From positions 2,587,501 through 2,651,500 of the forward strand of contig NZ_CP072648.1 of assembly GCF_018304825.1 (NCBI RefSeq): 64,000 nucleotides of DNA, written 5' to 3'. Position numbers and translations under genes: made by a program. Source of the stretch: Chloracidobacterium validum. GTDB taxonomy: Bacteria; Acidobacteriota; Blastocatellia; Chloracidobacteriales; Chloracidobacteriaceae. The notes beneath the pieces are model-generated. The model saw only the letters and a list, made by a program, of their open reading frames with translations. It had not been told where the DNA came from and made no database searches. Shown in pieces: positions 1 to 64,000 of the stretch; positions within the stretch are counted from its first letter, which is position 1; the number at the start of each line of letters is the position of its first letter.

Positions 1-2
1 AG

Positions 3-233
3 GTCACGAAAGCAACGGTGGTTCGCATTCCCCAGTCCGTGTTTGCCACCAAGCCGGGGATTGACCGCCTGCGCCCGACGCAGAAGACGCCGGTTCCCAA
101 CTTCTTTCTGGCGGGTGGCTACACGCAGCAGCGGTTCTACGACAGCATGGAAGGCGCGGTGTCGAGTGGGCGGCGGGCGGCGGCGGCCATCCTGGAAGCC
201 CACCGGGCTAGCGGCGCGCTTGCCGGCCGGTGA
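3..233 (+). CDS. Carotenoid desaturase, C-terminal end (5' truncated by window edge)
   Basis: This is the last 76 codons of a gene that begins before the window; the frame is open from base 3. The segments NFFLAGGYT and [10 protein letters not shown] near the end match the C-terminal FAD-binding signature of plant/cyanobacterial-type phytoene and zeta-carotene desaturases (PDS/CrtP, CrtQ), flavoproteins that introduce double bases into the carotenoid chain at membranes. The upstream stretch with [17 protein letters not shown] also fits this family. The substrate (phytoene or zeta-carotene) cannot be told from the tail alone. A related amine-oxidase-type flavoprotein is the main alternative. 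The next gene starts 32 bases after the stop. Confidence 0.75.
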
Positions 234-265
234 GGGACGACCTCCCGTTTCTCAGGTCAGTTTTG

Positions 266-1678
266 ATGACAACGTCTTTTCCACGTTTCACATTCGTGCT
301 GGTCTGGCTCTTGGCGGCGGCGCTGACGCTGACTCGCGGCCAGACCCGACCGACCGAAGCGGTTGACTTGCTCGTGCGGGGCGGCACGGTCGTCACCATG
401 GACGCCCAGCGGCGCGTCATCCCGAACGGCTTTGTCGCCGTTCGCGGCAGCCAGATTGTCGCCGTAGGCGACACGGCCGATGCCGGACGCTACCGCGCCA
501 AAACGGTCATCGAGGCCGGCGGCAAGGCCGTCCTGCCAGGTCTCATCAACGCCCACACGCACGTTCCCATGACACTGTTTCGGGGACTGGCCGATGACCT
601 GCTGCTTCAGGAGTGGCTGACGAAGTTTATTTTCCCGGCCGAGGCCAAGAACGTCTCACGGGATATGGTCCGCGCCGGGACGCGCCTGGCCTGCCTGGAG
701 CTGATCCGGGGCGGCACGACCTGCTTCGTGGATATGTACTATTTCGAGGGCGACATTGCCGAGGTCACGGAAGCTGCCGGACTCCGGGCCATCCTGGGGC
801 AGACGATCATTGACTTTCCGGTTCCCGACGCCCTGACGCCTCAAATGGGGATTGCGCAGGCTGAGCGCTTCATCCAGAAATACCGGTCTGGCCACCCGCT
901 CATCACACCGGCCGTTGCGCCGCATGCGCCCTACACCTGTGCCCCGGAAACGCTGGCCGCGTGCCGTAAGCTTGCTGACCAATACGGCGTGCCACTGGTC
1001 ATTCACCTTGCCGAAGCCGACACCGAAACCCAAACCATCCTGGAACGGTACGGGAAGCGTCCCGTGGCGCACGTCGAGCAGGTCGGCGTGTTTGGTCCGC
1101 GCACGATTGCCGCGCATGTCGTGCAAGTGCAGGCCAACGAGTACGCCATTCTGAAAAAGCACAACGTCGGGGTTGCTCACTGCCCGCAAAGCAACATGAA
1201 GCTGGCGGCAGGCGTCGCGCCCATTCCAGACCTGCTGGCGGCCGGGCTGGCCATCGGGCTTGGGACGGACGGCGCGGCGTCCAATAACGACCTCGATTTG
1301 TTTGAGGAAATGGATACGGCGGCCAAGCTCCACAAGGTGACACACCGCGATCCGACCCTCGTGCCGGCGCTCAAGGCGCTTGAAATGGCGACCATCGAAG
1401 GTGCGCGCGCCGTTCACCTGGCCGACCGGATCGGATCGCTGGAAGTCGGCAAGCTGGCGGATTTCATCGTGGTGGACATCTCCACGCCACGCCAGCTACC
1501 GAACTACAACCTCTACTCGACGCTGGTTTATGCGACCAAAAGCAGCGACGTGGAAACCGTTGTGGTGCATGGCAAGCTGCTGATGCGCGACCGGCGCATG
1601 CTCACCCTGGATGAAGCGTCCATCCGCCGTGAGACGGCGGCCTTCCGGGCGCGTATCCTTGAAAGCCTCAAGAAATAA
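266..1678 (+). CDS. Exported amidohydrolase, MtaD/SsnA-like (adenosine-type deaminase family)
   Basis: The 470-residue protein is a metal-dependent amidohydrolase of the S-adenosylhomocysteine/methylthioadenosine deaminase and chlorohydrolase group. Visible metal and catalytic motifs are NAHTH (His97, His99), PHAPYTC, HLAEAD, AHCPQSN and GTDGAASNND, ending with the composite beta-domain segment GSLEVGKLADFIVVD. The first 25 residues form a signal peptide (FTFVLVWLLAAALTL, probable cut near TRG/QT), so the protein is probably exported, which is unusual for a family that is normally cytoplasmic. I chose ATG 266 because it places this hydrophobic segment at the N-terminus; an upstream in-frame start at 230 is possible. 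The exact substrate is not known. The carboxylase gene follows after 28 bases. Confidence 0.8.
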   Translation: MTTSFPRFTFVLVWLLAAALTLTRGQTRPTEAVDLLVRGGTVVTMDAQRRVIPNGFVAVRGSQIVAVGDTADAGRYRAKTVIEAGGKAVLPGLINAHTHVPMTLFRGLADDLLLQEWLTKFIFPAEAKNVSRDMVRAGTRLACLELIRGGTTCFVDMYYFEGDIAEVTEAAGLRAILGQTIIDFPVPDALTPQMGIAQAERFIQKYRSGHPLITPAVAPHAPYTCAPETLAACRKLADQYGVPLVIHLAEADTETQTILERYGKRPVAHVEQVGVFGPRTIAAHVVQVQANEYAILKKHNVGVAHCPQSNMKLAAGVAPIPDLLAAGLAIGLGTDGAASNNDLDLFEEMDTAAKLHKVTHRDPTLVPALKALEMATIEGARAVHLADRIGSLEVGKLADFIVVDISTPRQLPNYNLYSTLVYATKSSDVETVVVHGKLLMRDRRMLTLDEASIRRETAAFRARILESLKK

Positions 1679-1706
1679 CACCTCCCACTGCCAGAAGGCA
1701 TCCTCC

Positions 1707-3311
1707 ATGCTGATTGAATCCAAAGTTCAGACCGACAGCGAAGATTTTCAGACCAACTACGCGGCGCTACTCGCGCAATGCGAACAACTGCGCGAGCGGC
1801 TCGAACTCGTCAAACAGGGCGGCGGCCCGGCCGCGCAGGAACGGTTCGTGTCCAAAGGCAAGCTGCTGCCCCGCGAACGCATCGAACAGTTGATTGATCC
1901 ACGCAGTGACTTTCTGGAGCTGTCCCCGCTAGCCGCTTGGGACATGTATGACAACGAAGCCCCATGTGCTTCGTTCATTGCCGGCATTGGCCGGGTTCAC
2001 GGTGTCGAGTGCCTGATTACGGCCAACGATGCGACGGTCAAGGGTGGGGCGTTTTATCCGATGACCGTCAAGAAAAGTCTGCGCGCCCAGCAGATTGCGC
2101 TTGAAAACCGCCTGCCCTGCATTTCGCTGGTGGAATCGGCCGGGGCCAATCTGTTTTATCAAGCGGAAATGTTTGTCGAAGGCGGACGTGGCTTCGGCAA
2201 CCAAGCGCGGTTGTCAGCGCGGGGGATTCCACAGATTGCGCTGGTGTTTGGGAGTAGTACGGCCGGCGGGGCCTACGTGCCGGGGATGTCCGACTTCGCC
2301 GTGATGGTGCGGCAACAAGCGAAGGTTTTTTTAGGTGGCCCACCACTGGTTAAAGCCGCAACCGGTGAAGACATTGACGACGAAACCCTCGGCGGGGCCG
2401 ATATGCATGGGCGGGTGTCGGGCGTCAGTGACTACACTGCCGAAGACGATGCAGATGCCATCCGCATCGGGCGTGAGATTGTGGCTAGCCTCAACTGGCG
2501 CAAGCCTCCCGTGCCGAACTATCGCGCACCAGAGCTGCCGGCTTACGACCCGGACGAGCTACTGGGTATCATTCCGGTCAACCCGCGTAAGACCTTCGAT
2601 ATGCGCGAAGTCATTGCCCGCATCGTTGACGGCTCGCGGTTTTTTGAGTTCAAGCGCGACTATGGGGCCACCCTGCTGACCGGACACGCCCACCTTGAAG
2701 GCTTCCCAGTCGGTATTATTGCCAACAACGGTGTCCTGTTTTCAGAATGTGCCCTCAAAGCGGCCCATTTCATCCAGCTTTGCAATCAAGCCCGCATCCC
2801 GATTATCTACCTGCACAACACGCCGGGCTTCATGATCGGCAAAAAGGTCGAGCATGAAGGCATTGTCAAGCACGGATCGAAGATGATCCAAGCCGTGTCG
2901 AATGCCAGTGTCCCGCAGTTTTCCGTCATCGTTGGTGGCTCATACGGTGCTGGCAACTACGCCATGTGCGGTCGGGCCTACGATCCGCGCCTGCTGTTTT
3001 CGTGGGTCAACAGCCGCATTGCCGTCATGGGTGGCGAACAGGCGGCCGGCGTCCTGGTCCAAGTCCGGCTGGCTGCCATGAAAGCCCGTGGACAGACGCC
3101 CAATCCCGAACAGATGGAAGCCCTGCGCCGGGAGGTGGTCGAGCAGTTTGACGCCCAGTCGTCGGCCTACTACGCCACAGCCCGTTTGTGGGATGATGGG
3201 ATCATCGATCCACGCGACACGCGACGAGTTTTAGGCTTGGGGCTTTCCATGGCCTACAACGCCGATTTCTCTAGCGAGCCGGCGTCGCGCTATGGGGTCT
3301 TCCGCATGTAG
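1707..3311 (+). CDS. Acyl-CoA carboxylase, carboxyltransferase (beta) subunit, MccB-like
   Basis: The 534-residue protein is a biotin-dependent carboxyltransferase that moves the carboxyl group from carboxybiotin to an acyl-CoA. It has the paired crotonase-fold halves; key segments are SAGANLFYQ, GSSTAGGAYVPGMSDF in the N-half and NTPGFMIGKKVE and GGSYGAGNYAM in the C-half. Length and motifs are closest to methylcrotonyl-CoA or geranyl-CoA carboxylase beta subunits rather than to AccD, so a role in leucine or branched acyl-CoA breakdown is likely. The biotinylated alpha subunit is not next to it. ATG 1707 is chosen because the match to the family begins there; the frame stays open upstream into the preceding gene. 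Propionyl-CoA carboxylase is the main alternative. Confidence 0.85.
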   Translation: MLIESKVQTDSEDFQTNYAALLAQCEQLRERLELVKQGGGPAAQERFVSKGKLLPRERIEQLIDPRSDFLELSPLAAWDMYDNEAPCASFIAGIGRVHGVECLITANDATVKGGAFYPMTVKKSLRAQQIALENRLPCISLVESAGANLFYQAEMFVEGGRGFGNQARLSARGIPQIALVFGSSTAGGAYVPGMSDFAVMVRQQAKVFLGGPPLVKAATGEDIDDETLGGADMHGRVSGVSDYTAEDDADAIRIGREIVASLNWRKPPVPNYRAPELPAYDPDELLGIIPVNPRKTFDMREVIARIVDGSRFFEFKRDYGATLLTGHAHLEGFPVGIIANNGVLFSECALKAAHFIQLCNQARIPIIYLHNTPGFMIGKKVEHEGIVKHGSKMIQAVSNASVPQFSVIVGGSYGAGNYAMCGRAYDPRLLFSWVNSRIAVMGGEQAAGVLVQVRLAAMKARGQTPNPEQMEALRREVVEQFDAQSSAYYATARLWDDGIIDPRDTRRVLGLGLSMAYNADFSSEPASRYGVFRM

Positions 3312-3338
3312 CCAGCCCGGCACCCTTTCATGGGCTGG
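3312..3338. terminator. Hairpin between convergent genes
   Basis: CCAGCCC at 3312-3318 pairs with GGGCTGG at 3332-3338 around a 13-base loop. It fills the gap between the convergent carboxylase and alpha/beta-fold genes. There is no T-tract on either side, so its role as a terminator is only a possibility. Confidence 0.3.
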
Positions 3339-3340
3339 TC

Positions 3341-4177
3341 TCATGGACGGTAGGCCGGAAGCGACTCGGTACGGAAAAAGTTCACCAGCAATTCAACGCA
3401 TTCTTCTGGGTATTCCAGGGTAGGCACGTGGCCGGCACCGCGGACCGTTGCGGTCTGTCCCCGCTGGATGCAGTCGAACATCGCGCGGTGCGTTGCCGCA
3501 GTCAGCACGTCATCCAATGCGCCACGCACCAGCAATATCGGGATGGGAACCTGACGCAGCGCTTCCCAAAAGCGGGCGCGCACGACGACGTCCCGCACGG
3601 ATTGGGCAAGTCCATAGGCGGCCCGGGGATCGGTGGCCGCGAAATCCTCGTAGAGCTTGGTTCGATGCGGTTCGGGAACGCGCCGGTAGCGCCACAGCAA
3701 TAACTGGCGCACGTAGGGCAGTGTGGCCGCCTCCTGGAGCAACACCCGGACCTGGGTCAACAGCAAGTCGGCCGTGACGGCTTGGTCTTGATCTGACGGC
3801 GGTGGCAGGCACTCCGTTCCGATGAGGGTTAGCGAAGAAAAGTTCTGCGGACGCTCGCGTGCCGCCAGGAGGCCAACGACGGCGCCAATGCCTTGTCCAA
3901 TCAAGTGGGCGTCCCACGCACTAGCATAGCGCAGGACGGCATGCAGGTCGGCAACGGCATCCTCGACCTCAAAGCCCGTGCCGAGTGCCGTGGAGAGCGA
4001 CCGTCCCGTGCCGCGTGCATCATAGAGAATACACCGATACGACTTGGACAAGCGCTTGACCAACGGCAACCACATCTGACAGGTTGCAGACCAACCATTG
4101 ACGAAAATGATGGGCAACCCTCTTTCGCCCACGATCTGTACGTAAAGCCGAACGCTATCAGTATCGAGAAACGGCAT
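3341..4177 (-). CDS. Alpha/beta-hydrolase-fold protein lacking the nucleophile serine
   Basis: The 278-residue protein has a typical alpha/beta-hydrolase layout: an oxyanion-region segment IIFVNGWSAT, DARGTGRS, a nucleophile-elbow region, a lid of about 90 residues, then VRGALDDVLT (acid Asp) and GAGHVPTLE (catalytic His). The elbow reads GQGIG at residues 94-98 where active hydrolases have G-x-S-x-G; the codon is GGC, so the Ser is replaced by Gly at residue 96. The acid and His are kept. It may be a non-hydrolytic member or use different chemistry; I cannot name a substrate. It is transcribed alone, convergent with the carboxylase gene and divergent from thrB. Confidence 0.8.
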   Translation of the reverse strand: MPFLDTDSVRLYVQIVGERGLPIIFVNGWSATCQMWLPLVKRLSKSYRCILYDARGTGRSLSTALGTGFEVEDAVADLHAVLRYASAWDAHLIGQGIGAVVGLLAARERPQNFSSLTLIGTECLPPPSDQDQAVTADLLLTQVRVLLQEAATLPYVRQLLLWRYRRVPEPHRTKLYEDFAATDPRAAYGLAQSVRDVVVRARFWEALRQVPIPILLVRGALDDVLTAATHRAMFDCIQRGQTATVRGAGHVPTLEYPEECVELLVNFFRTESLPAYRP

Positions 4178-4264
4178 AGGTGTTGTTCAATCCCTGCCAA
4201 AAAACGGTGACGCGCAGCCTAATTCGCCGGGTGAGCGCATTTTCAATACAGAGAGCCATAACGC

Positions 4265-5239
4265 ATGGTGGAACGAAAATTTGAAATTTGCGTCCCAGCG
4301 TCAACCGCCAACCTCGGCCCTGGTTTCGATACCATGGGGCTGGCCGTCGGTATCTATCTCACCGTCCGCGGACAGATTCGGACCGACGGCGCCGACTGGC
4401 GGCTCTCCGTTGCGGGACAACACACCAGCAGTATCCCGCTCGACCCGGATGAAAACCTGATGTGCCGGGTGGCCCGCCAAACGGCAGCGCGCGCTTATGT
4501 CAATTTACCGCCACTCGACCTGCATATCATCAATGATATTCCACTGGGCAGTGGGCTGGGCAGCAGCGCCGCTGCCATCATTGCCGGAGTTTCGCTGGTC
4601 GAAGCCGTGACGGGCATGGAGTTTTCCCAAGGCGAGCTACTGCGGCACGCCATGGCGTTTGAGAACTACACCGACAACCTCGCGCCGGCGCGCTATGGTG
4701 GCTGGATTACGTCCTGCGGACGCGCCAACGGGACGCCGATTCTCTTTCACCGAACGTTTCCAGCCGACATTAGACTCGTCATCGTCACGCCGGATTTTCC
4801 ACTTCCTACCGAGCAGATGCGGGCCATCCTGCCAGACGCCATCCCACGCGCCGAAGCCATTTTTCAGATGCAGCACGTGATGATGTTTGTGGGGGCGCTG
4901 GAGCACCGCCGCTATGACCTGTTGCGCGAAGCCATGCGCGACCACCTGCACCAGCCCTACCGCGCGCCGTTTGTGCCGGGCCTCGCGGAAATTCTTGAAC
5001 TTGAATGTGACGGACTGTGGGCCACGGCACTCAGCGGGGCGGGACCATCCGCCTTGGCGCTTGCCTCCCACAACCTCGAAAACATTGCGGCGGCGATGCA
5101 GCGGTGCTTTGCCGCCCAGGGACGGCAATCGTTTGTCTATCAGCCGGCGATTGACACTACCGGGCGCACGATTCGCTACTTGCCCCCAGGCGAAGAACTG
5201 CGCCCCGAAGCGGCAATCATGAATACTGCCACGCCCTGA
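4265..5239 (+). CDS. thrB: Homoserine kinase
   Basis: The 324-residue protein belongs to the GHMP kinase family and phosphorylates L-homoserine with ATP, the step before threonine synthase. The N-terminal PASTANLGPGFD (residues 11-22) and the ATP-binding loop IPLGSGLGSSAAA (92-104) are textbook for ThrB. A C-terminal ALSGAGPSALAL segment is the third GHMP motif. The size is slightly above the usual 300-320 residues. No other threonine gene lies next to it; the neighbours run in the opposite direction on both sides. Confidence 0.93.
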   Translation: MVERKFEICVPASTANLGPGFDTMGLAVGIYLTVRGQIRTDGADWRLSVAGQHTSSIPLDPDENLMCRVARQTAARAYVNLPPLDLHIINDIPLGSGLGSSAAAIIAGVSLVEAVTGMEFSQGELLRHAMAFENYTDNLAPARYGGWITSCGRANGTPILFHRTFPADIRLVIVTPDFPLPTEQMRAILPDAIPRAEAIFQMQHVMMFVGALEHRRYDLLREAMRDHLHQPYRAPFVPGLAEILELECDGLWATALSGAGPSALALASHNLENIAAAMQRCFAAQGRQSFVYQPAIDTTGRTIRYLPPGEELRPEAAIMNTATP

Positions 5240-5285
5240 ACCGACTCAAGGTTACCAGTGCGCTCAAGGTTGCCAGCGCGTTGCC

Positions 5286-6665
5286 CTATGGCAAACGCAC
5301 AAGGGCCGACCGAACCTGATCGCGCCAGAAAGGGTCGGCATCCTTTTCACACAACTGAAGCACGGCTTCATAGCTCTGCCGGGCGTCGGTGTAGTTGCGC
5401 AGGGCAGCCTGTGTATTTGCCAAGTTCCACTGTAACCCGATTTCCAGGGCTCGGTCTGGCGACTGACGAAGGGCGGACAGCGCTTCCCGTTGCAGTTCCA
5501 CGGCCTTTTTCAGATCGCCGGTTTCGCCATACACCACGCCCATCCAGGCGAGAAAGGCTATTTGCAGGCGCGTGGAACGGGCCGCACGCTGAATACCACG
5601 TCCGGCTTCGATTACCCGCTGGGCTTCGGTACGCCGCCCCAACCGCAACGCGGACTGCTCCAGCCAAACGGCATTCTCAATGGCGCCGCGGGCCCCATCT
5701 TCCAACGCCGTGAAGGCCTCAAAACCTTTTTCAAAGGCCTGGTAGGCCGCTTCGATGTCTCCAAGCCGGAAAAAGATTCGCCCGGCGGCCGTCGCCAGCA
5801 GGGCGTCTAGCTCACGGTCCACGAGCGTGCGCCCACTCAGATTGGTGCGTGCTGTCAGGTTCTGCACGAACTCCAGTCCGGCCGTGGCTGCCCGCTGGGC
5901 AACATCCGGCGCTTGACCGGCCAGCAGGTTCAGGTAGGCGATGCCAACTTCCGACAACAGGACCGCCCGCTGATTGCCCGCGTTTTGCCCGAAGTCGCGC
6001 GCCCGGGCAAAAGCTTCCCGGGCCTTGTCTGGTTGCCCAAGGTCAAGAAAAACCGCGCCGAGCATGTAGAGCGCGGAGGCTTCACGACCGGCGTATTCAA
6101 CATCGTCGAAAATGCGTGTCGCCCAGGCAAAGCGCGTGAGCGCAACCCGCGAGTCATCGGGGTTGGCCAGCAGAAAGTAGCCGATACCTTCCTTGAAGAA
6201 GCGTTCGGCTTCGATGGCGCGTGACGCGGTGTTGAGTGTGACGACTGAGGGGGGAACCGCCGGCAGCCCAGTCAAAAGCTGTCCGAGTTTGCCCGGGCCG
6301 GTTGCGACCGGTGTCATCCGTCGCGCAATGACCAGCCGCCCCAGCTCCGACCAAGTTGCCTCAAGCTGATGACGGGCCAGGACGGTATTGAGTATGGCAT
6401 CCCAGGGTTCGTCCTGCACGACGACCGTATCGGCCACCCGTTGCCACTGGTTAGCGTCTGGAAAGTCAAACCGAATGCCAGCCTTGACCAGAATTCCCTG
6501 GATCACATCGGGGAGCGCGCAGCTCTGACAATCAAATGTGATCCGCGCGCCAACGTAACCTGGGTCGCCATAACGCAACTTTGGCTTCGTCCCGGACGTG
6601 ACCTGAGCCAGTGAGAGCGTCGTCAAACAACAGAACCAGACGATGATCAGACGTGTGTAAGACAT
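5286..6665 (-). CDS. Exported STN-domain and TPR-repeat protein
   Basis: The 459-residue protein starts with a signal peptide (LIIVWFCCLTTLSLAQ). Residues of about 30-125 form an STN-like domain (secretin and TonB short N-terminal domain): the pattern ITFDCQSCALPDVIQGILV, then VVVQDEPWDAILNTVL and LVIARR fits it. The rest, from about 160, is helical TPR-like repeats (for example RFFKEGIGYFLLANPDDSRV, ASALYMLGAVFLDLGQPDKA, IQWNLANTQAA-type units). STN domains normally sit in secretins and transducing TonB receptors, so this one may contact an envelope complex. It lies downstream of the Ser/Thr kinase with a gap under 100 bases, probably one transcript. A CQSC pair sits in the STN domain. The function is unknown. 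Confidence 0.7.
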   Translation of the reverse strand: MSYTRLIIVWFCCLTTLSLAQVTSGTKPKLRYGDPGYVGARITFDCQSCALPDVIQGILVKAGIRFDFPDANQWQRVADTVVVQDEPWDAILNTVLARHQLEATWSELGRLVIARRMTPVATGPGKLGQLLTGLPAVPPSVVTLNTASRAIEAERFFKEGIGYFLLANPDDSRVALTRFAWATRIFDDVEYAGREASALYMLGAVFLDLGQPDKAREAFARARDFGQNAGNQRAVLLSEVGIAYLNLLAGQAPDVAQRAATAGLEFVQNLTARTNLSGRTLVDRELDALLATAAGRIFFRLGDIEAAYQAFEKGFEAFTALEDGARGAIENAVWLEQSALRLGRRTEAQRVIEAGRGIQRAARSTRLQIAFLAWMGVVYGETGDLKKAVELQREALSALRQSPDRALEIGLQWNLANTQAALRNYTDARQSYEAVLQLCEKDADPFWRDQVRSALVRLP

Positions 6666-6759
6666 CAAGTAGAACGCATCCTTGTTTACTTCGCGGCGAC
6701 CGGCTCGGCCACCGGCCAGAAGCGTAACCATAACCAACCGCGCCGAGAAGGAAATACAA

Positions 6760-8052
6760 TCACGAAAAGAAATACAAGAGTAAACCCAACAGGGCGACTA
6801 CCGCGACCACGACCGCCGCGACGACCCAGCGCAACCAGGACTGGTCATCGGATGCAGGTTGTCCGTAGGAAGCCAGCCCCTGCCCCACCCAAGCGTCAGC
6901 AGGCGGTGGCGCCCCGCCAGCGGGCGGGCGGACTGGTTCCACAGCCGGCTTCGGTCTATCCGGCACAGGACTGTCAGTGGCGGCGCGGGACGGAAGCGCG
7001 GGGGCTGTGGGCGGCGGGATGCCAGCCGGACGAGTGCCATTCGGGGACGACGTGGAAGCATCCAGGATTTTCTCAACTAGTGGTGACACTGGGTCAAAGG
7101 AAGGGCTGAAAAGCCGCGCCACCCGCTCTAGTTCCTCACCAAACTCACGAGCGCTGCTTGGTCGGTCGTGTTTCGACTTGGCCAAGGCAGCCATCACGAG
7201 CCGGTCGAGTGCTTCTGGGATGTCTGGGTTGAAGCTGCGCACACTCGGCGGGGGTTCGTTCGCATGAAGCAGGGCAACGGCCACGGGCGTCACGGCGGTG
7301 AACGGCACTTTTCCCGTCAAGGTTTCAAACAGCACGATACCCAGCGAGTAAATATCCGAACGCGCGTCCAGTTCCTGTCCGGTGCATTGCTCTGGCGATA
7401 AATAATGTGGCGAGCCAATGATCATCCCCTGGCGCGTGAGCGGAGGACCGCCCTTTGACGTGTCCGCGACAATCTTGGCAATGCCGAAATCAATGACTTT
7501 GACGAGGTACGCGCCATCCGGCTGGGGCGCTACGAAGATATTTTCAGGCTTGATGTCGCGGTGAATGACCCCGCTCCGATGGGCCGCTTCTAGGGCGCCG
7601 CACACTTGGCGGGCAATGGCAATGGCCGTTGTATAGGGAAGCTTCTTCTCGCGTTCAAGAACCTTCCGCAGTGATTCGCCCTCGAACAACTCCATGACGA
7701 TGTAGTTGATTTGATCCTCGGTCACGCCAAAGTCACTGACGGCAATGGCATTCGAGTGGCGAATCCGCGCCATCGCCTGCGCCTCCCGCTGGAAGCGGGC
7801 AACCGAGGTAGCATCGGAGACCAGCGACGGATGGAGCACCTTGATGGCCAGGACCGCGTCCATCAACGTGTGACGCGCGCGATAGACCGCGCCCATGCCA
7901 CCTTCTCCAATTTTGGCTTCAATGTAGTACTTTCCATCGAGGGTGCGCCCAACAAAGGCGTCGCTTTCAACAGCCTCTAACGCGCCGCCGTCGAATGGGC
8001 AAAATCGCATGTGGTCATGGAATTCCTTGCCACAGATGACGCAGCGCTTCAT
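6760..8052 (-). CDS. Membrane-anchored Ser/Thr protein kinase (PknB type) with N-terminal zinc-ribbon remnant
   Basis: This 430-residue Hanks-type kinase phosphorylates proteins on Ser/Thr. Residues 4-21 carry a short ribbon with C4, C7 and C18 but Asp where the fourth Cys would be. The kinase domain follows: [11 protein letters not shown]-loop (48-57), Lys71 in [13 protein letters not shown] (164-171), DFG (188-190) and SPHYLSPEQ activation-loop end, so all catalytic residues are present. A Pro-rich linker of about 80 residues (320-405) leads to one C-terminal membrane helix (about 408-429) with nothing after it. The kinase is thus cytoplasmic and tail-anchored and has no extracellular sensor. 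The STN/TPR gene lies downstream and could be a partner or target. Confidence 0.9.
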
Positions 8053-8248
8053 ACCTGTATTCGCTGGAGAAAGTGGAAGAAGGAAGCCAAGCGGAAAGCG
8101 GACGCGACAAGCGCCGCAAAACCAAGTTACCCATAAATAGACAGAACGTGTCAGACTCTATAAAAGCTGTCTTTCGGTTGTCAAACAGACTCTCGGAACA
8201 TCCAACATCAAAATAAGCTGGACTGGCTGGACGCCATCCCCCGAAACA

Positions 8249-8899
8249 ATGTGGCAATGGTTACGGAGCGCTTGGGAGCGCAGTGAAAGCGCGCTCGACA
8301 TTTTGGCGAAACTTCATGAAGATAACACGCTGGCGCGTTTGGCGGCCGGAGAAATTCGTGTCTCTGAGGCCCATCTCAACGCCGCCATGGCGGCAACGCC
8401 GATGCGGGGCGTGCGCGAGGTAGCGATCGTCACGCACGATGGAAGCTTTACGATTTCGGCGCAGAGTGAACGTTTTTTTCTTGCTCGCGTCAGCGTTCCC
8501 TTGCGGATCGAAAGCGTTACCTTCACCCGCTACCGCCGCCGGGTCCATCTGGTTGCGGCCGGGGCCGTGTCGGTTCACGGTGTGACCTTATGGCAACGCG
8601 CGGCCGCGCACGTCCTGGCGGGGCTATTTCGGCATGTGCTGGGCGATGCGCACGCCCTGCGGGAAGCTGGCGACCCAGCCGCCGGGATTCGCTTTGATGG
8701 GCGCGGCCTGGAAATCAACCTCAACCAAATTCCAGAAGTCCGCTCGGCGCTCAATTTGGAGTACACGATTGCCGGACGACGGCTGCGGCCATTGCATTTT
8801 GTCACCATAGACTCGATAACCCCAGTTACAGGACACTTCGTCGTCCGCTCTTCCGTCAACTGGGAAGAACTGGCGGATGCCCTCCGTCACTCAACCTGA
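8249..8899 (+). CDS. Hypothetical protein, 216 residues
   Basis: I do not recognise this family. The protein has no signal peptide or membrane helix. After a helical N-terminus (about 1-50) it is mostly beta-rich, with alternating hydrophobic strands such as VREVAIVTHDGSFTISA and RRVHLVAAGAVSVHGV, then a helical patch and a second beta section (IRFDGRGLEINLNQIPEV). The arrangement is reminiscent of lipid-binding or DUF2993-like beta folds, but that is only a loose impression. It starts about 200 bases from the divergently transcribed kinase, so promoters for both probably sit in 8053-8248. Codon use looks like that of its neighbours. Confidence 0.6.
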   Translation: MWQWLRSAWERSESALDILAKLHEDNTLARLAAGEIRVSEAHLNAAMAATPMRGVREVAIVTHDGSFTISAQSERFFLARVSVPLRIESVTFTRYRRRVHLVAAGAVSVHGVTLWQRAAAHVLAGLFRHVLGDAHALREAGDPAAGIRFDGRGLEINLNQIPEVRSALNLEYTIAGRRLRPLHFVTIDSITPVTGHFVVRSSVNWEELADALRHST

Positions 8900-8980
8900 C
8901 CCCGCTGGCCTGCCGTCACCAAGCCTTGCCAGGGGCAGTAAGTGGTTGAACGGCGGCGTGTTATTGTCTTGCTAAGTGCC

Positions 8981-9817
8981 ATGCTGATTGAAACTATCAC
9001 CAGTCGGAGCAACCCGCTTGTCAAGCGCTTCATTGCCGCACGCGAAGGGCGTGACCGGCAAACGATGTTTATTGAAGGCATTCGCTTGGTTGAGGAGGCC
9101 GTATCCAGCGCGATCAAGTTGGAGGCTTTGGCATACAGCCCGCGGCTGCCTGAAACGGCGCGGGGCGCGGCGCTCCTCAGCGAGCTTCAGCACCTTCCCT
9201 GCCGAGCGGCACGGCTCACTGAAGACCTCATGACCTACATCAGCGATGTTGAAACTGCGCCCGGCATCATCGCGCTTGGACGCCGCCCGGTGGTTGCCCT
9301 GCCAGATGTCGGCAGTCACCATCCAGCTCTGTTTGTATTGGCTGACGGGTTGCAGTCACCAGGTAATTTAGGCGCGCTCATTCGGACGGCCGAAGCCACT
9401 GCTGCCACCGGACTGCTGGCAACACTCGGCACGGCCGATCCGTTTCAACCCAAGGCGCTTCGCGCCGCCGCCGGATCAGCCTTCCGCCTGCCGATTGTCA
9501 CGGGTGAGTCGGCTGCCGTCTGGTGCCAGCAGTTACGCCGGCAAGGAATTCGGATTGTCGCGGCCGACCAACGAGGCGATACCCCATACGATGCCTTTGA
9601 CTGGCAGCCGCCGACGGCCATCTGGCTCGGCTCGGAAGGCCATGGGTTGGCGTCAGCGAACGGCAACGCACAGACCCAATGCGATGCGCGGCTGACCATT
9701 CCGATGCACGGGCGTGTCGAGTCGCTGAATGTGGCCGTCGCTGGGGCGCTGCTCCTGTATGAAGCGCGGCGGCAACGCATGCAAGGGCAGTCCGGGAGAG
9801 CGCAGGATGCGCCGTAA
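8981..9817 (+). CDS. TrmH/SpoU-family RNA 2'-O-methyltransferase
   Basis: The 278-residue protein has an N-terminal RNA-binding substrate domain (ITSRSNPLVKRFIAAREGR, then MFIEGIRLVEEAV) and a C-terminal SPOUT knot domain with LADGLQSPGNLGALIRTAEA, AVWLGSEGHGL-like and IPMHGRVESLNVAVAGALLLYE motifs. These are the three SpoU motifs, so it should transfer a methyl group from SAM to a ribose 2'-OH in rRNA or tRNA. It resembles RlmB/TsnR-like enzymes, but the exact position modified cannot be told. ATG 8981 opens the family match; an earlier in-frame GTG at 8942 would add an unconvincing N-terminus. The last 11 bases overlap the next gene. Confidence 0.88.
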   Translation: MLIETITSRSNPLVKRFIAAREGRDRQTMFIEGIRLVEEAVSSAIKLEALAYSPRLPETARGAALLSELQHLPCRAARLTEDLMTYISDVETAPGIIALGRRPVVALPDVGSHHPALFVLADGLQSPGNLGALIRTAEATAATGLLATLGTADPFQPKALRAAAGSAFRLPIVTGESAAVWCQQLRRQGIRIVAADQRGDTPYDAFDWQPPTAIWLGSEGHGLASANGNAQTQCDARLTIPMHGRVESLNVAVAGALLLYEARRQRMQGQSGRAQDAP

Positions 9818-10691
9818 GCTCATCGTCAATGCGGACGACTTCGGCATGTGCGTGGGCGTCAACACCGGCATTCTTCGCGCTCACCGCCAGGGCATCGTCA
9901 CCAGCACCACGATCATGGCCAACGGCCTGGCTTTTGCCGACGCCGTGGCGCGCGCGCAAGATTGCCCCCAACTCGGCGTCGGCGTGCACTTGGTCTTGCT
10001 TGGCGGGCCGCCGGTTGCCCCGCCGCAGGATGTGCGCAGCCTGCTCGGCCCAGACGGAACGCTACCAAACGACTTCGGTGTTTTTCTCCGGCGACTTCTC
10101 CGGCGGGAACTCCGCCCGGCAGAAATCGAGATCGAGTTTCGCGCGCAGATTGAACGAGTCCTGGCCGCCGGCCTGCGCCCAACCCACCTCGACAGCCACA
10201 AACACGCCCATGCTCACCCGCTGGTGCTGGATGTTCTCCTGCGCGTCGCCGAAGCCTACGGCATCCGGTCTCTGCGCCGCCCCCAGGAGCGGCTGGCCTT
10301 TGTCTCACTGAGCGGACTCAACCGCCAGGATGCCCTGACGTTTGTCAAACAAAAAGCCAGCGCCCTGGCGCTCGCCCGCTACGCGCGAGCGTTCCGACGC
10401 CGGCTGCGAACGGCTCCGGTTCGGATACCAGATGCTTTTTTCGGTTTCGCTCACACCGGATTGCTCAATCCGGCGCTCATCTGCTACATGTTGCGTCTTT
10501 TGCCCGTCGGCACGAGTGAACTGATGTGTCACCCAGCCGACATGGATGATACGCTGCGGCGCTATCCGACGCGCTTGAAGGAAGCTCGCCTGCGAGAGCA
10601 AGCCGCACTGACCGACCCGCGCGTACGGGATGAAATCATTCGGCAGGGCATTCAACTGGTGAACTTTTCCGACCTTGACCAAAACCCTTGA
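9807..10691 (+). CDS. YdjC/ChbG-family deacetylase, HpnK-like
   Basis: The 294-residue protein belongs to the YdjC/ChbG carbohydrate deacetylase family. The signature LIVNADDFGMCVGVN sits at the start, with metal-binding THLDSHKHAHAHP around residues 128-140. Family members remove acetyl groups from sugars; HpnK is the version linked to hopanoid biosynthesis and to glycosylated lipids. The gene overlaps the methyltransferase by 11 bases and is followed 2 bases later by a membrane glycosyltransferase, so deacetylation of a sugar on a polyprenyl or hopanoid lipid is a plausible job. The alternative is a chitooligosaccharide deacetylase. Confidence 0.82.
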   Translation: MRRKLIVNADDFGMCVGVNTGILRAHRQGIVTSTTIMANGLAFADAVARAQDCPQLGVGVHLVLLGGPPVAPPQDVRSLLGPDGTLPNDFGVFLRRLLRRELRPAEIEIEFRAQIERVLAAGLRPTHLDSHKHAHAHPLVLDVLLRVAEAYGIRSLRRPQERLAFVSLSGLNRQDALTFVKQKASALALARYARAFRRRLRTAPVRIPDAFFGFAHTGLLNPALICYMLRLLPVGTSELMCHPADMDDTLRRYPTRLKEARLREQAALTDPRVRDEIIRQGIQLVNFSDLDQNP

Positions 10692-10693
10692 CC

Positions 10694-11716
10694 ATGCTCG
10701 ACGATGCTGAACATCCCCCACTGACGCCTGAGCTTTCGGTCGTCATTCCCATGCACAACGAAGAAGGTAGCGTCGAAAAGCTCTACGAGCGGCTGCGCGC
10801 CGTTTTGGAAGCCCACTATCCGTCGTTTGAAATTATTTTCGTGGACGATGCCAGCCGTGATCGAACCTACCAACTGCTGGCCGATATTGCGGCGCGCGAC
10901 CCGCGCGTGACCGTCATCAAGCTCAAGCGGAACTTTGGGCAAACCCCGGCGTTGGCGGCCGGTTTCGACTATGCGCGGGGTGAGGTCATCGTCTCCATGG
11001 ACGGCGACTTACAGCACGATCCGGCTGATTTACCGGCCCTGGTCGAGCCAATTTACGCTGGCTACGACCTGGCCAGTGGCTGGCGGCACAAGCGCATTGA
11101 CAACTTGGTGCTCCGGCGCATCCCTTCGCGGGTGGCGAACTGGCTGATGTCGAAGCTTTCGGGCGTCAACCTCCATGACTTCGGGACGACGTTCAAGGCT
11201 TACCGGCGCGACACCATCAAGCGCATTCGGTTGTATGGCGAACTGCACCGTTTCATTCCGGCGCTGGCGAGTTGGAACGGCGCGCAGATTATCGAAATCC
11301 CCATCAAGAACATCAATCGGGAGGATGGGCAATCCCATTACGGCCTTTCGCGGACGTTCCGGGTCTTGTTTGACTTGGTCACGGTTCGTTTTCTGCTCAA
11401 GTACGTCACCCGCCCACTGCACTTCTTTGGCATGCCCGGACTGCTTGGACTGTTCATCGGACTCAGCATCTGGGTGGTTCTAGGTTGTAAGAAACTGTTG
11501 ATTGGCGGCGATGTGTTCACCGTTCACGCCCCCTGGATGATGATGGGCACGCTCCTGATCCTAGCCGGAATCCAGCTTTTTTCGACCGGGCTGGTTGCCG
11601 AGTTGCTGGCGCGCACCTATTTTGAGTCACAGGGACAACCGATTTACACGGTCGAAAAGGTCGTGCGCCATCCATCCGCGCACCCGCCAGCGTCGGCCGT
11701 GAGCGTGCATACCTGA
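10694..11716 (+). CDS. Family 2 membrane glycosyltransferase (DPM1/ArnC-like)
   Basis: The 340-residue protein has a GT-A domain with ELSVVIPMHNEEGSVEKLY at the start, IIFVDDASRDRT and SMDGDLQHDP (the DxD-like site), and a following DFGTTFKAYRRD segment typical of dolichyl-phosphate-mannose-synthase-like enzymes. Two membrane helices close the protein (about residues 240-265 and 280-305). Such enzymes load a sugar onto a polyprenyl phosphate at the inner membrane; ArnC and GtrB are relatives. With the HpnK-like gene directly upstream, lipid-linked sugar tailoring is a likely role, for example of lipid A or hopanoids. ATG 10694 is preferred over the in-frame TTG at 10688. Confidence 0.85.
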   Translation: MLDDAEHPPLTPELSVVIPMHNEEGSVEKLYERLRAVLEAHYPSFEIIFVDDASRDRTYQLLADIAARDPRVTVIKLKRNFGQTPALAAGFDYARGEVIVSMDGDLQHDPADLPALVEPIYAGYDLASGWRHKRIDNLVLRRIPSRVANWLMSKLSGVNLHDFGTTFKAYRRDTIKRIRLYGELHRFIPALASWNGAQIIEIPIKNINREDGQSHYGLSRTFRVLFDLVTVRFLLKYVTRPLHFFGMPGLLGLFIGLSIWVVLGCKKLLIGGDVFTVHAPWMMMGTLLILAGIQLFSTGLVAELLARTYFESQGQPIYTVEKVVRHPSAHPPASAVSVHT

Positions 11717-11764
11717 GCCGACAAGTTGATGGGTAGGGGCGTCTAACCGGTGGTGGATTGAGTT

Positions 11765-12838
11765 ATGTTTGAAAAACTGACAACGCTCGAAGAAAAATAC
11801 GACGCGCTGACCGCGCAACTCAGCGACCCTGACGTCGTGTCGGACGCCACGCGCTATGCCAAGCTGGCCAAGCAACACAGCGAATTGGCTGAGGTCGTTG
11901 AGAAGTTCCGGGAGTACAAGGCCATCGAGGCCAATCTGGCCGGCGCGCGCGAACTGTTGCGCGAAACCGACGACGCCGAGATGGCCGCCCTGGCCCGCGA
12001 AGAAATCACCCTGCTTGAAAAGCAGCGGGCAGATTGCCACGCCGAACTCGAACGGCTGCTGATCCCCAAGGACCCCAACGACGAGAAAAACGTCCTGCTT
12101 GAAATTCGGGCCGGAACGGGTGGCAATGAAGCCTCGCTGTTTGCCGCCGAACTGTTGCGCATGTACCTACGTTACGCCGAGCAGCAGCGCTGGCGGGTAC
12201 AGGTGCTGGATGAATCGCTGTCTGAAGTCGGCGGCTTGAAGGAAGGCGTCGTCTTGATTGAAGGCCAAGGGGTGTACTCCCGACTCAAGCACGAATCAGG
12301 CGTTCACCGGGTCCAGCGCGTGCCGGCAACCGAATCAGCCGGGCGCATCCACACCTCGACCGTGACGGTGGCCGTGTTACCCGAAGCCGAAGAGGTGGAC
12401 ATCGAAATTGACCCAAAAGATATTCGGATTGATACTTTTTGTTCTTCTGGTCCAGGCGGTCAGTCCGTCAACACCACCTACTCGGCGGTTCGCTTGACCC
12501 ACCTTCCCACCGGCGTGGTGGTTTCCATGCAGGATGAGAAGTCACAGATCAAGAACCGTGAAAAGGCGTTTCGGATTCTGCGCGCGCGGCTGCTCGACCT
12601 CGAACGCCAGAAACAGCACGAAGCCATCGCCGGCGAACGGCGCGCCCAAGTCGGCACCGGCGAACGCAGTGAAAAGATTCGCACGTATAACTTCAAGGAA
12701 AACCGCATTACGGACCATCGCATTGGACTGACCCTCCACCAACTCGACACCGTGATGGAGGGTGACTTGACCGGACTGCTTGATCCACTTGTGGCGCACT
12801 TCCAGGCGCTCAAGATGCAAGCCGAAGTCGCGGCCTGA
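11765..12838 (+). CDS. prfA: Peptide chain release factor 1
   Basis: The 357-residue protein has the class I release-factor layout. Residues of about 1-100 are the helical domain, then [20 protein letters not shown] with the Pro-x-Thr recognition tripeptide region of RF1 (stop codons UAA/UAG), and the catalytic [10 protein letters not shown] near residue 230, whose GGQ triggers peptidyl-tRNA hydrolysis. Length and motif order match RF1 rather than RF2, and no RF2-type frameshift is needed. It stands 48 bases after the glycosyltransferase and 12 bases before the Nudix gene, so the two may be cotranscribed. Confidence 0.95.
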
Positions 12839-12850
12839 ATCCAGTTACCC

Positions 12851-13303
12851 ATGGGTGCGCCCCAGCCTCCAGTCATCACGCTTGTCGTTGCTGCCGTCTG
12901 TGTGGATGGGCCGCGCGTCCTGGTGACCCAACGGCCAACGACCGGACGGTTTGCCAACCAGTGGGAATTCCCCGGCGGCAAGCTCAACTGGAATGAAACG
13001 CCAGAACAAGGGCTGCGCCGCGAGCTGAACGAAGAGCTGGGCGTGGAGGTGGACGTAGGCTTGCCACTCCACGCCATTCACTACACCCTGGATGCGCACC
13101 AGGCTTTCGCCGTCCTGTTTTACTGGGCCCGCATCCGGCACGGCGACCTGACCTTACGTGGAGTTCAAGCTGTGCGCTGGGTCGTGCCTGACGAGCTGGC
13201 GGCGCTGCCCATACTGTCGCCAAACCAACCGGTCGTGGAGCGCCTGCGGCGACTGGCCGCGCGACCAGGGGGGTTGTGTCCGCAATTTGACTTGGGTGAC
13301 TAG
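12851..13303 (+). CDS. mutT: Nudix hydrolase, MutT-like (8-oxo-dGTP diphosphatase type)
   Basis: The 150-residue protein has a complete Nudix box beginning at GGKLNWNETPEQ and continuing through RRELNEELGV, matching G-x5-E-x7-R-E-U-x-E-E-x-G-U. WEFPGGK in front of it is typical of MutT, which hydrolyses oxidised dGTP so that it is not put into DNA. N-terminal VVAAVCVDGPRVLVTQRP also fits. Substrate preference in the Nudix family cannot be fixed by sequence alone. It lies 12 bases after prfA. Confidence 0.8.
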   Translation: MGAPQPPVITLVVAAVCVDGPRVLVTQRPTTGRFANQWEFPGGKLNWNETPEQGLRRELNEELGVEVDVGLPLHAIHYTLDAHQAFAVLFYWARIRHGDLTLRGVQAVRWVVPDELAALPILSPNQPVVERLRRLAARPGGLCPQFDLGD

Positions 13304-13410
13304 GCGCACGACCGCGCGCGCCGGCAAGCAGAGTTCTTTGCCCCAATGCCATCCGTCGGCGGCCGGACGAGTGACCACGCCTGACCTTTCAGATGCCATC
13401 AAAGACGGCG

Positions 13411-15681
13411 TCAAGCTGGCGAGGGACTGGCGCCGGACTCCGTTGGGCTTGGCACTTTCCAGAAGCCACTCGGACGTGGCTGGCCCGTGGCTTCGGTTTC
13501 AACCACGCAAACCCGATTCCGGCCACTCTGCTTGGCGCGATACAGGGCGCGGTCGGCAAGCTCTAGTAGCTGCTTGTAGTCACTCGTGTCAGACGGGAGT
13601 GAAGCCACACCCAAGCTGATCGTCAGACGGCCATCCGGCTGCGATTCACGTCCGGCAAACGGGTATTCCGCAACCCGTCGCCGGAGTCGCTCCGCAAGAA
13701 TGGCGGCCTGGCTCTTGGGTGTGTTGGGCAGGAGCACGACAAATTCTTCGCCGCCATACCGCGCCAGGAGGTCACTCCGCCGAAAACAACGTTCCATCAA
13801 CCGGGAGAGGTCTCTGAGCAGTTCATTGCCGGCCTCATGGCCGTTGGTATCGTTGAAGTGCTTGAACCGATCCACATCCAGCATGATGATGGAAAGCATC
13901 TGCCCATTGCGTTCGACAAGTTCGGACTTCCGGGCGAGTTTTTCCATGAAGTAGGCGTGGTTGAAAAGCCCCGTCAGGCCATCCGTGATGGCGCGATGCT
14001 TGGCGCTGTGATAAGCGCGCAGCATGGCTTCAAACTCGCGCTTTTGGTTGATGAGCGCCTTGACCCGCATGATGAGTTCTTTGCGGTTGACCGGCTTGGC
14101 CAGCACGTCCGTCGCGCCTACCTCTAGCCCGTGCAGCTTTTCCGTCGTTTCCAGGGACGCCGTCAACATCAGCACCGGTAGGTACCGGGTCGCTTCAACT
14201 TGCTTGATAAGGCGGCACAATTCATAGCCATCCACCATTGGAAGCGCGGCGTCAATGATGACGACATCTGGCAGTCGAGAGGCTGTTTCAAAATGATTGG
14301 CATGGAGCGTCGCGGCCGTTTCATTGCCTGCGACCACGATCAGTTGCGCCTTGAGGCTTTCACTTTCAAGAATGTTTCGCAACAGATTGCCGCTCTCCGC
14401 GCTGCCGTCCACAATAAGCACCTGTGGCGTGTCTGACAGTGGCAGCCCAATGCGATGTGGCAGGGAAAAGGTCAGCCGGCAGCCGCGCGCGGCGTCGCCA
14501 CTGACTGTCAGCATGGCGCCATGGAGTTGCAGGATGCGCTGCGTCACGCTCAATCCCAGGGCGATTCCCCGCTCAGGTAGCCCCGTCCCACCGCTTTGTA
14601 TCAAGCTGTGATAGGTTGCCAACCGCTGCTCGGCCACAATCCCAGACATGTTGTCCTGAAGGGTGACGACAAGGTTTTGCACGTTGCGGGAGATGCGTTG
14701 CAGCTCGCCGGTCAGGCTCAACACGCCACCCCGCGGAATGTAGCGCAGGGCATCATCGAGTAGCTGGGATAAGGCCTCGTAGAGACGGTTTTCATCGCCA
14801 ACGAGCATCTCGCACGCAGGGTCGAGAACAAAGGTCAGTTTCACCTGGCGGCGCTCCGCCACCGGAGCAAAAGCGGACTGTAGCGACTGGAACAGACGGG
14901 CAGCAGAAAACTCCCGAACTTCCAGGGCATCACCGCCGCGTTCGAGGCGCACCAACCGCATGAGATCATCCACGATATGGAGTAGGGCCTGTCCACCGGA
15001 CTCGATGTGCTGAATGAACTCACGCTGCGTTTCGGTCAGTGAACCATAAGCGGCATCCTGCACCATCTCACAGTAGCCCAGGACCGTGGTGAGTGGCGCT
15101 CGCAGTTCATAATCCACATTGGCAATGAATTTCTCACGGTCGCGGATGGCTTGCTCGCCAAGTTCGGTGAGGCGTTCCACCGCATGGCGGGTGGCTTCCA
15201 GTTGCCGGCTCACCTCAGCGACTTGCGCCTCAGCCTCGGTCAAGCGAGCGCACCACCCACTTTCGCGCAGCAGGAAGGCCCACGCCAACTCCTGACCATC
15301 AAAAGCTGCCTCCACATTTGAAGGCGGATCACGCTCGATCAAAACAGCGCCGCACAGCAAGTGGTCCAAGGCCAATCGCCGGATCACAATCCCCGGACTC
15401 GCATCTACCGCGAAGGGAAAGCTTGGCAAGTCCGCGCGCCGCTCAACGATGAGGCCCTGAGACTGAATGGCCACCTGTCGCTCGGTCAGTGCCAGTTCAA
15501 GGCTTTCGCGCGCGAAATCTTCATAGCCGACCGCAGCGAGCAAGCGAAACCGCTCATCGTCGAAAAAGGCAATGGCCAGTGGAACATTCCCTAGTTGGCG
15601 GGACAAATTACCGGCAGCTTGCTGCAACCGATAGATCAACTCTGGTGTGAGCGATTTAGAAACCCACATCCGTAGGGACAC
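13411..15681 (-). CDS. Degenerate histidine kinase-receiver-diguanylate cyclase fusion
   Basis: The 756-residue cytoplasmic protein has, in order, a GAF-like N-terminal region (about 15-140), a coiled linker, a HisKA-like helical pair (about 180-250), a HATPase-like region (290-410), a receiver (419-545) and a GGDEF domain (565-727). The phosphoacceptor His is replaced: residues 188-197 read NVDYELRAPL with Tyr191. The ATPase N-box reads QLLDDALRY and the G1 box DNMSGI, so nucleotide binding is doubtful. The receiver keeps Asp477 and Lys529, but the usual N-terminal acidic pair is reduced to VDG. The cyclase looks intact: GGEEF at 643-647 and an RxxD inhibitory site at 634-637. Likely output is c-di-GMP; the kinase part probably only senses or dimerises. 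Confidence 0.88.
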   Translation of the reverse strand: MSLRMWVSKSLTPELIYRLQQAAGNLSRQLGNVPLAIAFFDDERFRLLAAVGYEDFARESLELALTERQVAIQSQGLIVERRADLPSFPFAVDASPGIVIRRLALDHLLCGAVLIERDPPSNVEAAFDGQELAWAFLLRESGWCARLTEAEAQVAEVSRQLEATRHAVERLTELGEQAIRDREKFIANVDYELRAPLTTVLGYCEMVQDAAYGSLTETQREFIQHIESGGQALLHIVDDLMRLVRLERGGDALEVREFSAARLFQSLQSAFAPVAERRQVKLTFVLDPACEMLVGDENRLYEALSQLLDDALRYIPRGGVLSLTGELQRISRNVQNLVVTLQDNMSGIVAEQRLATYHSLIQSGGTGLPERGIALGLSVTQRILQLHGAMLTVSGDAARGCRLTFSLPHRIGLPLSDTPQVLIVDGSAESGNLLRNILESESLKAQLIVVAGNETAATLHANHFETASRLPDVVIIDAALPMVDGYELCRLIKQVEATRYLPVLMLTASLETTEKLHGLEVGATDVLAKPVNRKELIMRVKALINQKREFEAMLRAYHSAKHRAITDGLTGLFNHAYFMEKLARKSELVERNGQMLSIIMLDVDRFKHFNDTNGHEAGNELLRDLSRLMERCFRRSDLLARYGGEEFVVLLPNTPKSQAAILAERLRRRVAEYPFAGRESQPDGRLTISLGVASLPSDTSDYKQLLELADRALYRAKQSGRNRVCVVETEATGQPRPSGFWKVPSPTESGASPSPA

Positions 15682-15747
15682 GCCAGACCCCCCAACAAAG
15701 GAACAGGATGAAGCGCAAGCTTAGGCTTTGAACTTCTGCATTTCGCA

Positions 15748-16836
15748 TTATGCCGACGGGGACGACGTGGCCGCAAGCATACCGCAGGCAGCGAAAATAT
15801 CGCGCCCGCGTGGGCGGCGCACATAGGTCGGCAGGCCCTTGGCTCGGAGGCGGGACTGGAAGCCCAGAATGCGCTCCGGTGACGATGGGCGAAACGGAAT
15901 GCCCGGCGCTGGATTGTGGGGAATGAGGTTGACCTTGGCTGCCTCCCGCGCGCGCAGCGGCGCCAACCACTTGAGCAACGCCTGAGCGTGGTCGTCGCCA
16001 TCATTGATGCCGTCGAGCAAAACATACTCAAAGGTAATCCGTTCCCCCGCGCGGCGTGGAAAGTCCAGGCAAGCCTGGCGTAGCGCGTCCAGCGGATAGG
16101 TCAGGTTGACCGGCATCAGCCGCGCGCGCAGCTCGTCAGTCGGCGCGGTCAATGAAACCGCCAAGCCGGGACGGTCGGGTTCGCGGCCCAGGGCCGCAAT
16201 TTTCGGAACGATGCCGACCGTCGAAAGCGTTACCCGCCGCGGCACGATGTGGAGACCTTCTGGGTCGGCCAGGATACGCAGCGCGCGCATGACGTGCTCG
16301 TAGTTGAGCAATGGCTCGCCCATGCCCATCAGCACGAGATTGACGGTAGCCGGACGTGGACGGCCAAGGCGCCGGGAGGCATCGCGAAGAACATAGATGA
16401 CCTGTGCCACGATTTCATCCGCGGTCAGGTTGCGCTGGAGGCCGAGCGTTGCCGTGGCGCAAAAAGCGCACATCATCGGACAGCCGGCCTGCGAGGATAG
16501 GCACAGCGTGATGCGCTTCCCATCGGGAATCCAGACGGTTTCGATGGCCTGTCCGCCGCGGACGGTGAACAGGTAGCGCCGGGTGCCATCCGCAGCTTCA
16601 ACAACCTGGGTTGCGTGAAGGGGCGCTAGATTGAACGCTGCTGCCAGTTGCCTCCGCGCGGCTCGCGGTAATTCATAAACCTCGTCGAGCGTTTCAACCA
16701 GCCGGTGGTGGAGCGCCTGAAAAAGCTGCCGTCCACGGTAGGACGGCAGCCCCTGCTCGGCAACGTATGCGCTCAGTTGTTGGCGGGTCAGACCTAATAA
16801 GCCCACCCCTGCCGATTCGTTCATTCCCGCCGGCAT
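15748..16836 (-). CDS. rlmN: 23S rRNA (A2503-C2)/tRNA (A37-C2) methyltransferase
   Basis: The 362-residue radical-SAM enzyme methylates C2 of A2503 in 23S rRNA and A37 in some tRNAs. The [4Fe-4S] motif CPMMCAFC uses Cys119, Cys123 and Cys126. A C-terminal AACGMLA supplies Cys351, the methyl-carrying cysteine. GMGEPLLNYE and the preceding LVLMGM are conserved. The start could be ATG 16836 or ATG 16824. It lies upstream of the hybrid kinase gene with a gap of about 65 bases; cotranscription is possible. Confidence 0.94.
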   Translation of the reverse strand: MPAGMNESAGVGLLGLTRQQLSAYVAEQGLPSYRGRQLFQALHHRLVETLDEVYELPRAARRQLAAAFNLAPLHATQVVEAADGTRRYLFTVRGGQAIETVWIPDGKRITLCLSSQAGCPMMCAFCATATLGLQRNLTADEIVAQVIYVLRDASRRLGRPRPATVNLVLMGMGEPLLNYEHVMRALRILADPEGLHIVPRRVTLSTVGIVPKIAALGREPDRPGLAVSLTAPTDELRARLMPVNLTYPLDALRQACLDFPRRAGERITFEYVLLDGINDGDDHAQALLKWLAPLRAREAAKVNLIPHNPAPGIPFRPSSPERILGFQSRLRAKGLPTYVRRPRGRDIFAACGMLAATSSPSA

Positions 16837-17168
16837 GCCAGCCCCTCTTTTCTATTCAAGCTTGTCACCCAGCGCAGGTGCTCCCCACCCCGTCCCGCAC
16901 CGACGGAACAGCGAACTTGCCTGTGCATTCACGCCATGAAGCGTCCAAAAAGCTTGTGATGGCTGATTACACGCGCATGGTATTTTGTTAAGGTACGCTA
17001 CGCTACGCATGATGCAACCAACTTTGGCTTAATTTGCGCTTGGACGCTTGAACCAGCCTTCTGGTGGGGCGTGCCACACCGTACAAACAACGCTATCGGT
17101 TTCTCTCGTCTTTGATTGCCCCCTGACGGCTAGGTTTCCCCGCCTCCCTTGTCCAGGATGAAACAACC
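16837..17168. other. Intergenic region between divergent genes (332 bases)
   Basis: I see no convincing gene here. It lies between rlmN (leftward) and the 59-residue zinc-ribbon gene (rightward) and should hold both promoters. A short TACGC-rich repeat (GGTACGCTACGCTACGCATG) occurs near 16992-17011. The stretch before the small gene has a good ribosome site. Confidence 0.5.
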
Positions 17169-17348
17169 ATGGCCACGCGAGCTTTCTGCGATTGTTGCGA
17201 TGAACCAGCTCGGCAGCTCTTTGACATCACACGCATTCCAGAATTAGCCGAAGTGGTTCGACAGTTTGGCTACCGGGCGGTGTGTCAAGCTTGCTATGAC
17301 AACCTTTTTGAAGAACTCGAACGTGAAGCAGAAGATGTTGACGCCTAA
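17169..17348 (+). CDS. Small zinc-ribbon-like protein, 59 residues
   Basis: The reading frame encodes 59 residues beginning MATRAFCDCCDEPARQLF. Two cysteine pairs, C7-x-C9-C10 and C39-x2-C42 (VCQAC), are spaced like a zinc ribbon, and the tail is strongly acidic. AGGATG lies about 8 bases before ATG 17169, a fair ribosome site. No ordinary family is recognised. Small single-ribbon proteins of this kind often bind RNA or act in protein complexes. The oxidoreductase gene follows after 81 bases, so it may lead that transcript. It could be a chance frame, but the ribosome site, paired cysteines and codon use argue for a real gene. Confidence 0.6.
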   Translation: MATRAFCDCCDEPARQLFDITRIPELAEVVRQFGYRAVCQACYDNLFEELEREAEDVDA

Positions 17349-17429
17349 CCGGTTGTTGCACCGGCAATCTCCAGTCTGCTCCAGGCCTACGGCTTGGCGG
17401 CAGCCACCTGAAAAGATGTTGGCAAACCT

Positions 17430-18587
17430 ATGAATCAACAAGCTGAAGTCGTCATCATTGGCGGCGGCGTCATCGGATGCAGCATTGCCTACTTTCTGAC
17501 GCGGCAGGGTTGCCACGACGTGCTCATCCTGGAGCGCGAGAACTTCCAGGGCAAGCACTCGACGGGGCGCAGCGCGGGAGGCGTCCGCCAGCAGTTCGCC
17601 ACGCCGGTCAATATCCGCATGTCGCGGTTTTCGATAGATTTCTTTACCCAATTCGAAGAACTGACGGGGCAGGACCCTGAATACCGGCGCTATGGGTATC
17701 TCTTTCTTGCCACCGAGCCGGCGCAGGTGGACTACCTGCGCCACAACATGAGCGTCCAGCAGGCAGAAGGCGTGCCCGTGGAATTCCTGAGCCGCGACGA
17801 CATTGCCAAGCTCGTCCCGCAACTCTACGTCGAGGATGTCCTGGGCGGAACGTACTGCCCAACGGATGGCTTCGTGGACCCATACAGCATCATGCAGGGC
17901 TTCAATCGAAAGGCGCGGGAACAGGGCGCGCGCATCGAGCTGGAAACCGAAGTGTTGGACATCGTGGTAGAGCACGGGCGCGTGACCGGCGTGGTCACGA
18001 ACCGGGGCAACATTGCGACGCGCGCCGTGGTCAATGCGGCCGGGGCCTGGGCGCATCTGGTTGGGCGGAAAGTTGGGGTGGAGATTCCTATTCGTCCAAC
18101 CAAGCGCCAGATCGTGACGACCGAACGTTTTGATGAACTGCCACGCGAACTGCCGATGCTGGTTGACTTGAGCACGGGCTGCTACATGCGCAAGGAAGGG
18201 GATGGCGTCATGCTTGGCTGGGCTGACCCCAGCGAACCGGAAAGCTTCGACACGACGTTCAACCCAGATTTCATTGATGCCATCATTGAGCGCGCGCTGC
18301 CCCGCGTCCCTTGTCTGGAAAACGCCGCAATCAATCTCCGCCGTTGCTGGGGTGGCCTCTACGACATTTCGCCGGATCACCACGCCATTGTCGGACCGAC
18401 GCCGAACATCGAAGGTTTTTATATCTGCACGGGCTTCAGCGGTCACGGCATCATGCACTCGCCGGCAATGGGCGTGGCCATGGCAGAACTGATTCTGCTC
18501 GGCGAGTCGCGTACGCTCGACGTGACGCCGCTTTCGCTGGAACGCTTTGCCAAAGGCGAGCTGCTGCACGAAACGGCGGTCATTTGA
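17430..18587 (+). CDS. FAD-dependent oxidoreductase, DAO family (sarcosine/glycine-oxidase-like)
   Basis: The 385-residue flavoprotein starts with a Rossmann motif VVIIGGGVIGCSIAYFL and ends with FYICTGFSGHGIMHSPAMG, the classical D-amino-acid-oxidase C-terminal flavin segment. The middle segment GGVRQQFATPVNIRMS is typical of sarcosine oxidase beta and related dehydrogenases. It should oxidise the C-N bond of an amino acid or N-methyl amino acid; the exact substrate is not visible. It runs in the same direction as the SDR gene, 6 bases downstream. Confidence 0.85.
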   Translation: MNQQAEVVIIGGGVIGCSIAYFLTRQGCHDVLILERENFQGKHSTGRSAGGVRQQFATPVNIRMSRFSIDFFTQFEELTGQDPEYRRYGYLFLATEPAQVDYLRHNMSVQQAEGVPVEFLSRDDIAKLVPQLYVEDVLGGTYCPTDGFVDPYSIMQGFNRKAREQGARIELETEVLDIVVEHGRVTGVVTNRGNIATRAVVNAAGAWAHLVGRKVGVEIPIRPTKRQIVTTERFDELPRELPMLVDLSTGCYMRKEGDGVMLGWADPSEPESFDTTFNPDFIDAIIERALPRVPCLENAAINLRRCWGGLYDISPDHHAIVGPTPNIEGFYICTGFSGHGIMHSPAMGVAMAELILLGESRTLDVTPLSLERFAKGELLHETAVI

Positions 18588-18593
18588 AGTTTC

Positions 18594-19334
18594 ATGTCCG
18601 CAACCTACGCGATTTTCGGGGCGACATCCGGCATTGCCCGCGCGGTCATGACCGAACTGGCCAAAGACGGAGCCAAACTCATTCTGGCCGGACGCAACCT
18701 TTCCGAAGTCGAGCGCATCGCCAGTGATGTCCGGTTGCGGCATCGCGTCACGACCCACAGCGTCGCCTTCGACGCCTGTGACTTCACAAGTCACGCCTCG
18801 GTCTTCGCTGCCGTCGTGGAACAGGCCGGTGACCTGGACGGCATTCTTGTGGCCTTCGGAACACTGACCGACCAAAAGCAGGCCGAACAAGACCCATCGG
18901 CGGCTGAAGCCATGATTGTTTCCAACTACACCGGCGTCGTGTCGCTCGTGACGCACGCTGCCAACTACTTTGAAGCGCGACGCAAGGGCGTGATCTGCGT
19001 CATTGCTTCGGTGGCGGGCGACCGCGGACGCCAAAGCAACTACGTTTATGGCTCGGCCAAAGCCGGTGTCGCCGCCTTTTGCCAGGGACTGCGCCAACGT
19101 CTCTCCAAGAAAGGCGTCCGCGTGGTCACGATCAAACCGGGGATGGTGGAGACCCCGATGACCTACGGACTCAAGTTGCCGCCCATTGTGGTCAAACCGG
19201 AGCGGGTGGCGCGTGACATCGCGCGCGCCATCCAACGCGCCGACGGCGACATCTACACGCCGTTTTTCTGGCGCTTCATCATGCTCATCATTCGGATGAT
19301 TCCCGAACCGGTGTTCAAACGGCTCTCGCTATGA
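18594..19334 (+). CDS. Short-chain dehydrogenase/reductase
   Basis: The 246-residue classical SDR has the cofactor motif YAIFGATSGIARAV (residues 4-17), catalytic Ser in VIASVAGDRG and YGSAK (Y-x3-K). The C-terminal part FFWRFIMLIIRMIPEPVFKRLSL is hydrophobic and may touch the membrane. It resembles the SDR class that includes the keto-reductase DprE2 of arabinan synthesis, but no DprE1 partner is seen here, so the substrate is open. It overlaps the VanZ gene by four bases (ATGA), a sign of translational coupling. Confidence 0.85.
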   Translation: MSATYAIFGATSGIARAVMTELAKDGAKLILAGRNLSEVERIASDVRLRHRVTTHSVAFDACDFTSHASVFAAVVEQAGDLDGILVAFGTLTDQKQAEQDPSAAEAMIVSNYTGVVSLVTHAANYFEARRKGVICVIASVAGDRGRQSNYVYGSAKAGVAAFCQGLRQRLSKKGVRVVTIKPGMVETPMTYGLKLPPIVVKPERVARDIARAIQRADGDIYTPFFWRFIMLIIRMIPEPVFKRLSL

Positions 19335-19858
19335 CCGATTCACACTATCGCTGGTGGTGGCTTTTGCTTCCCCTTGGCTGGATGGCGGCAATTTTTGTTT
19401 TTTCTAGTGATTGGTTTGCCTGGCGCAACACCGCGCCGCTGGCCCGCGGCTGGCTGGCCTGGTGGATGCCGAATCTCGATCAGACGACCGTCGAGACGTT
19501 TCACTTGGTTATCCGCAAGCTCGGGCACGTGACCGAGTACGCGCTGCTCGCGTTGCTGTGGCACGTCGCCCTCCGGCGCGTCAGCCGGTGGACGCCCTGG
19601 CAGGCGAGCCTGGGCGCAGTCGGCATTTCCATTGGCTATGCAGGTTTCGATGAGTGGCGACAGACCTTCACGGCCGAGCGCAGCGGCAGTCTGACCGACG
19701 TTGGTCTCGACAGCCTTGGCGTGCTCCTGGCCGCAGCCGGCATCGCGGCGCTTTACTTGGCGCGCGCGTTGCGCGACCGGATGGCCCGCTCAGCACGGGC
19801 TTACCACAGGCGGCGACGCCATCGGCCAAGGTATTCATATGCAGCGCGCTCAGAGTGA
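19331..19858 (+). CDS. VanZ-family membrane protein
   Basis: The 175-residue protein has about four membrane helices, beginning WWWLLLPLGWMAAIFVFSS. The VanZ features RKLGHVTEYALLALL and GFDEWRQTF, including the conserved His, Glu and polar residues in the membrane, are clear. VanZ members are linked to glycopeptide tolerance and cell-wall precursors, but most are of unknown function. Its start overlaps the SDR stop (ATGA), and its last 58 bases overlap the convergent ElyC-like gene, so the final charged tail may have drifted. Confidence 0.8.
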   Translation: MTDSHYRWWWLLLPLGWMAAIFVFSSDWFAWRNTAPLARGWLAWWMPNLDQTTVETFHLVIRKLGHVTEYALLALLWHVALRRVSRWTPWQASLGAVGISIGYAGFDEWRQTFTAERSGSLTDVGLDSLGVLLAAAGIAALYLARALRDRMARSARAYHRRRRHRPRYSYAARSE

Positions 19859-20571
19859 TGCAGTCCTGCGCCGCTCGGATAAAGATCACCTGGCGTCCAG
19901 ACGCCATCCGGTTCAGTTGACAAGAAGTCGGTCGGCGCCGGAATGGCCAGTAACTGGTGTGCCTGGCAGGCTTCCAGGGCGCGGGACATGTGCGCGGCGG
20001 AGGTCACCAGCAAAAACGGTTCCCGTCCCACCAAGTGGGCCATCGCGCCGACTTCCTCAGTGGTGTTGCGTCCGATGGGTTGCGCCGTGACCCGTTCGGG
20101 GGGAACACCCAACGCGCAGGCGGCATCGCGCAGAACGTCGCCGGTTGGGCGCGCGCTAAACACCGCGCCACCAGAAACCACCAACTGCGCGGACGGGAGC
20201 GCCCGTTGCAGGCGAATCCCCTCAACCAAGCGCCGGAGTGAAGCCGACGACAGGCACTCCGTCGGTGGCAAGCCTTCCGCATCGCTCGATCCGCCACCCA
20301 GCACAACGACCCACCGAATGGTTTGCAAGTCGGGTGGCAGGTTGCCTGACGGGGCCAGCATGGTCTGGTCGCGCTCCAGGGGACGGAGGAGCGCGTTGGC
20401 CGTCCAGCCGTGGCCACTGATGGCTAACAACCCGGTGGCGGCTGTGACGACGATCTTGCCGGCGCGCTGCCACCGCGAAAACCACAGCAACCCCAACCCG
20501 ACGCCCAAACTCACCAGGATCAGCGATAAGGGGAACAGAAGCGGCGCAAGAAACTTCTCAAGGTAGAACAC
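19801..20571 (-). CDS. YdcF/ElyC-like DUF218 envelope protein
   Basis: The 256-residue protein begins with two membrane helices (about 8-30 and 37-52) and continues with the DUF218 domain: VVVLGGGSSDAEG, LVVSGGAVFSA, GRNTTEEV and LLVTSAAHMSRA. ElyC and SanA relatives act in envelope integrity and peptidoglycan or undecaprenyl carrier metabolism. It lies only 3 bases after glmS, whose product feeds peptidoglycan and lipid A synthesis, which supports an envelope role. Its 3' end overlaps the convergent VanZ gene. Confidence 0.8.
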   Translation of the reverse strand: MFYLEKFLAPLLFPLSLILVSLGVGLGLLWFSRWQRAGKIVVTAATGLLAISGHGWTANALLRPLERDQTMLAPSGNLPPDLQTIRWVVVLGGGSSDAEGLPPTECLSSASLRRLVEGIRLQRALPSAQLVVSGGAVFSARPTGDVLRDAACALGVPPERVTAQPIGRNTTEEVGAMAHLVGREPFLLVTSAAHMSRALEACQAHQLLAIPAPTDFLSTEPDGVWTPGDLYPSGAGLHHSERAAYEYLGRWRRRLW

Positions 20572-20574
20572 GGC

Positions 20575-22431
20575 TCATTCAACCGTTACGCTCTTGGCAA
20601 GGTTCCGGGGCTGATCCACGTCACAGCCGCGCCGGACGGCGATGTGATAGGCCAGCAATTGCAGGGGCACGACCGCCAGCACGGCCGAAAGCGCATCGCT
20701 TGCCGCCGGGACTGGAATGACGTGCTCGGCCAGTGTCGCCGTTTGGGTGTCGCCCTCGGTCACAATGGCGATGACACACCCATCGCGGGCCTTGACTTCC
20801 TGCAAGTTTGATAGGGTCTTTTCGTAGCGTACTTCAGAAGCCGGATTGCCGGCTTCACGCGGCATCACCATAACGACCGGCAGCCGCTCATCAATCAGGG
20901 CATTTGGGCCATGCTTCATTTCGCCGGCCGGAAAGCCTTCGGCGTGAATGTAACTGATTTCCTTGAGCTTGAGCGCGCCCTCCAGCGCGATGGGGAAGTG
21001 TACCCCTCGCCCCAGGTAGAGAAAATCCGACGCGCGAAAGAACTCTTTGGACAGCTCGGCCAGGGCCGCGTCCTGGCCCAAGGTAGCTTCCAACTTCGTG
21101 GGCAAGGCGAGCAGTTGCTCGACATGCGCCCTGACATCGGCCGCTGACAGCACGGCGCGGTGCTGGCCGAGGTACAGCGCCAGCAAGTAGAGCGCGACAA
21201 TTTGGGAGGTAAACGCCTTGGTCGAAGCGACCGAAATTTCCGGCCCTGCATGCGTCAACAACACGCCGTCCGCTTCACGCGCCGCCATCGAGCCAGGCAC
21301 GTTGCAAATCGCAAACGTGGGGCAACCACGGTGCTTGGCCTCCCGCAGCGCGGCAACAGTATCGGCCGTTTCGCCAGACTGGGTGATGACCACGACCAAG
21401 GTGTGCTCATCCAGGAGCGGATTTCGGTAGCGAAACTCGCTGGCGTAGTCCACCTCAACTGGCAGGCGCGCCAGTTCTTCAATGACCGACTTGCCCACCA
21501 GCGCGGCATGCCAGCTCGTGCCACAGGCGGCAATGACCACACGCCTGAACCCCTCCCAAGCGCTATCGGGAATCTTCGTTGGATCGAGATACACCCGCCC
21601 ATCATCCAGACTGACGCGCCCGGCCAAGGTTTCGCGGATGGCGCGCGGCTGCTCGTGGATTTCCTTGAGCATGAAGTGTTTGAAGCCACCCTTTTCGGCC
21701 ATGATGGGGTCCCACGTCACCCGCTGCACCGGTGGCGCGGCTGGTCGCCCGGCAAAATCCATCACCTGTACGCCATCGCCACGCGCGACTGCCAGGTGCC
21801 CATCTTCGAGAAAAACGACATCCCGGGTGTGATGCAAAATTGCCGTCACGTCCGACGCCACGAAGTTTTCATCCTGGCCCAAGCCGATGATGACCGGCGG
21901 CCCAGAGCGCGCCGCCACGACCGTGTCTGGCTCGTCGGCCGAAATGACGGCAATGGCAAACATCCCGGTCAGCTCCAGCGCCGCGCGCCGAACGGCTTCG
22001 GCCAGCCTCAGGCCTGACTGCTGATAGTTGCCAATCAGATGGGCGATCACCTCGGTGTCGGTTTGCGTCACAAACGTATGCCCGGCTTGCTCCAGCGCGC
22101 GCTTGAGCGCCAGGTAGTTTTCGACGATGCCGTTATGGACGACGACGATGCGGCCGCTTGCGTCGCGGTGTGGATGGGCGTTTTCCTCGGTGGGGCGGCC
22201 ATGGGTGGCCCACCGGGTATGTCCGACACCGTAGCTGCCCGCCAGCGGGGCGCGCTGAATCGCGGCTTCCAGGTTGTAGAGCTTTCCAGACGCGCGGCGG
22301 AGTTCGAGTTGGCCGTCAGCAACGACGGCCACACCGGCGGAGTCATATCCACGATATTCCAGGCGCTTGAGGCCATCGAGCAAAACCGACACAACCGGCC
22401 GTGGGCCGACATAACCGACAATCCCGCACAT
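20575..22431 (-). CDS. glmS: Glutamine-fructose-6-phosphate aminotransferase
   Basis: The 618-residue enzyme makes glucosamine-6-phosphate from fructose-6-phosphate and glutamine, the first step to UDP-GlcNAc. It starts [14 protein letters not shown], so Cys1 (after Met removal) is the glutaminase nucleophile. GHTRWATHG is the glutaminase motif, followed by two SIS domains ([13 protein letters not shown], then [19 protein letters not shown]) and the C-terminal NLAKSVTVE. Length matches E. coli GlmS. No glmS ribozyme is apparent in the 27 bases upstream. It sits in a leftward run that also carries ElyC-like and VWA proteins. Confidence 0.96.
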
Positions 22432-22458
22432 GAGCGAAGTCCTTTTCTGAGGAGAGTG

Positions 22459-22989
22459 TTACCTTTCGGGTGCGGCGTCATTGGGCGACGCATCAATGGA
22501 TTGCCCATAGCGCTTCTCGACCAGGCGGCGATTGGTCAAGCGAAAGACGATGCGCCCTGGCTCGATGCGCTCAACGACGCCATCATAAAAATGCATTCCG
22601 GCGCGCACCACCAGCGTGGTTTCGTCCTCGACCCGAACGAAGGCCGTATAACCGCGCGTGGTCTCGGAAATACCCAGCACCTCCACCCCGGCAATCAAGT
22701 AGGGACGGCTGTCTTCGCGTTTGATTTTTTTCGCTGCGAGCTGCTCACGATAGGCGGCGACACGAGCTTCAACCGAAGGATACTTGTCTTTTGAAGGACG
22801 CGGCGCAGCTTCGACAGGCTCGGATGGGCGGTCAGGCACTGGTCGTTTCGCCTTGCGTTTCGCTGCTGGTTGGGTGGTTTGGGCCAGTCCGCGCGGCCCG
22901 CCCGGTGCAAGCAGCGCCCAGCCAAGCGCGACGGAACACACACCAACTGACCATAATAAACGAAGCTGAGGTGACGAATAGTCATTCAT
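22459..22989 (-). CDS. Small exported protein with PilP-like beta domain
   Basis: The 176-residue protein has an N-terminal hydrophobic segment (LLWSVGVCSVALGWALL), probably a signal anchor or signal peptide, then a Lys/Arg/Pro-rich linker (KRKAKRPVPDRP), then a compact beta domain (about 100-165) with TAFVRVEDETTLVVRAGMHF and VVERIEPGRIVFRLT. That pattern recalls PilP-type pilotin/inner-membrane pilus proteins, where the small beta domain binds a secretin, but similarity is weak. ATG 22989 overlaps the stop of the VWA gene by 8 bases; glmS follows 27 bases later. Confidence 0.65.
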   Translation of the reverse strand: MNDYSSPQLRLLWSVGVCSVALGWALLAPGGPRGLAQTTQPAAKRKAKRPVPDRPSEPVEAAPRPSKDKYPSVEARVAAYREQLAAKKIKREDSRPYLIAGVEVLGISETTRGYTAFVRVEDETTLVVRAGMHFYDGVVERIEPGRIVFRLTNRRLVEKRYGQSIDASPNDAAPER

Positions 22990-24040
22990 TGGCGTTGGCG
23001 TAATAACCGGCGCGGTGGCGAACCTTCCAATCCGGGTGACGTGAAATTTCAATGCGAATGGCGCGAAATGCCGCGGATTCGTTCGTCGGTGTGTAAGCCA
23101 AAACGAAGCACTGCCGCAAATCCGTGTCAATCTGCTCGAAGGCCGTGAAGAACTCACGGTCAAGGCGTGGGAAAAACGCCTGCCCACCAGTTGCGGCGCA
23201 TAGCCGTTCGAGTTCGGCGCGATTGACGGTTCGACTCGTATCCGCCGCATTCAGCTCTGGCTGACCAATCCCCAGCGCGTAGATACTTACGCCACCGCGC
23301 CAGGCGCGCTCGATGACTTCCCCCAGCCGGACGAGTCCCTCGCTATCAAACCCGTCGCTGATGACGACGACAATCCGGCGGCGGCCGTCGCTCGTGTCAG
23401 AACTGAGCAAGGTGTCTATCGCCGCGTAAATCGCGGCATAGAGCGCCGTCCCAGGCGGCGCAACGTTTGCCGGATCGAAAGGCGCGATCCTTCCTAGGGG
23501 AGACGGCAGGCGCTCATCCAGCGTTGAGAGCGATGCCTGCAAGGCGGATAGTTCGCCGGTCAACGGCTGCGCCAGCAGAATATCCTGCTGACAGGCAAGC
23601 AGGGCCGCCCGATCCTGGGGCAGGCGCAGCAAGCGCGCCAGAAAACCACTGGTGGCGCGCTTCGCCAGCGGCAGGCGACGAACCATGCTGCCGCTACAGT
23701 CAAGCACCAAGGCGGCCGTGATTGGCAACGTCGGGGCCGGCTGCAACGAGACGATTTCCTGCTCGACGCCATCCTCAAAGAGCTTGACTTCCTCGGCGGC
23801 AAGGTCCGTGACCGGACGATTCGACCGATCCACGACCGTGAAGGGAACGATGACCTGCTGCGCGCGCAAGGTCACGAGCGTGTCATCCGGGACGCCGGGG
23901 CGCTCCTGGGCCAGGGCGTCCAGCGTGCATCCAACCAGCAGCCACCAGGCCATCACCGCACATCGCAACGCGACCTGCCACCGCGTTGTCGTCGTCGGGG
24001 AGCGTAGCAGGTCACGAGTCGAGGCGGCCCAGCCTGCCAT
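22982..24040 (-). CDS. VWFA-type secreted protein (acidobacterial family)
   Basis: The 352-residue protein has an N-terminal hydrophobic segment with LLVGC, a plausible lipobox, then a VWA domain. QQVIVPFTVVDRSNRPV and LAAEEVKLFEDGVEQEI in front of the VWA domain are the hallmark of the VWFA-related family common in Acidobacteriota (TIGR03436-like). The MIDAS starts LDCSGSM, and VVISDGFDSEG follows in the middle. Such proteins bind divalent metal and partner proteins at the surface; no enzyme activity is known. The start is uncertain: ATG 24040 overlaps the upstream gene by 29 bases, while ATG 23953 would leave a very short signal. Confidence 0.75.
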   Translation of the reverse strand: MAGWAASTRDLLRSPTTTTRWQVALRCAVMAWWLLVGCTLDALAQERPGVPDDTLVTLRAQQVIVPFTVVDRSNRPVTDLAAEEVKLFEDGVEQEIVSLQPAPTLPITAALVLDCSGSMVRRLPLAKRATSGFLARLLRLPQDRAALLACQQDILLAQPLTGELSALQASLSTLDERLPSPLGRIAPFDPANVAPPGTALYAAIYAAIDTLLSSDTSDGRRRIVVVISDGFDSEGLVRLGEVIERAWRGGVSIYALGIGQPELNAADTSRTVNRAELERLCAATGGQAFFPRLDREFFTAFEQIDTDLRQCFVLAYTPTNESAAFRAIRIEISRHPDWKVRHRAGYYANANE

Positions 24041-24722
24041 GCGGTCCATGCCCGTTGGTCTTAGCCAGTTCGTTGACGGCAGCACGTAGCTCGTATTTCT
24101 CCACGGCTGGGATGAGCAGCCGGCGCAGACGGTCAAGGCGCTCTCCGGTGTCGGTCAACTCAAGCAGTGTCATCTTTTGCTCATCGCTCATCTGGAGCAG
24201 CGAGGCTACGAGAAAGGACAACGCCTTGGGGTCTTCAGGTAAATCATCCGGAAAGGTGTCTTCTTCGCGGCTCATGGCCCGAATGGCCTTGATGGTTCGC
24301 TGAAAGGTTGCACGTACGGCCTCGGCGACTTCGGTGAGGTTTTCGGTGATGGGTTGGTCATCAAAGAACGTCACCAGTCCTTCCAAGTATGGCTCGTCTT
24401 GAAAGTACTCCAGGGCATGGTAACGCGATAGCCCCGTTGTCAGAATGTTCATGCGGCCTTCTTCGAGTGGAACGGTCGCAATGATGAAAGCGGCACAGCC
24501 GACCCGCCCAACAGGTGGCGGAAAACCTTCCCGCCCCATCACAAAGGTCACGCCAAAGATTTTTTCTCCGGCTAGGCAATCGCGTACCATGGCCTTGTAG
24601 CGTTCCTCAAAGATGTGCAACGGCAGCATAGTTCCGGGAAACAAGGCCACCGGGAGCGGAAAGATGGGAATCCGCTTCGTACCTTCAAGGGTGGGCAATG
24701 GCTGGTTCATAGACGATTTCAT
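24012..24722 (-). CDS. Lon N-terminal-domain protein
   Basis: The 236-residue protein consists of a LON substrate-binding domain alone: IPIFPLPVALFPGTMLPLHI and ERYKAMVRDCL at the start and RMNILTTGLSRY in the middle match the Lon N-terminal domain. There is no AAA or Ser protease part. Single-domain LON proteins are widespread but their function is not established; binding of unfolded proteins or crosslinking to other factors is possible. ATG 24722 is used; ATG 24710 is an alternative. It is the first gene of the leftward run leading to glmS and elyC. Confidence 0.85.
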   Translation of the reverse strand: MKSSMNQPLPTLEGTKRIPIFPLPVALFPGTMLPLHIFEERYKAMVRDCLAGEKIFGVTFVMGREGFPPPVGRVGCAAFIIATVPLEEGRMNILTTGLSRYHALEYFQDEPYLEGLVTFFDDQPITENLTEVAEAVRATFQRTIKAIRAMSREEDTFPDDLPEDPKALSFLVASLLQMSDEQKMTLLELTDTGERLDRLRRLLIPAVEKYELRAAVNELAKTNGHGPHGRLGRLDS

Positions 24723-24837
24723 TACTTACGGTAGTTGGTGGGTATGATTCCACAGGTAACACCACTTTGTCGAAGTCATGCAGCGGCTTGCCGGTACTTC
24801 ATAGCAGGGTTTGCTGGCTGCCTCTAGCCTGGCACCC

Positions 24838-24873
24838 CTACAAACGCACGGTGTACTAGAAACGCACGGTGTA
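24838..24873 (-). repeat. Tandem 18-bp duplication spanning the TonB receptor stop
   Basis: On the minus strand the last 18 bases of the receptor gene, TACACCGTGCGTTTCTAG, are repeated directly after the stop as TACACCGTGCGTTTGTAG (one base changed). The copy is in frame and carries its own TAG. It therefore encodes a second YTVRx end that would only be translated by readthrough. Confidence 0.85.
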
Positions 24874-27579
24874 ACGGATCGTCAGGTTACGGCCCGGAGC
24901 GTCAACCCCAGATGAAATCGTGCGGTAGTTCTGATCTAGAAGGTTGTCAACCGCCACCGTGAGGTCCTGCCGTTCGCCAAACCGATACCCACCGCGAAGG
25001 TTGAGCGTCATCCAACCCGGCAACACGGGGAAAAGCGGGGCGCTGGTTGCCGTCCCAAGCACGCGGTTCTGGATTTGCGCCAGGGTCTCGCCGGTCAGCC
25101 GCAGGCGGTCGTCTGCCGTGCCGAATCGGCCGTCGGGGCCGGCCTCGACCAAGCCCCGGACGGTCGCGCCGCGCCGGAAAAAGTTCTGAATTTGCGTGCG
25201 CGTTCGGGTTGCGCCAATGCGCCGGTCGTCCAGATTGAGCGATGACAAACGGGTTTGCCGATGCGCGGCGGCCGCCACGCCTTCCACCCACCACGCGCTG
25301 CCTGGAGGTTGATAGCGAAGGCGCAGGAGTCCCTGCGGCGGCGGCGTGCCTCCCTCGACATCCGGCGGTTGCCCGGTAGCGCGGTCTTCCGCATGCAGCC
25401 AGGTGAAATTGCCGGACAGCGACCAGCTTGGTGTGAGCTTGACGCCTAGCGAGCTTTCAATGCCAACAATACGCGCATCCGTGAAGTTGGCACGGATCCG
25501 CACCGGACTCACCGCCGGCGCAACGAAGACCGCGCCGGTTGGCAGTTGCGCCGTGATGATTTCCGTCCCCAGGCGCGTGCCCACTGCGCCCAGGGGTAAA
25601 ATCAGTGTCTGGGTTGTCAGGAGGTCATTGATGTTGGTCACGAAGCCGGTGACATCGGCATCCAGCCGCCCGTTGCGGTAGCGCAGACTGCCTTCGTAGC
25701 TCAGGCTGCTTTCTGGAATGACCTGTCGAACCGGCAGCCCAGTTGAAACAGCCGTGGCATCGGCGGTGGTTCCGATGAAGGCATTGCGTCCGGCAACGGC
25801 GGGGGCAGCAACCTCATACACGCCGTTACCCTGGAGTCCAAGCGAACCCAAGTCCGTCATGTTTGGCGGACGAAAGCCACGCGCCACATTACCGGCTAAA
25901 ACAAAGCCGCGCCCAAGCTGCCATGCGCCGCTCAGGCGAAAGGTCCAGGCGGCCGTTCGTACGGCATCGTCCTCGACGACGGCCCGCCCGCCGACCGGCG
26001 CATTGTCACGCGCGCGCGCCCGATAGGAAGCCACGCCGTAGCGCAGACTCGCGGACAAACGCAGGCGATTCGGCAGAGCCTCCCACACATCTTGGACAAA
26101 GAAGCCGTAGTTGTTGACGTACGCGCCGGTTGGCACCCGCGGGCGAGCTGCGACGGCGACACCTGTCGTTGGATTGACGTCGAACGCTCGCCCGCGCATG
26201 ACATCCCGGTAAACATCCGCGCCGCCCAGCAGGGTATGCCGTCCAACGACCTTCGAGCCAAAGAGCGATACCCCACCGGTGCGCGTCCGCTCATACTGTG
26301 AACCGATGAGCGCCTGTGGGTTGCCCTGGCCACCCTGGTTGATGCGTTCCTCGCGCTGGATGTTGAAACTTCCGGTGACGGTCACACTGTCGAACCAGCC
26401 AATCCGTTGGCCGTCATAGCGCACATAGCCAAAATCAAGCATCAGGTTTCCAAGCCGCGCGATGAGGTTGCCGTCGCCGCCAAGCAACTGATCCGACCGC
26501 TTGCCGCCGTCCTGCTGTCCGCGTTGGTAGTGGAAGACGAACTGATGCCCGCTGGCGGGCGTCGCCACGGCCTTGAGGCTGCCGGCATACTCGGTAAAGG
26601 CCGTGTCGGGCTGGCGCTCGCCATAGAAGCGATTCGATGGCAAATCAAAAAACCGGGTCACGGCTGCGCGGGAGTCGCGCCCGCCACCTGCGCGGAGCGT
26701 GTTGATCCGCCGCCCGGCCACATTCACCACCGCGCCAACGCGGGTCGTTCCAAAGGCAAGGCGCGTGGCGTTGCCAAAACCGGCAGTGGCGCTTGTGCCA
26801 AAGAACGAACTTTCGCCGCGAAACTCAAAGCCAGTTGCCGTCAGTGGCGCGGTCGCCGTGAGCAACTGGATGCTCCCGCCCAAGCTGTCGCTGCCATACT
26901 GTGCGCCGTGGGGGCCATGGAGTACCTCCGCGCCACGCAGCCCGCTGGGTTCGAGCAAGTTGAAAAAGGTGCTGATGCCGCCTCGCTGGGCACTGGTGGT
27001 GTACCGCACGCCATCCACGAAAACCGATACGCGACTAGCCACCAACCCACGGACGAAGACCCCACCGAGCGTCGGGCTGGTCTGCTGGACAGACAGCCCG
27101 GCCTCTTCAGCGAAAGCCTCAGCCAAGCCCTGCGTCGCGCGCTCCCGCAACCGCCCGACCGGAATCACCGTGACCGTTTGCCCAAGTTCGTCTTTGTCTT
27201 GCACCAACCCGACATCGGCCGTCACGGTGACCGTCTCGGCAACAGACGTGGTGACCACAACCAGATCGCGCTGAGTCGGGACGCCGGCTGCCAGCGCGAC
27301 GGCCAATCGAACACCAAGCCCATCGGCTGTCGCGGCAACGAGTTCGTAGGCCCCAGGTTGAATGTCGTCAAAGAGATAGCGACCATCCGTGTCGCTGAGG
27401 GCGGTCGCCACGACCGACTGACGCGCGGTCAGCAACGTCAATCGCGCATTGGCCACCGGCACACCCGCAACGTTGCGCACATATCCGGTCAGCGTCGTTG
27501 AATCCCTTGCCGCCACTTGGGCAAGGCCTAGCCACAAGCCACTCCCAAGGAGGAGGGCGAGCGCCAAGAAACGTCTCAT
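24856..27579 (-). CDS. TonB-dependent receptor with carboxypeptidase-regulatory-like N-terminal domain
   Basis: The 907-residue outer-membrane protein has a signal peptide (RRFLALALLLGSGLWLGLA), a CarboxypepD_reg beta domain (about 27-112: LTGYVRNVAGVPVANARLTL), a plug (about 125-245) and a 22-strand barrel ending LTIRYTVRF, where the final Phe is the usual BAM signal. Such receptors import bulky nutrients or metal chelates using TonB energy; the substrate cannot be told. The plug has HGPHGAQYGSDSLGG and the barrel NLLDQNYRTISSGVDAPGR. Expression may depend on the gap at 27580-27614, which is short and ends in a tRNA gene, so its promoter may lie inside or before the tRNA. Confidence 0.9.
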   Translation of the reverse strand: MRRFLALALLLGSGLWLGLAQVAARDSTTLTGYVRNVAGVPVANARLTLLTARQSVVATALSDTDGRYLFDDIQPGAYELVAATADGLGVRLAVALAAGVPTQRDLVVVTTSVAETVTVTADVGLVQDKDELGQTVTVIPVGRLRERATQGLAEAFAEEAGLSVQQTSPTLGGVFVRGLVASRVSVFVDGVRYTTSAQRGGISTFFNLLEPSGLRGAEVLHGPHGAQYGSDSLGGSIQLLTATAPLTATGFEFRGESSFFGTSATAGFGNATRLAFGTTRVGAVVNVAGRRINTLRAGGGRDSRAAVTRFFDLPSNRFYGERQPDTAFTEYAGSLKAVATPASGHQFVFHYQRGQQDGGKRSDQLLGGDGNLIARLGNLMLDFGYVRYDGQRIGWFDSVTVTGSFNIQREERINQGGQGNPQALIGSQYERTRTGGVSLFGSKVVGRHTLLGGADVYRDVMRGRAFDVNPTTGVAVAARPRVPTGAYVNNYGFFVQDVWEALPNRLRLSASLRYGVASYRARARDNAPVGGRAVVEDDAVRTAAWTFRLSGAWQLGRGFVLAGNVARGFRPPNMTDLGSLGLQGNGVYEVAAPAVAGRNAFIGTTADATAVSTGLPVRQVIPESSLSYEGSLRYRNGRLDADVTGFVTNINDLLTTQTLILPLGAVGTRLGTEIITAQLPTGAVFVAPAVSPVRIRANFTDARIVGIESSLGVKLTPSWSLSGNFTWLHAEDRATGQPPDVEGGTPPPQGLLRLRYQPPGSAWWVEGVAAAAHRQTRLSSLNLDDRRIGATRTRTQIQNFFRRGATVRGLVEAGPDGRFGTADDRLRLTGETLAQIQNRVLGTATSAPLFPVLPGWMTLNLRGGYRFGERQDLTVAVDNLLDQNYRTISSGVDAPGRNLTIRYTVRF

Positions 27580-27614
27580 AAATCTTGTGAAGGCCTAGCG
27601 CGTTTGAAAGAAAG

Positions 27615-27704
27615 TGGCGGAGAAGGAGGGATTCGAACCCTCGGTACGCTTTCGCGTACACCGGTTTAGCAAACCAGCGCACTAGGCCACTATGCGACTT
27701 CTCC
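27615..27704 (-). tRNA. tRNA-Ser (GCT)
   Basis: Read on the minus strand the 5' end is GGAGAAG at 27704, paired with CTTCTCC, discriminator G and an encoded CCA at 27615-27617. The anticodon loop TTGCTAA between the stem halves CTGGT and ACCGG gives anticodon GCT (Ser, AGC/AGU). The variable arm is long (GTACGCGAAAGCGTAC), as in serine tRNAs. The T-loop reads TTCGAATC. Confidence 0.97.
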
Positions 27705-27726
27705 GCGTGACCTCATAAGTTCAGTA

Positions 27727-27756
27727 AGTATCGTGCGCCGGTTTACATCCTGTCAA
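27727..27756 (-). promoter_or_regulatory. Probable sigma-70 promoter of tRNA-Ser
   Basis: On the minus strand TTGACA (27756-27751) is followed after 18 bases by GATACT (27732-27727), about 22 bases before the tRNA 5' end. The -35 box is perfect and the -10 matches 4 of 6, so this is a good but unproven promoter. Confidence 0.5.
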
Positions 27757-27882
27757 GGTCGTTCTTGGGCGTGGCCGTCGTTCCTCGATAGGCTGGCCCG
27801 TCTTGCCCGTCTTGACACATACCGCTTGGCAAGGACGCAGAACCCAGGCAGGATGCAGGAACGAGGTTGACACAAGGGAGAG

Positions 27883-28290
27883 GTGGCTTTGAAACAGGTC
27901 CTCTTGAAGAACGTCCTGGTGGGACTGGTCCTCATGGGACTGATGACCCCAATGGTCTGGGCGCAGAAGCGCGTCAAGTTTCCCAAGGGTCAAACGTCGG
28001 TCATCTTGAAGGGCCGCACCACGGGTGGTCCGAGCGAAAGCGGCGGGATGAATCCGGTGGCTTACGTGTTCCGCGCGCGGCGTGGGCAGCATTTGACACT
28101 CCGGTTGACTTCGGCCCGGAAACATGCCGTTTTCGGACTTTACGCGCCGGGCATGGAGCTTGTTGAAGGCGCGCAGGGCGTCACCGACTGGAGCGGTGAG
28201 CTTCCCGCGACGGGAGACTACGAAATCATCGTTTTCCCCGAAGATGAGCGAACCAACACCACCTTTGCGCTCGAAATTACCATTGTTTGA
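27883..28290 (+). CDS. Secreted beta-sandwich protein (PPC-domain-like), hypothetical
   Basis: The 135-residue protein has a signal peptide (VLVGLVLMGLMTPMVWAQ) and a beta-rich mature part with AYVFRARRGQHLTLRL, HAVFGLYAPG and LPATGDYEIIVFPE. The pattern of a polar G-Q-x-L-x-L strand followed by G-D-Y-x-I/V is that of bacterial pre-peptidase C-terminal (PPC)-type domains, which bind substrates or help fold secreted enzymes. The start is GTG 27883, with GGGAG a few bases upstream; no ATG suits. It is not clearly linked to its neighbours. Confidence 0.65.
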   Translation: MALKQVLLKNVLVGLVLMGLMTPMVWAQKRVKFPKGQTSVILKGRTTGGPSESGGMNPVAYVFRARRGQHLTLRLTSARKHAVFGLYAPGMELVEGAQGVTDWSGELPATGDYEIIVFPEDERTNTTFALEITIV

Positions 28291-28338
28291 GTTCCCGCCG
28301 GTGGCAATAGCCCCTCGCTGAATAGAGAGAATGGTACC

Positions 28339-28905
28339 ATGCAACTGCGCTCCGACGTGACACTGACCACGGCACGCTTGTTGCTCCGACCAACGGCGCT
28401 GGATGATTTCCCGCGCTGGGCGGAGATGATGGCTGACCCAGAGGCAGCTCGGCATATTGGCGGCGCGCAACCACCAGCCGTCACTTGGCGCGCCATGATG
28501 AGCATGGCCGGCGCGTGGGCGCTGACCGGCGTGGCGATGTTCTCCGTGCTTGAACGCGCAACCGGCCGTTGGGTAGGTCGGATTGGACCTTGGCAGCCCT
28601 ACGGCTGGCCGGGAACTGAAGTCGGATGGGCGTTGCACCGCGATGCCTGGGGCAAGGGCTACGCTACCGAAGCGGCGGCGGCCTGCCTGGACTATGCCTT
28701 CGATAGCCTCGGTTGGGATGAGGTCATCCACTGTATCGCGCCGGACAACACGGCCTCCCAACGGGTTGCCCAGCGCCTGGGCGCGCGCAAGCAAAGGGTG
28801 GCGCGACTGCCCGAACCCTACCACCACGAACCAATTGAAGTTTGGGGACAGTCCCGTGCCGACTGGGCCATCCACCGACAACACCTGAGCCGCGCCATAG
28901 GCTGA
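28339..28905 (+). CDS. GNAT acetyltransferase (RimJ/RimL-like)
   Basis: The 188-residue protein begins LTTARLLLRPTALDDFPRW, the standard start of RimJ/RimL-type N-acetyltransferases. GRIGPWQPYGWPGTEVGW, HRDAWGKGYATEAA (acetyl-CoA binding) and DNTASQRVAQRLGAR follow. It should acetylate an amine, either an N-terminus of a protein or a small molecule; which one is not known. Confidence 0.88.
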   Translation: MQLRSDVTLTTARLLLRPTALDDFPRWAEMMADPEAARHIGGAQPPAVTWRAMMSMAGAWALTGVAMFSVLERATGRWVGRIGPWQPYGWPGTEVGWALHRDAWGKGYATEAAAACLDYAFDSLGWDEVIHCIAPDNTASQRVAQRLGARKQRVARLPEPYHHEPIEVWGQSRADWAIHRQHLSRAIG

Positions 28906-29003
28906 CAGAGGGTTGCCCATGGTGTGGAATGCCGGGTTTTGAACCATACGGGCGTTATGTTTGATTCGATCGCCTAACCCGTACCGTCCCTGTCCTGCTG
29001 TTC

Positions 29004-32000
29004 ATGGAGCCAGCTTTCGTTCGTTCGCTTAGTTTAGTGGCCTGCCTCAGCTTGATGCTTTTGGCATTACTGTTCGCTGGCGGGCCTATCGCCGCCGACC
29101 GTGTCGCCCAGCCGCAACCAGAGTTTCGATTGACGCCGGCCGGAACACTGATCCGGGATGCCAAGACGCACCAACCGGCCGTTGGCGCGTTGCCGGTCAA
29201 GCTGGTTCGCTCCCCAGATGGTCGCTATCTCGTCGTCGTCAACAGCGGCTTCGGCATGCAGCGCAACGCGACGCATCACCTGCACCAGTCACTGGCCGTT
29301 ATTGACTTGGCAGCGCGGCCGGCTCCGGTCGTCATTCAGAATGTCTATGTTCCGGCACCGCAGAGTGTTTGCGTCGGGGCCGTGTTTTCTCCAACGCGGA
29401 CGGAAGCGGGCAGCTACACCTTGTATGTCTCCGGTGGAAACGAAAACAAAATCTGGTGTTTTCAGTTCACCCCCGGAGCCGAGCGTCCGCTAACGCCGGC
29501 AGCCGACGACTTCAACGTGTCCGTGGAAGCGCCGTTTCTGGATGTGACCACCATGGCCACGGAGCCAGCCTCCCCGCGCTACAACAACAATTTCGCACCG
29601 GTGTTTCCGCTGGGTTTGGCGCTTGACGCCGCTGGCGACACGCTCTACAGCGCCAACAATCTGGGCGACAGCTTGGGCATCCTGCACCTGAATCGTGACC
29701 AGCCCAGCCTCAGCAGCGTGAAGCTGCAAAACCCTAAGCGGCCGACGCAGGCAACCTACCCTTACGAGGTCGTCGTTGTCTCGACTGCCCAGGGTGAGAA
29801 GGTCTATGTGTCGTGCTGGGGCGACGGTTCACTGGCGGTTGTCAATCCGGGTAGGCAGGCCGTCAAGTTTATCGAGCTTGCCCGTCATCCAACGGCTATG
29901 GCGCTCGACCGCGCCCAAACGCGACTCTACGTCGTCAACTCAGACGGCGATGCGGTCAGTGTCATAGATACCAGCCGGGACGTTGAGATCGAACGGATCG
30001 CGCTCCGACTGGATGAAAGGCAGCGTGGGGGCGCGAGTCCGCAGAGCTTGGCACTGGATGAAACAGAAAGCGTGCTCTATGTCGCCAACGCGCGGGCCAA
30101 CTGTATTGCGGTCGTCGCGCTCGGCGAGCAGGCGCGTCCCGCCGGGGCGACCAACGGGGCGCAACGCTCAACCGCTCCAACATCCAGACAGCCATCCAGG
30201 CAGCGACAACGTTCCAAAGAAACCGAGCGGGAAGCGGAAAGCACCGAAAAACGCCAGATGTCGTGCGTGAGGGGCTTCATCCCGACCGGCCTCTATCCAT
30301 CGGCCGTTGCCGTGGTGGGCAACCTACTGATAGTCGGAAATGGCAAAGGAACTGGGTTTGAAAACTCATCGGTCGTCGCCACTTCGTCAGGACGCTTCCC
30401 CAATGCTCCAAACGACCGTTTTCCGGTCGGAACCGGCCAACATCAGCAGGGTGGGCAGTATAGCGTCGCGCTGGTTGGCGGAACACTGAGCCGCATCACG
30501 CTGCCTGATGACCGGCAACTGGCCGACTACACCCGGCAAACCCTCCAGAACATCGGCTTGCTCGGTGCGCGTCGGACCCGACTCTTTAGCGGGGCGTCCC
30601 CGATCAAGCACATCATCTACGTCATCAAGGAAAACCGCACCTACGACTCCGTCTTTGGTGATTTGGAAAAAGCCGGAGACGGAACACCGGCCGATGGCGA
30701 TCCTTACCTGGCACTCTTTGGGGCAGGCGATGCGGCGGTTGCCCGCGATGGCACGGCCCAGATCGTGACGCCGAATCACCGCGCACTGGCCCTACGATTT
30801 GGTTTGTTTGACCGCTTCTTCGTCAACTCAGAAGCTAGCCCGGACGGGCACAACTGGGCGACGGCGGCCCTGTCGAGCGACTATACCGACAAAGCGTTTC
30901 GCTGGGAGTACTCGCGGCGGTCACGCACCTATGATTACGAAGGCTTCAATCGTTTGCCGAACTTTGCGCCGCGCGCTGGCGTCCCTCCGGCGTTTGACCT
31001 GCCGGCGACGGCGGAGGACATCGAGCGTTTTCTGGATCGGTTCATTCCCTACCGGCAGGGCGCGCGCGACGTTGCCGAACCCGAAACCCTGTATCTCTGG
31101 GACGCGGTTGCGCGTGCCGGATTGACCTATCGCAACTATGGCGAGTTTGTCGGAACGGTGTCGCAGGCAGAACTCGATGCCATCAACGCCAATCGGCGCC
31201 GGACATACCCGGATTTGACGCCGAACGTGACGGCGACACCAACGAAGAAAGCGCTAGAAGGCAAGGTTTGCCCGACCTTTCGCAACTTCGACATGCACAC
31301 GCCCGACGCCATGACGACCGATTCTTACCTTGCGGCCGTTCAGAGCGCAGGCGCGGTGGATGCCGTCATCTCGCTCCAGCATCCTGATGGTCGCTTTCGG
31401 GGCACGTCACGGCTTGGCGCGTGGCTGGACGAGTTCAACCAGTATGTGGAAGCGCGGAAGGCAACCGGACGTGATGCGTTGCCGAATCTTTCGATGGTGC
31501 GTCTTTCCAATGACCACACGAGCGGGATGACGCCAGGGCTTCCGACACCACAGTTTCACGTTGCCGATAATGACTACGCGCTTGGACGCTTGGTCGAGGC
31601 CGTTTCAACCTCGCCTTACTGGAAAGACACCGCCATCTTTGTCGTCGAAGACGATGCGCAAAACGGTCCCGACCATGTGGATTGTCATCGGTCGGTAGCC
31701 TTGGTCATCAGCGCCTACAATCGCCCCGGACGGCTCATTCACGAATATCACACGACCGTCAGTTTGATTCGCACGATGGAGCTGCTGCTTGGGCTGCCGC
31801 CAATGAACGCACTGGATGCAAACGCTGTACCGATGGCGATATTTCAAGACCAGCCTGACCTGCGCCCGTACCGGGCCCTGCTCCCAACCGTCGCGGCGAG
31901 CAATCTCCTGGTCGGTCCGCCCAAAACCGCCCAGGAAGCAGCGATGGTGCGGTGGTGCCGCGCCATGAACCTCGCCCATGCCGACCTGGAAGACGCGGAT

Positions 32001-32120
32001 GAACTCAACGACATCATCTGGTACGCGGCTTGTGGAGACCGCCGACCGGGACCAGGACCGAGTCCGCATTTGCCGGTTTTTGCCGCGTTGGCGCAGGGCG
32101 TCGCCGAGCGCGACGATTGA
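29004..32120 (+). CDS. Exported propeller-phosphoesterase (YVTN/YncE-like plus phosphoesterase domain)
   Basis: The 1038-residue protein has a signal peptide (SLVACLSLMLLALLFAGG), an N-terminal beta-propeller of YVTN-type repeats (about 50-380; units such as KLYVVNSDGDAVSVID and VLYVANARANCIAVV), a short basic Arg/Ser/Gln/Glu-rich stretch near 390-415, then a phosphoesterase domain of the family seen in acid phosphatases and phospholipase C (about 535-1000). KHIIYVIKENRTYDSVFGD is its first motif, with NSEASPDGHNWATA, HDGRFRG-type and DDAQNGPDHVDCHRS motifs after it. It likely hydrolyses phosphate esters outside the cytoplasm, with the propeller for binding. Such fusions are known in environmental bacteria. 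Its length is fully open without stops. Confidence 0.85.
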   Translation: MEPAFVRSLSLVACLSLMLLALLFAGGPIAADRVAQPQPEFRLTPAGTLIRDAKTHQPAVGALPVKLVRSPDGRYLVVVNSGFGMQRNATHHLHQSLAVIDLAARPAPVVIQNVYVPAPQSVCVGAVFSPTRTEAGSYTLYVSGGNENKIWCFQFTPGAERPLTPAADDFNVSVEAPFLDVTTMATEPASPRYNNNFAPVFPLGLALDAAGDTLYSANNLGDSLGILHLNRDQPSLSSVKLQNPKRPTQATYPYEVVVVSTAQGEKVYVSCWGDGSLAVVNPGRQAVKFIELARHPTAMALDRAQTRLYVVNSDGDAVSVIDTSRDVEIERIALRLDERQRGGASPQSLALDETESVLYVANARANCIAVVALGEQARPAGATNGAQRSTAPTSRQPSRQRQRSKETEREAESTEKRQMSCVRGFIPTGLYPSAVAVVGNLLIVGNGKGTGFENSSVVATSSGRFPNAPNDRFPVGTGQHQQGGQYSVALVGGTLSRITLPDDRQLADYTRQTLQNIGLLGARRTRLFSGASPIKHIIYVIKENRTYDSVFGDLEKAGDGTPADGDPYLALFGAGDAAVARDGTAQIVTPNHRALALRFGLFDRFFVNSEASPDGHNWATAALSSDYTDKAFRWEYSRRSRTYDYEGFNRLPNFAPRAGVPPAFDLPATAEDIERFLDRFIPYRQGARDVAEPETLYLWDAVARAGLTYRNYGEFVGTVSQAELDAINANRRRTYPDLTPNVTATPTKKALEGKVCPTFRNFDMHTPDAMTTDSYLAAVQSAGAVDAVISLQHPDGRFRGTSRLGAWLDEFNQYVEARKATGRDALPNLSMVRLSNDHTSGMTPGLPTPQFHVADNDYALGRLVEAVSTSPYWKDTAIFVVEDDAQNGPDHVDCHRSVALVISAYNRPGRLIHEYHTTVSLIRTMELLLGLPPMNALDANAVPMAIFQDQPDLRPYRALLPTVAASNLLVGPPKTAQEAAMVRWCRAMNLAHADLEDADELNDIIWYAACGDRRPGPGPSPHLPVFAALAQGVAERDD

Positions 32121-32226
32121 ACCAACCACTACCTGCCCTGATAAAAAACTTGACACTGCTTTTCGTAACGCGATAGAGAAGCGCCCAGTCCTTTCATCAT
32201 TCCTTAACTTTTGAGAGTGAATTGAC

Positions 32227-32868
32227 ATGGTGCTTCACTTAGGGAAGCAACTGCGTCGTCTTGTTGTGACGACCGTTGTGGTACTCACCTTGGCTACGGC
32301 CGCCTCGGCTCAAATCGAAGACAATCGTCACCAGCCCTACAAAGGCTTCACTTGGGGTTATTGTACCTACTATGCCGCGCAGGTTTTCGATCACTTTGCG
32401 GCCGATGAAGGCGGTATTGACTGGCGCGGCAACGGGGGCATGTGGTTGCGCGCGGCGCAGGAAAAAGGCTGGCAGACCAGCACCAACCCACGCGATGCGC
32501 GGATTGGCGCGATTATCGTTTGGCAAAATGCCGGGCGCGGCCATGTGGCCATCGTGGATGACGTTTATGAAGATGGGATTCTCATCAGTGAAATGAACTG
32601 GCGCGTCAACAGCGATGGCGACGCCACAGGTGGCTTCAATCGCATCAGCCAGTCGTTCTTGCCTTTTTCCACGAATCTCGACCGGGGCGTACGGCGGCGC
32701 TACTGGTTTGCCGGTTATGTCTTTCCAGAGAAGGTAGCTTCGGCGGCCAACGCCGCTTCAGCCGCGAATACGCGGCTTCGGTCCGCTGAAGCGATGTCGC
32801 GCCCGCGCATCGTTTCGGAGCCGCTGCGAACAGACCAAACAGGCCGGACAGCGCTCACGCGGGACTAG
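32227..32868 (+). CDS. Exported CHAP-domain cysteine peptidase/amidase
   Basis: The 213-residue protein begins with a signal peptide (LVVTTVVVLTLATAASAQ). The CHAP domain (about 38-155) has FTWGYCTYYAA with the nucleophile Cys46, GRGHVAIVDDVYEDG with His106 and ISEMNW with an acidic or amide partner. CHAP enzymes cut peptide or amide bonds in peptidoglycan, so this is a likely cell-wall hydrolase or autolysin. The Ala/Asn tail of about 40 residues (ANAASAANTRLRSAEA) looks like a disordered spacer. A TTGACA lies near 32150, but the matching -10 box is weak. Confidence 0.85.
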   Translation: MVLHLGKQLRRLVVTTVVVLTLATAASAQIEDNRHQPYKGFTWGYCTYYAAQVFDHFAADEGGIDWRGNGGMWLRAAQEKGWQTSTNPRDARIGAIIVWQNAGRGHVAIVDDVYEDGILISEMNWRVNSDGDATGGFNRISQSFLPFSTNLDRGVRRRYWFAGYVFPEKVASAANAASAANTRLRSAEAMSRPRIVSEPLRTDQTGRTALTRD

Positions 32869-32956
32869 TTGGACCGACCTGACAGCGCGAAGCCAACCGG
32901 ATGGCGTTCGCCACCTGGATGGCGCGCCAATCCGCCTGGCTGAACCCAACATGCAG

Positions 32957-32983
32957 AAAAGCCCTAGCGTTTTGCGCTAGGGC
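32957..32983 (-). terminator. Rho-independent terminator of tmRNA
   Basis: GCCCTAGCG and CGCTAGGGC (32961-32983) form a perfect 9-bp stem around TTTTG. On the minus strand this is followed by TTTT (complement of AAAA at 32957-32960), and it lies just after the tmRNA CCA end. Confidence 0.85.
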
Positions 32984-32990
32984 TAACGGG

Positions 32991-33359
32991 TGGTGGAGAT
33001 GGAGGGAGTTGAACCCTCGTCCGCGAACCTTCGGCGTTGGAGACTACGTGCGTAGTCGCTTCCGTTGCATCTCGTACTTGCGCCGCCGGAGCAGCGACCT
33101 TGAGCAGCGCAACTACCAGCCGAGTTTTATCTCGCGGCCACGCCCTCGGCGCAGCGTTGCCGCCAGCTCGTGAACGTCACGCCTGCGTCATCCGGCACGA
33201 GCCACCGGATGGGCAGACGGCTCAGCAGTTTTTAGGCTGCGAGAGCAAATTCCTGCGTTTCGGCAGGTAATGGTTTCCACACGTTTTGACGAGCGGCATG
33301 GTCGCCCGGCACGCCTCACAAACACCTCACACTGTCCACGTCGAAACCGTGACATCCCC
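32991..33359 (-). ncRNA. ssrA: tmRNA
   Basis: The 369-base RNA on the minus strand has a tRNA-like acceptor: GGGGATG at its 5' end (33359) pairs with CATCTCC near the 3' end, followed by A and CCA (32991-32993). The T-arm region reads GAGGGTTCAACTCCCTC. The tag frame, near 33225-33270, reads GCC GAA ACG CAG GAA TTT GCT CTC GCA GCC TAA, giving [10 protein letters not shown]; the final ALAA is the usual degron that sends stalled proteins to ClpXP. A terminator follows the 3' end. Confidence 0.95.
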
Positions 33360-33454
33360 AGATTGTCAAAGAGCCGCGACACCCAAGCGCCACGACAGCA
33401 GGTGAGCATACCACATCCAAACAGGAACCATGACCTAAAAATTGCCACCTGTTC

Positions 33455-33664
33455 ACAAAAGGGTGGCACAGGCATTCCTGCCTGTGGTCAATGTCCCACC
33501 GGCTACTTTTACAAAAGGGTGGCACAGGCATTCCTGCCTGTGGCCAATGTCCCACCGGCTACTTTTACAAAAGGGTGGCACAGGCATTTCTGCCTGTGGC
33601 CAATGTCCTACCGGCTACCTTTACAAAAGAGTGGCACGGCATTCCTGCCTGTAGCCAATGTCTC
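33455..33664 (+). repeat. 56-bp tandem repeat array, 3 full copies plus one partial, with hairpin
   Basis: Copies begin at 33455, 33511, 33567 and 33623, each starting ACAAAAGGGTGGCACAGGC. The period is 56 bases and copies differ by only a few bases; the fourth runs to about 33664. Each unit holds an inverted repeat, CACAGGCA-TTCC-TGCCTGTG, an 8-bp stem with a four-base loop. The array lies between the tmRNA 5' end and lepA. The reading frame of lepA stays open through the repeats, so automatic calls may start it too early. Confidence 0.9.
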
Positions 33665-33716
33665 GCGCGTGCTATGTTCATGCGACTCCCGATTTTATGT
33701 CGCTTACGCATCCTTC

Positions 33717-35522
<1,806 letters not shown>

Positions 35523-35541
35523 GCCAGACCAGACGAGCTGC

Positions 35542-35561
35542 GCGTCATGCCTTCATGACGC
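35542..35561 (+). terminator. Hairpin after lepA
   Basis: GCGTCATG-CCTT-CATGACGC is a perfect 8-bp stem-loop 20 bases after the lepA stop. A TTTTT tract (35577-35581) lies about 15 bases further on, farther than usual for a strict terminator. Confidence 0.5.
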
Positions 35562-35579
35562 AACCATGACGCAAAGTTT

Positions 35580-37166
35580 TTAGCTCAGGTAAACACGGTA
35601 GTCCATTTCTGGAAATATCGTGTCGCGCTTTTCCACCTCAGCCAGCCAGGCTTCATCTACGCTTCCGTCTGTCACCATTTCATACAGGCGCGTGAAGCGG
35701 TGAATGTGGTCACGGAAACGCTTTTCGGCGTATTGCACCATGGTTTTGTTCGTGATGATGAACGCCCAGTCACTCGATTGCGCCAGTAGGAGTTCACGCG
35801 CGGCTTGATTCAGCGCCCGGTACATCAGGGCGCTACTTGGCGCGGGAAAGCGTTGGGCAAGCTCGGCCATGCGTCGTTCGGCCTGGTGTTGATGGCGATA
35901 CATCCACTGGGTATCCCGATTGAGCCAGACGCGATTGTACCCTTCCGCGCCCCAGGACGAAGCCGACGGCACCTGCGGCTGGTTGTTGGGGAACATCATG
36001 AGGTAGTCGCCTGGTGTCGCCAGCACAACCTCATCCTGGTCGAAGTGAATTTTGCGGATGAGGAAATCTAAAAACTGCGGGCCTTCATACCACCAGTGAC
36101 CGTACAGCTCGGCATCGTAGGGCGAGACAACCAATGGCGCGCGCCCGATGACCGCGCGCAGGTGGCGCACCTGGGCTTGCCGTGAAGCCAAAAAATGTCC
36201 GGCGTGCTCGGCCGCCGTTTCGGTTGCCCAGAGCGGCATGTAGGGCTGCTTGTGGTGGAGGTCAACTTTCCCCGTGACGCGAAAGTACTTGATGCCGATG
36301 TTGCGGCGCACACCGTCGGCATGCAGGTAGGGCCGAATGTAGTCATAGTCGGCTTCGTAGCCTAAATCCTTGTAAAACTCCCGGTAGTTTGGATGGCCGG
36401 GATAACCCACCAGTGAACTCCACACCTGCTCGCTGGTTTCGACATCGCGGGCAAATGCCGCGACACCTGATGGCGTGATGGTAGGCGCAAAGATGCCATG
36501 GGCCGGCCGCGGAGAGCCAAACATGATGCTGTGCGAGTCCACGATGAAATAACGCAGCCCGGCTTCAGCCAGCAAAGCATCAATTCCTGGCTCATAGGCG
36601 CACTCAGCCAGCCAGATGCCAAGCGGCGCGCGCCCAAAGTGCTTTTCATAGTTGCGTACCGCGACGCGAATCTGCGCCCGGCGCGCAGCTTCGTGACGCA
36701 TCAAGGGCAAGAAGCCATGCGTGGCGCAGCAGGTGATGATTTCCAGCACACCGGCGTCTTGCAGCCGCCGAAAAGCCCCCACGATATCCCGTTGATAGAC
36801 GTTTTCGTAAAGGTCATGGACCGCGCGGAAGTGCTCATGATGCGCCTGCGCGGCCGGGGCAAAGGGCGTGCCTTTCGTGCGGACGATTTCCTTCTCGGTC
36901 AGCGCCACAAGCTTGCCGAGATGCCGGACGTAACGCTCACGCAACAGTTCATCCGTAAGCATCTCGCACAGCGGGGGCGTGAGGGTCATGGTCAACCGCA
37001 CACGCACGCCTGCCCGATGTAAGCTCTCAAAAATAAACAAAAGCGGGACGTAAGTTTCGCTAATCGCTTCGTAGAGCCAGTCTTCCTCAAGAAATTCGGG
37101 ATACTCTGGATGCCGCACAAAGGGCAAATGAGCATGCAAAATCAGTGATAGAAATCCAGTGGTCAT
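35580..37166 (-). CDS. GH57 1,4-alpha-glucan branching enzyme
   Basis: The 528-residue protein matches the family-57 branching enzymes that make alpha-1,6 branches in glycogen. It starts LSLILHAHLPFVRHPEYPE, with the nucleophile Glu188 in IWLAECAY and the acid Asp351 in SPYDAELYGHWW, the same layout as characterised GH57 branching enzymes, where these are Glu and Asp. The C-terminal helical domain is also present. Length is right for the family (about 525-530). Glycogen storage is thus likely. The gene lies downstream of lpdA in the same direction, with an 87-base gap. Confidence 0.93.
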   Translation of the reverse strand: MTTGFLSLILHAHLPFVRHPEYPEFLEEDWLYEAISETYVPLLFIFESLHRAGVRVRLTMTLTPPLCEMLTDELLRERYVRHLGKLVALTEKEIVRTKGTPFAPAAQAHHEHFRAVHDLYENVYQRDIVGAFRRLQDAGVLEIITCCATHGFLPLMRHEAARRAQIRVAVRNYEKHFGRAPLGIWLAECAYEPGIDALLAEAGLRYFIVDSHSIMFGSPRPAHGIFAPTITPSGVAAFARDVETSEQVWSSLVGYPGHPNYREFYKDLGYEADYDYIRPYLHADGVRRNIGIKYFRVTGKVDLHHKQPYMPLWATETAAEHAGHFLASRQAQVRHLRAVIGRAPLVVSPYDAELYGHWWYEGPQFLDFLIRKIHFDQDEVVLATPGDYLMMFPNNQPQVPSASSWGAEGYNRVWLNRDTQWMYRHQHQAERRMAELAQRFPAPSSALMYRALNQAARELLLAQSSDWAFIITNKTMVQYAEKRFRDHIHRFTRLYEMVTDGSVDEAWLAEVEKRDTIFPEMDYRVYLS

Positions 37167-37253
37167 GCGTCAGCGGCTCGGACAGTTCGGCAGTCGGAAG
37201 GCTTTCTGAGGGGGACATCGTCCCACGCCGGGCCAATCCCCGGCGCGTTTTGG

Positions 37254-38663
37254 CTAAATGTGGATAGGGCTGCCGAAGACACCATGCGCGGCCTCCATCA
37301 CCGATTCGGAGAGGGTCGGGTGCGCATGGATGGTTCGCATGAGTTCTTCGGTCGTCAGTTCGCCGCGCAACGCCACACACGCTTCGGCAATGAGTTCCGT
37401 GGCGCGTGGCCCAATGATGTGAACGCCAAGGAGTTCGTCATACTTGGCGTCGCTGACGATTTTGACCATCCCTTCGGTTTGTCCCAGGATGCGCGCCTTG
37501 CCGCTTGCGGCAAAGGGAAACGACCCAACCTTGACTTCGTAGCCGCGTTCACGCGCCTTGGCTTCGGTCAGCCCAACGCTGGCAACTTCCGGTTCGCAGT
37601 AGGTGCAGCTCGGCACGCGGTCGTAGTTGATCGGTTCGGTGGCATGGCCGGCCATGTGTTCAACCGCAACGATGCCTTCGGCCGAAGCCACATGGGCCAG
37701 CCACGGCGTGTTGATCACATCACCGATGGCATAAACACTTGGCTCGGCGGTCTGAAGGAAGCCATTGACTTCGATATAGCCGCCTTTATCCACCGTAGCC
37801 CGCGTGTTTTCGAGTCCGATACCGGCGCTGATGGGGCGGCGCCCAACGGCGACGAGGAGCTTTTCCACCTGAAGCGTGGCCCGCTCTCCGTTGCCATCCA
37901 CGAGCGTGACAGCGACACTGTGGTCATTGACCGCGGCCGCCTCACACTTCGTGTTGGTTTTGACCGCGATTTTTTGCGCTCGGAGTGCTCGTTCCAGTTC
38001 GGCGCTGATGGCCGCATCCTCAATCGGGAGCACACGCGGCAACATCTCAACGAGGGTCGTCTCAACGCCAAATCGCGCCATGACAGAGGCAAACTCCACC
38101 CCAACGGCCCCAGCGCCCAAAATCACTATCGAGGCCGGAAGTTCGGTCATTTCGAGCGCATGGTCACTGTTGATGATGCGAACGCCATCCGTCGGAAAGA
38201 TGGGAATGTCACGCGGAACCGAACCGGTCGCCACCAGAATGAATTTGGCGCTGAGGCGTTCTTTGGTGTCGCCGCTCGTTACGCTCACCGTGTGCGGGTC
38301 TTCGATGAACCCAACGCCCTTGAACACCTTGACTTTGTTTTTGTTCATCAGGTACTCGACGCCCTTGGCCGACTTAATCACAATCTTGTGCTTGTATTTC
38401 CGTACACCTTCGTAATCGAGCTTCACGTCGGAGACGACCACACCGTAGTCGGCCGCGTGCTTGGACTGTTCATACACGGCGGCGCTTTCCAGCAGCGCCT
38501 TGGTCGGGATGCAGCCCCGTAGCAGGCATGTGCCGCCCAAGTGCTTGTCTTTTTCGACAATGGCTACGCTGAACCCAAGTTGCGCCGCCCGAATGGCGGC
38601 CACGTAGCCGCCTGGTCCGGCACCAATAATCACGACATCAAAGGAGTGGTTAGAAGAACTCAC
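37254..38663 (-). CDS. lpdA: Dihydrolipoyl dehydrogenase (E3)
   Basis: The 469-residue flavoenzyme reoxidises dihydrolipoamide in the pyruvate and 2-oxoglutarate dehydrogenase complexes and the glycine cleavage system. The FAD motif VVIIGAGPGGYVAAIRAA is at the start, the redox-active pair GGTCLLRGCIPTKA gives Cys46 and Cys51, the NAD motif VILGAGAVGVEFASV is in the middle, and the dimer-domain HAHPTLSE supplies the active-site His near the C-terminus. No E1/E2 genes are next to it. Length is typical. Confidence 0.95.
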   Translation of the reverse strand: MSSSNHSFDVVIIGAGPGGYVAAIRAAQLGFSVAIVEKDKHLGGTCLLRGCIPTKALLESAAVYEQSKHAADYGVVVSDVKLDYEGVRKYKHKIVIKSAKGVEYLMNKNKVKVFKGVGFIEDPHTVSVTSGDTKERLSAKFILVATGSVPRDIPIFPTDGVRIINSDHALEMTELPASIVILGAGAVGVEFASVMARFGVETTLVEMLPRVLPIEDAAISAELERALRAQKIAVKTNTKCEAAAVNDHSVAVTLVDGNGERATLQVEKLLVAVGRRPISAGIGLENTRATVDKGGYIEVNGFLQTAEPSVYAIGDVINTPWLAHVASAEGIVAVEHMAGHATEPINYDRVPSCTYCEPEVASVGLTEAKARERGYEVKVGSFPFAASGKARILGQTEGMVKIVSDAKYDELLGVHIIGPRATELIAEACVALRGELTTEELMRTIHAHPTLSESVMEAAHGVFGSPIHI

Positions 38664-38790
38664 AGTGCGCGCCTCATATCACGGCACAGCCGGCAGTCGT
38701 GGGGGAATCCGCGCCCAAGGCCGTGCCCAAAGTCAAAGCGCCCACGGACAAACTGCCCAGGGCGCAACCGGTACACATCAAGAGAAAACA

Positions 38791-38814
38791 AACGGATGCC
38801 GCTCGGCATCCGTT
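38791..38814 (-). terminator. Terminator of tRNA-Gln
   Basis: AACGGATGCC and GGCATCCGTT (38791-38814) form a 10-bp stem around GCTC. Read on the minus strand, it is followed by TTTGTTTTC, a U-rich tail, and it lies 16 bases past the CCA end of the tRNA. A short TT run on the other side makes weak bidirectional use possible. Confidence 0.8.
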
Positions 38815-38829
38815 TTGAGCAAGCAAGGT

Positions 38830-38903
38830 TGGCTGGGAGACAGGGATTCGAACCCCGATACTCTGGTCCAGAGCCAGATGTCCTACCATTGAACGATCTC
38901 CCA
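38830..38903 (-). tRNA. tRNA-Gln (CTG)
   Basis: On the minus strand the 5' end TGGGAGA at 38903 pairs with TCTCCCA near the 3' end, followed by G and CCA (38830-38832). The anticodon stem TCTGG/CCAGA encloses CTCTGGA, giving anticodon CTG. The T-loop reads TTCGAATC and the D-arm TTCAATGGTAGGA; the first base is T, a usual tRNA-Gln feature. Confidence 0.95.
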
Positions 38904-39079
38904 AGAAGAACTGACCGCAGCCAGCACCGGTTATGCTGGGGAAAAATGCTCTAAAAGTCAACCCAAAGCATCAACTTATGAAGACTACTCGCTTGACAAA
39001 CCGGGAAGATGTTGCCATGGCTCATCTCCAGATTTTTATGGGCACCGCCTAGCATCAACAGTCTTTCGGCGAGGTTTGA

Positions 39080-40096
<1,017 letters not shown>

Positions 40097-40113
40097 CTTC
40101 AGAGGATTGAACC

Positions 40114-41046
40114 GTGGAACGACAGGCCAAGATTTATGTTGCTGGACATCGTGGATTGGTCGGCTCGTCCATTGTCCGTAAGCTCCAGGCAGAAGGTTTT
40201 ACCAACTTGCTGCTACGAACACGCGCCGAGCTGGACTTGACACGCCAGGCTGATGTGGAAGCGTTTTTCTCGGCTGAACGTCCAGACTACGTGTTCCTGG
40301 CGGCGGCCAAGGTCGGGGGCATCTTGGCCAATGACACCTATGGCGGCGACTTCATCCGGGATAACCTCTTGATACAGACTCACGTGATGGAAGCGGCGCG
40401 CCAAACCGGCGTCCGTAAGCTGCTGTTTCTCGGTTCGTCCTGCATTTATCCCAAGTTCGCTCCACAACCAATGCCGGAAGACTGCCTGCTGACCGGGGCG
40501 CTCGAACCGACCAACGAGCCATACGCGGTTGCCAAAATTGCTGGACTCACACTCGCCAAAGCTTATCGAAAACAGTATGGTTTCAATGTTATTTCACTGA
40601 TGCCAACTAACTTGTACGGGCCAGGCGATAACTTTGACCTCAGTGCCTCGCACGTCTTGGCAGCGCTTCTACGGAAGTTTCACGAAGCCAAAGTGACCCA
40701 GTCGCCGACCGTTACGGTGTGGGGCACGGGAACGCCGCGCCGGGAGTTCCTACATGTGGATGACTTGGCGGACGCGGCGCTGTTTCTCATGCGTTGCTAT
40801 GAGAGCAGCGATCTCATCAACGTTGGTGTCGGTGAGGACATTTCGATTGCCGAGTTGGCGGCGGTGATCCGCGACGTTGTCGGATACCAGGGCGACATTG
40901 TGTATGACCTGTCAAAACCCGACGGAACGCCGCGCAAGCTCCTGGATGTGTCTCGCCTGCATGCGCTGGGTTGGCGGGCGCGAATCCCTTTGCGGGAGGG
41001 AATTGCCGCAACCTATGCCTGGTATTGCGCCAACCATGGCAGATGA
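40114..41046 (+). CDS. fcl: GDP-L-fucose synthase
   Basis: The 310-residue 3,5-epimerase/4-reductase converts the Gmd product into GDP-L-fucose. Motifs are IYVAGHRGLVGSSIVRKLQ (NADPH), GSSCIYPKFAPQPMPE (active site Ser/Cys) and YAVAKIAGLTLAKA (Y-x3-K). Its stop overlaps the rsmG start by 11 bases. The start codon is GTG at 40114. Confidence 0.95.
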   Translation: MERQAKIYVAGHRGLVGSSIVRKLQAEGFTNLLLRTRAELDLTRQADVEAFFSAERPDYVFLAAAKVGGILANDTYGGDFIRDNLLIQTHVMEAARQTGVRKLLFLGSSCIYPKFAPQPMPEDCLLTGALEPTNEPYAVAKIAGLTLAKAYRKQYGFNVISLMPTNLYGPGDNFDLSASHVLAALLRKFHEAKVTQSPTVTVWGTGTPRREFLHVDDLADAALFLMRCYESSDLINVGVGEDISIAELAAVIRDVVGYQGDIVYDLSKPDGTPRKLLDVSRLHALGWRARIPLREGIAATYAWYCANHGR

Positions 41047-41785
41047 GTTCCAAGCTGGATCGGATGCGATGGACGGCGACCGTCCGTTCCGCCGGAGCTT
41101 TACGGCGGAAACGGATGTTCCTGCCTTTCAGACAGCGTTGCGCGAAGTCCTGACAGTCTGCGGCGTTGCCCTTGACACCATACAGATTGCCCAGCTCGTC
41201 AAGCACTACCATCTGCTGGGGGAAACCAACACGTACCTTAACCTCACGCGATTGATTGGCCCGGCGGAAGCCGCGCGGTGGCACTACTTGGACATCCTGG
41301 CGGCGCTGCCATGTTTCACGGGAAACATGCCGACCTGGTGGGTGGACGTTGGTTCCGGCGGCGGCTTTCCAGGCCTTCCGCTCGCGGTGGCGCGCCCCGC
41401 CTGGCGGTTGGTGTTGGCCGAGCGTCGAGCGAAAAAGGCCGCCTTTCTTCGTCGGTGTGTCAGCGAGCTAGGGTTGACCGGGCGAGTTCAGGTGCATGCC
41501 GGGGAATTCGAGCCAGGCACGGCGCTCCGGGTTCTGGCGGACTGTGGCGTTGACGTTTCACGTGAAACGTTCGGGTTGCTGGCGCGCGCAGTCGAGGACG
41601 GACCTAAAAAGCTTCCTCGTCTTTTGCGCTTGTCGCCGTTTGTCAGCGCCGCTTTTTGGCTAGGGCAAGCCGACGCCGAGGCACTCGCGCGGCAGCGGCT
41701 TCCGGGTTGGCGAGTTCATCCGCTCTATCACCTCCCAACCGGCGCGCAACGAGTGGTGTCTATCCTGACCCGGCGTGCTGACTAG
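41036..41785 (+). CDS. rsmG: 16S rRNA (G527-N7) methyltransferase
   Basis: The 249-residue protein (older name GidB) methylates G527 of 16S rRNA. The central SAM motif WWVDVGSGGGFPGLPLAV and NTYLNLTRL are clear. The gene lies directly before parA, as gidB does in many bacteria. Two parS sites are inside its coding region (near 41312 and 41554). ATG 41036 overlaps the fcl stop by 11 bases; a second ATG at 41069 is possible. The C-terminal half after DVSRETFGL is somewhat longer than in E. coli. Confidence 0.88.
   Translation: MADEFQAGSDAMDGDRPFRRSFTAETDVPAFQTALREVLTVCGVALDTIQIAQLVKHYHLLGETNTYLNLTRLIGPAEAARWHYLDILAALPCFTGNMPTWWVDVGSGGGFPGLPLAVARPAWRLVLAERRAKKAAFLRRCVSELGLTGRVQVHAGEFEPGTALRVLADCGVDVSRETFGLLARAVEDGPKKLPRLLRLSPFVSAAFWLGQADAEALARQRLPGWRVHPLYHLPTGAQRVVSILTRRAD
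41312..41327 (+). promoter_or_regulatory. parS-like site 1 (inside rsmG)
   Basis: TGTTTCACGGGAAACA matches the parS consensus TGTTTCACGTGAAACA at 15 of 16 positions. It lies in rsmG and is flanked by CA and TG, extending the palindrome to 41310-41329. ParB should load here, as a CTP-dependent clamp. Confidence 0.75.
41554..41569 (+). promoter_or_regulatory. parS site 2 (inside rsmG)
   Basis: CGTTTCACGTGAAACG is a perfect palindrome with the full 14-bp parS core GTTTCACGTGAAAC, extended by A and T to 18 bp at 41553-41570. In rsmG it encodes VSRET, so the site must be compatible with that peptide. Confidence 0.9.
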
Positions 41786-41879
41786 CCCCTTCGTGAACGA
41801 ATCCTTTTACGCCGTCGGCGTTGCTACGCTACAATGCCGCGCAGGCGGTTCGCGGAAGACACCCGACCGCGTCGCCGCG

Positions 41880-41895
41880 TGTTTCACGTTTCACA
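41880..41895 (+). promoter_or_regulatory. parS-like half-site pair before parA
   Basis: TGTTTCACGTTTCACA matches the parS consensus at 13 of 16 positions, but the right half is a direct rather than inverted copy of TTTCAC. It lies 25 bases before parA; it could be a weak ParB site or operator, or a chance repeat. Confidence 0.3.
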
Positions 41896-41920
41896 TTTCA
41901 GCGCGAGCAAGGGGGACGGC

Positions 41921-42724
41921 ATGGGGAAGATCATTGCCGTTGCCAACCAGAAAGGTGGCGTTGGTAAAACCACTACCGCCATCAATCTGGCGGCAAGTTT
42001 GGCCGTTAATGACCAACGGACACTGCTGGTGGATGCCGATCCACAAGCCAATGCCAGCAGCGGGGTTGGTATCCGCCGTGGCGCAGTCCGACGAACGCTC
42101 TACCACGTCCTCATTCTGGACGAACCGCTGACCAATATCATCCAGACCACCGAACTGCCGGCGCTTTACGTCGCCCCCGCCGATCGCAATCTTTCCGGGG
42201 CCGAAGTCGAGCTGGTCAGCCTCGACGACCGGGAATTTGTGCTGCGGCGCATCCTGGAAGGCTGCCGAGCGCAGTATGACTACATTATCATTGACTGTCC
42301 GCCCAGCTTAGGACTCCTCACCATCAATGCCCTGAGCGCAGCCGACTCGGTTCTGGTTCCCATCCAGTGTGAGTACTTCGCGTTGGAAGGCGTTTCCGAA
42401 CTGCTCGACACCCTGGCGCGCATTCGGCGGAGCTTCAATCCAACCCTGGCAGTTGAGGGTTTCTTGCTCACCATGTTTGACGAGCGAACCAACCTTTCCA
42501 ACCAAGTCATGGCGGATCTACGGGATTTCTACGGCAAACAGGTCTTTGAAACCGTCATTACCCGCAACATCCGACTGGCTGAAGCGCCGAGTCACGGCAA
42601 GCCGATCATTCTTTACGACATCAAGTCGCGGGGGGCGAATGCCTATCTGCAACTCGCCAAGGAGGTCATCTCGCATGACAACCAGAAGGGCGCTTGGGCG
42701 CGGGCTGAGCGCGCTGCTTCCTGA
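41921..42724 (+). CDS. parA: Chromosome-partitioning ATPase ParA (Soj)
   Basis: The 267-residue protein is the ATPase of the ParABS segregation system. It starts MGKIIAVANQKGGVGKTTTA, with a deviant Walker A (KGGVGKTT) including the signature Lys, then LLVDADPQANASSG (Walker A'), and DYIIIDCPPSLGLLTINAL (Walker B). ATP-bound ParA binds DNA non-specifically and moves ParB-parS complexes. The gene starts 135 bases after rsmG and overlaps parB by 50 bases, so they are translated together. ATG 41921 is chosen at the family start. Confidence 0.95.
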   Translation: MGKIIAVANQKGGVGKTTTAINLAASLAVNDQRTLLVDADPQANASSGVGIRRGAVRRTLYHVLILDEPLTNIIQTTELPALYVAPADRNLSGAEVELVSLDDREFVLRRILEGCRAQYDYIIIDCPPSLGLLTINALSAADSVLVPIQCEYFALEGVSELLDTLARIRRSFNPTLAVEGFLLTMFDERTNLSNQVMADLRDFYGKQVFETVITRNIRLAEAPSHGKPIILYDIKSRGANAYLQLAKEVISHDNQKGAWARAERAAS

Positions 42725-43532
42725 ACGCCCGCCGCAAACCGGCGAAGAACTGCTTGAACTCGACATCGAGCGCGTCATTCCCAACATCGAACAGCCCCGC
42801 GCCACGTTTCACGAGGGACGACTCGAAGAGCTGGCGCAATCCATTCGGGAACATGGCGTGCTGCAACCCATTGTCGTCCGCCGGCAGGGTGAAGGGTTTC
42901 AGATTATTGCTGGTGAACGGCGCTGGCGCGCGGCCCAGCGGGCCGGACTTCATCGCATTCCAGCCGTTGTGCGCGATGTGCCTGATGACCGTGTGCTGGA
43001 GCTGGCGCTCATCGAAAACATTCAACGCGAAGACCTGACGCCCATCGAAGAAGCCCAGGCCTACCGGCGACTGATGGATGAACTGGGCCTGACCCAGGAA
43101 CAGGCGGCCGCCCGGCTGGGCAAGGACCGTGCCACGATTGCCAACGCCATCCGCCTGCTTCGTTTGCCGTCCGACATTCAGAAGCTCATCGAGGAACGCC
43201 TGCTCAGTCCCGGACACGCGCGTGCACTGCTTGCGCTGGACAGCGACACCCTTCAGCGGCGCGTTGTAGAAAGCGTCATCGAACGCGCGCTTTCCGTGCG
43301 TGAGACAGAACGCCTCGTCAAACGGGTTCTTCGTGGTGAACCGGTCATCCTGGGTGGCGTTCACCCGACCGACCCGAACGTCAAATTTGCCGAGTCGAAA
43401 TTATCGAAGTTGCTGGGCACGAAAGTACGCATCGTCAGGCGCGGGCGTGGCGGCTGCATTGAGATTGAATACTACGGGACTGAAGACCTGGATCGCCTGT
43501 ACAACCGACTTCTCCGGCTTGGTGACAACTGA
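42675..43532 (+). CDS. parB: Chromosome-partitioning protein ParB (Spo0J)
   Basis: The 285-residue protein binds parS and spreads along DNA as a CTP-dependent clamp. Residues of about 10-25 hold ALGRGLSALLPE; then GERRWRAAQRAGL (CTP-binding arginine box), ENIQREDLTPIEEAQAY, and a helix-turn-helix (LGLTQEQAAARLGKDRATIANAIRL). The C-terminal domain forms the dimer. AAGGAGG lies 10 bases before ATG 42675, which fixes the start inside the end of parA. parS sites lie on both sides of the gene. Confidence 0.95.
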   Translation: MTTRRALGRGLSALLPERPPQTGEELLELDIERVIPNIEQPRATFHEGRLEELAQSIREHGVLQPIVVRRQGEGFQIIAGERRWRAAQRAGLHRIPAVVRDVPDDRVLELALIENIQREDLTPIEEAQAYRRLMDELGLTQEQAAARLGKDRATIANAIRLLRLPSDIQKLIEERLLSPGHARALLALDSDTLQRRVVESVIERALSVRETERLVKRVLRGEPVILGGVHPTDPNVKFAESKLSKLLGTKVRIVRRGRGGCIEIEYYGTEDLDRLYNRLLRLGDN

Positions 43533-43574
43533 CCTCGGATGACAATGGCAGCAGTGAAAGGCAGGTAGGCAGCG

Positions 43575-43997
43575 ATGTTTGGCAAGCGCGACGACCGACG
43601 CCCCGGCGGACTCATCCCCAAGGACGCGGAAATCCGTGGCGCGTTGTCCTTTTTAGCCAGCATCACGGTCGAGGGACGTATCTTGGGCAGCGTTTCTTCA
43701 ACGGATGGACACCTTTGCATTGGGCGAGAGGGTTGCGTTGAAGGCGATGTTTTGGTCGGCAGCGCAGCAATTGATGGCGAAGTACGCGGTGACGTTTACG
43801 CCCGCCAGCGAATTGACATTCACGAAACGGGCCGGGTGATTGGCAACGTGCGCGCACCGGTCCTGACGGTTGACGCCGGCGCCCATATCAGTGGGCAAGT
43901 CGAAACCGTAGCGCCGGAAGCAGCGAAAGCCGCTACCCGGTCACCAACACCGGCTGACTTGCCACCGAAGCCAGCCGAAAGCCAGATCACGACCTGA
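43575..43997 (+). CDS. Bactofilin cytoskeletal protein
   Basis: The 140-residue protein has the beta-helical bactofilin core (about 18-112): SITVEGRILGSVSSTDGHLC, EGDVLVGSAAIDGEVRGDVY and RVIGNVRAPVLTVDAGAHIS show the repeating G-x-V-x-G-x-I pattern of stacked turns. The C-terminal Pro/Ala/Thr tail is likely unstructured. Bactofilins form filaments that scaffold wall enzymes or polar complexes; in Myxococcus they anchor ParABS. Placement directly after parB suggests a similar tie here. The stop at 43995-43997 overlaps the last parS by one base of its outer palindrome. Confidence 0.9.
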   Translation: MFGKRDDRRPGGLIPKDAEIRGALSFLASITVEGRILGSVSSTDGHLCIGREGCVEGDVLVGSAAIDGEVRGDVYARQRIDIHETGRVIGNVRAPVLTVDAGAHISGQVETVAPEAAKAATRSPTPADLPPKPAESQITT

Positions 43998-44013
43998 CGT
44001 TTCACGTGAAACG
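43998..44013 (+). promoter_or_regulatory. parS site 3 (after bactofilin gene)
   Basis: CGTTTCACGTGAAACG, the same 16-bp sequence as site 2, extended by A and T to 18 bp (43997-44014). It sits between the bactofilin stop and purL, about 2.4 kb from site 2. Confidence 0.9.
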
Positions 44014-44111
44014 TTCATTTCAAAAGCGAACCATTCGCCCAAATGTGCCAGGCTCGCTACAATCAGCAGCTTTGAGATTGCAAAACCTCACCGTTGGGAG
44101 ATTGCCGGCGC

Positions 44112-46412
44112 ATGGCTTCCGCACCTGAACCGACACAAGAGCTTGTCATTACCCCTGAACTCCTCGCCCTCCACCGCCTGACCACCGAAGAGTACGCCAC
44201 CATCCGCCAGCTTCTCGGGCGGACACCAACGCTCGTCGAGTTAGGGGTTTTTTCCGTCATGTGGTCGGAACACTGCTCCTACAAGTCCTCGCGTCTGTAC
44301 CTCAAGACATTACCCACCACCGGGCCGCGCGTCGTCCAGGGTCCGGGCGAAAACGCCGGCATCCTCGACATTGGCGATGGGTGGTGTATTGCCTTCAAAA
44401 TCGAGTCCCACAACCACCCATCCTTCATCGAACCCTTTCAAGGCGCGGCCACGGGCGTGGGTGGGATCCTCCGGGATGTCTTCACGATGGGGGCGCGTCC
44501 CGTCGCCCTACTCAACTCCCTCCGCTTTGGCTTCCTTGATGCGCCCCAGTCCGGCGCACGCAATCGGGCGCTCCTGGATGGCGTCGTGCGCGGCATTGCT
44601 CACTACGGTAACGCCTTCGGATGCCCAACCATCGGTGGCGAGCTGTACTTTGAGGATTGTTACACGCTGAACCCGCTGGTGAATGCCTTTGCTTTGGGCC
44701 TCGTCCGCTACGATCAGATTTTTTTGGGCAAGGCGACTGGGATCGGCAACCCGGTCATGTACGTTGGCGCGAAAACCGGACGCGACGGCATTCATGGCGC
44801 CACCATGGCTTCGGCTGAGTTTGACGACAACGCGCTGGCCAGACGCCCAACGGTTCAAGTCGGTGACCCATTCTGTGAGAAGCTCCTACTCGAAGCCTGC
44901 CTGGAAGCCATGCGCGCTGGCTGTATCGTGGGCATCCAGGACATGGGCGCCGCCGGGCTGACCTCATCGAGTTGTGAGATGGGCGCACGCGCCGGAACCG
45001 GCATTGACTTGGAACTGTCGCTCGTTCCGCAGCGCGAAGCCGGCATGACGCCCTACGAAATCATGCTGTCCGAATCGCAGGAGCGCATGCTGCTGGTCGC
45101 CGACAGTGGGCGGGAACGCGAAGTGCAGGAAATTTTTGCCAAGTGGGGACTCTCGGCCGTTGTCGTGGGGCGCGTCACGGATACCCAACGGCTGCGCGTG
45201 TATCATCACGGTCAACTGGCAGCCGACATTCCCAATCGCTTTCTGACCGATGACGCGCCGCGTTATGAGCGCCCGGCCGCGCCGCCTTCCGACTGGATTG
45301 CCGATGACGCCACCCGGACAGCCGCGCGCGAAGCCGAGTTGAATCAGGCCTTTCCGCTTGCAGCGCGGCAAGTTTCAGAACCTCAGCTCAAGCATGACCT
45401 ACGGCGGCTGCTCGGCTCGCCGAACCTGGCCTCCCGGCACAGCATCTACCGGCAGTACGACTACATGGTTCGCACCAACACCATCGTGCTGCCGGGGGCG
45501 GATGCCGCCGTCATTCGCATCAAGGAAACGCGCAAGGCGGTCGCCATGACGCTCGATGGCAACGGACGCTACGTAGCGCTGGAGCCACGTCGAGGCGCAG
45601 CCCTTGCCGTTGCCGAAGCCTGCCGCAACCTCGTTGCTGTCGGTGCCGAGCCGATTGGTTTGACAAACTGCCTCAACTTTGCCTCACCCGAACGCCCGGA
45701 AGTCATGTGGCAGCTCCGTGAAGCCATTGCTGGGATGGGCGAGGCGGCGCGCGCCTTTGAAACGCCCATTGTGAGCGGCAATGTCAGCCTCTACAACGAG
45801 ACCGAAGGCCGGGGCGTTTTCCCGACCCCAGTCATCGGAGCGGTTGGGTTGATTGAAGATGCCCGCACCGTCATTTCACCCCGCACCCTGACTGAAGGCG
45901 AGGCGGTGTATCTGCTCGGCACGACGGACGAAGACCTGGGCGGCACGGAATACATCCGTCAGCGATTCGGTATCGTGGTCGGGCCCTTGCCCAAGCTCGA
46001 CCTCAGCGCCGAGCGGCAGCTTCAGCAGTGCATCCTAGAGGGGGCGCGGCGGCGGCTGTGGACGGCCGCACACGACTGCTCGGACGGAGGCTTACTGGTG
46101 GCACTGGCCGAGCTGTGCTTTTCAGCCCACGGCAAGACGATGTCCGGCCTGGACCTGGAGCTTTCAACGCTCCCCCCGACCCTATCCCACACCGCACTTT
46201 TGTTTGGCGAGACGCCAGGGAGGATGATCGTCGTGGTCGCGGCGCACCAACGAGACGCGGTGGAGGCGCTGTGCAGCGATTATCACGTTCCCTGCCAGCC
46301 CCTTGGCGTCGTTCGCGGAAACCGGCTCAAACTCCGGCTCGACGGAGAAATCGTTCTCGATGAGCCGGTCGCTGAACTAGAGCAAATCTGGCGGACAGCC
46401 CTTTGTTTTTAG
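44112..46412 (+). CDS. purL: Phosphoribosylformylglycinamidine synthase subunit PurL
   Basis: The 766-residue protein is the small-type PurL that converts FGAR to FGAM in purine synthesis with PurS and PurQ. Motifs include [34 protein letters not shown] and [15 protein letters not shown]. Length (about 740-770) fits the three-subunit version. ATG 44112 is used, with an earlier in-frame TTG at 44094. purS and purQ are not next to it. Confidence 0.94.
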
Positions 46413-46439
46413 GCTTTATCCGCACCGGGCGCTTCAGCG

Positions 46440-49172
46440 CTAACCGGTACTTTTCAAGCCACTCGAAATGGCATTGACCGTCAGGAGCAAGTCCACCAGG
46501 AGCGATTCACTTTGGGCATCGTCCGGCAAGCTGCGCGCCGCGCGCCAGGCAGCGAGCAGTTCGATTTGCCGCTGGTGAAGGGCGGTTAGCCCGGCCCGCC
46601 GAAGCTGCATGCTGAGTGCCGTTCGCTGTCGCCGTTCTGTCAGCGGCGCGCCAAAGACCTGTTCAATCCACCGGCGCGTCCGCTCGAATTCCGCCAGAAC
46701 CAAATCCAGCACGGACGCCCGGACGGTCGCATCGGGAACAAGCTCGGCATAGGCCCGCATCCACGCGGCATCCGCCAGCAGGAGTTGACTGCCGGCATTC
46801 ATCAGCAGCAGCCGCGTTGGATACCACCGCATGGCGGCGTGGCAAAGTTGGGCAAACGCTTCTGGATGGTGGGTCGCCAAATCATCAAGCGCAGTGCCAA
46901 GGCCATACCATCCCGAAAGGAAGAAACGCGCTTGGCTCCAACTGAACACCCACGGAATGGCGCGGAGGTCGGCGAGCGTTCGCTTCCCGGTTCGCCGGGC
47001 CGGCCGCGAACCAATCCGGCTGGCCTCGATGGCGTCAATCGGCGTGGCGTGGGCAAAAAACTCCAGAAAACCCGGCGTTTGAATGAGCATTCGGTAGGCC
47101 TGAACACTGGCTTCGGAAAGTCTATCCAGCGTCGGTTCAAGTGGGTGGGGTTGTTCCCCGGACTGCCGCGCCAGCGCATAGGTTTCCAGCAGGCCGGCGG
47201 TGAGCAACTCAAGTTCATAGGTCGCCGTGATGAGGTTGGCGTACTTTTGCGAGATGGTCTCGCCTTGTTCGGTGAGACGCAAGCGGCCTGAGACGGCTTT
47301 GGGTGGGAGCGCATTGAGGAAGCGATGCGTCGGTCCGGCGCCGCGGCTCGGCGTCCCACCGCGTCCGTGAAAAAAGCGGAGCGCAACCCCGCGCGTCTCC
47401 GCCACGGCAGCCAGCGCCTGCTGGGCGCGGTACAATCCCCAGAAGCTGGCCACTGACCCGGCGTCTTTGTTGCTATCGCTGTAGCCAATCATGACCTGTT
47501 GCACGGGCGGTTGTCCGGCGCTCTGCCGCCAGGCAAGGCTGCGGCGCGTCATTGCGTGATCCAGAAAGCTCGCCAAGATAGATGGACTGCGCTTCAAATC
47601 ATCGAGCGTCTCAAACAACGGCACAACCGGCAGTGGACAAACCAGCCCGTCCGGGGTCAGCACGGCCAGTCCGGCTTCGCGGGCGAGTCCGTAAACGGCC
47701 AGCAAGTCAGATGTGGCGCGTGTCATGCTCACAATCAACGCGCCAAGCCCAGCCCAACCATACCGCTGACCATGTTCGGCGAGGACTCGGAGCGCGCCGA
47801 CGACCCGTTCAGCAGCATCGCCCAACGGTGCGCCCGGCACGGCGAACGGCCGCGCGCGTTTGAGTTCGTCATCCCAGAAGGCACAGCGGCGCGCCTCATC
47901 CCAGGCGGTATAGTCGGCTTCCACGCCGGCCGCCTGAAGCAACTCCGCCACGGCTTGTTCGTGCATGGCGCTGTTTTGCCGTACGTCCAAAACGGCCAGG
48001 TGGAAGCCAAAGGTTTCGACCAGCCGCAGGAGCGGCCACACGTCGGTTTCACACAGGCGCCGGGCTTCAACGGCCCGAAGCGCGGCTCCCAGCAAGCGCA
48101 GGTCAGTCGCCAAGGCTTCCGCCGTCGCATAGGTTTGCTGTGCTGCGCCATCTGGCAAGCGCGCCAAGATGACATTGACCGCCTGCCGCCACGATTCATA
48201 GGGATTGCGCGCCAATGCCGCCTGAAGCGCCGGGTCCTGGCTGGCTTGGGCGGCTGCTAGGTAGGCCGTCAACGTCGGCGGCGGGGACTGGCGGCGGTCG
48301 GACAGGCTGATGCGGGACGCCAACTCGCGCAGCCGGACGCGAAGCAGTTCCAACGCTGCCTGCCGGAGCGTCAGGAGCGCCTCACGGGTCGTTTCAGGCG
48401 TGACGAGAGGATGGCCATCACGGTCGCCGCCAATCCAGGTGCCAAATGTGATGCGCGGGAGTCCCCCCGGCCAAGCTAGACGGGCGCCAGTATCCAGCCC
48501 CAGCTCGTCCCAGGCATCGAGCAAACGGCGGTCAAGCCAGCCGATAGCTTCCGGCAATGTCGTCGTCAGGTAATGCAGGACGTTGCGCAGCTCATCGGCA
48601 ACCGTTGGCTTTTCAAGGTAGATTTCGCCGGTACGCCACAGGCGTTCCAGTTCACGCTTGATGTCATCTCGAATGGCGCGGCGTTCGTTGGGCGTCCAAA
48701 CGGAATTTTCAAGCTTGACCAGCAGCAGGTAAAGCCGCCGGTGATGTTCGAGAACCGTCGCTCGTTTAGCCTCGGTTGGGTGCGCCGTGAGTACCGGCTC
48801 GACGTGAATCTGAGGCAAGAGGGCCGCGATGTCAGCCGGCGCGATTCCCTGCGCGTCCAGCTTGCGCAGCACCGCACCCCAGAGGCCCGGCTCGGCCGCG
48901 CAACCGGCACTGGCTTCGAGCGCCCGCCGATTTTGGGCAGCGGCGTTTTCCTCGGCCATGTTGAGCAACTGAAAGACAATCGAGCAGGCCTGAACAAAGC
49001 GCTCGTGGCCGGCAGCTCCTGGGGACTGCGTTTCATCTACGGGCAAGTCACGCGCTAACTCGGCCGCGCCGGTTTCAGCCAGCACCTCCCGAAAACACTG
49101 GATAAGAAACCGGAAGTCGCGCTCGGCACGCGCTAAATCGGCCAGCCCGGATGAAGCGATAGGGACGGTCAT
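46440..49172 (-). CDS. ppc: Phosphoenolpyruvate carboxylase
   Basis: The 910-residue enzyme adds bicarbonate to phosphoenolpyruvate to make oxaloacetate for the TCA cycle. Motifs are VLTAHPTEAKR (catalytic His), FHGRGGTPSRGAGP (catalytic Arg loop), GYSDSNKDAG (Lys), LRAIPWVFSWSQ and the C-terminal NAISSGLKSTG, which stands in for the usual NGIAAGxRNTG tail. The length suits bacterial Ppc. ATG 49172 starts at the family start; an upstream ATG at 49217 would add 15 weakly supported residues. The gene is convergent with purL, with 27 bases between. Confidence 0.94.
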   Translation of the reverse strand: MTVPIASSGLADLARAERDFRFLIQCFREVLAETGAAELARDLPVDETQSPGAAGHERFVQACSIVFQLLNMAEENAAAQNRRALEASAGCAAEPGLWGAVLRKLDAQGIAPADIAALLPQIHVEPVLTAHPTEAKRATVLEHHRRLYLLLVKLENSVWTPNERRAIRDDIKRELERLWRTGEIYLEKPTVADELRNVLHYLTTTLPEAIGWLDRRLLDAWDELGLDTGARLAWPGGLPRITFGTWIGGDRDGHPLVTPETTREALLTLRQAALELLRVRLRELASRISLSDRRQSPPPTLTAYLAAAQASQDPALQAALARNPYESWRQAVNVILARLPDGAAQQTYATAEALATDLRLLGAALRAVEARRLCETDVWPLLRLVETFGFHLAVLDVRQNSAMHEQAVAELLQAAGVEADYTAWDEARRCAFWDDELKRARPFAVPGAPLGDAAERVVGALRVLAEHGQRYGWAGLGALIVSMTRATSDLLAVYGLAREAGLAVLTPDGLVCPLPVVPLFETLDDLKRSPSILASFLDHAMTRRSLAWRQSAGQPPVQQVMIGYSDSNKDAGSVASFWGLYRAQQALAAVAETRGVALRFFHGRGGTPSRGAGPTHRFLNALPPKAVSGRLRLTEQGETISQKYANLITATYELELLTAGLLETYALARQSGEQPHPLEPTLDRLSEASVQAYRMLIQTPGFLEFFAHATPIDAIEASRIGSRPARRTGKRTLADLRAIPWVFSWSQARFFLSGWYGLGTALDDLATHHPEAFAQLCHAAMRWYPTRLLLMNAGSQLLLADAAWMRAYAELVPDATVRASVLDLVLAEFERTRRWIEQVFGAPLTERRQRTALSMQLRRAGLTALHQRQIELLAAWRAARSLPDDAQSESLLVDLLLTVNAISSGLKSTG

Positions 49173-49372
49173 GGCGTACGCGGTTATCCTTTCCCAGTGC
49201 GTCAGAAGGGCGGGCAAGCCACCACCAGACTATGACCAGTTTACATGCAGGTATGTTTCCAGAGTGTGTATCCAGCACCGGCAAGCTGCTAGGTGGCTGC
49301 CACCACCAACCGGCGACCGGTCTTCTATCTCGCTTGACTAGCTACCAACTGTCAGGGCCATCCAGGCGATAG

Positions 49373-49564
49373 TCAGGGTTCTGGCCCATCTGGCGGAACG
49401 GGTGTGCCATCCGACGGCGGCGTAGTGTCCGCAGCCGGTATGGCGTACTGCTCAGTCAGCCAGTTGCCCAGATCACGCAGTTGGCAGGACTCAGAGCAAA
49501 ATGGGCGGGTCGGATTGCCAGTCCAAGCCGTTTCAGCGCCACAGATTGGACAGCGAATAGACAT
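49373..49564 (-). CDS. yacG: DNA gyrase inhibitor YacG
   Basis: The 63-residue protein has the YacG zinc motif: CPICG at its start and FCSESCQLRDLGNWL further on, giving Cys-x2-Cys and Cys-x3-Cys. E. coli YacG binds gyrase and blocks its DNA binding. The Pro-rich tail (PPSDGTPVPPDGPEP) is not conserved. ATG 49564 is used. It lies alone between ppc and the next hypothetical gene. Confidence 0.85.
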   Translation of the reverse strand: MSIRCPICGAETAWTGNPTRPFCSESCQLRDLGNWLTEQYAIPAADTTPPSDGTPVPPDGPEP

Positions 49565-49765
49565 ATCACCATCAACCTCCTTCAAACCTGCAATCAACCA
49601 TGCAACCGGTCACCAGACAGGCAGTTCCCAGCTTGTAGGGCAACGATTTCGGGAGAAAAGTTCAGAGCGTTCTGGACATGCCTTCAACTCGCATGGGAAG
49701 ATACCACTTCGCGCTTTGAAAAGCGCGACATCTTACACAAAACAGGTTGGATTGCGTTTTACCCT

Positions 49766-49987
49766 ATGTCGGAAGTAGCTCAGTCGGAAATTAGCCCAGA
49801 GCAGAAAACCTATAGCGCCGTTGAGAAAAATGGCGTCGTCACAGCCATTTGGGAAATGGTTGGCAACAAGCACCTGCGAACCATTGATCCGCGCAGCCGC
49901 GAAGGGAAGGCGTTGCTGGCACATTACCAGTCACAGAAGGAAGAAGACGCGCAAGAAAATGCGGCAAGCGTGGCAACCAGCGCTTAG
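49766..49987 (+). CDS. Hypothetical protein, 73 residues
   Basis: I do not recognise it. The sequence is polar and helical, beginning MSEVAQSEISPEQKTYSAVE, with a small beta-like centre (GVVTAIWEMVGNKHL) and an acidic tail. There are no cysteines, signal or membrane helix. No strong ribosome site is visible, and the frame opens upstream for some distance. It stands alone between two leftward genes, so it needs its own promoter; a chance frame is possible. Confidence 0.45.
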   Translation: MSEVAQSEISPEQKTYSAVEKNGVVTAIWEMVGNKHLRTIDPRSREGKALLAHYQSQKEEDAQENAASVATSA

Positions 49988-50067
49988 GCTGCCTGTCCCA
50001 CAAGCCTGCTACCGTGAGGTTAGCAGTTGGTGACTTGCCCTGCCCGGTGGGTTCGAGCGGCGGGGCG

Positions 50068-50574
50068 TTAAGCGTCACTGCGAAGCGTCAAGTTGTGCGT
50101 CTTCTCACGCTCCAAGTTTGATAGCAGGTACTGCTTGTCTTTGACCAAGTCGGCAAAGTTTGTCACGGCCATTTCAAAGTTGTGGCCGTGCTTGATGGCA
50201 TCCTTGGGGCAGGCTTCGACGCAGTAGCCACACAAAATGCATCGCCCGTAGTCAATGTTGTAAACGCGGGCGTAGCGGTTCTCCATGCCCGGACGCTCTT
50301 CGTAGGGGCGCAGGTCTTCATCCGCTTCGATGTAGATGGCATCCGCCGGACACGCGGCCGAGCAGAGAAAACAGGCAACGCACCGCTCCTTGCCGTTCTC
50401 ATCACGCGCCAAGTAGTGCTCACCCCGAAAGCGGGGGTAAAGCTCCACCGGCACGTCCGGGTACTGGCGAGTGAGTTTCCGCTTCGGAATGTAGCCCAAC
50501 GTGACCGCCATCCCCTGGGCAATGGCGCGAACGGTTTTAGCGGCGTCAAAGATTTCAGACAAAATGGAAGACAT
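50068..50574 (-). CDS. nuoI: NADH-quinone oxidoreductase subunit I
   Basis: The 168-residue protein carries two [4Fe-4S] motifs: CVACFLCSAACP and CILCGYCVEACP. The N-terminal helical segment and FRGEHYLARDENGKERC fit NuoI, which passes electrons within complex I at the inner membrane. Length matches. No other nuo gene is near it, so it is split off from any main operon. The start ATG 50574 is preferred, since the upstream open frame has no family match. Confidence 0.9.
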   Translation of the reverse strand: MSSILSEIFDAAKTVRAIAQGMAVTLGYIPKRKLTRQYPDVPVELYPRFRGEHYLARDENGKERCVACFLCSAACPADAIYIEADEDLRPYEERPGMENRYARVYNIDYGRCILCGYCVEACPKDAIKHGHNFEMAVTNFADLVKDKQYLLSNLEREKTHNLTLRSDA

Positions 50575-50714
50575 CGGCGGCGCTCCTTGATGCGTGGGCA
50601 AAAAAGATAGCGTAACAACCCAACCATGCCCAGCTTGTCTGGTCGTCTCAAGACCTGCTGGCGGATGACCGGCGAAAACCACACAGCTCAACAAAACGCC
50701 CAGGCGATAGATGA

Positions 50715-51320
50715 CTACTTCGTTAGCTTGCCAACCAACGCCTGGATAGCGCGGGCGCGGTGGCTGTAGGTCGCTTTTTCCGCCAGGGTCATCTCGGCAA
50801 AGGTGCGCATCTCCCCCGCCGGGATGAAAACCGGGTCGTAGCCAAACCCGGCGCGACCGCGTGGAGCATCGGTTAGCGTGCCGCGACAAACACCGGTAAA
50901 ACAACTTTCCTCGGTGTCTGTAACCAGCGCCAGGACGCAAACGAACTGTGCCGTCCGTTGGTCGGGTGGCACAGCGCGCAGCGCGGTCAGGAGCTTGGCA
51001 ATGTTTTCCGCGTCGGTCGCTTGCTCACCAGCATACCGGGCCGAGTACACGCCGGGCGCGCCGCCAAGCGCATCCACCGACAAGCCCGAATCATCCGCCA
51101 GCACCCATCCACCAGTCGCCGCATGAACGGCGCGCGCTTTGATGAGCGCGTTGTCCTGAAAGGTCACACCAGTTTCAGCCATCGGCGGAAGCGCGGGGAA
51201 CGTGTCGAGACCAACTACACCGTTCGCAACCCCGTTCAGCAGTTGGCGAAACTCGCGCAGCTTGCCAGCGTTTCGAGTCGCCACAATGAGCGCGGGAAAA
51301 ACCGGACCGGAAGCTTTCAT
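50715..51320 (-). CDS. rdgB: XTP/dITP pyrophosphatase (RdgB/HAM1)
   Basis: The 201-residue protein hydrolyses non-canonical purine nucleotides (dITP, XTP) so that they are not put into nucleic acids. It begins LIVATRNAGKLREFRQLL, with DDSGLSVDALGGAPGVYSARYAG in the middle and GRAGFGYDPVFIPAG near the end. All motifs of the HAM1 fold are there, and the length is normal. It is upstream of nuoI, with a 140-base gap. Confidence 0.94.
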   Translation of the reverse strand: MKASGPVFPALIVATRNAGKLREFRQLLNGVANGVVGLDTFPALPPMAETGVTFQDNALIKARAVHAATGGWVLADDSGLSVDALGGAPGVYSARYAGEQATDAENIAKLLTALRAVPPDQRTAQFVCVLALVTDTEESCFTGVCRGTLTDAPRGRAGFGYDPVFIPAGEMRTFAEMTLAEKATYSHRARAIQALVGKLTK

Positions 51321-51637
51321 AAAGCCTGACCGTAGCCAACGTTCAGCTCTGTAGAGATAAAGCCGGAGAAAAACCGGACAACAAGGAAACCTGGAAGTGC
51401 CGGCTAGCGTCCATGCCCTTGGTGGAGGGGTGTTTGGCGCACGCGATCTTCGTCACAGAACACACAGATACACTTGTGTGAAACCAGTATCATTCTTGGA
51501 GACGCTCGCGCCTAAATAATTCCCGAAAGTAAGTTTGCCCGGACGAGGATGTAGCGTATTTTTACGAAGGCTGATGTAATTTACCCATCACGGTAACAAG
51601 AGCAAGTACTTTCCAGCCCCACCCGACCTACAAAGCC
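51321..51637 (+). promoter_or_regulatory. Divergent region upstream of rpoD, with a candidate promoter
   Basis: This 317-base gap separates rdgB (leftward) from rpoD (rightward). An extended -10, TG-A-TGTAAT at 51572-51580, lies about 57 bases before the rpoD start. No good -35 box is seen, as is usual for extended -10 promoters. A loose inverted repeat (ACACA and TGTGT) lies near 51461-51483. I see no gene. Confidence 0.35.
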
Positions 51638-53317
51638 ATGCGACTCGATCTCAAAGAAAATCTAATGGACGGCGACACCGACCCGACTGCCGGCGACGCC
51701 CTCCCAACCCTTGATCTTGAAAAATTTCTCGCGGAAATAGACTCCACGGCTTCGGAAGAAGATGACTTCATCCTAGATAGCGAAGCCGAGGATACCGAGG
51801 AAGCGGAAGAGGCGACCGAAGATGCCGAAAACGGCAACGCCGCCCCTCAGCCTGACCTATCAGCGTCTGAAAGTGACCGCTCACTGGACGCGATGACACT
51901 CTATTTGCGCGAGATGAGTAATGTCGCGCTCCTGACCCGTGAAGACGAGGTCAACATCGCCAAACGCATCGAGCGCGGACGCCTTCGCCTGTTCAAAGCT
52001 CATTCCCGGTCACTGATTGTGGCTGAATACTTGGAAGAACTCGCCGAACAACTCAAGGAACGCAAACTCGGTATTCGTCAGGTTATTGACACCTCTGACT
52101 CTGACGCCGAAGACATCACGCTTGAAAACGAAGAGCGTTACCTCGTGGAGACCATCGAGCGGTTTCAGGTCATTGCCCACGCGCTTGCCCATATCCGGGA
52201 GGAAGCCGCCAAGGTTGAAAAGGAACGCAAGCGCAGCCCGCGCAAGGCAGAGCAGCGGCGGCGGCTCATCCTGCGCAAGCGAGTCGAGCTATCACGGCTC
52301 ATCCGTGGCATTCTGTTTTCTGACCAAGTGCGACAAAGATTCAACAATCAAATTCGGCAGATTGTGCGGCAGATTCAAGATGCCGAGCACAAGATCAAAA
52401 AGGCTCAGGAGTCACTGACCAACAAACGACGCCGAGTGCGGGTAGATCAAGCCGAAGTCCAAGCCCAAATTGAGCAGGCGCAAAAAGTCATTGCCGACAT
52501 CGAGAAGCGCTATCTCGAACCAGCCAGCCGCATCAAAGACTCACTGTGGAAAATCTTTGCCGCAGCCCAGGAAGCTGAAAAAGCTCGGCGCGAGATGATC
52601 GAAGCCAACCTACGACTCGTGGTTTCGATTGCCAAAAACTACATCAATCGCTCCCGTGGGTTGCAGTTCTCGGACCTCATCCAGGAAGGCAACATCGGCT
52701 TGATGCGTGCCGTCGAGAAGTTTGACTACCGGCGCGGCTACAAGTTTTCCACCTACGCTACCTGGTGGATTCGCCAGGCGGTCACGCGCGCCATTGCCGA
52801 CCAAGGGCGCACGATTCGCGTTCCCGTCCACATGGTTGAAACCATCAACAAGATTGTGCGTACGGCTCGCCTGATGGTGCAGGAACTTGGGCGCGAACCG
52901 ACCCATGAGGAACTCGCTCAACGCACCGACTTGCCAGTTGTCAAGGTTCGGCAGGCGCTGAAAATTGCGCAGGAACCAATCAGCCTCGAAACCCCGATTG
53001 GTGACGATGGCGAGTCAAACCTGGGTAGCTTCATCGAAGACCGGAACAGCCTCAACCCAGCCGAAATGATCGTTGGCAAGGGGCTGCGCGAGGCCACGCT
53101 AGAGGTACTTGGAACGCTCACCCAACGCGAGGAGCAAATTCTCAAGATGCGCTTCGGGCTGGATGGTGACGGACAGGAGCGAACGCTGGAAGAAGTCGGA
53201 CGCCACTTCTCCGTGACCCGCGAGCGGATTCGCCAAATCGAGGCCAAGGCCCTGCGCAAGCTCCGTCATCCTTCGCGGAGTCGTAAGCTCAAAACCTTTT
53301 TTGACGACGGCCAGTAA
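51638..53317 (+). CDS. rpoD: RNA polymerase sigma factor RpoD
   Basis: The 559-residue housekeeping sigma-70 has a Glu/Asp-rich N-terminus (about 8-75), region 1.2 ([20 protein letters not shown]), a non-conserved insert (about 100-280) with coiled-coil character, region 2 ([20 protein letters not shown] and [14 protein letters not shown]), region 3 ([10 protein letters not shown]) and region 4 ([20 protein letters not shown]). The start may be ATG 51638 or ATG 51665; neither has a strong ribosome site. The conserved parts are exactly those of vegetative sigma factors. Confidence 0.95.
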
Positions 53318-53322
53318 CCGGG

Positions 53323-53362
53323 CGTCACGGGAACGCGCCGGCACCACGCGCGTTCCCCGACG
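53323..53362. terminator. Strong hairpin after rpoD
   Basis: GGGAACGCG at 53329-53337 pairs with CGCGTTCCC at 53349-53357 (9 bp), extended by CGTC and GACG across a small internal loop. It lies just past the rpoD stop. There is no T-tract, so the transcription stop would not be the standard kind. Confidence 0.45.
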
Positions 53363-53434
53363 TGGCTCACAAGGGGAGCTGCTGCCATTGGTGACTTGCC
53401 AAGCGACGGCTGTGGACGGCAGCATCACCCGATC

Positions 53435-54250
53435 ATGCGTCTTGATAACCAACTCATCATCGAAACCCCAGAGCGCGTGGAGCTACGGTTTGCGCTGGCC
53501 AACATTGGCAGCCGCTTCTTCGCCGCCCTGATTGACCACCTGCTCCAACTCGTGGTGCTGCTTTTACTCCTGGTTTCGGTCAATACACTCCGCGTCTTCG
53601 TGGAACAACTTGAGTTAATTCGCGCCGTTGGGTTGAGTCGTTCCATCGAGTTATGGCTGCTCGCACTGTTCGTCCTGGTGTCATTCGTCATTCACTTTGG
53701 GTACTTTGCAGTCTTTGAAGCCTGGTGGAACGGTCAAACGCCAGGCAAGCGATGGCTGCGGCTTCGAGTCATTCGGATTGACGGACGGCCGATTGGCTTC
53801 TTTGAAGCGCTCGTTAGAAACGTCCTCCGCAGCATAGACTTTCTGCCGAGTGGCTACGCTCTCGGCGTCATGAGCATCATGCTTCACCGCGAAGCGCGCC
53901 GATTGGGCGACTTGGTCGCCGGAACCGTCGTGGTCAAGGAACGTCTGGGAACGACGCCCAGCCTGGAGCACGTGCTGAGGTCTCACGCCGCCGATATTCA
54001 ACTTCGCCCACAAGCAACCGCCTATGACGTTGGAAACATCCGCGCCCTGACAACGGACGACGTGGCAGCGGTTGAACGCTTTCTGCTGCGTCGGTCAACC
54101 CTGCCCGAAAAGCTGCGCCCCTGGATAGCGACCCGGATTGCTGATTCGCTCAGTCGTCGGCTTGGCGTCTCGCCACCACCGACCCCAGAATCCTTCCTCG
54201 AAGCTGTGGACCAGCAGTACCGGGCACAAGCGAAGTACCTTGTGGACTAG
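53435..54250 (+). CDS. RDD-family membrane protein
   Basis: The 271-residue protein has an RDD domain. Helices are at about 25-50 (FFAALIDHLLQLVVLLLLLV), 70-95 and 125-150; the Arg and Asp pair occurs in the helix with ALIDH and in RLGDLVAGTVVV near 166-177. The N-terminal segment IIETPERVELRFALANIGSR is the usual RDD lead. Function is unknown; RDD proteins may be transporters or scaffolds. The C-terminal 90 residues are soluble. The rhomboid gene follows after 5 bases, so the two are a pair. Confidence 0.85.
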   Translation: MRLDNQLIIETPERVELRFALANIGSRFFAALIDHLLQLVVLLLLLVSVNTLRVFVEQLELIRAVGLSRSIELWLLALFVLVSFVIHFGYFAVFEAWWNGQTPGKRWLRLRVIRIDGRPIGFFEALVRNVLRSIDFLPSGYALGVMSIMLHREARRLGDLVAGTVVVKERLGTTPSLEHVLRSHAADIQLRPQATAYDVGNIRALTTDDVAAVERFLLRRSTLPEKLRPWIATRIADSLSRRLGVSPPPTPESFLEAVDQQYRAQAKYLVD

Positions 54251-54255
54251 GACCT

Positions 54256-55521
54256 ATGGAAACCACGACTGAGCGCCCTTTGCGAGTTTGTCACCAATGC
54301 GGATTGCTCACGCCCAATACCGTGCTGCGGTGCCTGGAGTGTGGCGCATTACCCCCTGAAGTCGAGCAGGAACGGCGGGAGCGCCAGCGCGCCGCCAGTT
54401 TTGTTGAGGCGGTATTTTTTCGCCGCTCGCCGGTTAGCTACGTACTGATAGGGATCAATCTCGTCATGTTTCTGCTAACGGCGGTTGCCGGGGGATCAAC
54501 CGACCCAGACGTGCTGACCGCTTTTGGAGCCTGCAACCAAAAGCTCATAGCCAATGGCGAAGTTTGGCGGCTGGTGGTTCCAATGTTTTTGCACATTGGG
54601 GTCGTGCATCTCGTGGTGAATATGTACGCCCTGTGGGTACTCGGGCCACAGCTTGAATCGCTCTATGGTTCAGCACGTTTCACCCTGCTCTATATCCTGT
54701 CTGGGATTGGGGGCTTTGTGGCGAGCTACTTTTTTGCCCACCCAGCCAGCATTGGAGCCGGCGCATCCGGGGCCCTCTTTGGTATGTTCGGGGCGCTGCT
54801 GGTGTTTGTTTACAAGTATCGTCATGAGATTCCCCCATCAGTGCGCGTCACCATGCAACGCGGTGTTTGGCTCACCCTTGCGATCAACTTGATAATCACA
54901 TTTTCAATTCCTTTCATCAGCCGCTCAGGTCACTTGGGCGGACTCATCACAGGCATCGGACTGGCCCTCTTCATTCCATACTCGCCTCCTTATGAACAGA
55001 AAACGCCTCTCGTTTGGCGTATCTGTCAACTTATGCTTGTGGCAGCCGTCGCGGCCTCGTTTGGCGCGATGTTCTGGCACTACCAAGGAGAGCGCCCATC
55101 GCTCGCCCGCTTTTTGGCTGGCTCTAACCTGTTTCCTGAAAACAAGGTCATCAACCAATTCGCCGAAGCTTGTAACGAGGGAGAACGGGTTTATCGGCTG
55201 ATTTTGCGGCAGCTTGAAACTGACCAACCTGTCCCCACCGAGCTTAGAAACGCCAGCGTGACTGTCCGGCAGCGACTCAAGCAGTTGCGGCCATTCAATG
55301 ATGGCGCAACTCGCCTTGTCACTACGTTGCACAACTTGCTGGAAGCCCAAGCCGCCACATTTGATCAGCCAACGCCACGCCCGATCATCGAACAAATGCG
55401 CGAAGGATTAGCTGCCTACGAGCGTGAACAACAACGCTGGATCACTGAGGAAGGGGCGCGGTATGGGTTGCAGTTTGTTCCGTCAACCGACCCTGATGCC
55501 AACGCTGGAGAAAAAGAATAG
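54256..55521 (+). CDS. Rhomboid intramembrane serine protease with zinc ribbon and C-terminal domain
   Basis: The 421-residue protein begins with a zinc ribbon (CHQCGL, CLECGA; residues 13-29), then six membrane helices. Catalytic features are HLVVN at 118-122, GAGASGALFGMFG with Ser171, and GHLGG with His226, so it should cleave membrane helices of other proteins. A soluble domain of about 150 residues (270-421), helical and acidic, follows the last helix. The ribbon and the C-terminal domain probably bind substrates. It follows the RDD gene by 5 bases. Confidence 0.9.
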   Translation: METTTERPLRVCHQCGLLTPNTVLRCLECGALPPEVEQERRERQRAASFVEAVFFRRSPVSYVLIGINLVMFLLTAVAGGSTDPDVLTAFGACNQKLIANGEVWRLVVPMFLHIGVVHLVVNMYALWVLGPQLESLYGSARFTLLYILSGIGGFVASYFFAHPASIGAGASGALFGMFGALLVFVYKYRHEIPPSVRVTMQRGVWLTLAINLIITFSIPFISRSGHLGGLITGIGLALFIPYSPPYEQKTPLVWRICQLMLVAAVAASFGAMFWHYQGERPSLARFLAGSNLFPENKVINQFAEACNEGERVYRLILRQLETDQPVPTELRNASVTVRQRLKQLRPFNDGATRLVTTLHNLLEAQAATFDQPTPRPIIEQMREGLAAYEREQQRWITEEGARYGLQFVPSTDPDANAGEKE

Positions 55522-55688
55522 GCTATCTTTCGGCACGCTTGGGAAAGAGCTGAAAAAGCGTTGCCCCGCGCTTGGATTGCGGCTTATGCTCACGCCACGG
55601 CTTGCAAAGGGTGAGCAATTGCAAAGGCTGAGAAATTGTGTGTGATTCAACCACACCCACCTTTTGGGTGCGGCTTAGAGAATGAACG

Positions 55689-56780
55689 ATGCCCCGTAAA
55701 CGCCCAAATCCGCCACCACTGGCCATCGTCCCGGACTTTGTCACGGGGGTAGGCAAGCCCAAACGCGCGCCACGGAAAAAAGTTCTTGAAATCCAGCGGC
55801 TGGATGGCGAAGCACCCCTGCGGTTGTTGCCAACGCCAGCTTCCGAGTCGGAGACACAAACAGAAACGACGACGGTGACGGCGCGGCCGCGCCGCCGAGC
55901 GCAACGGCGAAAGCTTCTACCAACGGTCACGTCGAGTGGATGGTTAGCCAAACTGGCCGACCAGTTTGTGGATGCCGAGGTAGATGCCAAAATGCGGCAA
56001 ATCCCAACTGCCGTCAATGAGTATGGCTACGACTCGTGGGGACTGCATCCTGGAACGGCACGTTATGGTTATTCGCTCTTTGCGCGACTTTACCGAAACT
56101 ACTGGCGCGTTCAAACCTATGGCATCGAGCACGTTCCGCCGGGGCGAGTGCTATTGATCGGCAACCACAGCGGTCAACTCCCAATTGACGGGGCCATGGT
56201 ATCGGTGGCCATGCTGCTCGAAGCCAATCCACCACGACTCTGTCGGGCGATGGTTGAGCGGTGGTTCACAACGACGCCACTCATTGGGAAGTTGATCCAG
56301 CGGAGCGGAGCTATTGTTGGCGACCCCCTTAATTGTGAGCGCCTTCTTCAGAAAGGTGAAGCGATTCTGGTTTTTCCTGAAGGCGCGCGTGGTTCGGGCA
56401 AGGTCTGGAAAGATCGCTACAAGTTGGTTCGGTTTGGGTTGGGGTTTATGCGGCTCGCGCTGGCCACCAACACGCCAATTGTTCCGTTTGGCGTCATTGG
56501 CGGCGAAGAACAAGCTCCGAGCTTCGTGGATTTCAAACCACTCGCCAAGTTGCTCGGCATGCCTTATTTCCCAATCACGCCCACCTTCCCCTGGCTTGGC
56601 GTACTGGGGATGATTCCATTTCCGACCAAGTACCGGATTTACTTTGGCGAACCCCTCATCTTTCGCGGCGACCCCGATGACCGGGATGAAGTCATTCAGC
56701 GCAAAGTTGATCGCGTCAAGCGCGAAATTCGGCGCCTCATTGATCGTGGACTCGAGGAGCGCGAAGGCATTTTTTTCTAA
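55689..56780 (+). CDS. Lysophospholipid acyltransferase-family protein (PlsC-like)
   Basis: The 363-residue protein has a basic N-terminal part (about 1-85, rich in Arg, Lys and Thr) and then an acyltransferase domain: LLIGNHSGQLPIDGAM (motif I, N-H-x-x-x-x-x-D), AILVFPEGARGSGKVW (motif III) and IVPFGVIGGEEQ. It should transfer acyl chains to lipids. The DUF/diacylglycerol acyltransferase-like group of PlsC is closest. A gap of about 170 bases before it has a small hairpin (CACCC-ACCTTTT-GGGTG). No membrane helix is evident besides the domain. Confidence 0.82.
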   Translation: MPRKRPNPPPLAIVPDFVTGVGKPKRAPRKKVLEIQRLDGEAPLRLLPTPASESETQTETTTVTARPRRRAQRRKLLPTVTSSGWLAKLADQFVDAEVDAKMRQIPTAVNEYGYDSWGLHPGTARYGYSLFARLYRNYWRVQTYGIEHVPPGRVLLIGNHSGQLPIDGAMVSVAMLLEANPPRLCRAMVERWFTTTPLIGKLIQRSGAIVGDPLNCERLLQKGEAILVFPEGARGSGKVWKDRYKLVRFGLGFMRLALATNTPIVPFGVIGGEEQAPSFVDFKPLAKLLGMPYFPITPTFPWLGVLGMIPFPTKYRIYFGEPLIFRGDPDDRDEVIQRKVDRVKREIRRLIDRGLEEREGIFF

Positions 56781-56804
56781 CCGCACGTTACATCTCTGTT
56801 TTCA

Positions 56805-57212
56805 ATGCAAGCACCCGTTATGTCCGAGACCCCAAAACATATTCTCGTTGTGGACGACAACGAATCCATCCGTGAGTTACTCACGGAATTGCTTAGTCAT
56901 GCTGGTTACGTCGTCACGTCCGTGGATGATGGCATCGGGGCAATGACCGTACTCAAAAAGCAAGTGCCAGACCTCATCATCCTGGACGTCATGATGCCAG
57001 TGATTGACGGTCCACATTTGATTGAAGTCATTCGTGCCGCTGATAACCCGGAAATGTGGCAAGTCCCGATCCTGATTTGTTCGGCTTCAGAAAAGATTGA
57101 TGAAATTCTGGCTTCGTCGGAATTCAACATTGCACCCGAAGACTGTCTGCGCAAACCTTTTGAAGTGACCGACCTGCTGCATCGCGTCGCGGATCGGCTG
57201 ATGCGCACTTAG
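56805..57212 (+). CDS. Single-domain response regulator
   Basis: The 135-residue protein is one receiver domain: HILVVDDNESIRELL at the start (acidic pair), LIILDVMMPVIDG with the phospho-accepting Asp, and RKPFEVTD with the Lys. No output domain follows. Such CheY-type proteins often act in relays or bind a target. The start may be ATG 56805 or ATG 56820. It lies 24 bases after the acyltransferase gene, so it may be cotranscribed. Confidence 0.9.
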   Translation: MQAPVMSETPKHILVVDDNESIRELLTELLSHAGYVVTSVDDGIGAMTVLKKQVPDLIILDVMMPVIDGPHLIEVIRAADNPEMWQVPILICSASEKIDEILASSEFNIAPEDCLRKPFEVTDLLHRVADRLMRT

Positions 57213-57257
57213 GGTGAAACCTAAAGCGCACCATATCTGACTATCTTGGGGGTTTTT

Positions 57258-57809
57258 GTGGGTTGGTTTTCTTTTTTTGGGAAAAAAGATACCGCACCAA
57301 AACGCCGAACCCGACAACTCGCGGATTTGAGCGCCGGAGATACGATCTTTCTTGCTGAGACGAGTCCATTGCCTGGCAAATGGACCATTGACAAGGCCCA
57401 CCGTTTCGTTGACGTTGAACGGCAAACACTGGTTTTCTGGCAATTCGAGGTCACGGATGGTGAGCGCCGGCAGTTCATCGAGGTTCACAAACCAAACGCT
57501 CAAGCCGCGGAAGGGCGCGCGATCATCTCCTTCCCCCTTGATCCAACGGAGTATAACGAAGTCGAATCCCTTGAACTCGACCCGGATGAACCACAAACTG
57601 AACTGACGTGGCGTGGCCAGGACTATCGGCTTACAGCCGCCCGCGCCTTGCGGTTCTATCGGAATACAGGCGAGCATCCACGGGACATGCTGCACTTGGA
57701 ATATGCCACCGAGGACGGCCGGCGGACGCTGACCTTCGAGTTCTGGTCAAGCACGGGAACACCGGTGACCTCTGAGGGCTTTTGCCTTACAACTGAAGAA
57801 ATACAGTAG
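57258..57809 (+). CDS. Hypothetical protein, about 183 residues
   Basis: I do not recognise it. It starts with a short hydrophobic piece (VGWFSFFGKK), then a basic stretch, then a beta-rich domain: LSAGDTIFLAETSPLPGKWT and VFWQFEVTDGERRQFIEV, with later DYRLTAARALRF. The pattern recalls DUF4178-like domains loosely. The start is set at GTG 57258; an earlier TTG at 57246 is possible. It stands after the response regulator. Confidence 0.55.
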   Translation: MGWFSFFGKKDTAPKRRTRQLADLSAGDTIFLAETSPLPGKWTIDKAHRFVDVERQTLVFWQFEVTDGERRQFIEVHKPNAQAAEGRAIISFPLDPTEYNEVESLELDPDEPQTELTWRGQDYRLTAARALRFYRNTGEHPRDMLHLEYATEDGRRTLTFEFWSSTGTPVTSEGFCLTTEEIQ

Positions 57810-57914
57810 TCTGGAAACCGGCTGAACCAGCCAAGGCTGGGTAGCTTGCTTCGCTAGGGGCAAGGTAGTAGTCTCCAATCCCGTATTTCCGTCCCGTCCA
57901 GATAGGAGGTATCC

Positions 57915-58670
57915 GTGAGTCAGGACTTGGAACTGCTCGTCGCCCTACAAGAGACCGATCTTCAACTTGCCCAATGTCAGACCAAAACGCGCCACTTTGC
58001 CACCGAACGCGAACGGATCGAAGCCGAATTTCAACACCACATTGCCACCTACAGTACGGCTAAAACCAATCTCGACGCTGTTCGTCACCGTCTTCGTGAT
58101 CTCGAAATCGAGCTTTCTCACTTCCAAGCCCAGTTTGCCAAATACACGGCCGACCTCCAGCGCGTTCGCAATCAGCGTGAATACGAAACGGCTATCCGGG
58201 AAATCGACATGGCCAAAAAGTCAGCGGCACAGTGCGAAACCAAGATTGCCGAAGCCCGGGCCGAAATTGCCAAGCTAGAAACCGAAGTGGCTTCTTACGC
58301 TCCAGAAATTGAAAAGCTTCGCGCTGAAACTGACTTGGCTCTGGCGGAGAACGCCCAAGCTGAGGCGGCTTACCTAGCTGAAGTTGAGGTCATTCGTCAG
58401 CGGCGACAGGAAATGGAGACGAAGCTCTCGAAGGTATGGCTCAATAACTATGCCCGTGTTTCCAAGCTCCGGGGCGGACATGTGATGTCGCAGGTCATCA
58501 ACGGTACCTGTTCGGCCTGCCGGATGCGGTTGCGCCCCCAGGTTCACAGCCTAGTCCGCCAGGGGATCGGTATTCATACCTGTGATAACTGTGGACGAAT
58601 CCTCTTTTATCGCCCAGACGCAGAAGCCAAACCTTCTGTGGAAAAAGTGGCCGCAGCCACCGCCGATTAG
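57915..58670 (+). CDS. Coiled-coil protein with C-terminal zinc ribbon (CT398-like)
   Basis: The 251-residue protein is mainly a coiled coil (about 10-185), rich in Ala, Glu, Arg and Lys, then a C4 zinc ribbon: CSACRMRL and CDNCGRIL, Cys-x2-Cys twice, near residues 197 and 221. This is the CT398/YlxR-type layout found in many bacteria; a role in flagellar or ribosomal assembly has been proposed for relatives but is not settled. AGGAGGT lies 5 bases before GTG 57915, a strong ribosome site. Confidence 0.85.
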   Translation: MSQDLELLVALQETDLQLAQCQTKTRHFATERERIEAEFQHHIATYSTAKTNLDAVRHRLRDLEIELSHFQAQFAKYTADLQRVRNQREYETAIREIDMAKKSAAQCETKIAEARAEIAKLETEVASYAPEIEKLRAETDLALAENAQAEAAYLAEVEVIRQRRQEMETKLSKVWLNNYARVSKLRGGHVMSQVINGTCSACRMRLRPQVHSLVRQGIGIHTCDNCGRILFYRPDAEAKPSVEKVAAATAD

Positions 58671-58724
58671 CGAACGACTAGCAAATACGGACGAGTGTCT
58701 GCTTCACCAATGAGGAAGCGCACG

Positions 58725-59516
58725 ATGTTCGAGCGATTCATAGGTTCTCTGTTTATCACCGCTGCCATTGCTGTCGGTCTGCTCATTATCTTTGCCATAA
58801 CGTCCTGGCTGACTGGTTGGCAACTTCCGGCGCTAACGCCAAGCCTTGCCCTGGATATTGGAATGGGCGTGGTTTGCTTCATCTGGCTCCTGCTTATCCT
58901 GACGGTTCCCTGGGATATTCACTTCCAGGCAAAATCCGTTCAGTTTGAAATGGAGCGCTCGCGCGAGGCAGGGCTTGCCATCAGCGACGAGCGCTTCGCT
59001 TACGTTCAGCGCACGCAGCGCACCACACTCTGGGTAGCGCTGGCACTGCACCTATTTTCGGCTGCCATCATCGGCGGGTTGGCTTATGTTACCCGCGGCG
59101 GACTGGGGTACTGGTTTGCCGGATTTTACTTGGCCACCATGGTTTTTCGACCCGTTGGCGCCGCTTACAGCTACTTGCACAGCAAGCTTGCTGACATCGG
59201 ACAAGAAGCCAAGTTTCCACGCGATGACACCCTCAAACTCAAAGGCGAGCTTGAGCAGGTCAAGTCAGATGTGGTCGAAATTCGCGCCCACATCGAGACA
59301 ATCACCAAGCAACTGAAAACGCTGGAAGCAACTGCTGACCGATCACATCAAGATATTCTCGCCCTGCGGCAGTCAATCGAGCGCGCTGAACAGTCATTCA
59401 AGAGCCGGATTGGTCAGATGAGTGACGAAATCGAACGATCGATCACCCGCACCTTTGACCAACAGGACATTGTCAATGGACTGCGGGCCTTTGCCCGACT
59501 GGTCAAATCAGCCTAA
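58725..59516 (+). CDS. Membrane protein with C-terminal coiled coil
   Basis: The 263-residue protein has two helices near its start (about 8-30, 42-65), two more (about 105-125, 130-150), and then a long coiled coil (about 165-240: KLKGELEQVKSDVVEIRAHI and similar). It resembles membrane-anchored coiled-coil proteins, but I do not recognise the family. GAGGAAG lies 7 bases before ATG 58725, so this start is favoured over ATG 58710. The function is unknown. Confidence 0.75.
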   Translation: MFERFIGSLFITAAIAVGLLIIFAITSWLTGWQLPALTPSLALDIGMGVVCFIWLLLILTVPWDIHFQAKSVQFEMERSREAGLAISDERFAYVQRTQRTTLWVALALHLFSAAIIGGLAYVTRGGLGYWFAGFYLATMVFRPVGAAYSYLHSKLADIGQEAKFPRDDTLKLKGELEQVKSDVVEIRAHIETITKQLKTLEATADRSHQDILALRQSIERAEQSFKSRIGQMSDEIERSITRTFDQQDIVNGLRAFARLVKSA

Positions 59517-59534
59517 CGGGATGTGTCTCGCAAG

Positions 59535-59894
59535 CTATTCAATTTCCTTGAGGAGCGCCGGCATCGCCTGGTCGAGCAACCACAGGGCATAACCAACATT
59601 TGCTTCGCGCTTCAGAACAAAAACAAGAAAGTAGCTCTCTGGGAAGAGCTTCAAAACACAGATGGCCTCATCGTAGGCGCACACAATCGTACGGATGTTG
59701 CCGAGCAGATCACGCAAACCAAACCTCCGATAATTACCAACCGTGATTCCGTGATAAGCCGCCAGCAAGGGAAGCGTCTCGAAGTCATCAGAGGTGTGGC
59801 GGAAAACAATTTCCCCATCATCGGCCAGAAAGGCCCATCCGCAGGCGCCATCAACTCGGTCGAATACACCGCGCATAAGGGTCTCGAAAGACAT
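59535..59894 (-). CDS. Roadblock/LC7-domain protein
   Basis: The 119-residue protein has the roadblock fold: FETLMRGVFDRVDGACGWAF, LADDGEIVFRH, and VCAYDEAICVLKLFPESYFL match its beta and helical elements. In bacteria such proteins act with small Ras-like GTPases (MglB with MglA) or in motility and polarity. No MglA is in the window. It is convergent with the membrane coiled-coil gene, 18 bases away. The start is ATG 59894; longer frames run upstream. Confidence 0.7.
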   Translation of the reverse strand: MSFETLMRGVFDRVDGACGWAFLADDGEIVFRHTSDDFETLPLLAAYHGITVGNYRRFGLRDLLGNIRTIVCAYDEAICVLKLFPESYFLVFVLKREANVGYALWLLDQAMPALLKEIE

Positions 59895-60261
59895 AGGTGG
59901 TCGAGAGGATTCGTTCGTTCTCAAGTTATTTTGCAGTCGCAAGCTATTCATGCCGCCGTGCTTCGTCAAATGGACTCGCGCGAATTATTCGTTTTGGCTG
60001 CATTTTCCGGTGCTTCTGTCTTTCAGCATACCGAATGAGCCACTTGCGGATGTTCACGATAGTCGAACAAGGCAACTTCACGGCCGGCGTCTGGGAGCCA
60101 TTCGGAAGTTTTTTCAATAAAACTATTGAAAAAACTTTCAATCTTGCACTAGCCTCACAATGTCGGCAGTATCCGGCGGTCAAAGGGCGAACGCCTGACA
60201 ATCCAGCTTGCCGGGGCATTGTAAGTTCTGGCAATCAACTTCTCTGATGAGGTAACAAACG
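59895..60261. other. Intergenic region with AT-rich palindrome
   Basis: I see no gene I can support in these 367 bases. It is noticeably more AT-rich than its surroundings. At 60105-60136 a 14-bp perfect stem, AAGTTTTTTCAATA with TATTGAAAAAACTT around AAAC, is present. Promoters for the roadblock gene (leftward) and ferredoxin (rightward) should lie here. Confidence 0.5.
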
Positions 60262-60498
60262 ATGGCATCGGTTGATGATAAGTATCCAGACAACGCACCT
60301 GGGATGTTCTACGTTGACACCCAGTGCATTGACTGCGACGTGTGCCGTGATACGGCACCCAGCAACTTCACGCGCAATGACGACGGCGGCTACTCCTACG
60401 TTTTCAAGCAACCTGAAACGGACGAAGAAATGGAGCAGTGCCAGGAAGCGATGGATGCTTGCCCCGTGGAAGCGATTGGCAACGACGGCGGCGAATAG
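60262..60498 (+). CDS. Ferredoxin with one [4Fe-4S] cluster
   Basis: The 78-residue acidic protein has CIDCDVC (residues 22-28) and a later CPVEAI (Cys near 69), the four ligands of a single [4Fe-4S] cluster. The N-terminal segment FYVDTQ is typical. The spacing resembles simple monocluster ferredoxins, electron carriers for varied redox enzymes. GAGGTAA lies near the start. A terminator follows the gene, so it is transcribed alone. Confidence 0.88.
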   Translation: MASVDDKYPDNAPGMFYVDTQCIDCDVCRDTAPSNFTRNDDGGYSYVFKQPETDEEMEQCQEAMDACPVEAIGNDGGE

Positions 60499-60536
60499 TC
60501 CGGCGCACATCAGTTTTTCAACACATCGGTTTTTCA

Positions 60537-60577
60537 AAAGGCCATTGCCCAAGTTTGGGTAGTGGCCTTTGTTTTTT
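60537..60577 (+). terminator. Rho-independent terminator after ferredoxin
   Basis: AAAGGCCATTGCCC and GGGTAGTGGCCTTT (60537-60570) pair over 14 bp with two G-U pairs and a six-base loop, followed by GTTTTTT (60571-60577). It is a textbook terminator, about 40 bases past the ferredoxin stop. Confidence 0.9.
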
Positions 60578-60602
60578 GACTGATCTGGAGAACCCATTGG
60601 CC

Positions 60603-62006
60603 ATGATGTCCCAACCACGGTCACTCGAACCCGACCTTGAATCCACCAAGACACGCTTGGAAAGCCTTGATAAAGCTCATCTCTGGCATCCGTTCACCCA
60701 AATGCAAGGCTGGCAAAGGTCGCAGCCGCTCATTATTGAGCGCGCCGAAGGGTGTTACTTGTATGACCTTGAAGGCCGTCGCTACCTGGATGGCGTCTCC
60801 AGCCTATGGGTGACGACCCACGGCCACCGGACGCCCGAACTCGATGCGGCTATTCGCCACCAGCTTGATAGAGTCGCACATACGACACTTCTAGGGCTTA
60901 CCCATGCGCCGGCCATTGAACTTGCCGCCAAGCTTGTGCAGCTTGCGCCACCGGGGCTAACCAGGGTTTTCTACTCCGATGCTGGTTCAACCGCTGTTGA
61001 AGTCGCGCTCAAGATCGCCTTTCAGTACTGGCGGCAGCGCCCTGACCCGCGCCCACGGAAAACAAAGTTTGTTCATCTGCGCGAGTCCTACCATGGCGAT
61101 ACGGTCGGCGCTGTCTCGGTAGGCGGCATCGAACTATTCCATGAGATTTACCGGCCTCTTTTGTTCGAGGCGCTGACTGCCCCGGAACCCCATTGCTACC
61201 GCTGCCCACTGAAACTTGAACGCCCAACCTGTGGTATGGCCTGCGCTGAGGAGCTTGGACGGGTGTTGGCCGACCAAGCGGATGACATTGCCGCGGTCAT
61301 CATCGAGCCAATCATGATGGGTGCGGCCGGTATGCTAGCTCAACCTGAAGGCTACGTCCGGCGCGTCCGTGAACTGTGTACACAGCATGATGTTTTGCTC
61401 ATCTGCGACGAGGTGGCCACCGGGTTTGGTCGAACGGGCTGGATGTTTGCCTGTGAGGCGGAGGGTATTGCTCCCGACTTGCTCTGCATTGCCAAAGGCC
61501 TCACGGGTGGTTATCTACCACTTGCCGCGACACTGGCGACAGAAACCATCTACGCGGCATTTCTAGGCGAAGCGGGCGACTTCAAAACCTTCTTCCACGG
61601 ACACACCTACACCGGCAACCCACTTGCCTGCGCGGCAGCGTTGGCGAATCTGGCGCTTTTCGAGCAAAACAACACACTCCAACACGTTCGCGCCATCGCC
61701 AACTACCTTGCCGAGCAGATGGACAGACTTCGTCCGTTGCGGCTTGTTGGAGATATTCGGCAGCGCGGACTCATGGTGGGCATCGAACTCGTAGCCGACC
61801 GCGCCACGCGAACACCCTTTCCGCCAGAGCAGCTCGTTGGTTATCACGTCACCAACCGCTGCCGTGATTACGGCGTCCTGCTGCGACCACTCGGCAACGT
61901 CATCGTCCTGATGCCGCCACTGGCGGTTTCGACCGCGCAAATTGATGAACTGATTGATGCGCTTCAAACCGTCCTGACCGAAATCGAACCGGAACTGCTG
62001 ACGTGA
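60603..62006 (+). CDS. bioA: Adenosylmethionine-8-amino-7-oxononanoate aminotransferase
   Basis: The 467-residue PLP enzyme transfers an amino group from SAM to KAPA in biotin synthesis. The BioA sign HLWHPFTQM is near the start. Others are DAGSTAVEVALKIAFQYW, LICDEVATGFGRTGWMFACE and the PLP Lys298 in IAKGLTGGYLPLAATL. Length is slightly above the usual 430. The carboxyltransferase at 1707 needs biotin, so the two genes are linked by metabolism. The other bio genes are not here. Confidence 0.93.
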   Translation: MMSQPRSLEPDLESTKTRLESLDKAHLWHPFTQMQGWQRSQPLIIERAEGCYLYDLEGRRYLDGVSSLWVTTHGHRTPELDAAIRHQLDRVAHTTLLGLTHAPAIELAAKLVQLAPPGLTRVFYSDAGSTAVEVALKIAFQYWRQRPDPRPRKTKFVHLRESYHGDTVGAVSVGGIELFHEIYRPLLFEALTAPEPHCYRCPLKLERPTCGMACAEELGRVLADQADDIAAVIIEPIMMGAAGMLAQPEGYVRRVRELCTQHDVLLICDEVATGFGRTGWMFACEAEGIAPDLLCIAKGLTGGYLPLAATLATETIYAAFLGEAGDFKTFFHGHTYTGNPLACAAALANLALFEQNNTLQHVRAIANYLAEQMDRLRPLRLVGDIRQRGLMVGIELVADRATRTPFPPEQLVGYHVTNRCRDYGVLLRPLGNVIVLMPPLAVSTAQIDELIDALQTVLTEIEPELLT

Positions 62007-62013
62007 GGCCGCA

Positions 62014-62916
62014 ATGGCTTATGACAACCTGTGCAAATACCTGGCGGAAACCTACCCAGGGGCATTTGTCCGCTGGCTTGCCAGGCATTATCCAGAAATT
62101 CCCGGCGAAGCAGACACCGGCACGGTAGAAGTACTCAAAACCGAGTTGCCTATCGAACCGATTCGCGCGGATTTCGTCACCTTCATCCGGGCAGCCGACA
62201 CGCTGCTCCACATCGAGTTTCACCTTGATCCAACCTCTGATCCCCCACTACCGTTTCGGATGCTCGACTACTGGGTACGTTTATTTCGACGCTACCGCTC
62301 GCCAGCGCGTCAAGTTGTCGTGTTGCTCAAGCCAAGCCCAGCCGCGCAGCTTATGCCGGATGTCTTTTCCGCCGGCGCGACCCGCCACGGGTTTCACGTC
62401 TTGCGACTCTGGGAAAAACCGGCTGAAGAACTCTTAGCCGATGACGCTTTGCTTCCACTGGCCGTTTTGGGAAAAGCTGACTCCGGCGAGGTCTTGCTTC
62501 AGCAGGCGGCAGCGCGTGTCGAGCAACTGACAGACCCCGATAAACGCGCTAATGTATCAGCCTGCGTGCAGGTGCTTGCCGGGTTGCGCTTTGAGCGAAC
62601 CCTAATCCGAACCTTATTCAGAGAAGAAGCCATGCGAGAGTCTGTAATCTATCAAGAAATCATCGAGCGTGGTCTGACACAAGGCATCGAACGCGGGGTT
62701 GAACAGGGTAGCCGCCTCGAAGCTGTGCGGCTGGCCCGAACACTCCTCGAACGTCGCTTCGGCGCGCTTCCAGAAGGCATGGCTGCTCAGATTGACCAAC
62801 TTTCGAGGGAGCAGGCCGAAACCTTGGCGCTTGAAACCATCGCCTTCGACACCCTGGACGCGGCGCAAACGTGGTTGACGGCGGCGCAAACCGAACCACG
62901 AGAGCCGCGGACCTAA
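62014..62916 (+). CDS. Rpn/DUF4351-like nuclease-family protein
   Basis: The 300-residue protein resembles the Rpn family of PD-(D/E)xK nuclease-like proteins that are abundant in cyanobacteria and some other phyla. The segment LPIEPIRADFVTFIRAADTL with following HIEFHLDP fits the core (Asp and Glu-x-x motif). The C-terminal part (about 220-285: LEAVRLARTLLERRFGALPE) is like the DUF4351 helical tail. These proteins are linked with recombination or act as selfish elements; function here is not known. It begins 8 bases after bioA. Confidence 0.75.
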   Translation: MAYDNLCKYLAETYPGAFVRWLARHYPEIPGEADTGTVEVLKTELPIEPIRADFVTFIRAADTLLHIEFHLDPTSDPPLPFRMLDYWVRLFRRYRSPARQVVVLLKPSPAAQLMPDVFSAGATRHGFHVLRLWEKPAEELLADDALLPLAVLGKADSGEVLLQQAAARVEQLTDPDKRANVSACVQVLAGLRFERTLIRTLFREEAMRESVIYQEIIERGLTQGIERGVEQGSRLEAVRLARTLLERRFGALPEGMAAQIDQLSREQAETLALETIAFDTLDAAQTWLTAAQTEPREPRT

Positions 62917-62931
62917 GCATCCGGCAGACGT

Positions 62932-63999
62932 TCAGCCAAGCGCCGCGCGGGCTGCTATATCAGCAAAGGCCTTCCGGGCCGCGGCTTTGATGCTGTTTTC
63001 CTCAAGCGCCAGGAGTTCACCGTCCCGCACGACCACGCGGCCGGCAATCACCACATGCCGCACATCGGCTGCCGTCGCCGCATAAACCAAAGCGGAAAGC
63101 GGGTCAGGGTGGGGCGCGGCGTGGAGCGTATCAAGCGTGACCACTGCAACGTCGGCCGCCTTGCCAACCTCAAGGCTACCAATCTCATGCTCCAACCCAA
63201 GCGCCCGCGCGCCGTGCCAGGTTGCCATTTGAAAGGCATCCAGAGCCGTTAGCTTCTGCGCGCCACGGCGCATCTTTTGCAGAAGGGCCGCCGTCCGCAT
63301 TTCCGTGAAAGCATCGAGCCGGTTGTTGCAGGGTGCGCCATCTGCGCCAAGCGAGACCGAGATGCCTCGTTCTAGCATTTCCACAACTGGAGCAATCCCG
63401 GAGCCGAGCTTGAGATTCGACGACGGGCAGTGCAGCACATGTGTCCCGGTTTCGGCCAGAATGGCCAACTCTGCTTCATCGAGCCAGATGCAGTGAGCGA
63501 TGCCGACATGTGGGCCGGTCAGCCCCAAAGCGTGCAAGTAGGCCAGGTTCCGCCGACCGGTCAGGCGCTCGACAAGCGCCACCTCATCCCGATGTTCTGC
63601 AGCGTGCGTGTGGATGGTGACATTGTTTTCACGCGCCAGCGCCGCGATGTCGCACAAGAGTGATTCCGTGCACGACAGGACGAAACGAGGCGCAAAGGCA
63701 ATGCGAATTCGCCCTTCGGCTTGGCCATGCCACGCCTCGACCAAACGCGCCGACTCGGTTCGGGCCTGCGTGGTGGTTTCACGTAGTCCGGCTGGAACGT
63801 CATCGCCGGCATCCATCAAGCATTTGCCCACAACCGCCCGGAAGCCACTTTCCGCCACAACGTCGAGTGCCGCCTCGGTATGGTAAACGCTCTCCATGGT
63901 CATGGCGCAGGTTGTGCCACCACGCATCATTTCGGCTACCGCCAACTGTGCCGAAACCCGCAGGCTCTCGGGCGTGTGGGCAGCTTCAAACTTCCAAAT
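62932..63999 (-). CDS. Amidohydrolase, MtaD-like (5' truncated by window edge)
   Basis: This gene enters from the right edge; its first codons are missing. It carries the same motif set as the exported protein at 266: [36 protein letters not shown] and [10 protein letters not shown], with [14 protein letters not shown] near the end. It should deaminate or hydrolyse a nucleoside or similar ring compound; 5-methylthioadenosine and SAH are likely guesses. The visible part has 355 residues, about three quarters of the family's length. It is convergent with the Rpn-like gene. Confidence 0.85.
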
Positions 64000-64000
64000 G

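Follow-up and report, generated by a model that had tools for sequence, protein, structure and literature searches.

In the window, as the whole 64,000-nucleotide stretch of Chloracidobacterium validum DNA analysed here is called, a GTG-initiated gene on the minus strand (13411..15681, 756 aa) encodes a protein in which an N-terminal domain, a histidine kinase module, a receiver and a GGDEF domain follow one another in that order. The kinase carries an invariant tyrosine (Tyr191) together with a degraded ATP site, the receiver lacks both the acidic residue at DD2 and the aromatic residue at K-3, and the cyclase motifs and I-site are intact. The reading favoured here, with a probability of roughly 0.6 and on the strength of the sequence, is that of a phosphorylation-independent cytoplasmic diguanylate cyclase whose dead two-component modules would serve as dimer and transmission modules, and perhaps as docking modules. 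Because key catalytic residues have been lost and the tyrosine is conserved in all eight species compared, the dead modules probably form a switchable scaffold, much as in the Caulobacter pseudokinase DivL.

All of the Pfam domain calls (HisKA, HATPase_c, Response_reg and GGDEF) lie above gathering scores. The DHp domain (residues 182-249; 14935..15138, minus strand, as for every feature of the gene given below) matches PF00512 with an E of 3.3e-14 and contains the H-box FIANVDYELRAPLTTVLGYCE, and codon TAT (15109..15111) stands at the phosphoacceptor position, in agreement with the original prediction that Tyr191 replaces the histidine. Full-length orthologues were found in six congeners (76-80% identity) and in one genome from a sister genus of the same family (55%), so that counts out of eight refer to the window protein, six congeners and one sister-genus protein. 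It had been suggested that the orthologues be checked for tyrosine at this site and, when this was done, Tyr191 proved to be invariant in the alignment of all eight from two genera, the equivalent codons differing among them. The protein is therefore a pseudo-histidine kinase, i.e. it has a recognisable HisKA domain from which the histidine is absent, as is the case for approximately 0.9% of HisKA domains (PMC12632262). The host genome, which totals 3,659,143 bases and consists of a 2.66-Mb and a 1.00-Mb contig, encodes 38 HisKA domains and the other 37 all have histidine. Since tyrosine is found in 8/8 orthologues, with varied codons, and histidine in 37/37 of the other domains, sequencing error and drift in a single strain can both be rejected. 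The idea that the tyrosine is commonplace in the phylum was also rejected as far as this motif is concerned: a DNA pattern for YELR[AST]PLT, which is strict enough that other pseudo-kinases in the phylum would escape it, occurred in three of 396 sampled phylum genomes, all of them from this genus and each time at this locus. A survey of 14 genomes at the level of the order revealed a full-length relative in these eight only, whilst only more distant relatives were returned when 84,980 species genomes were scanned, near records possibly having been omitted. Directly upstream of the gene, across a 66-nt gap, lies a gene whose product we take, from its sequence, to be rlmN-like (15748..16836, minus strand), and a position flanked by the rlmN-like gene on one side and by NUDIX and prfA genes on the other is kept in all seven genus genomes, the rlmN-like neighbour also adjoining the orthologue in the sister genus. 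A short second stretch resembling residues 721-743 (69.6% identity over 23 aa) occurs at about 3217-3285 of locus L107, just after the orthologue of genome G008 on a 3.5-kb contig, and could have arisen by partial duplication or as an artefact of assembly.

The ATP-binding HATPase_c domain (residues 295-410; 14452..14799) had been described as having degraded boxes, and QLLDD and DNMSG do read exactly as claimed. The N-box is QLLDDALRY (306-314), its asparagine being replaced by Asp310 throughout the genus, the G1 box is DNMSG (343-347) and the G2 box is GIALG in the genus. As judged from these boxes, degradation of the ATP site has gone further within the genus than in the sister genus, where the orthologue has the tyrosine but has kept the N-box asparagine (LLDNAFKFTPAGG) and scores 68.5 bits against PF02518 compared to 43.9 bits for the window protein. 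The species series, in which the tyrosine is fixed already in the sister genus whilst the ATP site there is better kept, suggests an order of losses, and its simplest reading would be that the histidine was lost first and that decay of the ATP site came later, within the genus. The protein is accordingly predicted to lack kinase activity. HisKA kinases usually have Thr, Ser or Asn at H+4, where Thr or Asn serves phosphatase activity; the residue is Ala in 8/8 orthologues, and so phosphatase activity is doubtful too.

The receiver (residues 421-540; 14062..14421) matches PF00072 and, with landmarks taken from PMC12632262, can be read as follows: DD1 is D425 (Glu in the sister genus), DD2 is G426, the phospho-Asp is D477 (14251..14253), and these are followed by T507, V526 at K-3 and K529. 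The receiver is thus, as had been stated, short of one acidic residue with its Asp and Lys retained. DD2 is non-acidic in all eight orthologues (Gly, Ala, Thr or Ser) and K-3 is Val in all eight instead of the aromatic Tyr or Phe. Thr and Lys are kept throughout and position 477 is Asp in seven; in the eighth, orthologue L102 of genome G006, the sequence is LINAALGPVDG, in which Asn occupies the phosphoacceptor position and Gly replaces the D+4 Pro that is usual. Within one genus, then, the receiver varies from Asp-bearing to Asp-less. A pseudo-receiver has been defined as a PF00072 match in which one or more of the five key residues DD, D, T and K are missing (PMC12632262), and with DD2 non-acidic in 8/8 and the D477N substitution in L102 the domain falls under this definition and not under that of a true receiver.

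An important consideration is whether the receiver nevertheless works, D477 being phosphorylated in trans by a separate histidine kinase that switches the cyclase on, in the manner of PleD or WspR, with the protein's own kinase as a mere hinge. Phosphoryl groups could be supplied by the 37 HisKA domains found elsewhere in the genome, the receiver-cyclase half is matched best in the PDB by PleD and by proteins of the WspR type, and D+8 Gly is conserved along with D477 (7/8), T507 and K529, the retention of these last three being such that phosphorylation of the receiver could still take place. However, DD2 is a direct metal ligand in receivers, and its loss in every orthologue, the Val at K-3 and the two substitutions in genome G006 all speak against a working receiver. 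Control by an outside kinase acting through the receiver was part of the original prediction; it is not well supported, being weakened by the fit of the receiver to the published definition of a pseudo-receiver, and we consider it unlikely.

The GGDEF domain (residues 564-723; 13513..13992; PF00990, E 5.7e-48) is the most conserved part of the protein, with 90% mean identity in the genus and 78% to the sister genus. It has the motif of an active cyclase, GG(D/E)EF with catalytic Asp and Asn, in the form of GGEEF at residues 643-647 (13741..13755), D602 and N610, and just before GGEEF is the primary inhibitory site (I-site) RxxD (R634-D637; 13771..13782), which is a feature of feedback and is not required of a cyclase. 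All of these residues are invariant in 8/8 orthologues, so the earlier description of the GGEEF and RxxD sites as intact is correct, and by its motifs the protein appears able to make c-di-GMP. The combination of a kinase predicted to be dead with a cyclase predicted to be live is upheld at the level of sequence. There are seven GGDEF matches in the host genome, of which this domain has the top score, and the c-di-GMP set further comprises four HD-GYP-type matches and one weak PilZ match; a search of the genome for EAL gave no match. Members of Chloracidobacterium are phototrophic and non-motile, with aggregated growth in several of them (PMC8245765), and there is a readout of c-di-GMP in the genus, since the pilus ATPase PilB binds it in vitro (PMC11656802).

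The nature of the N-terminal domain (residues 1-150; 15232..15681), which is the fastest evolving part of the protein, is less clear. It had been called a GAF-like sensor, but an assignment to GAF by sequence had to be rejected: residues 1-150 had no Pfam or PDB sequence match, GAF in Pfam was not matched by any orthologue (and in the window protein not at E<=10), and hhalign against GAF domains of the taxonomic family gave a non-significant E of 0.28. The part of the claim that stands is a weak lead at the level of the fold. A single-sequence model of residues 1-149 has a low-confidence pLDDT of 44, and its best Foldseek matches are mostly to GAF domains, with a best E of 0.014, none at E<=0.001 and TM < 0.42. 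A GAF-like sensor is plausible on this model, if weakly so. The succeeding residues 151-181 (15139..15231) are a linker that is probably a coiled-coil signalling helix.

A route by which such a protein might work can be proposed. A signal at the N-terminal domain, probably a ligand of a GAF-like sensor, would pass through the helical linker to a dimeric DHp helix bundle with tyrosine for histidine. The attached ATPase domain and receiver would carry out no normal catalysis and would contribute structural transmission and docking, and a conformational change in the dimer would determine the way in which the pair of C-terminal GGDEF domains comes together, in or out of register. Binding of product at RxxD would then lead to feedback inhibition. 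The single-sequence model of the full-length protein (pLDDT 34) is unusable and the dimer mechanism rests on sequence and not on the model. A role for the dead kinase as a dimer hinge, as was originally envisaged, fits the fold and the precedent of DivL: the latter has no autokinase or phosphatase activity and is still a dimer and partner-binding module, autonomous autokinase activity is not restored by the Y550H substitution, and the DHp is the part by which DivL recognises DivK~P (PMC4211667).

DivL, a Tyr-bearing pseudo-histidine kinase of Caulobacter and the Rhizobiales, is in several respects among the closest known parallels. Both proteins have tyrosine at the phosphoacceptor position in a retained DHp-CA fold, both are without kinase or phosphatase activity (by prediction, in the case of the window protein), the H-boxes are nearly identical (FVGNVSYELRTPLTTIIGYSE in DivL, as against the sequence given above), and among solved relatives the kinase half has its second-best match in DivL (PDB 4q20), with Tyr-bearing DivL-like proteins among the best matches in alphaproteobacterial genomes. 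There are also clear differences. DivL has PAS sensors, has kept all the other kinase boxes and ends, as described, in its kinase module (PMC4211667), whereas the window protein has degraded ATP boxes, Ala at H+4 where DivL has Thr or Ser, and a cyclase output in cis; it shares the replacement of histidine by tyrosine in HisKA that marks the DivL family, but not the retention of the N, G1, F and G2 boxes. In a maximum-likelihood tree of 52 kinase cores, calculated with the Tyr column removed, the window orthologues formed one clade (100/99) and the DivL-like proteins another (98/94) and the two were not joined, so that two origins of the tyrosine are needed. Separate origins, i.e. convergence, are thus the better-scoring alternative to common descent with DivL, although a joint Tyr clade was not rejected by the AU test (p 0.241, or 0.253 without long branches).

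These observations bear on a second alternative, in which the Tyr-bearing DHp surface docks a phosphorylated partner response regulator in trans, as DivL does, altering the cyclase in cis and so converting two-component state into c-di-GMP. The near-match of the H-boxes, the rank of DivL orthologues among the alphaproteobacterial matches, the binding of DivK~P by the same DHp surface in DivL (PMC4211667) and the strong conservation of the DHp here are all in keeping with it, and this mode is compatible with the favoured explanation, to which it could be the input. It is opposed by the separation of the two Tyr groups in the best tree, albeit with the AU result just given, by the Ala at H+4 and by the absence of a partner encoded beside the gene, where the neighbours are rlmN-like, NUDIX and prfA. 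Docking of this kind is a possibility to which we attach only a small weight. To see in the protein a DivL-type sensor of phosphorylated response regulators, fused in cis to a cyclase and evolved outside the Alphaproteobacteria with both of its two-component modules dead, would be similarly tentative. A single-domain response regulator with canonical residues is encoded in the window (56805-57212, plus strand) and is among several candidates for a partner that the genome offers.

It could also be asked whether the kinase and receiver have any present role at all, or are the decaying leftovers of a hybrid kinase attached to a constitutive cyclase that alone matters. Mean identity in the genus is 63% for the N-terminal domain, 79% for the linker, 87% for the DHp, 75% for the ATPase domain, 79% for the receiver and 90% for GGDEF, so the ATPase and N-terminal domains evolve faster than the cyclase, and the lesser degradation of the ATP site in the sister genus would also be expected of decay. 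However, all domains are full length and free of frameshifts in eight orthologues across two genera, the mean nonsynonymous difference is well below the synonymous in every domain, and the tyrosine is invariant within a DHp that is 87% identical. In two live histidine kinases of the genus the DHp/ATPase identities are 94/83 and 88/89. The ATPase domain of the window protein is looser than in either, but the DHp is about as constrained as theirs and hence the dead bundle is not drifting. Decay is therefore a doubtful explanation, and distinctly less attractive than either form of control in trans. The comparison also weakens the argument that the DHp must have a docking role because it is so strongly conserved, given that the live kinases have equal or higher values, and the gap between DHp and ATPase conservation is not diagnostic because one live kinase shows it too (94 versus 83). 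Residual catalysis, in which Tyr191 or another residue would be phosphorylated by the protein's own or a partner ATPase domain (a tyrosine-kinase idea once raised for DivL), can draw on G1 Asp343 and the remaining parts of the G2 box, but is very improbable in view of the loss of the N-box Asn in the genus, the reduced ATPase-domain score and the lack of autokinase activity even in DivL with its better-kept boxes (PMC4211667).

Both the parts and the principle are already known from DivL, PleD and SgmT; it is the combination that is new. SgmT of Myxococcus xanthus (GAF-HK-REC-GGDEF) has the same domain order and a C-terminal cyclase-type domain with an I-site, but is a mirror image, its kinase being live and its GGDEF domain, which is unfit for synthesis, acting as a c-di-GMP receptor (PMC3509222), whereas for the window protein a dead kinase and an intact cyclase are predicted. 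Of the solved proteins related to the receiver-cyclase half, PleD (REC-pseudoREC-GGDEF) scores best; it shares the degenerate receiver before GGEEF and the RxxD site, and it shows that a pseudo-receiver placed next to a cyclase can have a structural role (PMC12632262). PleD differs in its true first receiver, which is phosphorylated by kinases and in place of which the window protein has a pseudo-kinase and a putative sensor. The joining of a receiver to an intact cyclase with an I-site is also seen in REC-GGDEF proteins of the WspR type but, unlike the window protein, these have no kinase module and a phosphorylatable receiver. There are also HK-REC-GGDEF hybrids with an intact histidine, an example being that at Oscillatoriales locus L021, which has the same order of kinase, receiver and GGDEF with histidine in its H-box FLAIASHELRSPLS. 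When the literature was searched for a diguanylate cyclase fused to a pseudo-histidine kinase, the pseudo-receiver review was the only paper to contain both terms. To our knowledge few pseudo-kinases themselves have an enzymatic output that can be measured; here the dead kinase and the output enzyme form a single chain and consequently what the dead kinase fold transmits can be tested by assay of c-di-GMP.

Two other features of the window may be mentioned. A 663-aa open frame on the minus strand (17244-19235) is antisense to two plausible plus-strand genes and is most likely a shadow frame, and a tmRNA gene with a 10-letter tag peptide lies at 32991-33359 on the minus strand.
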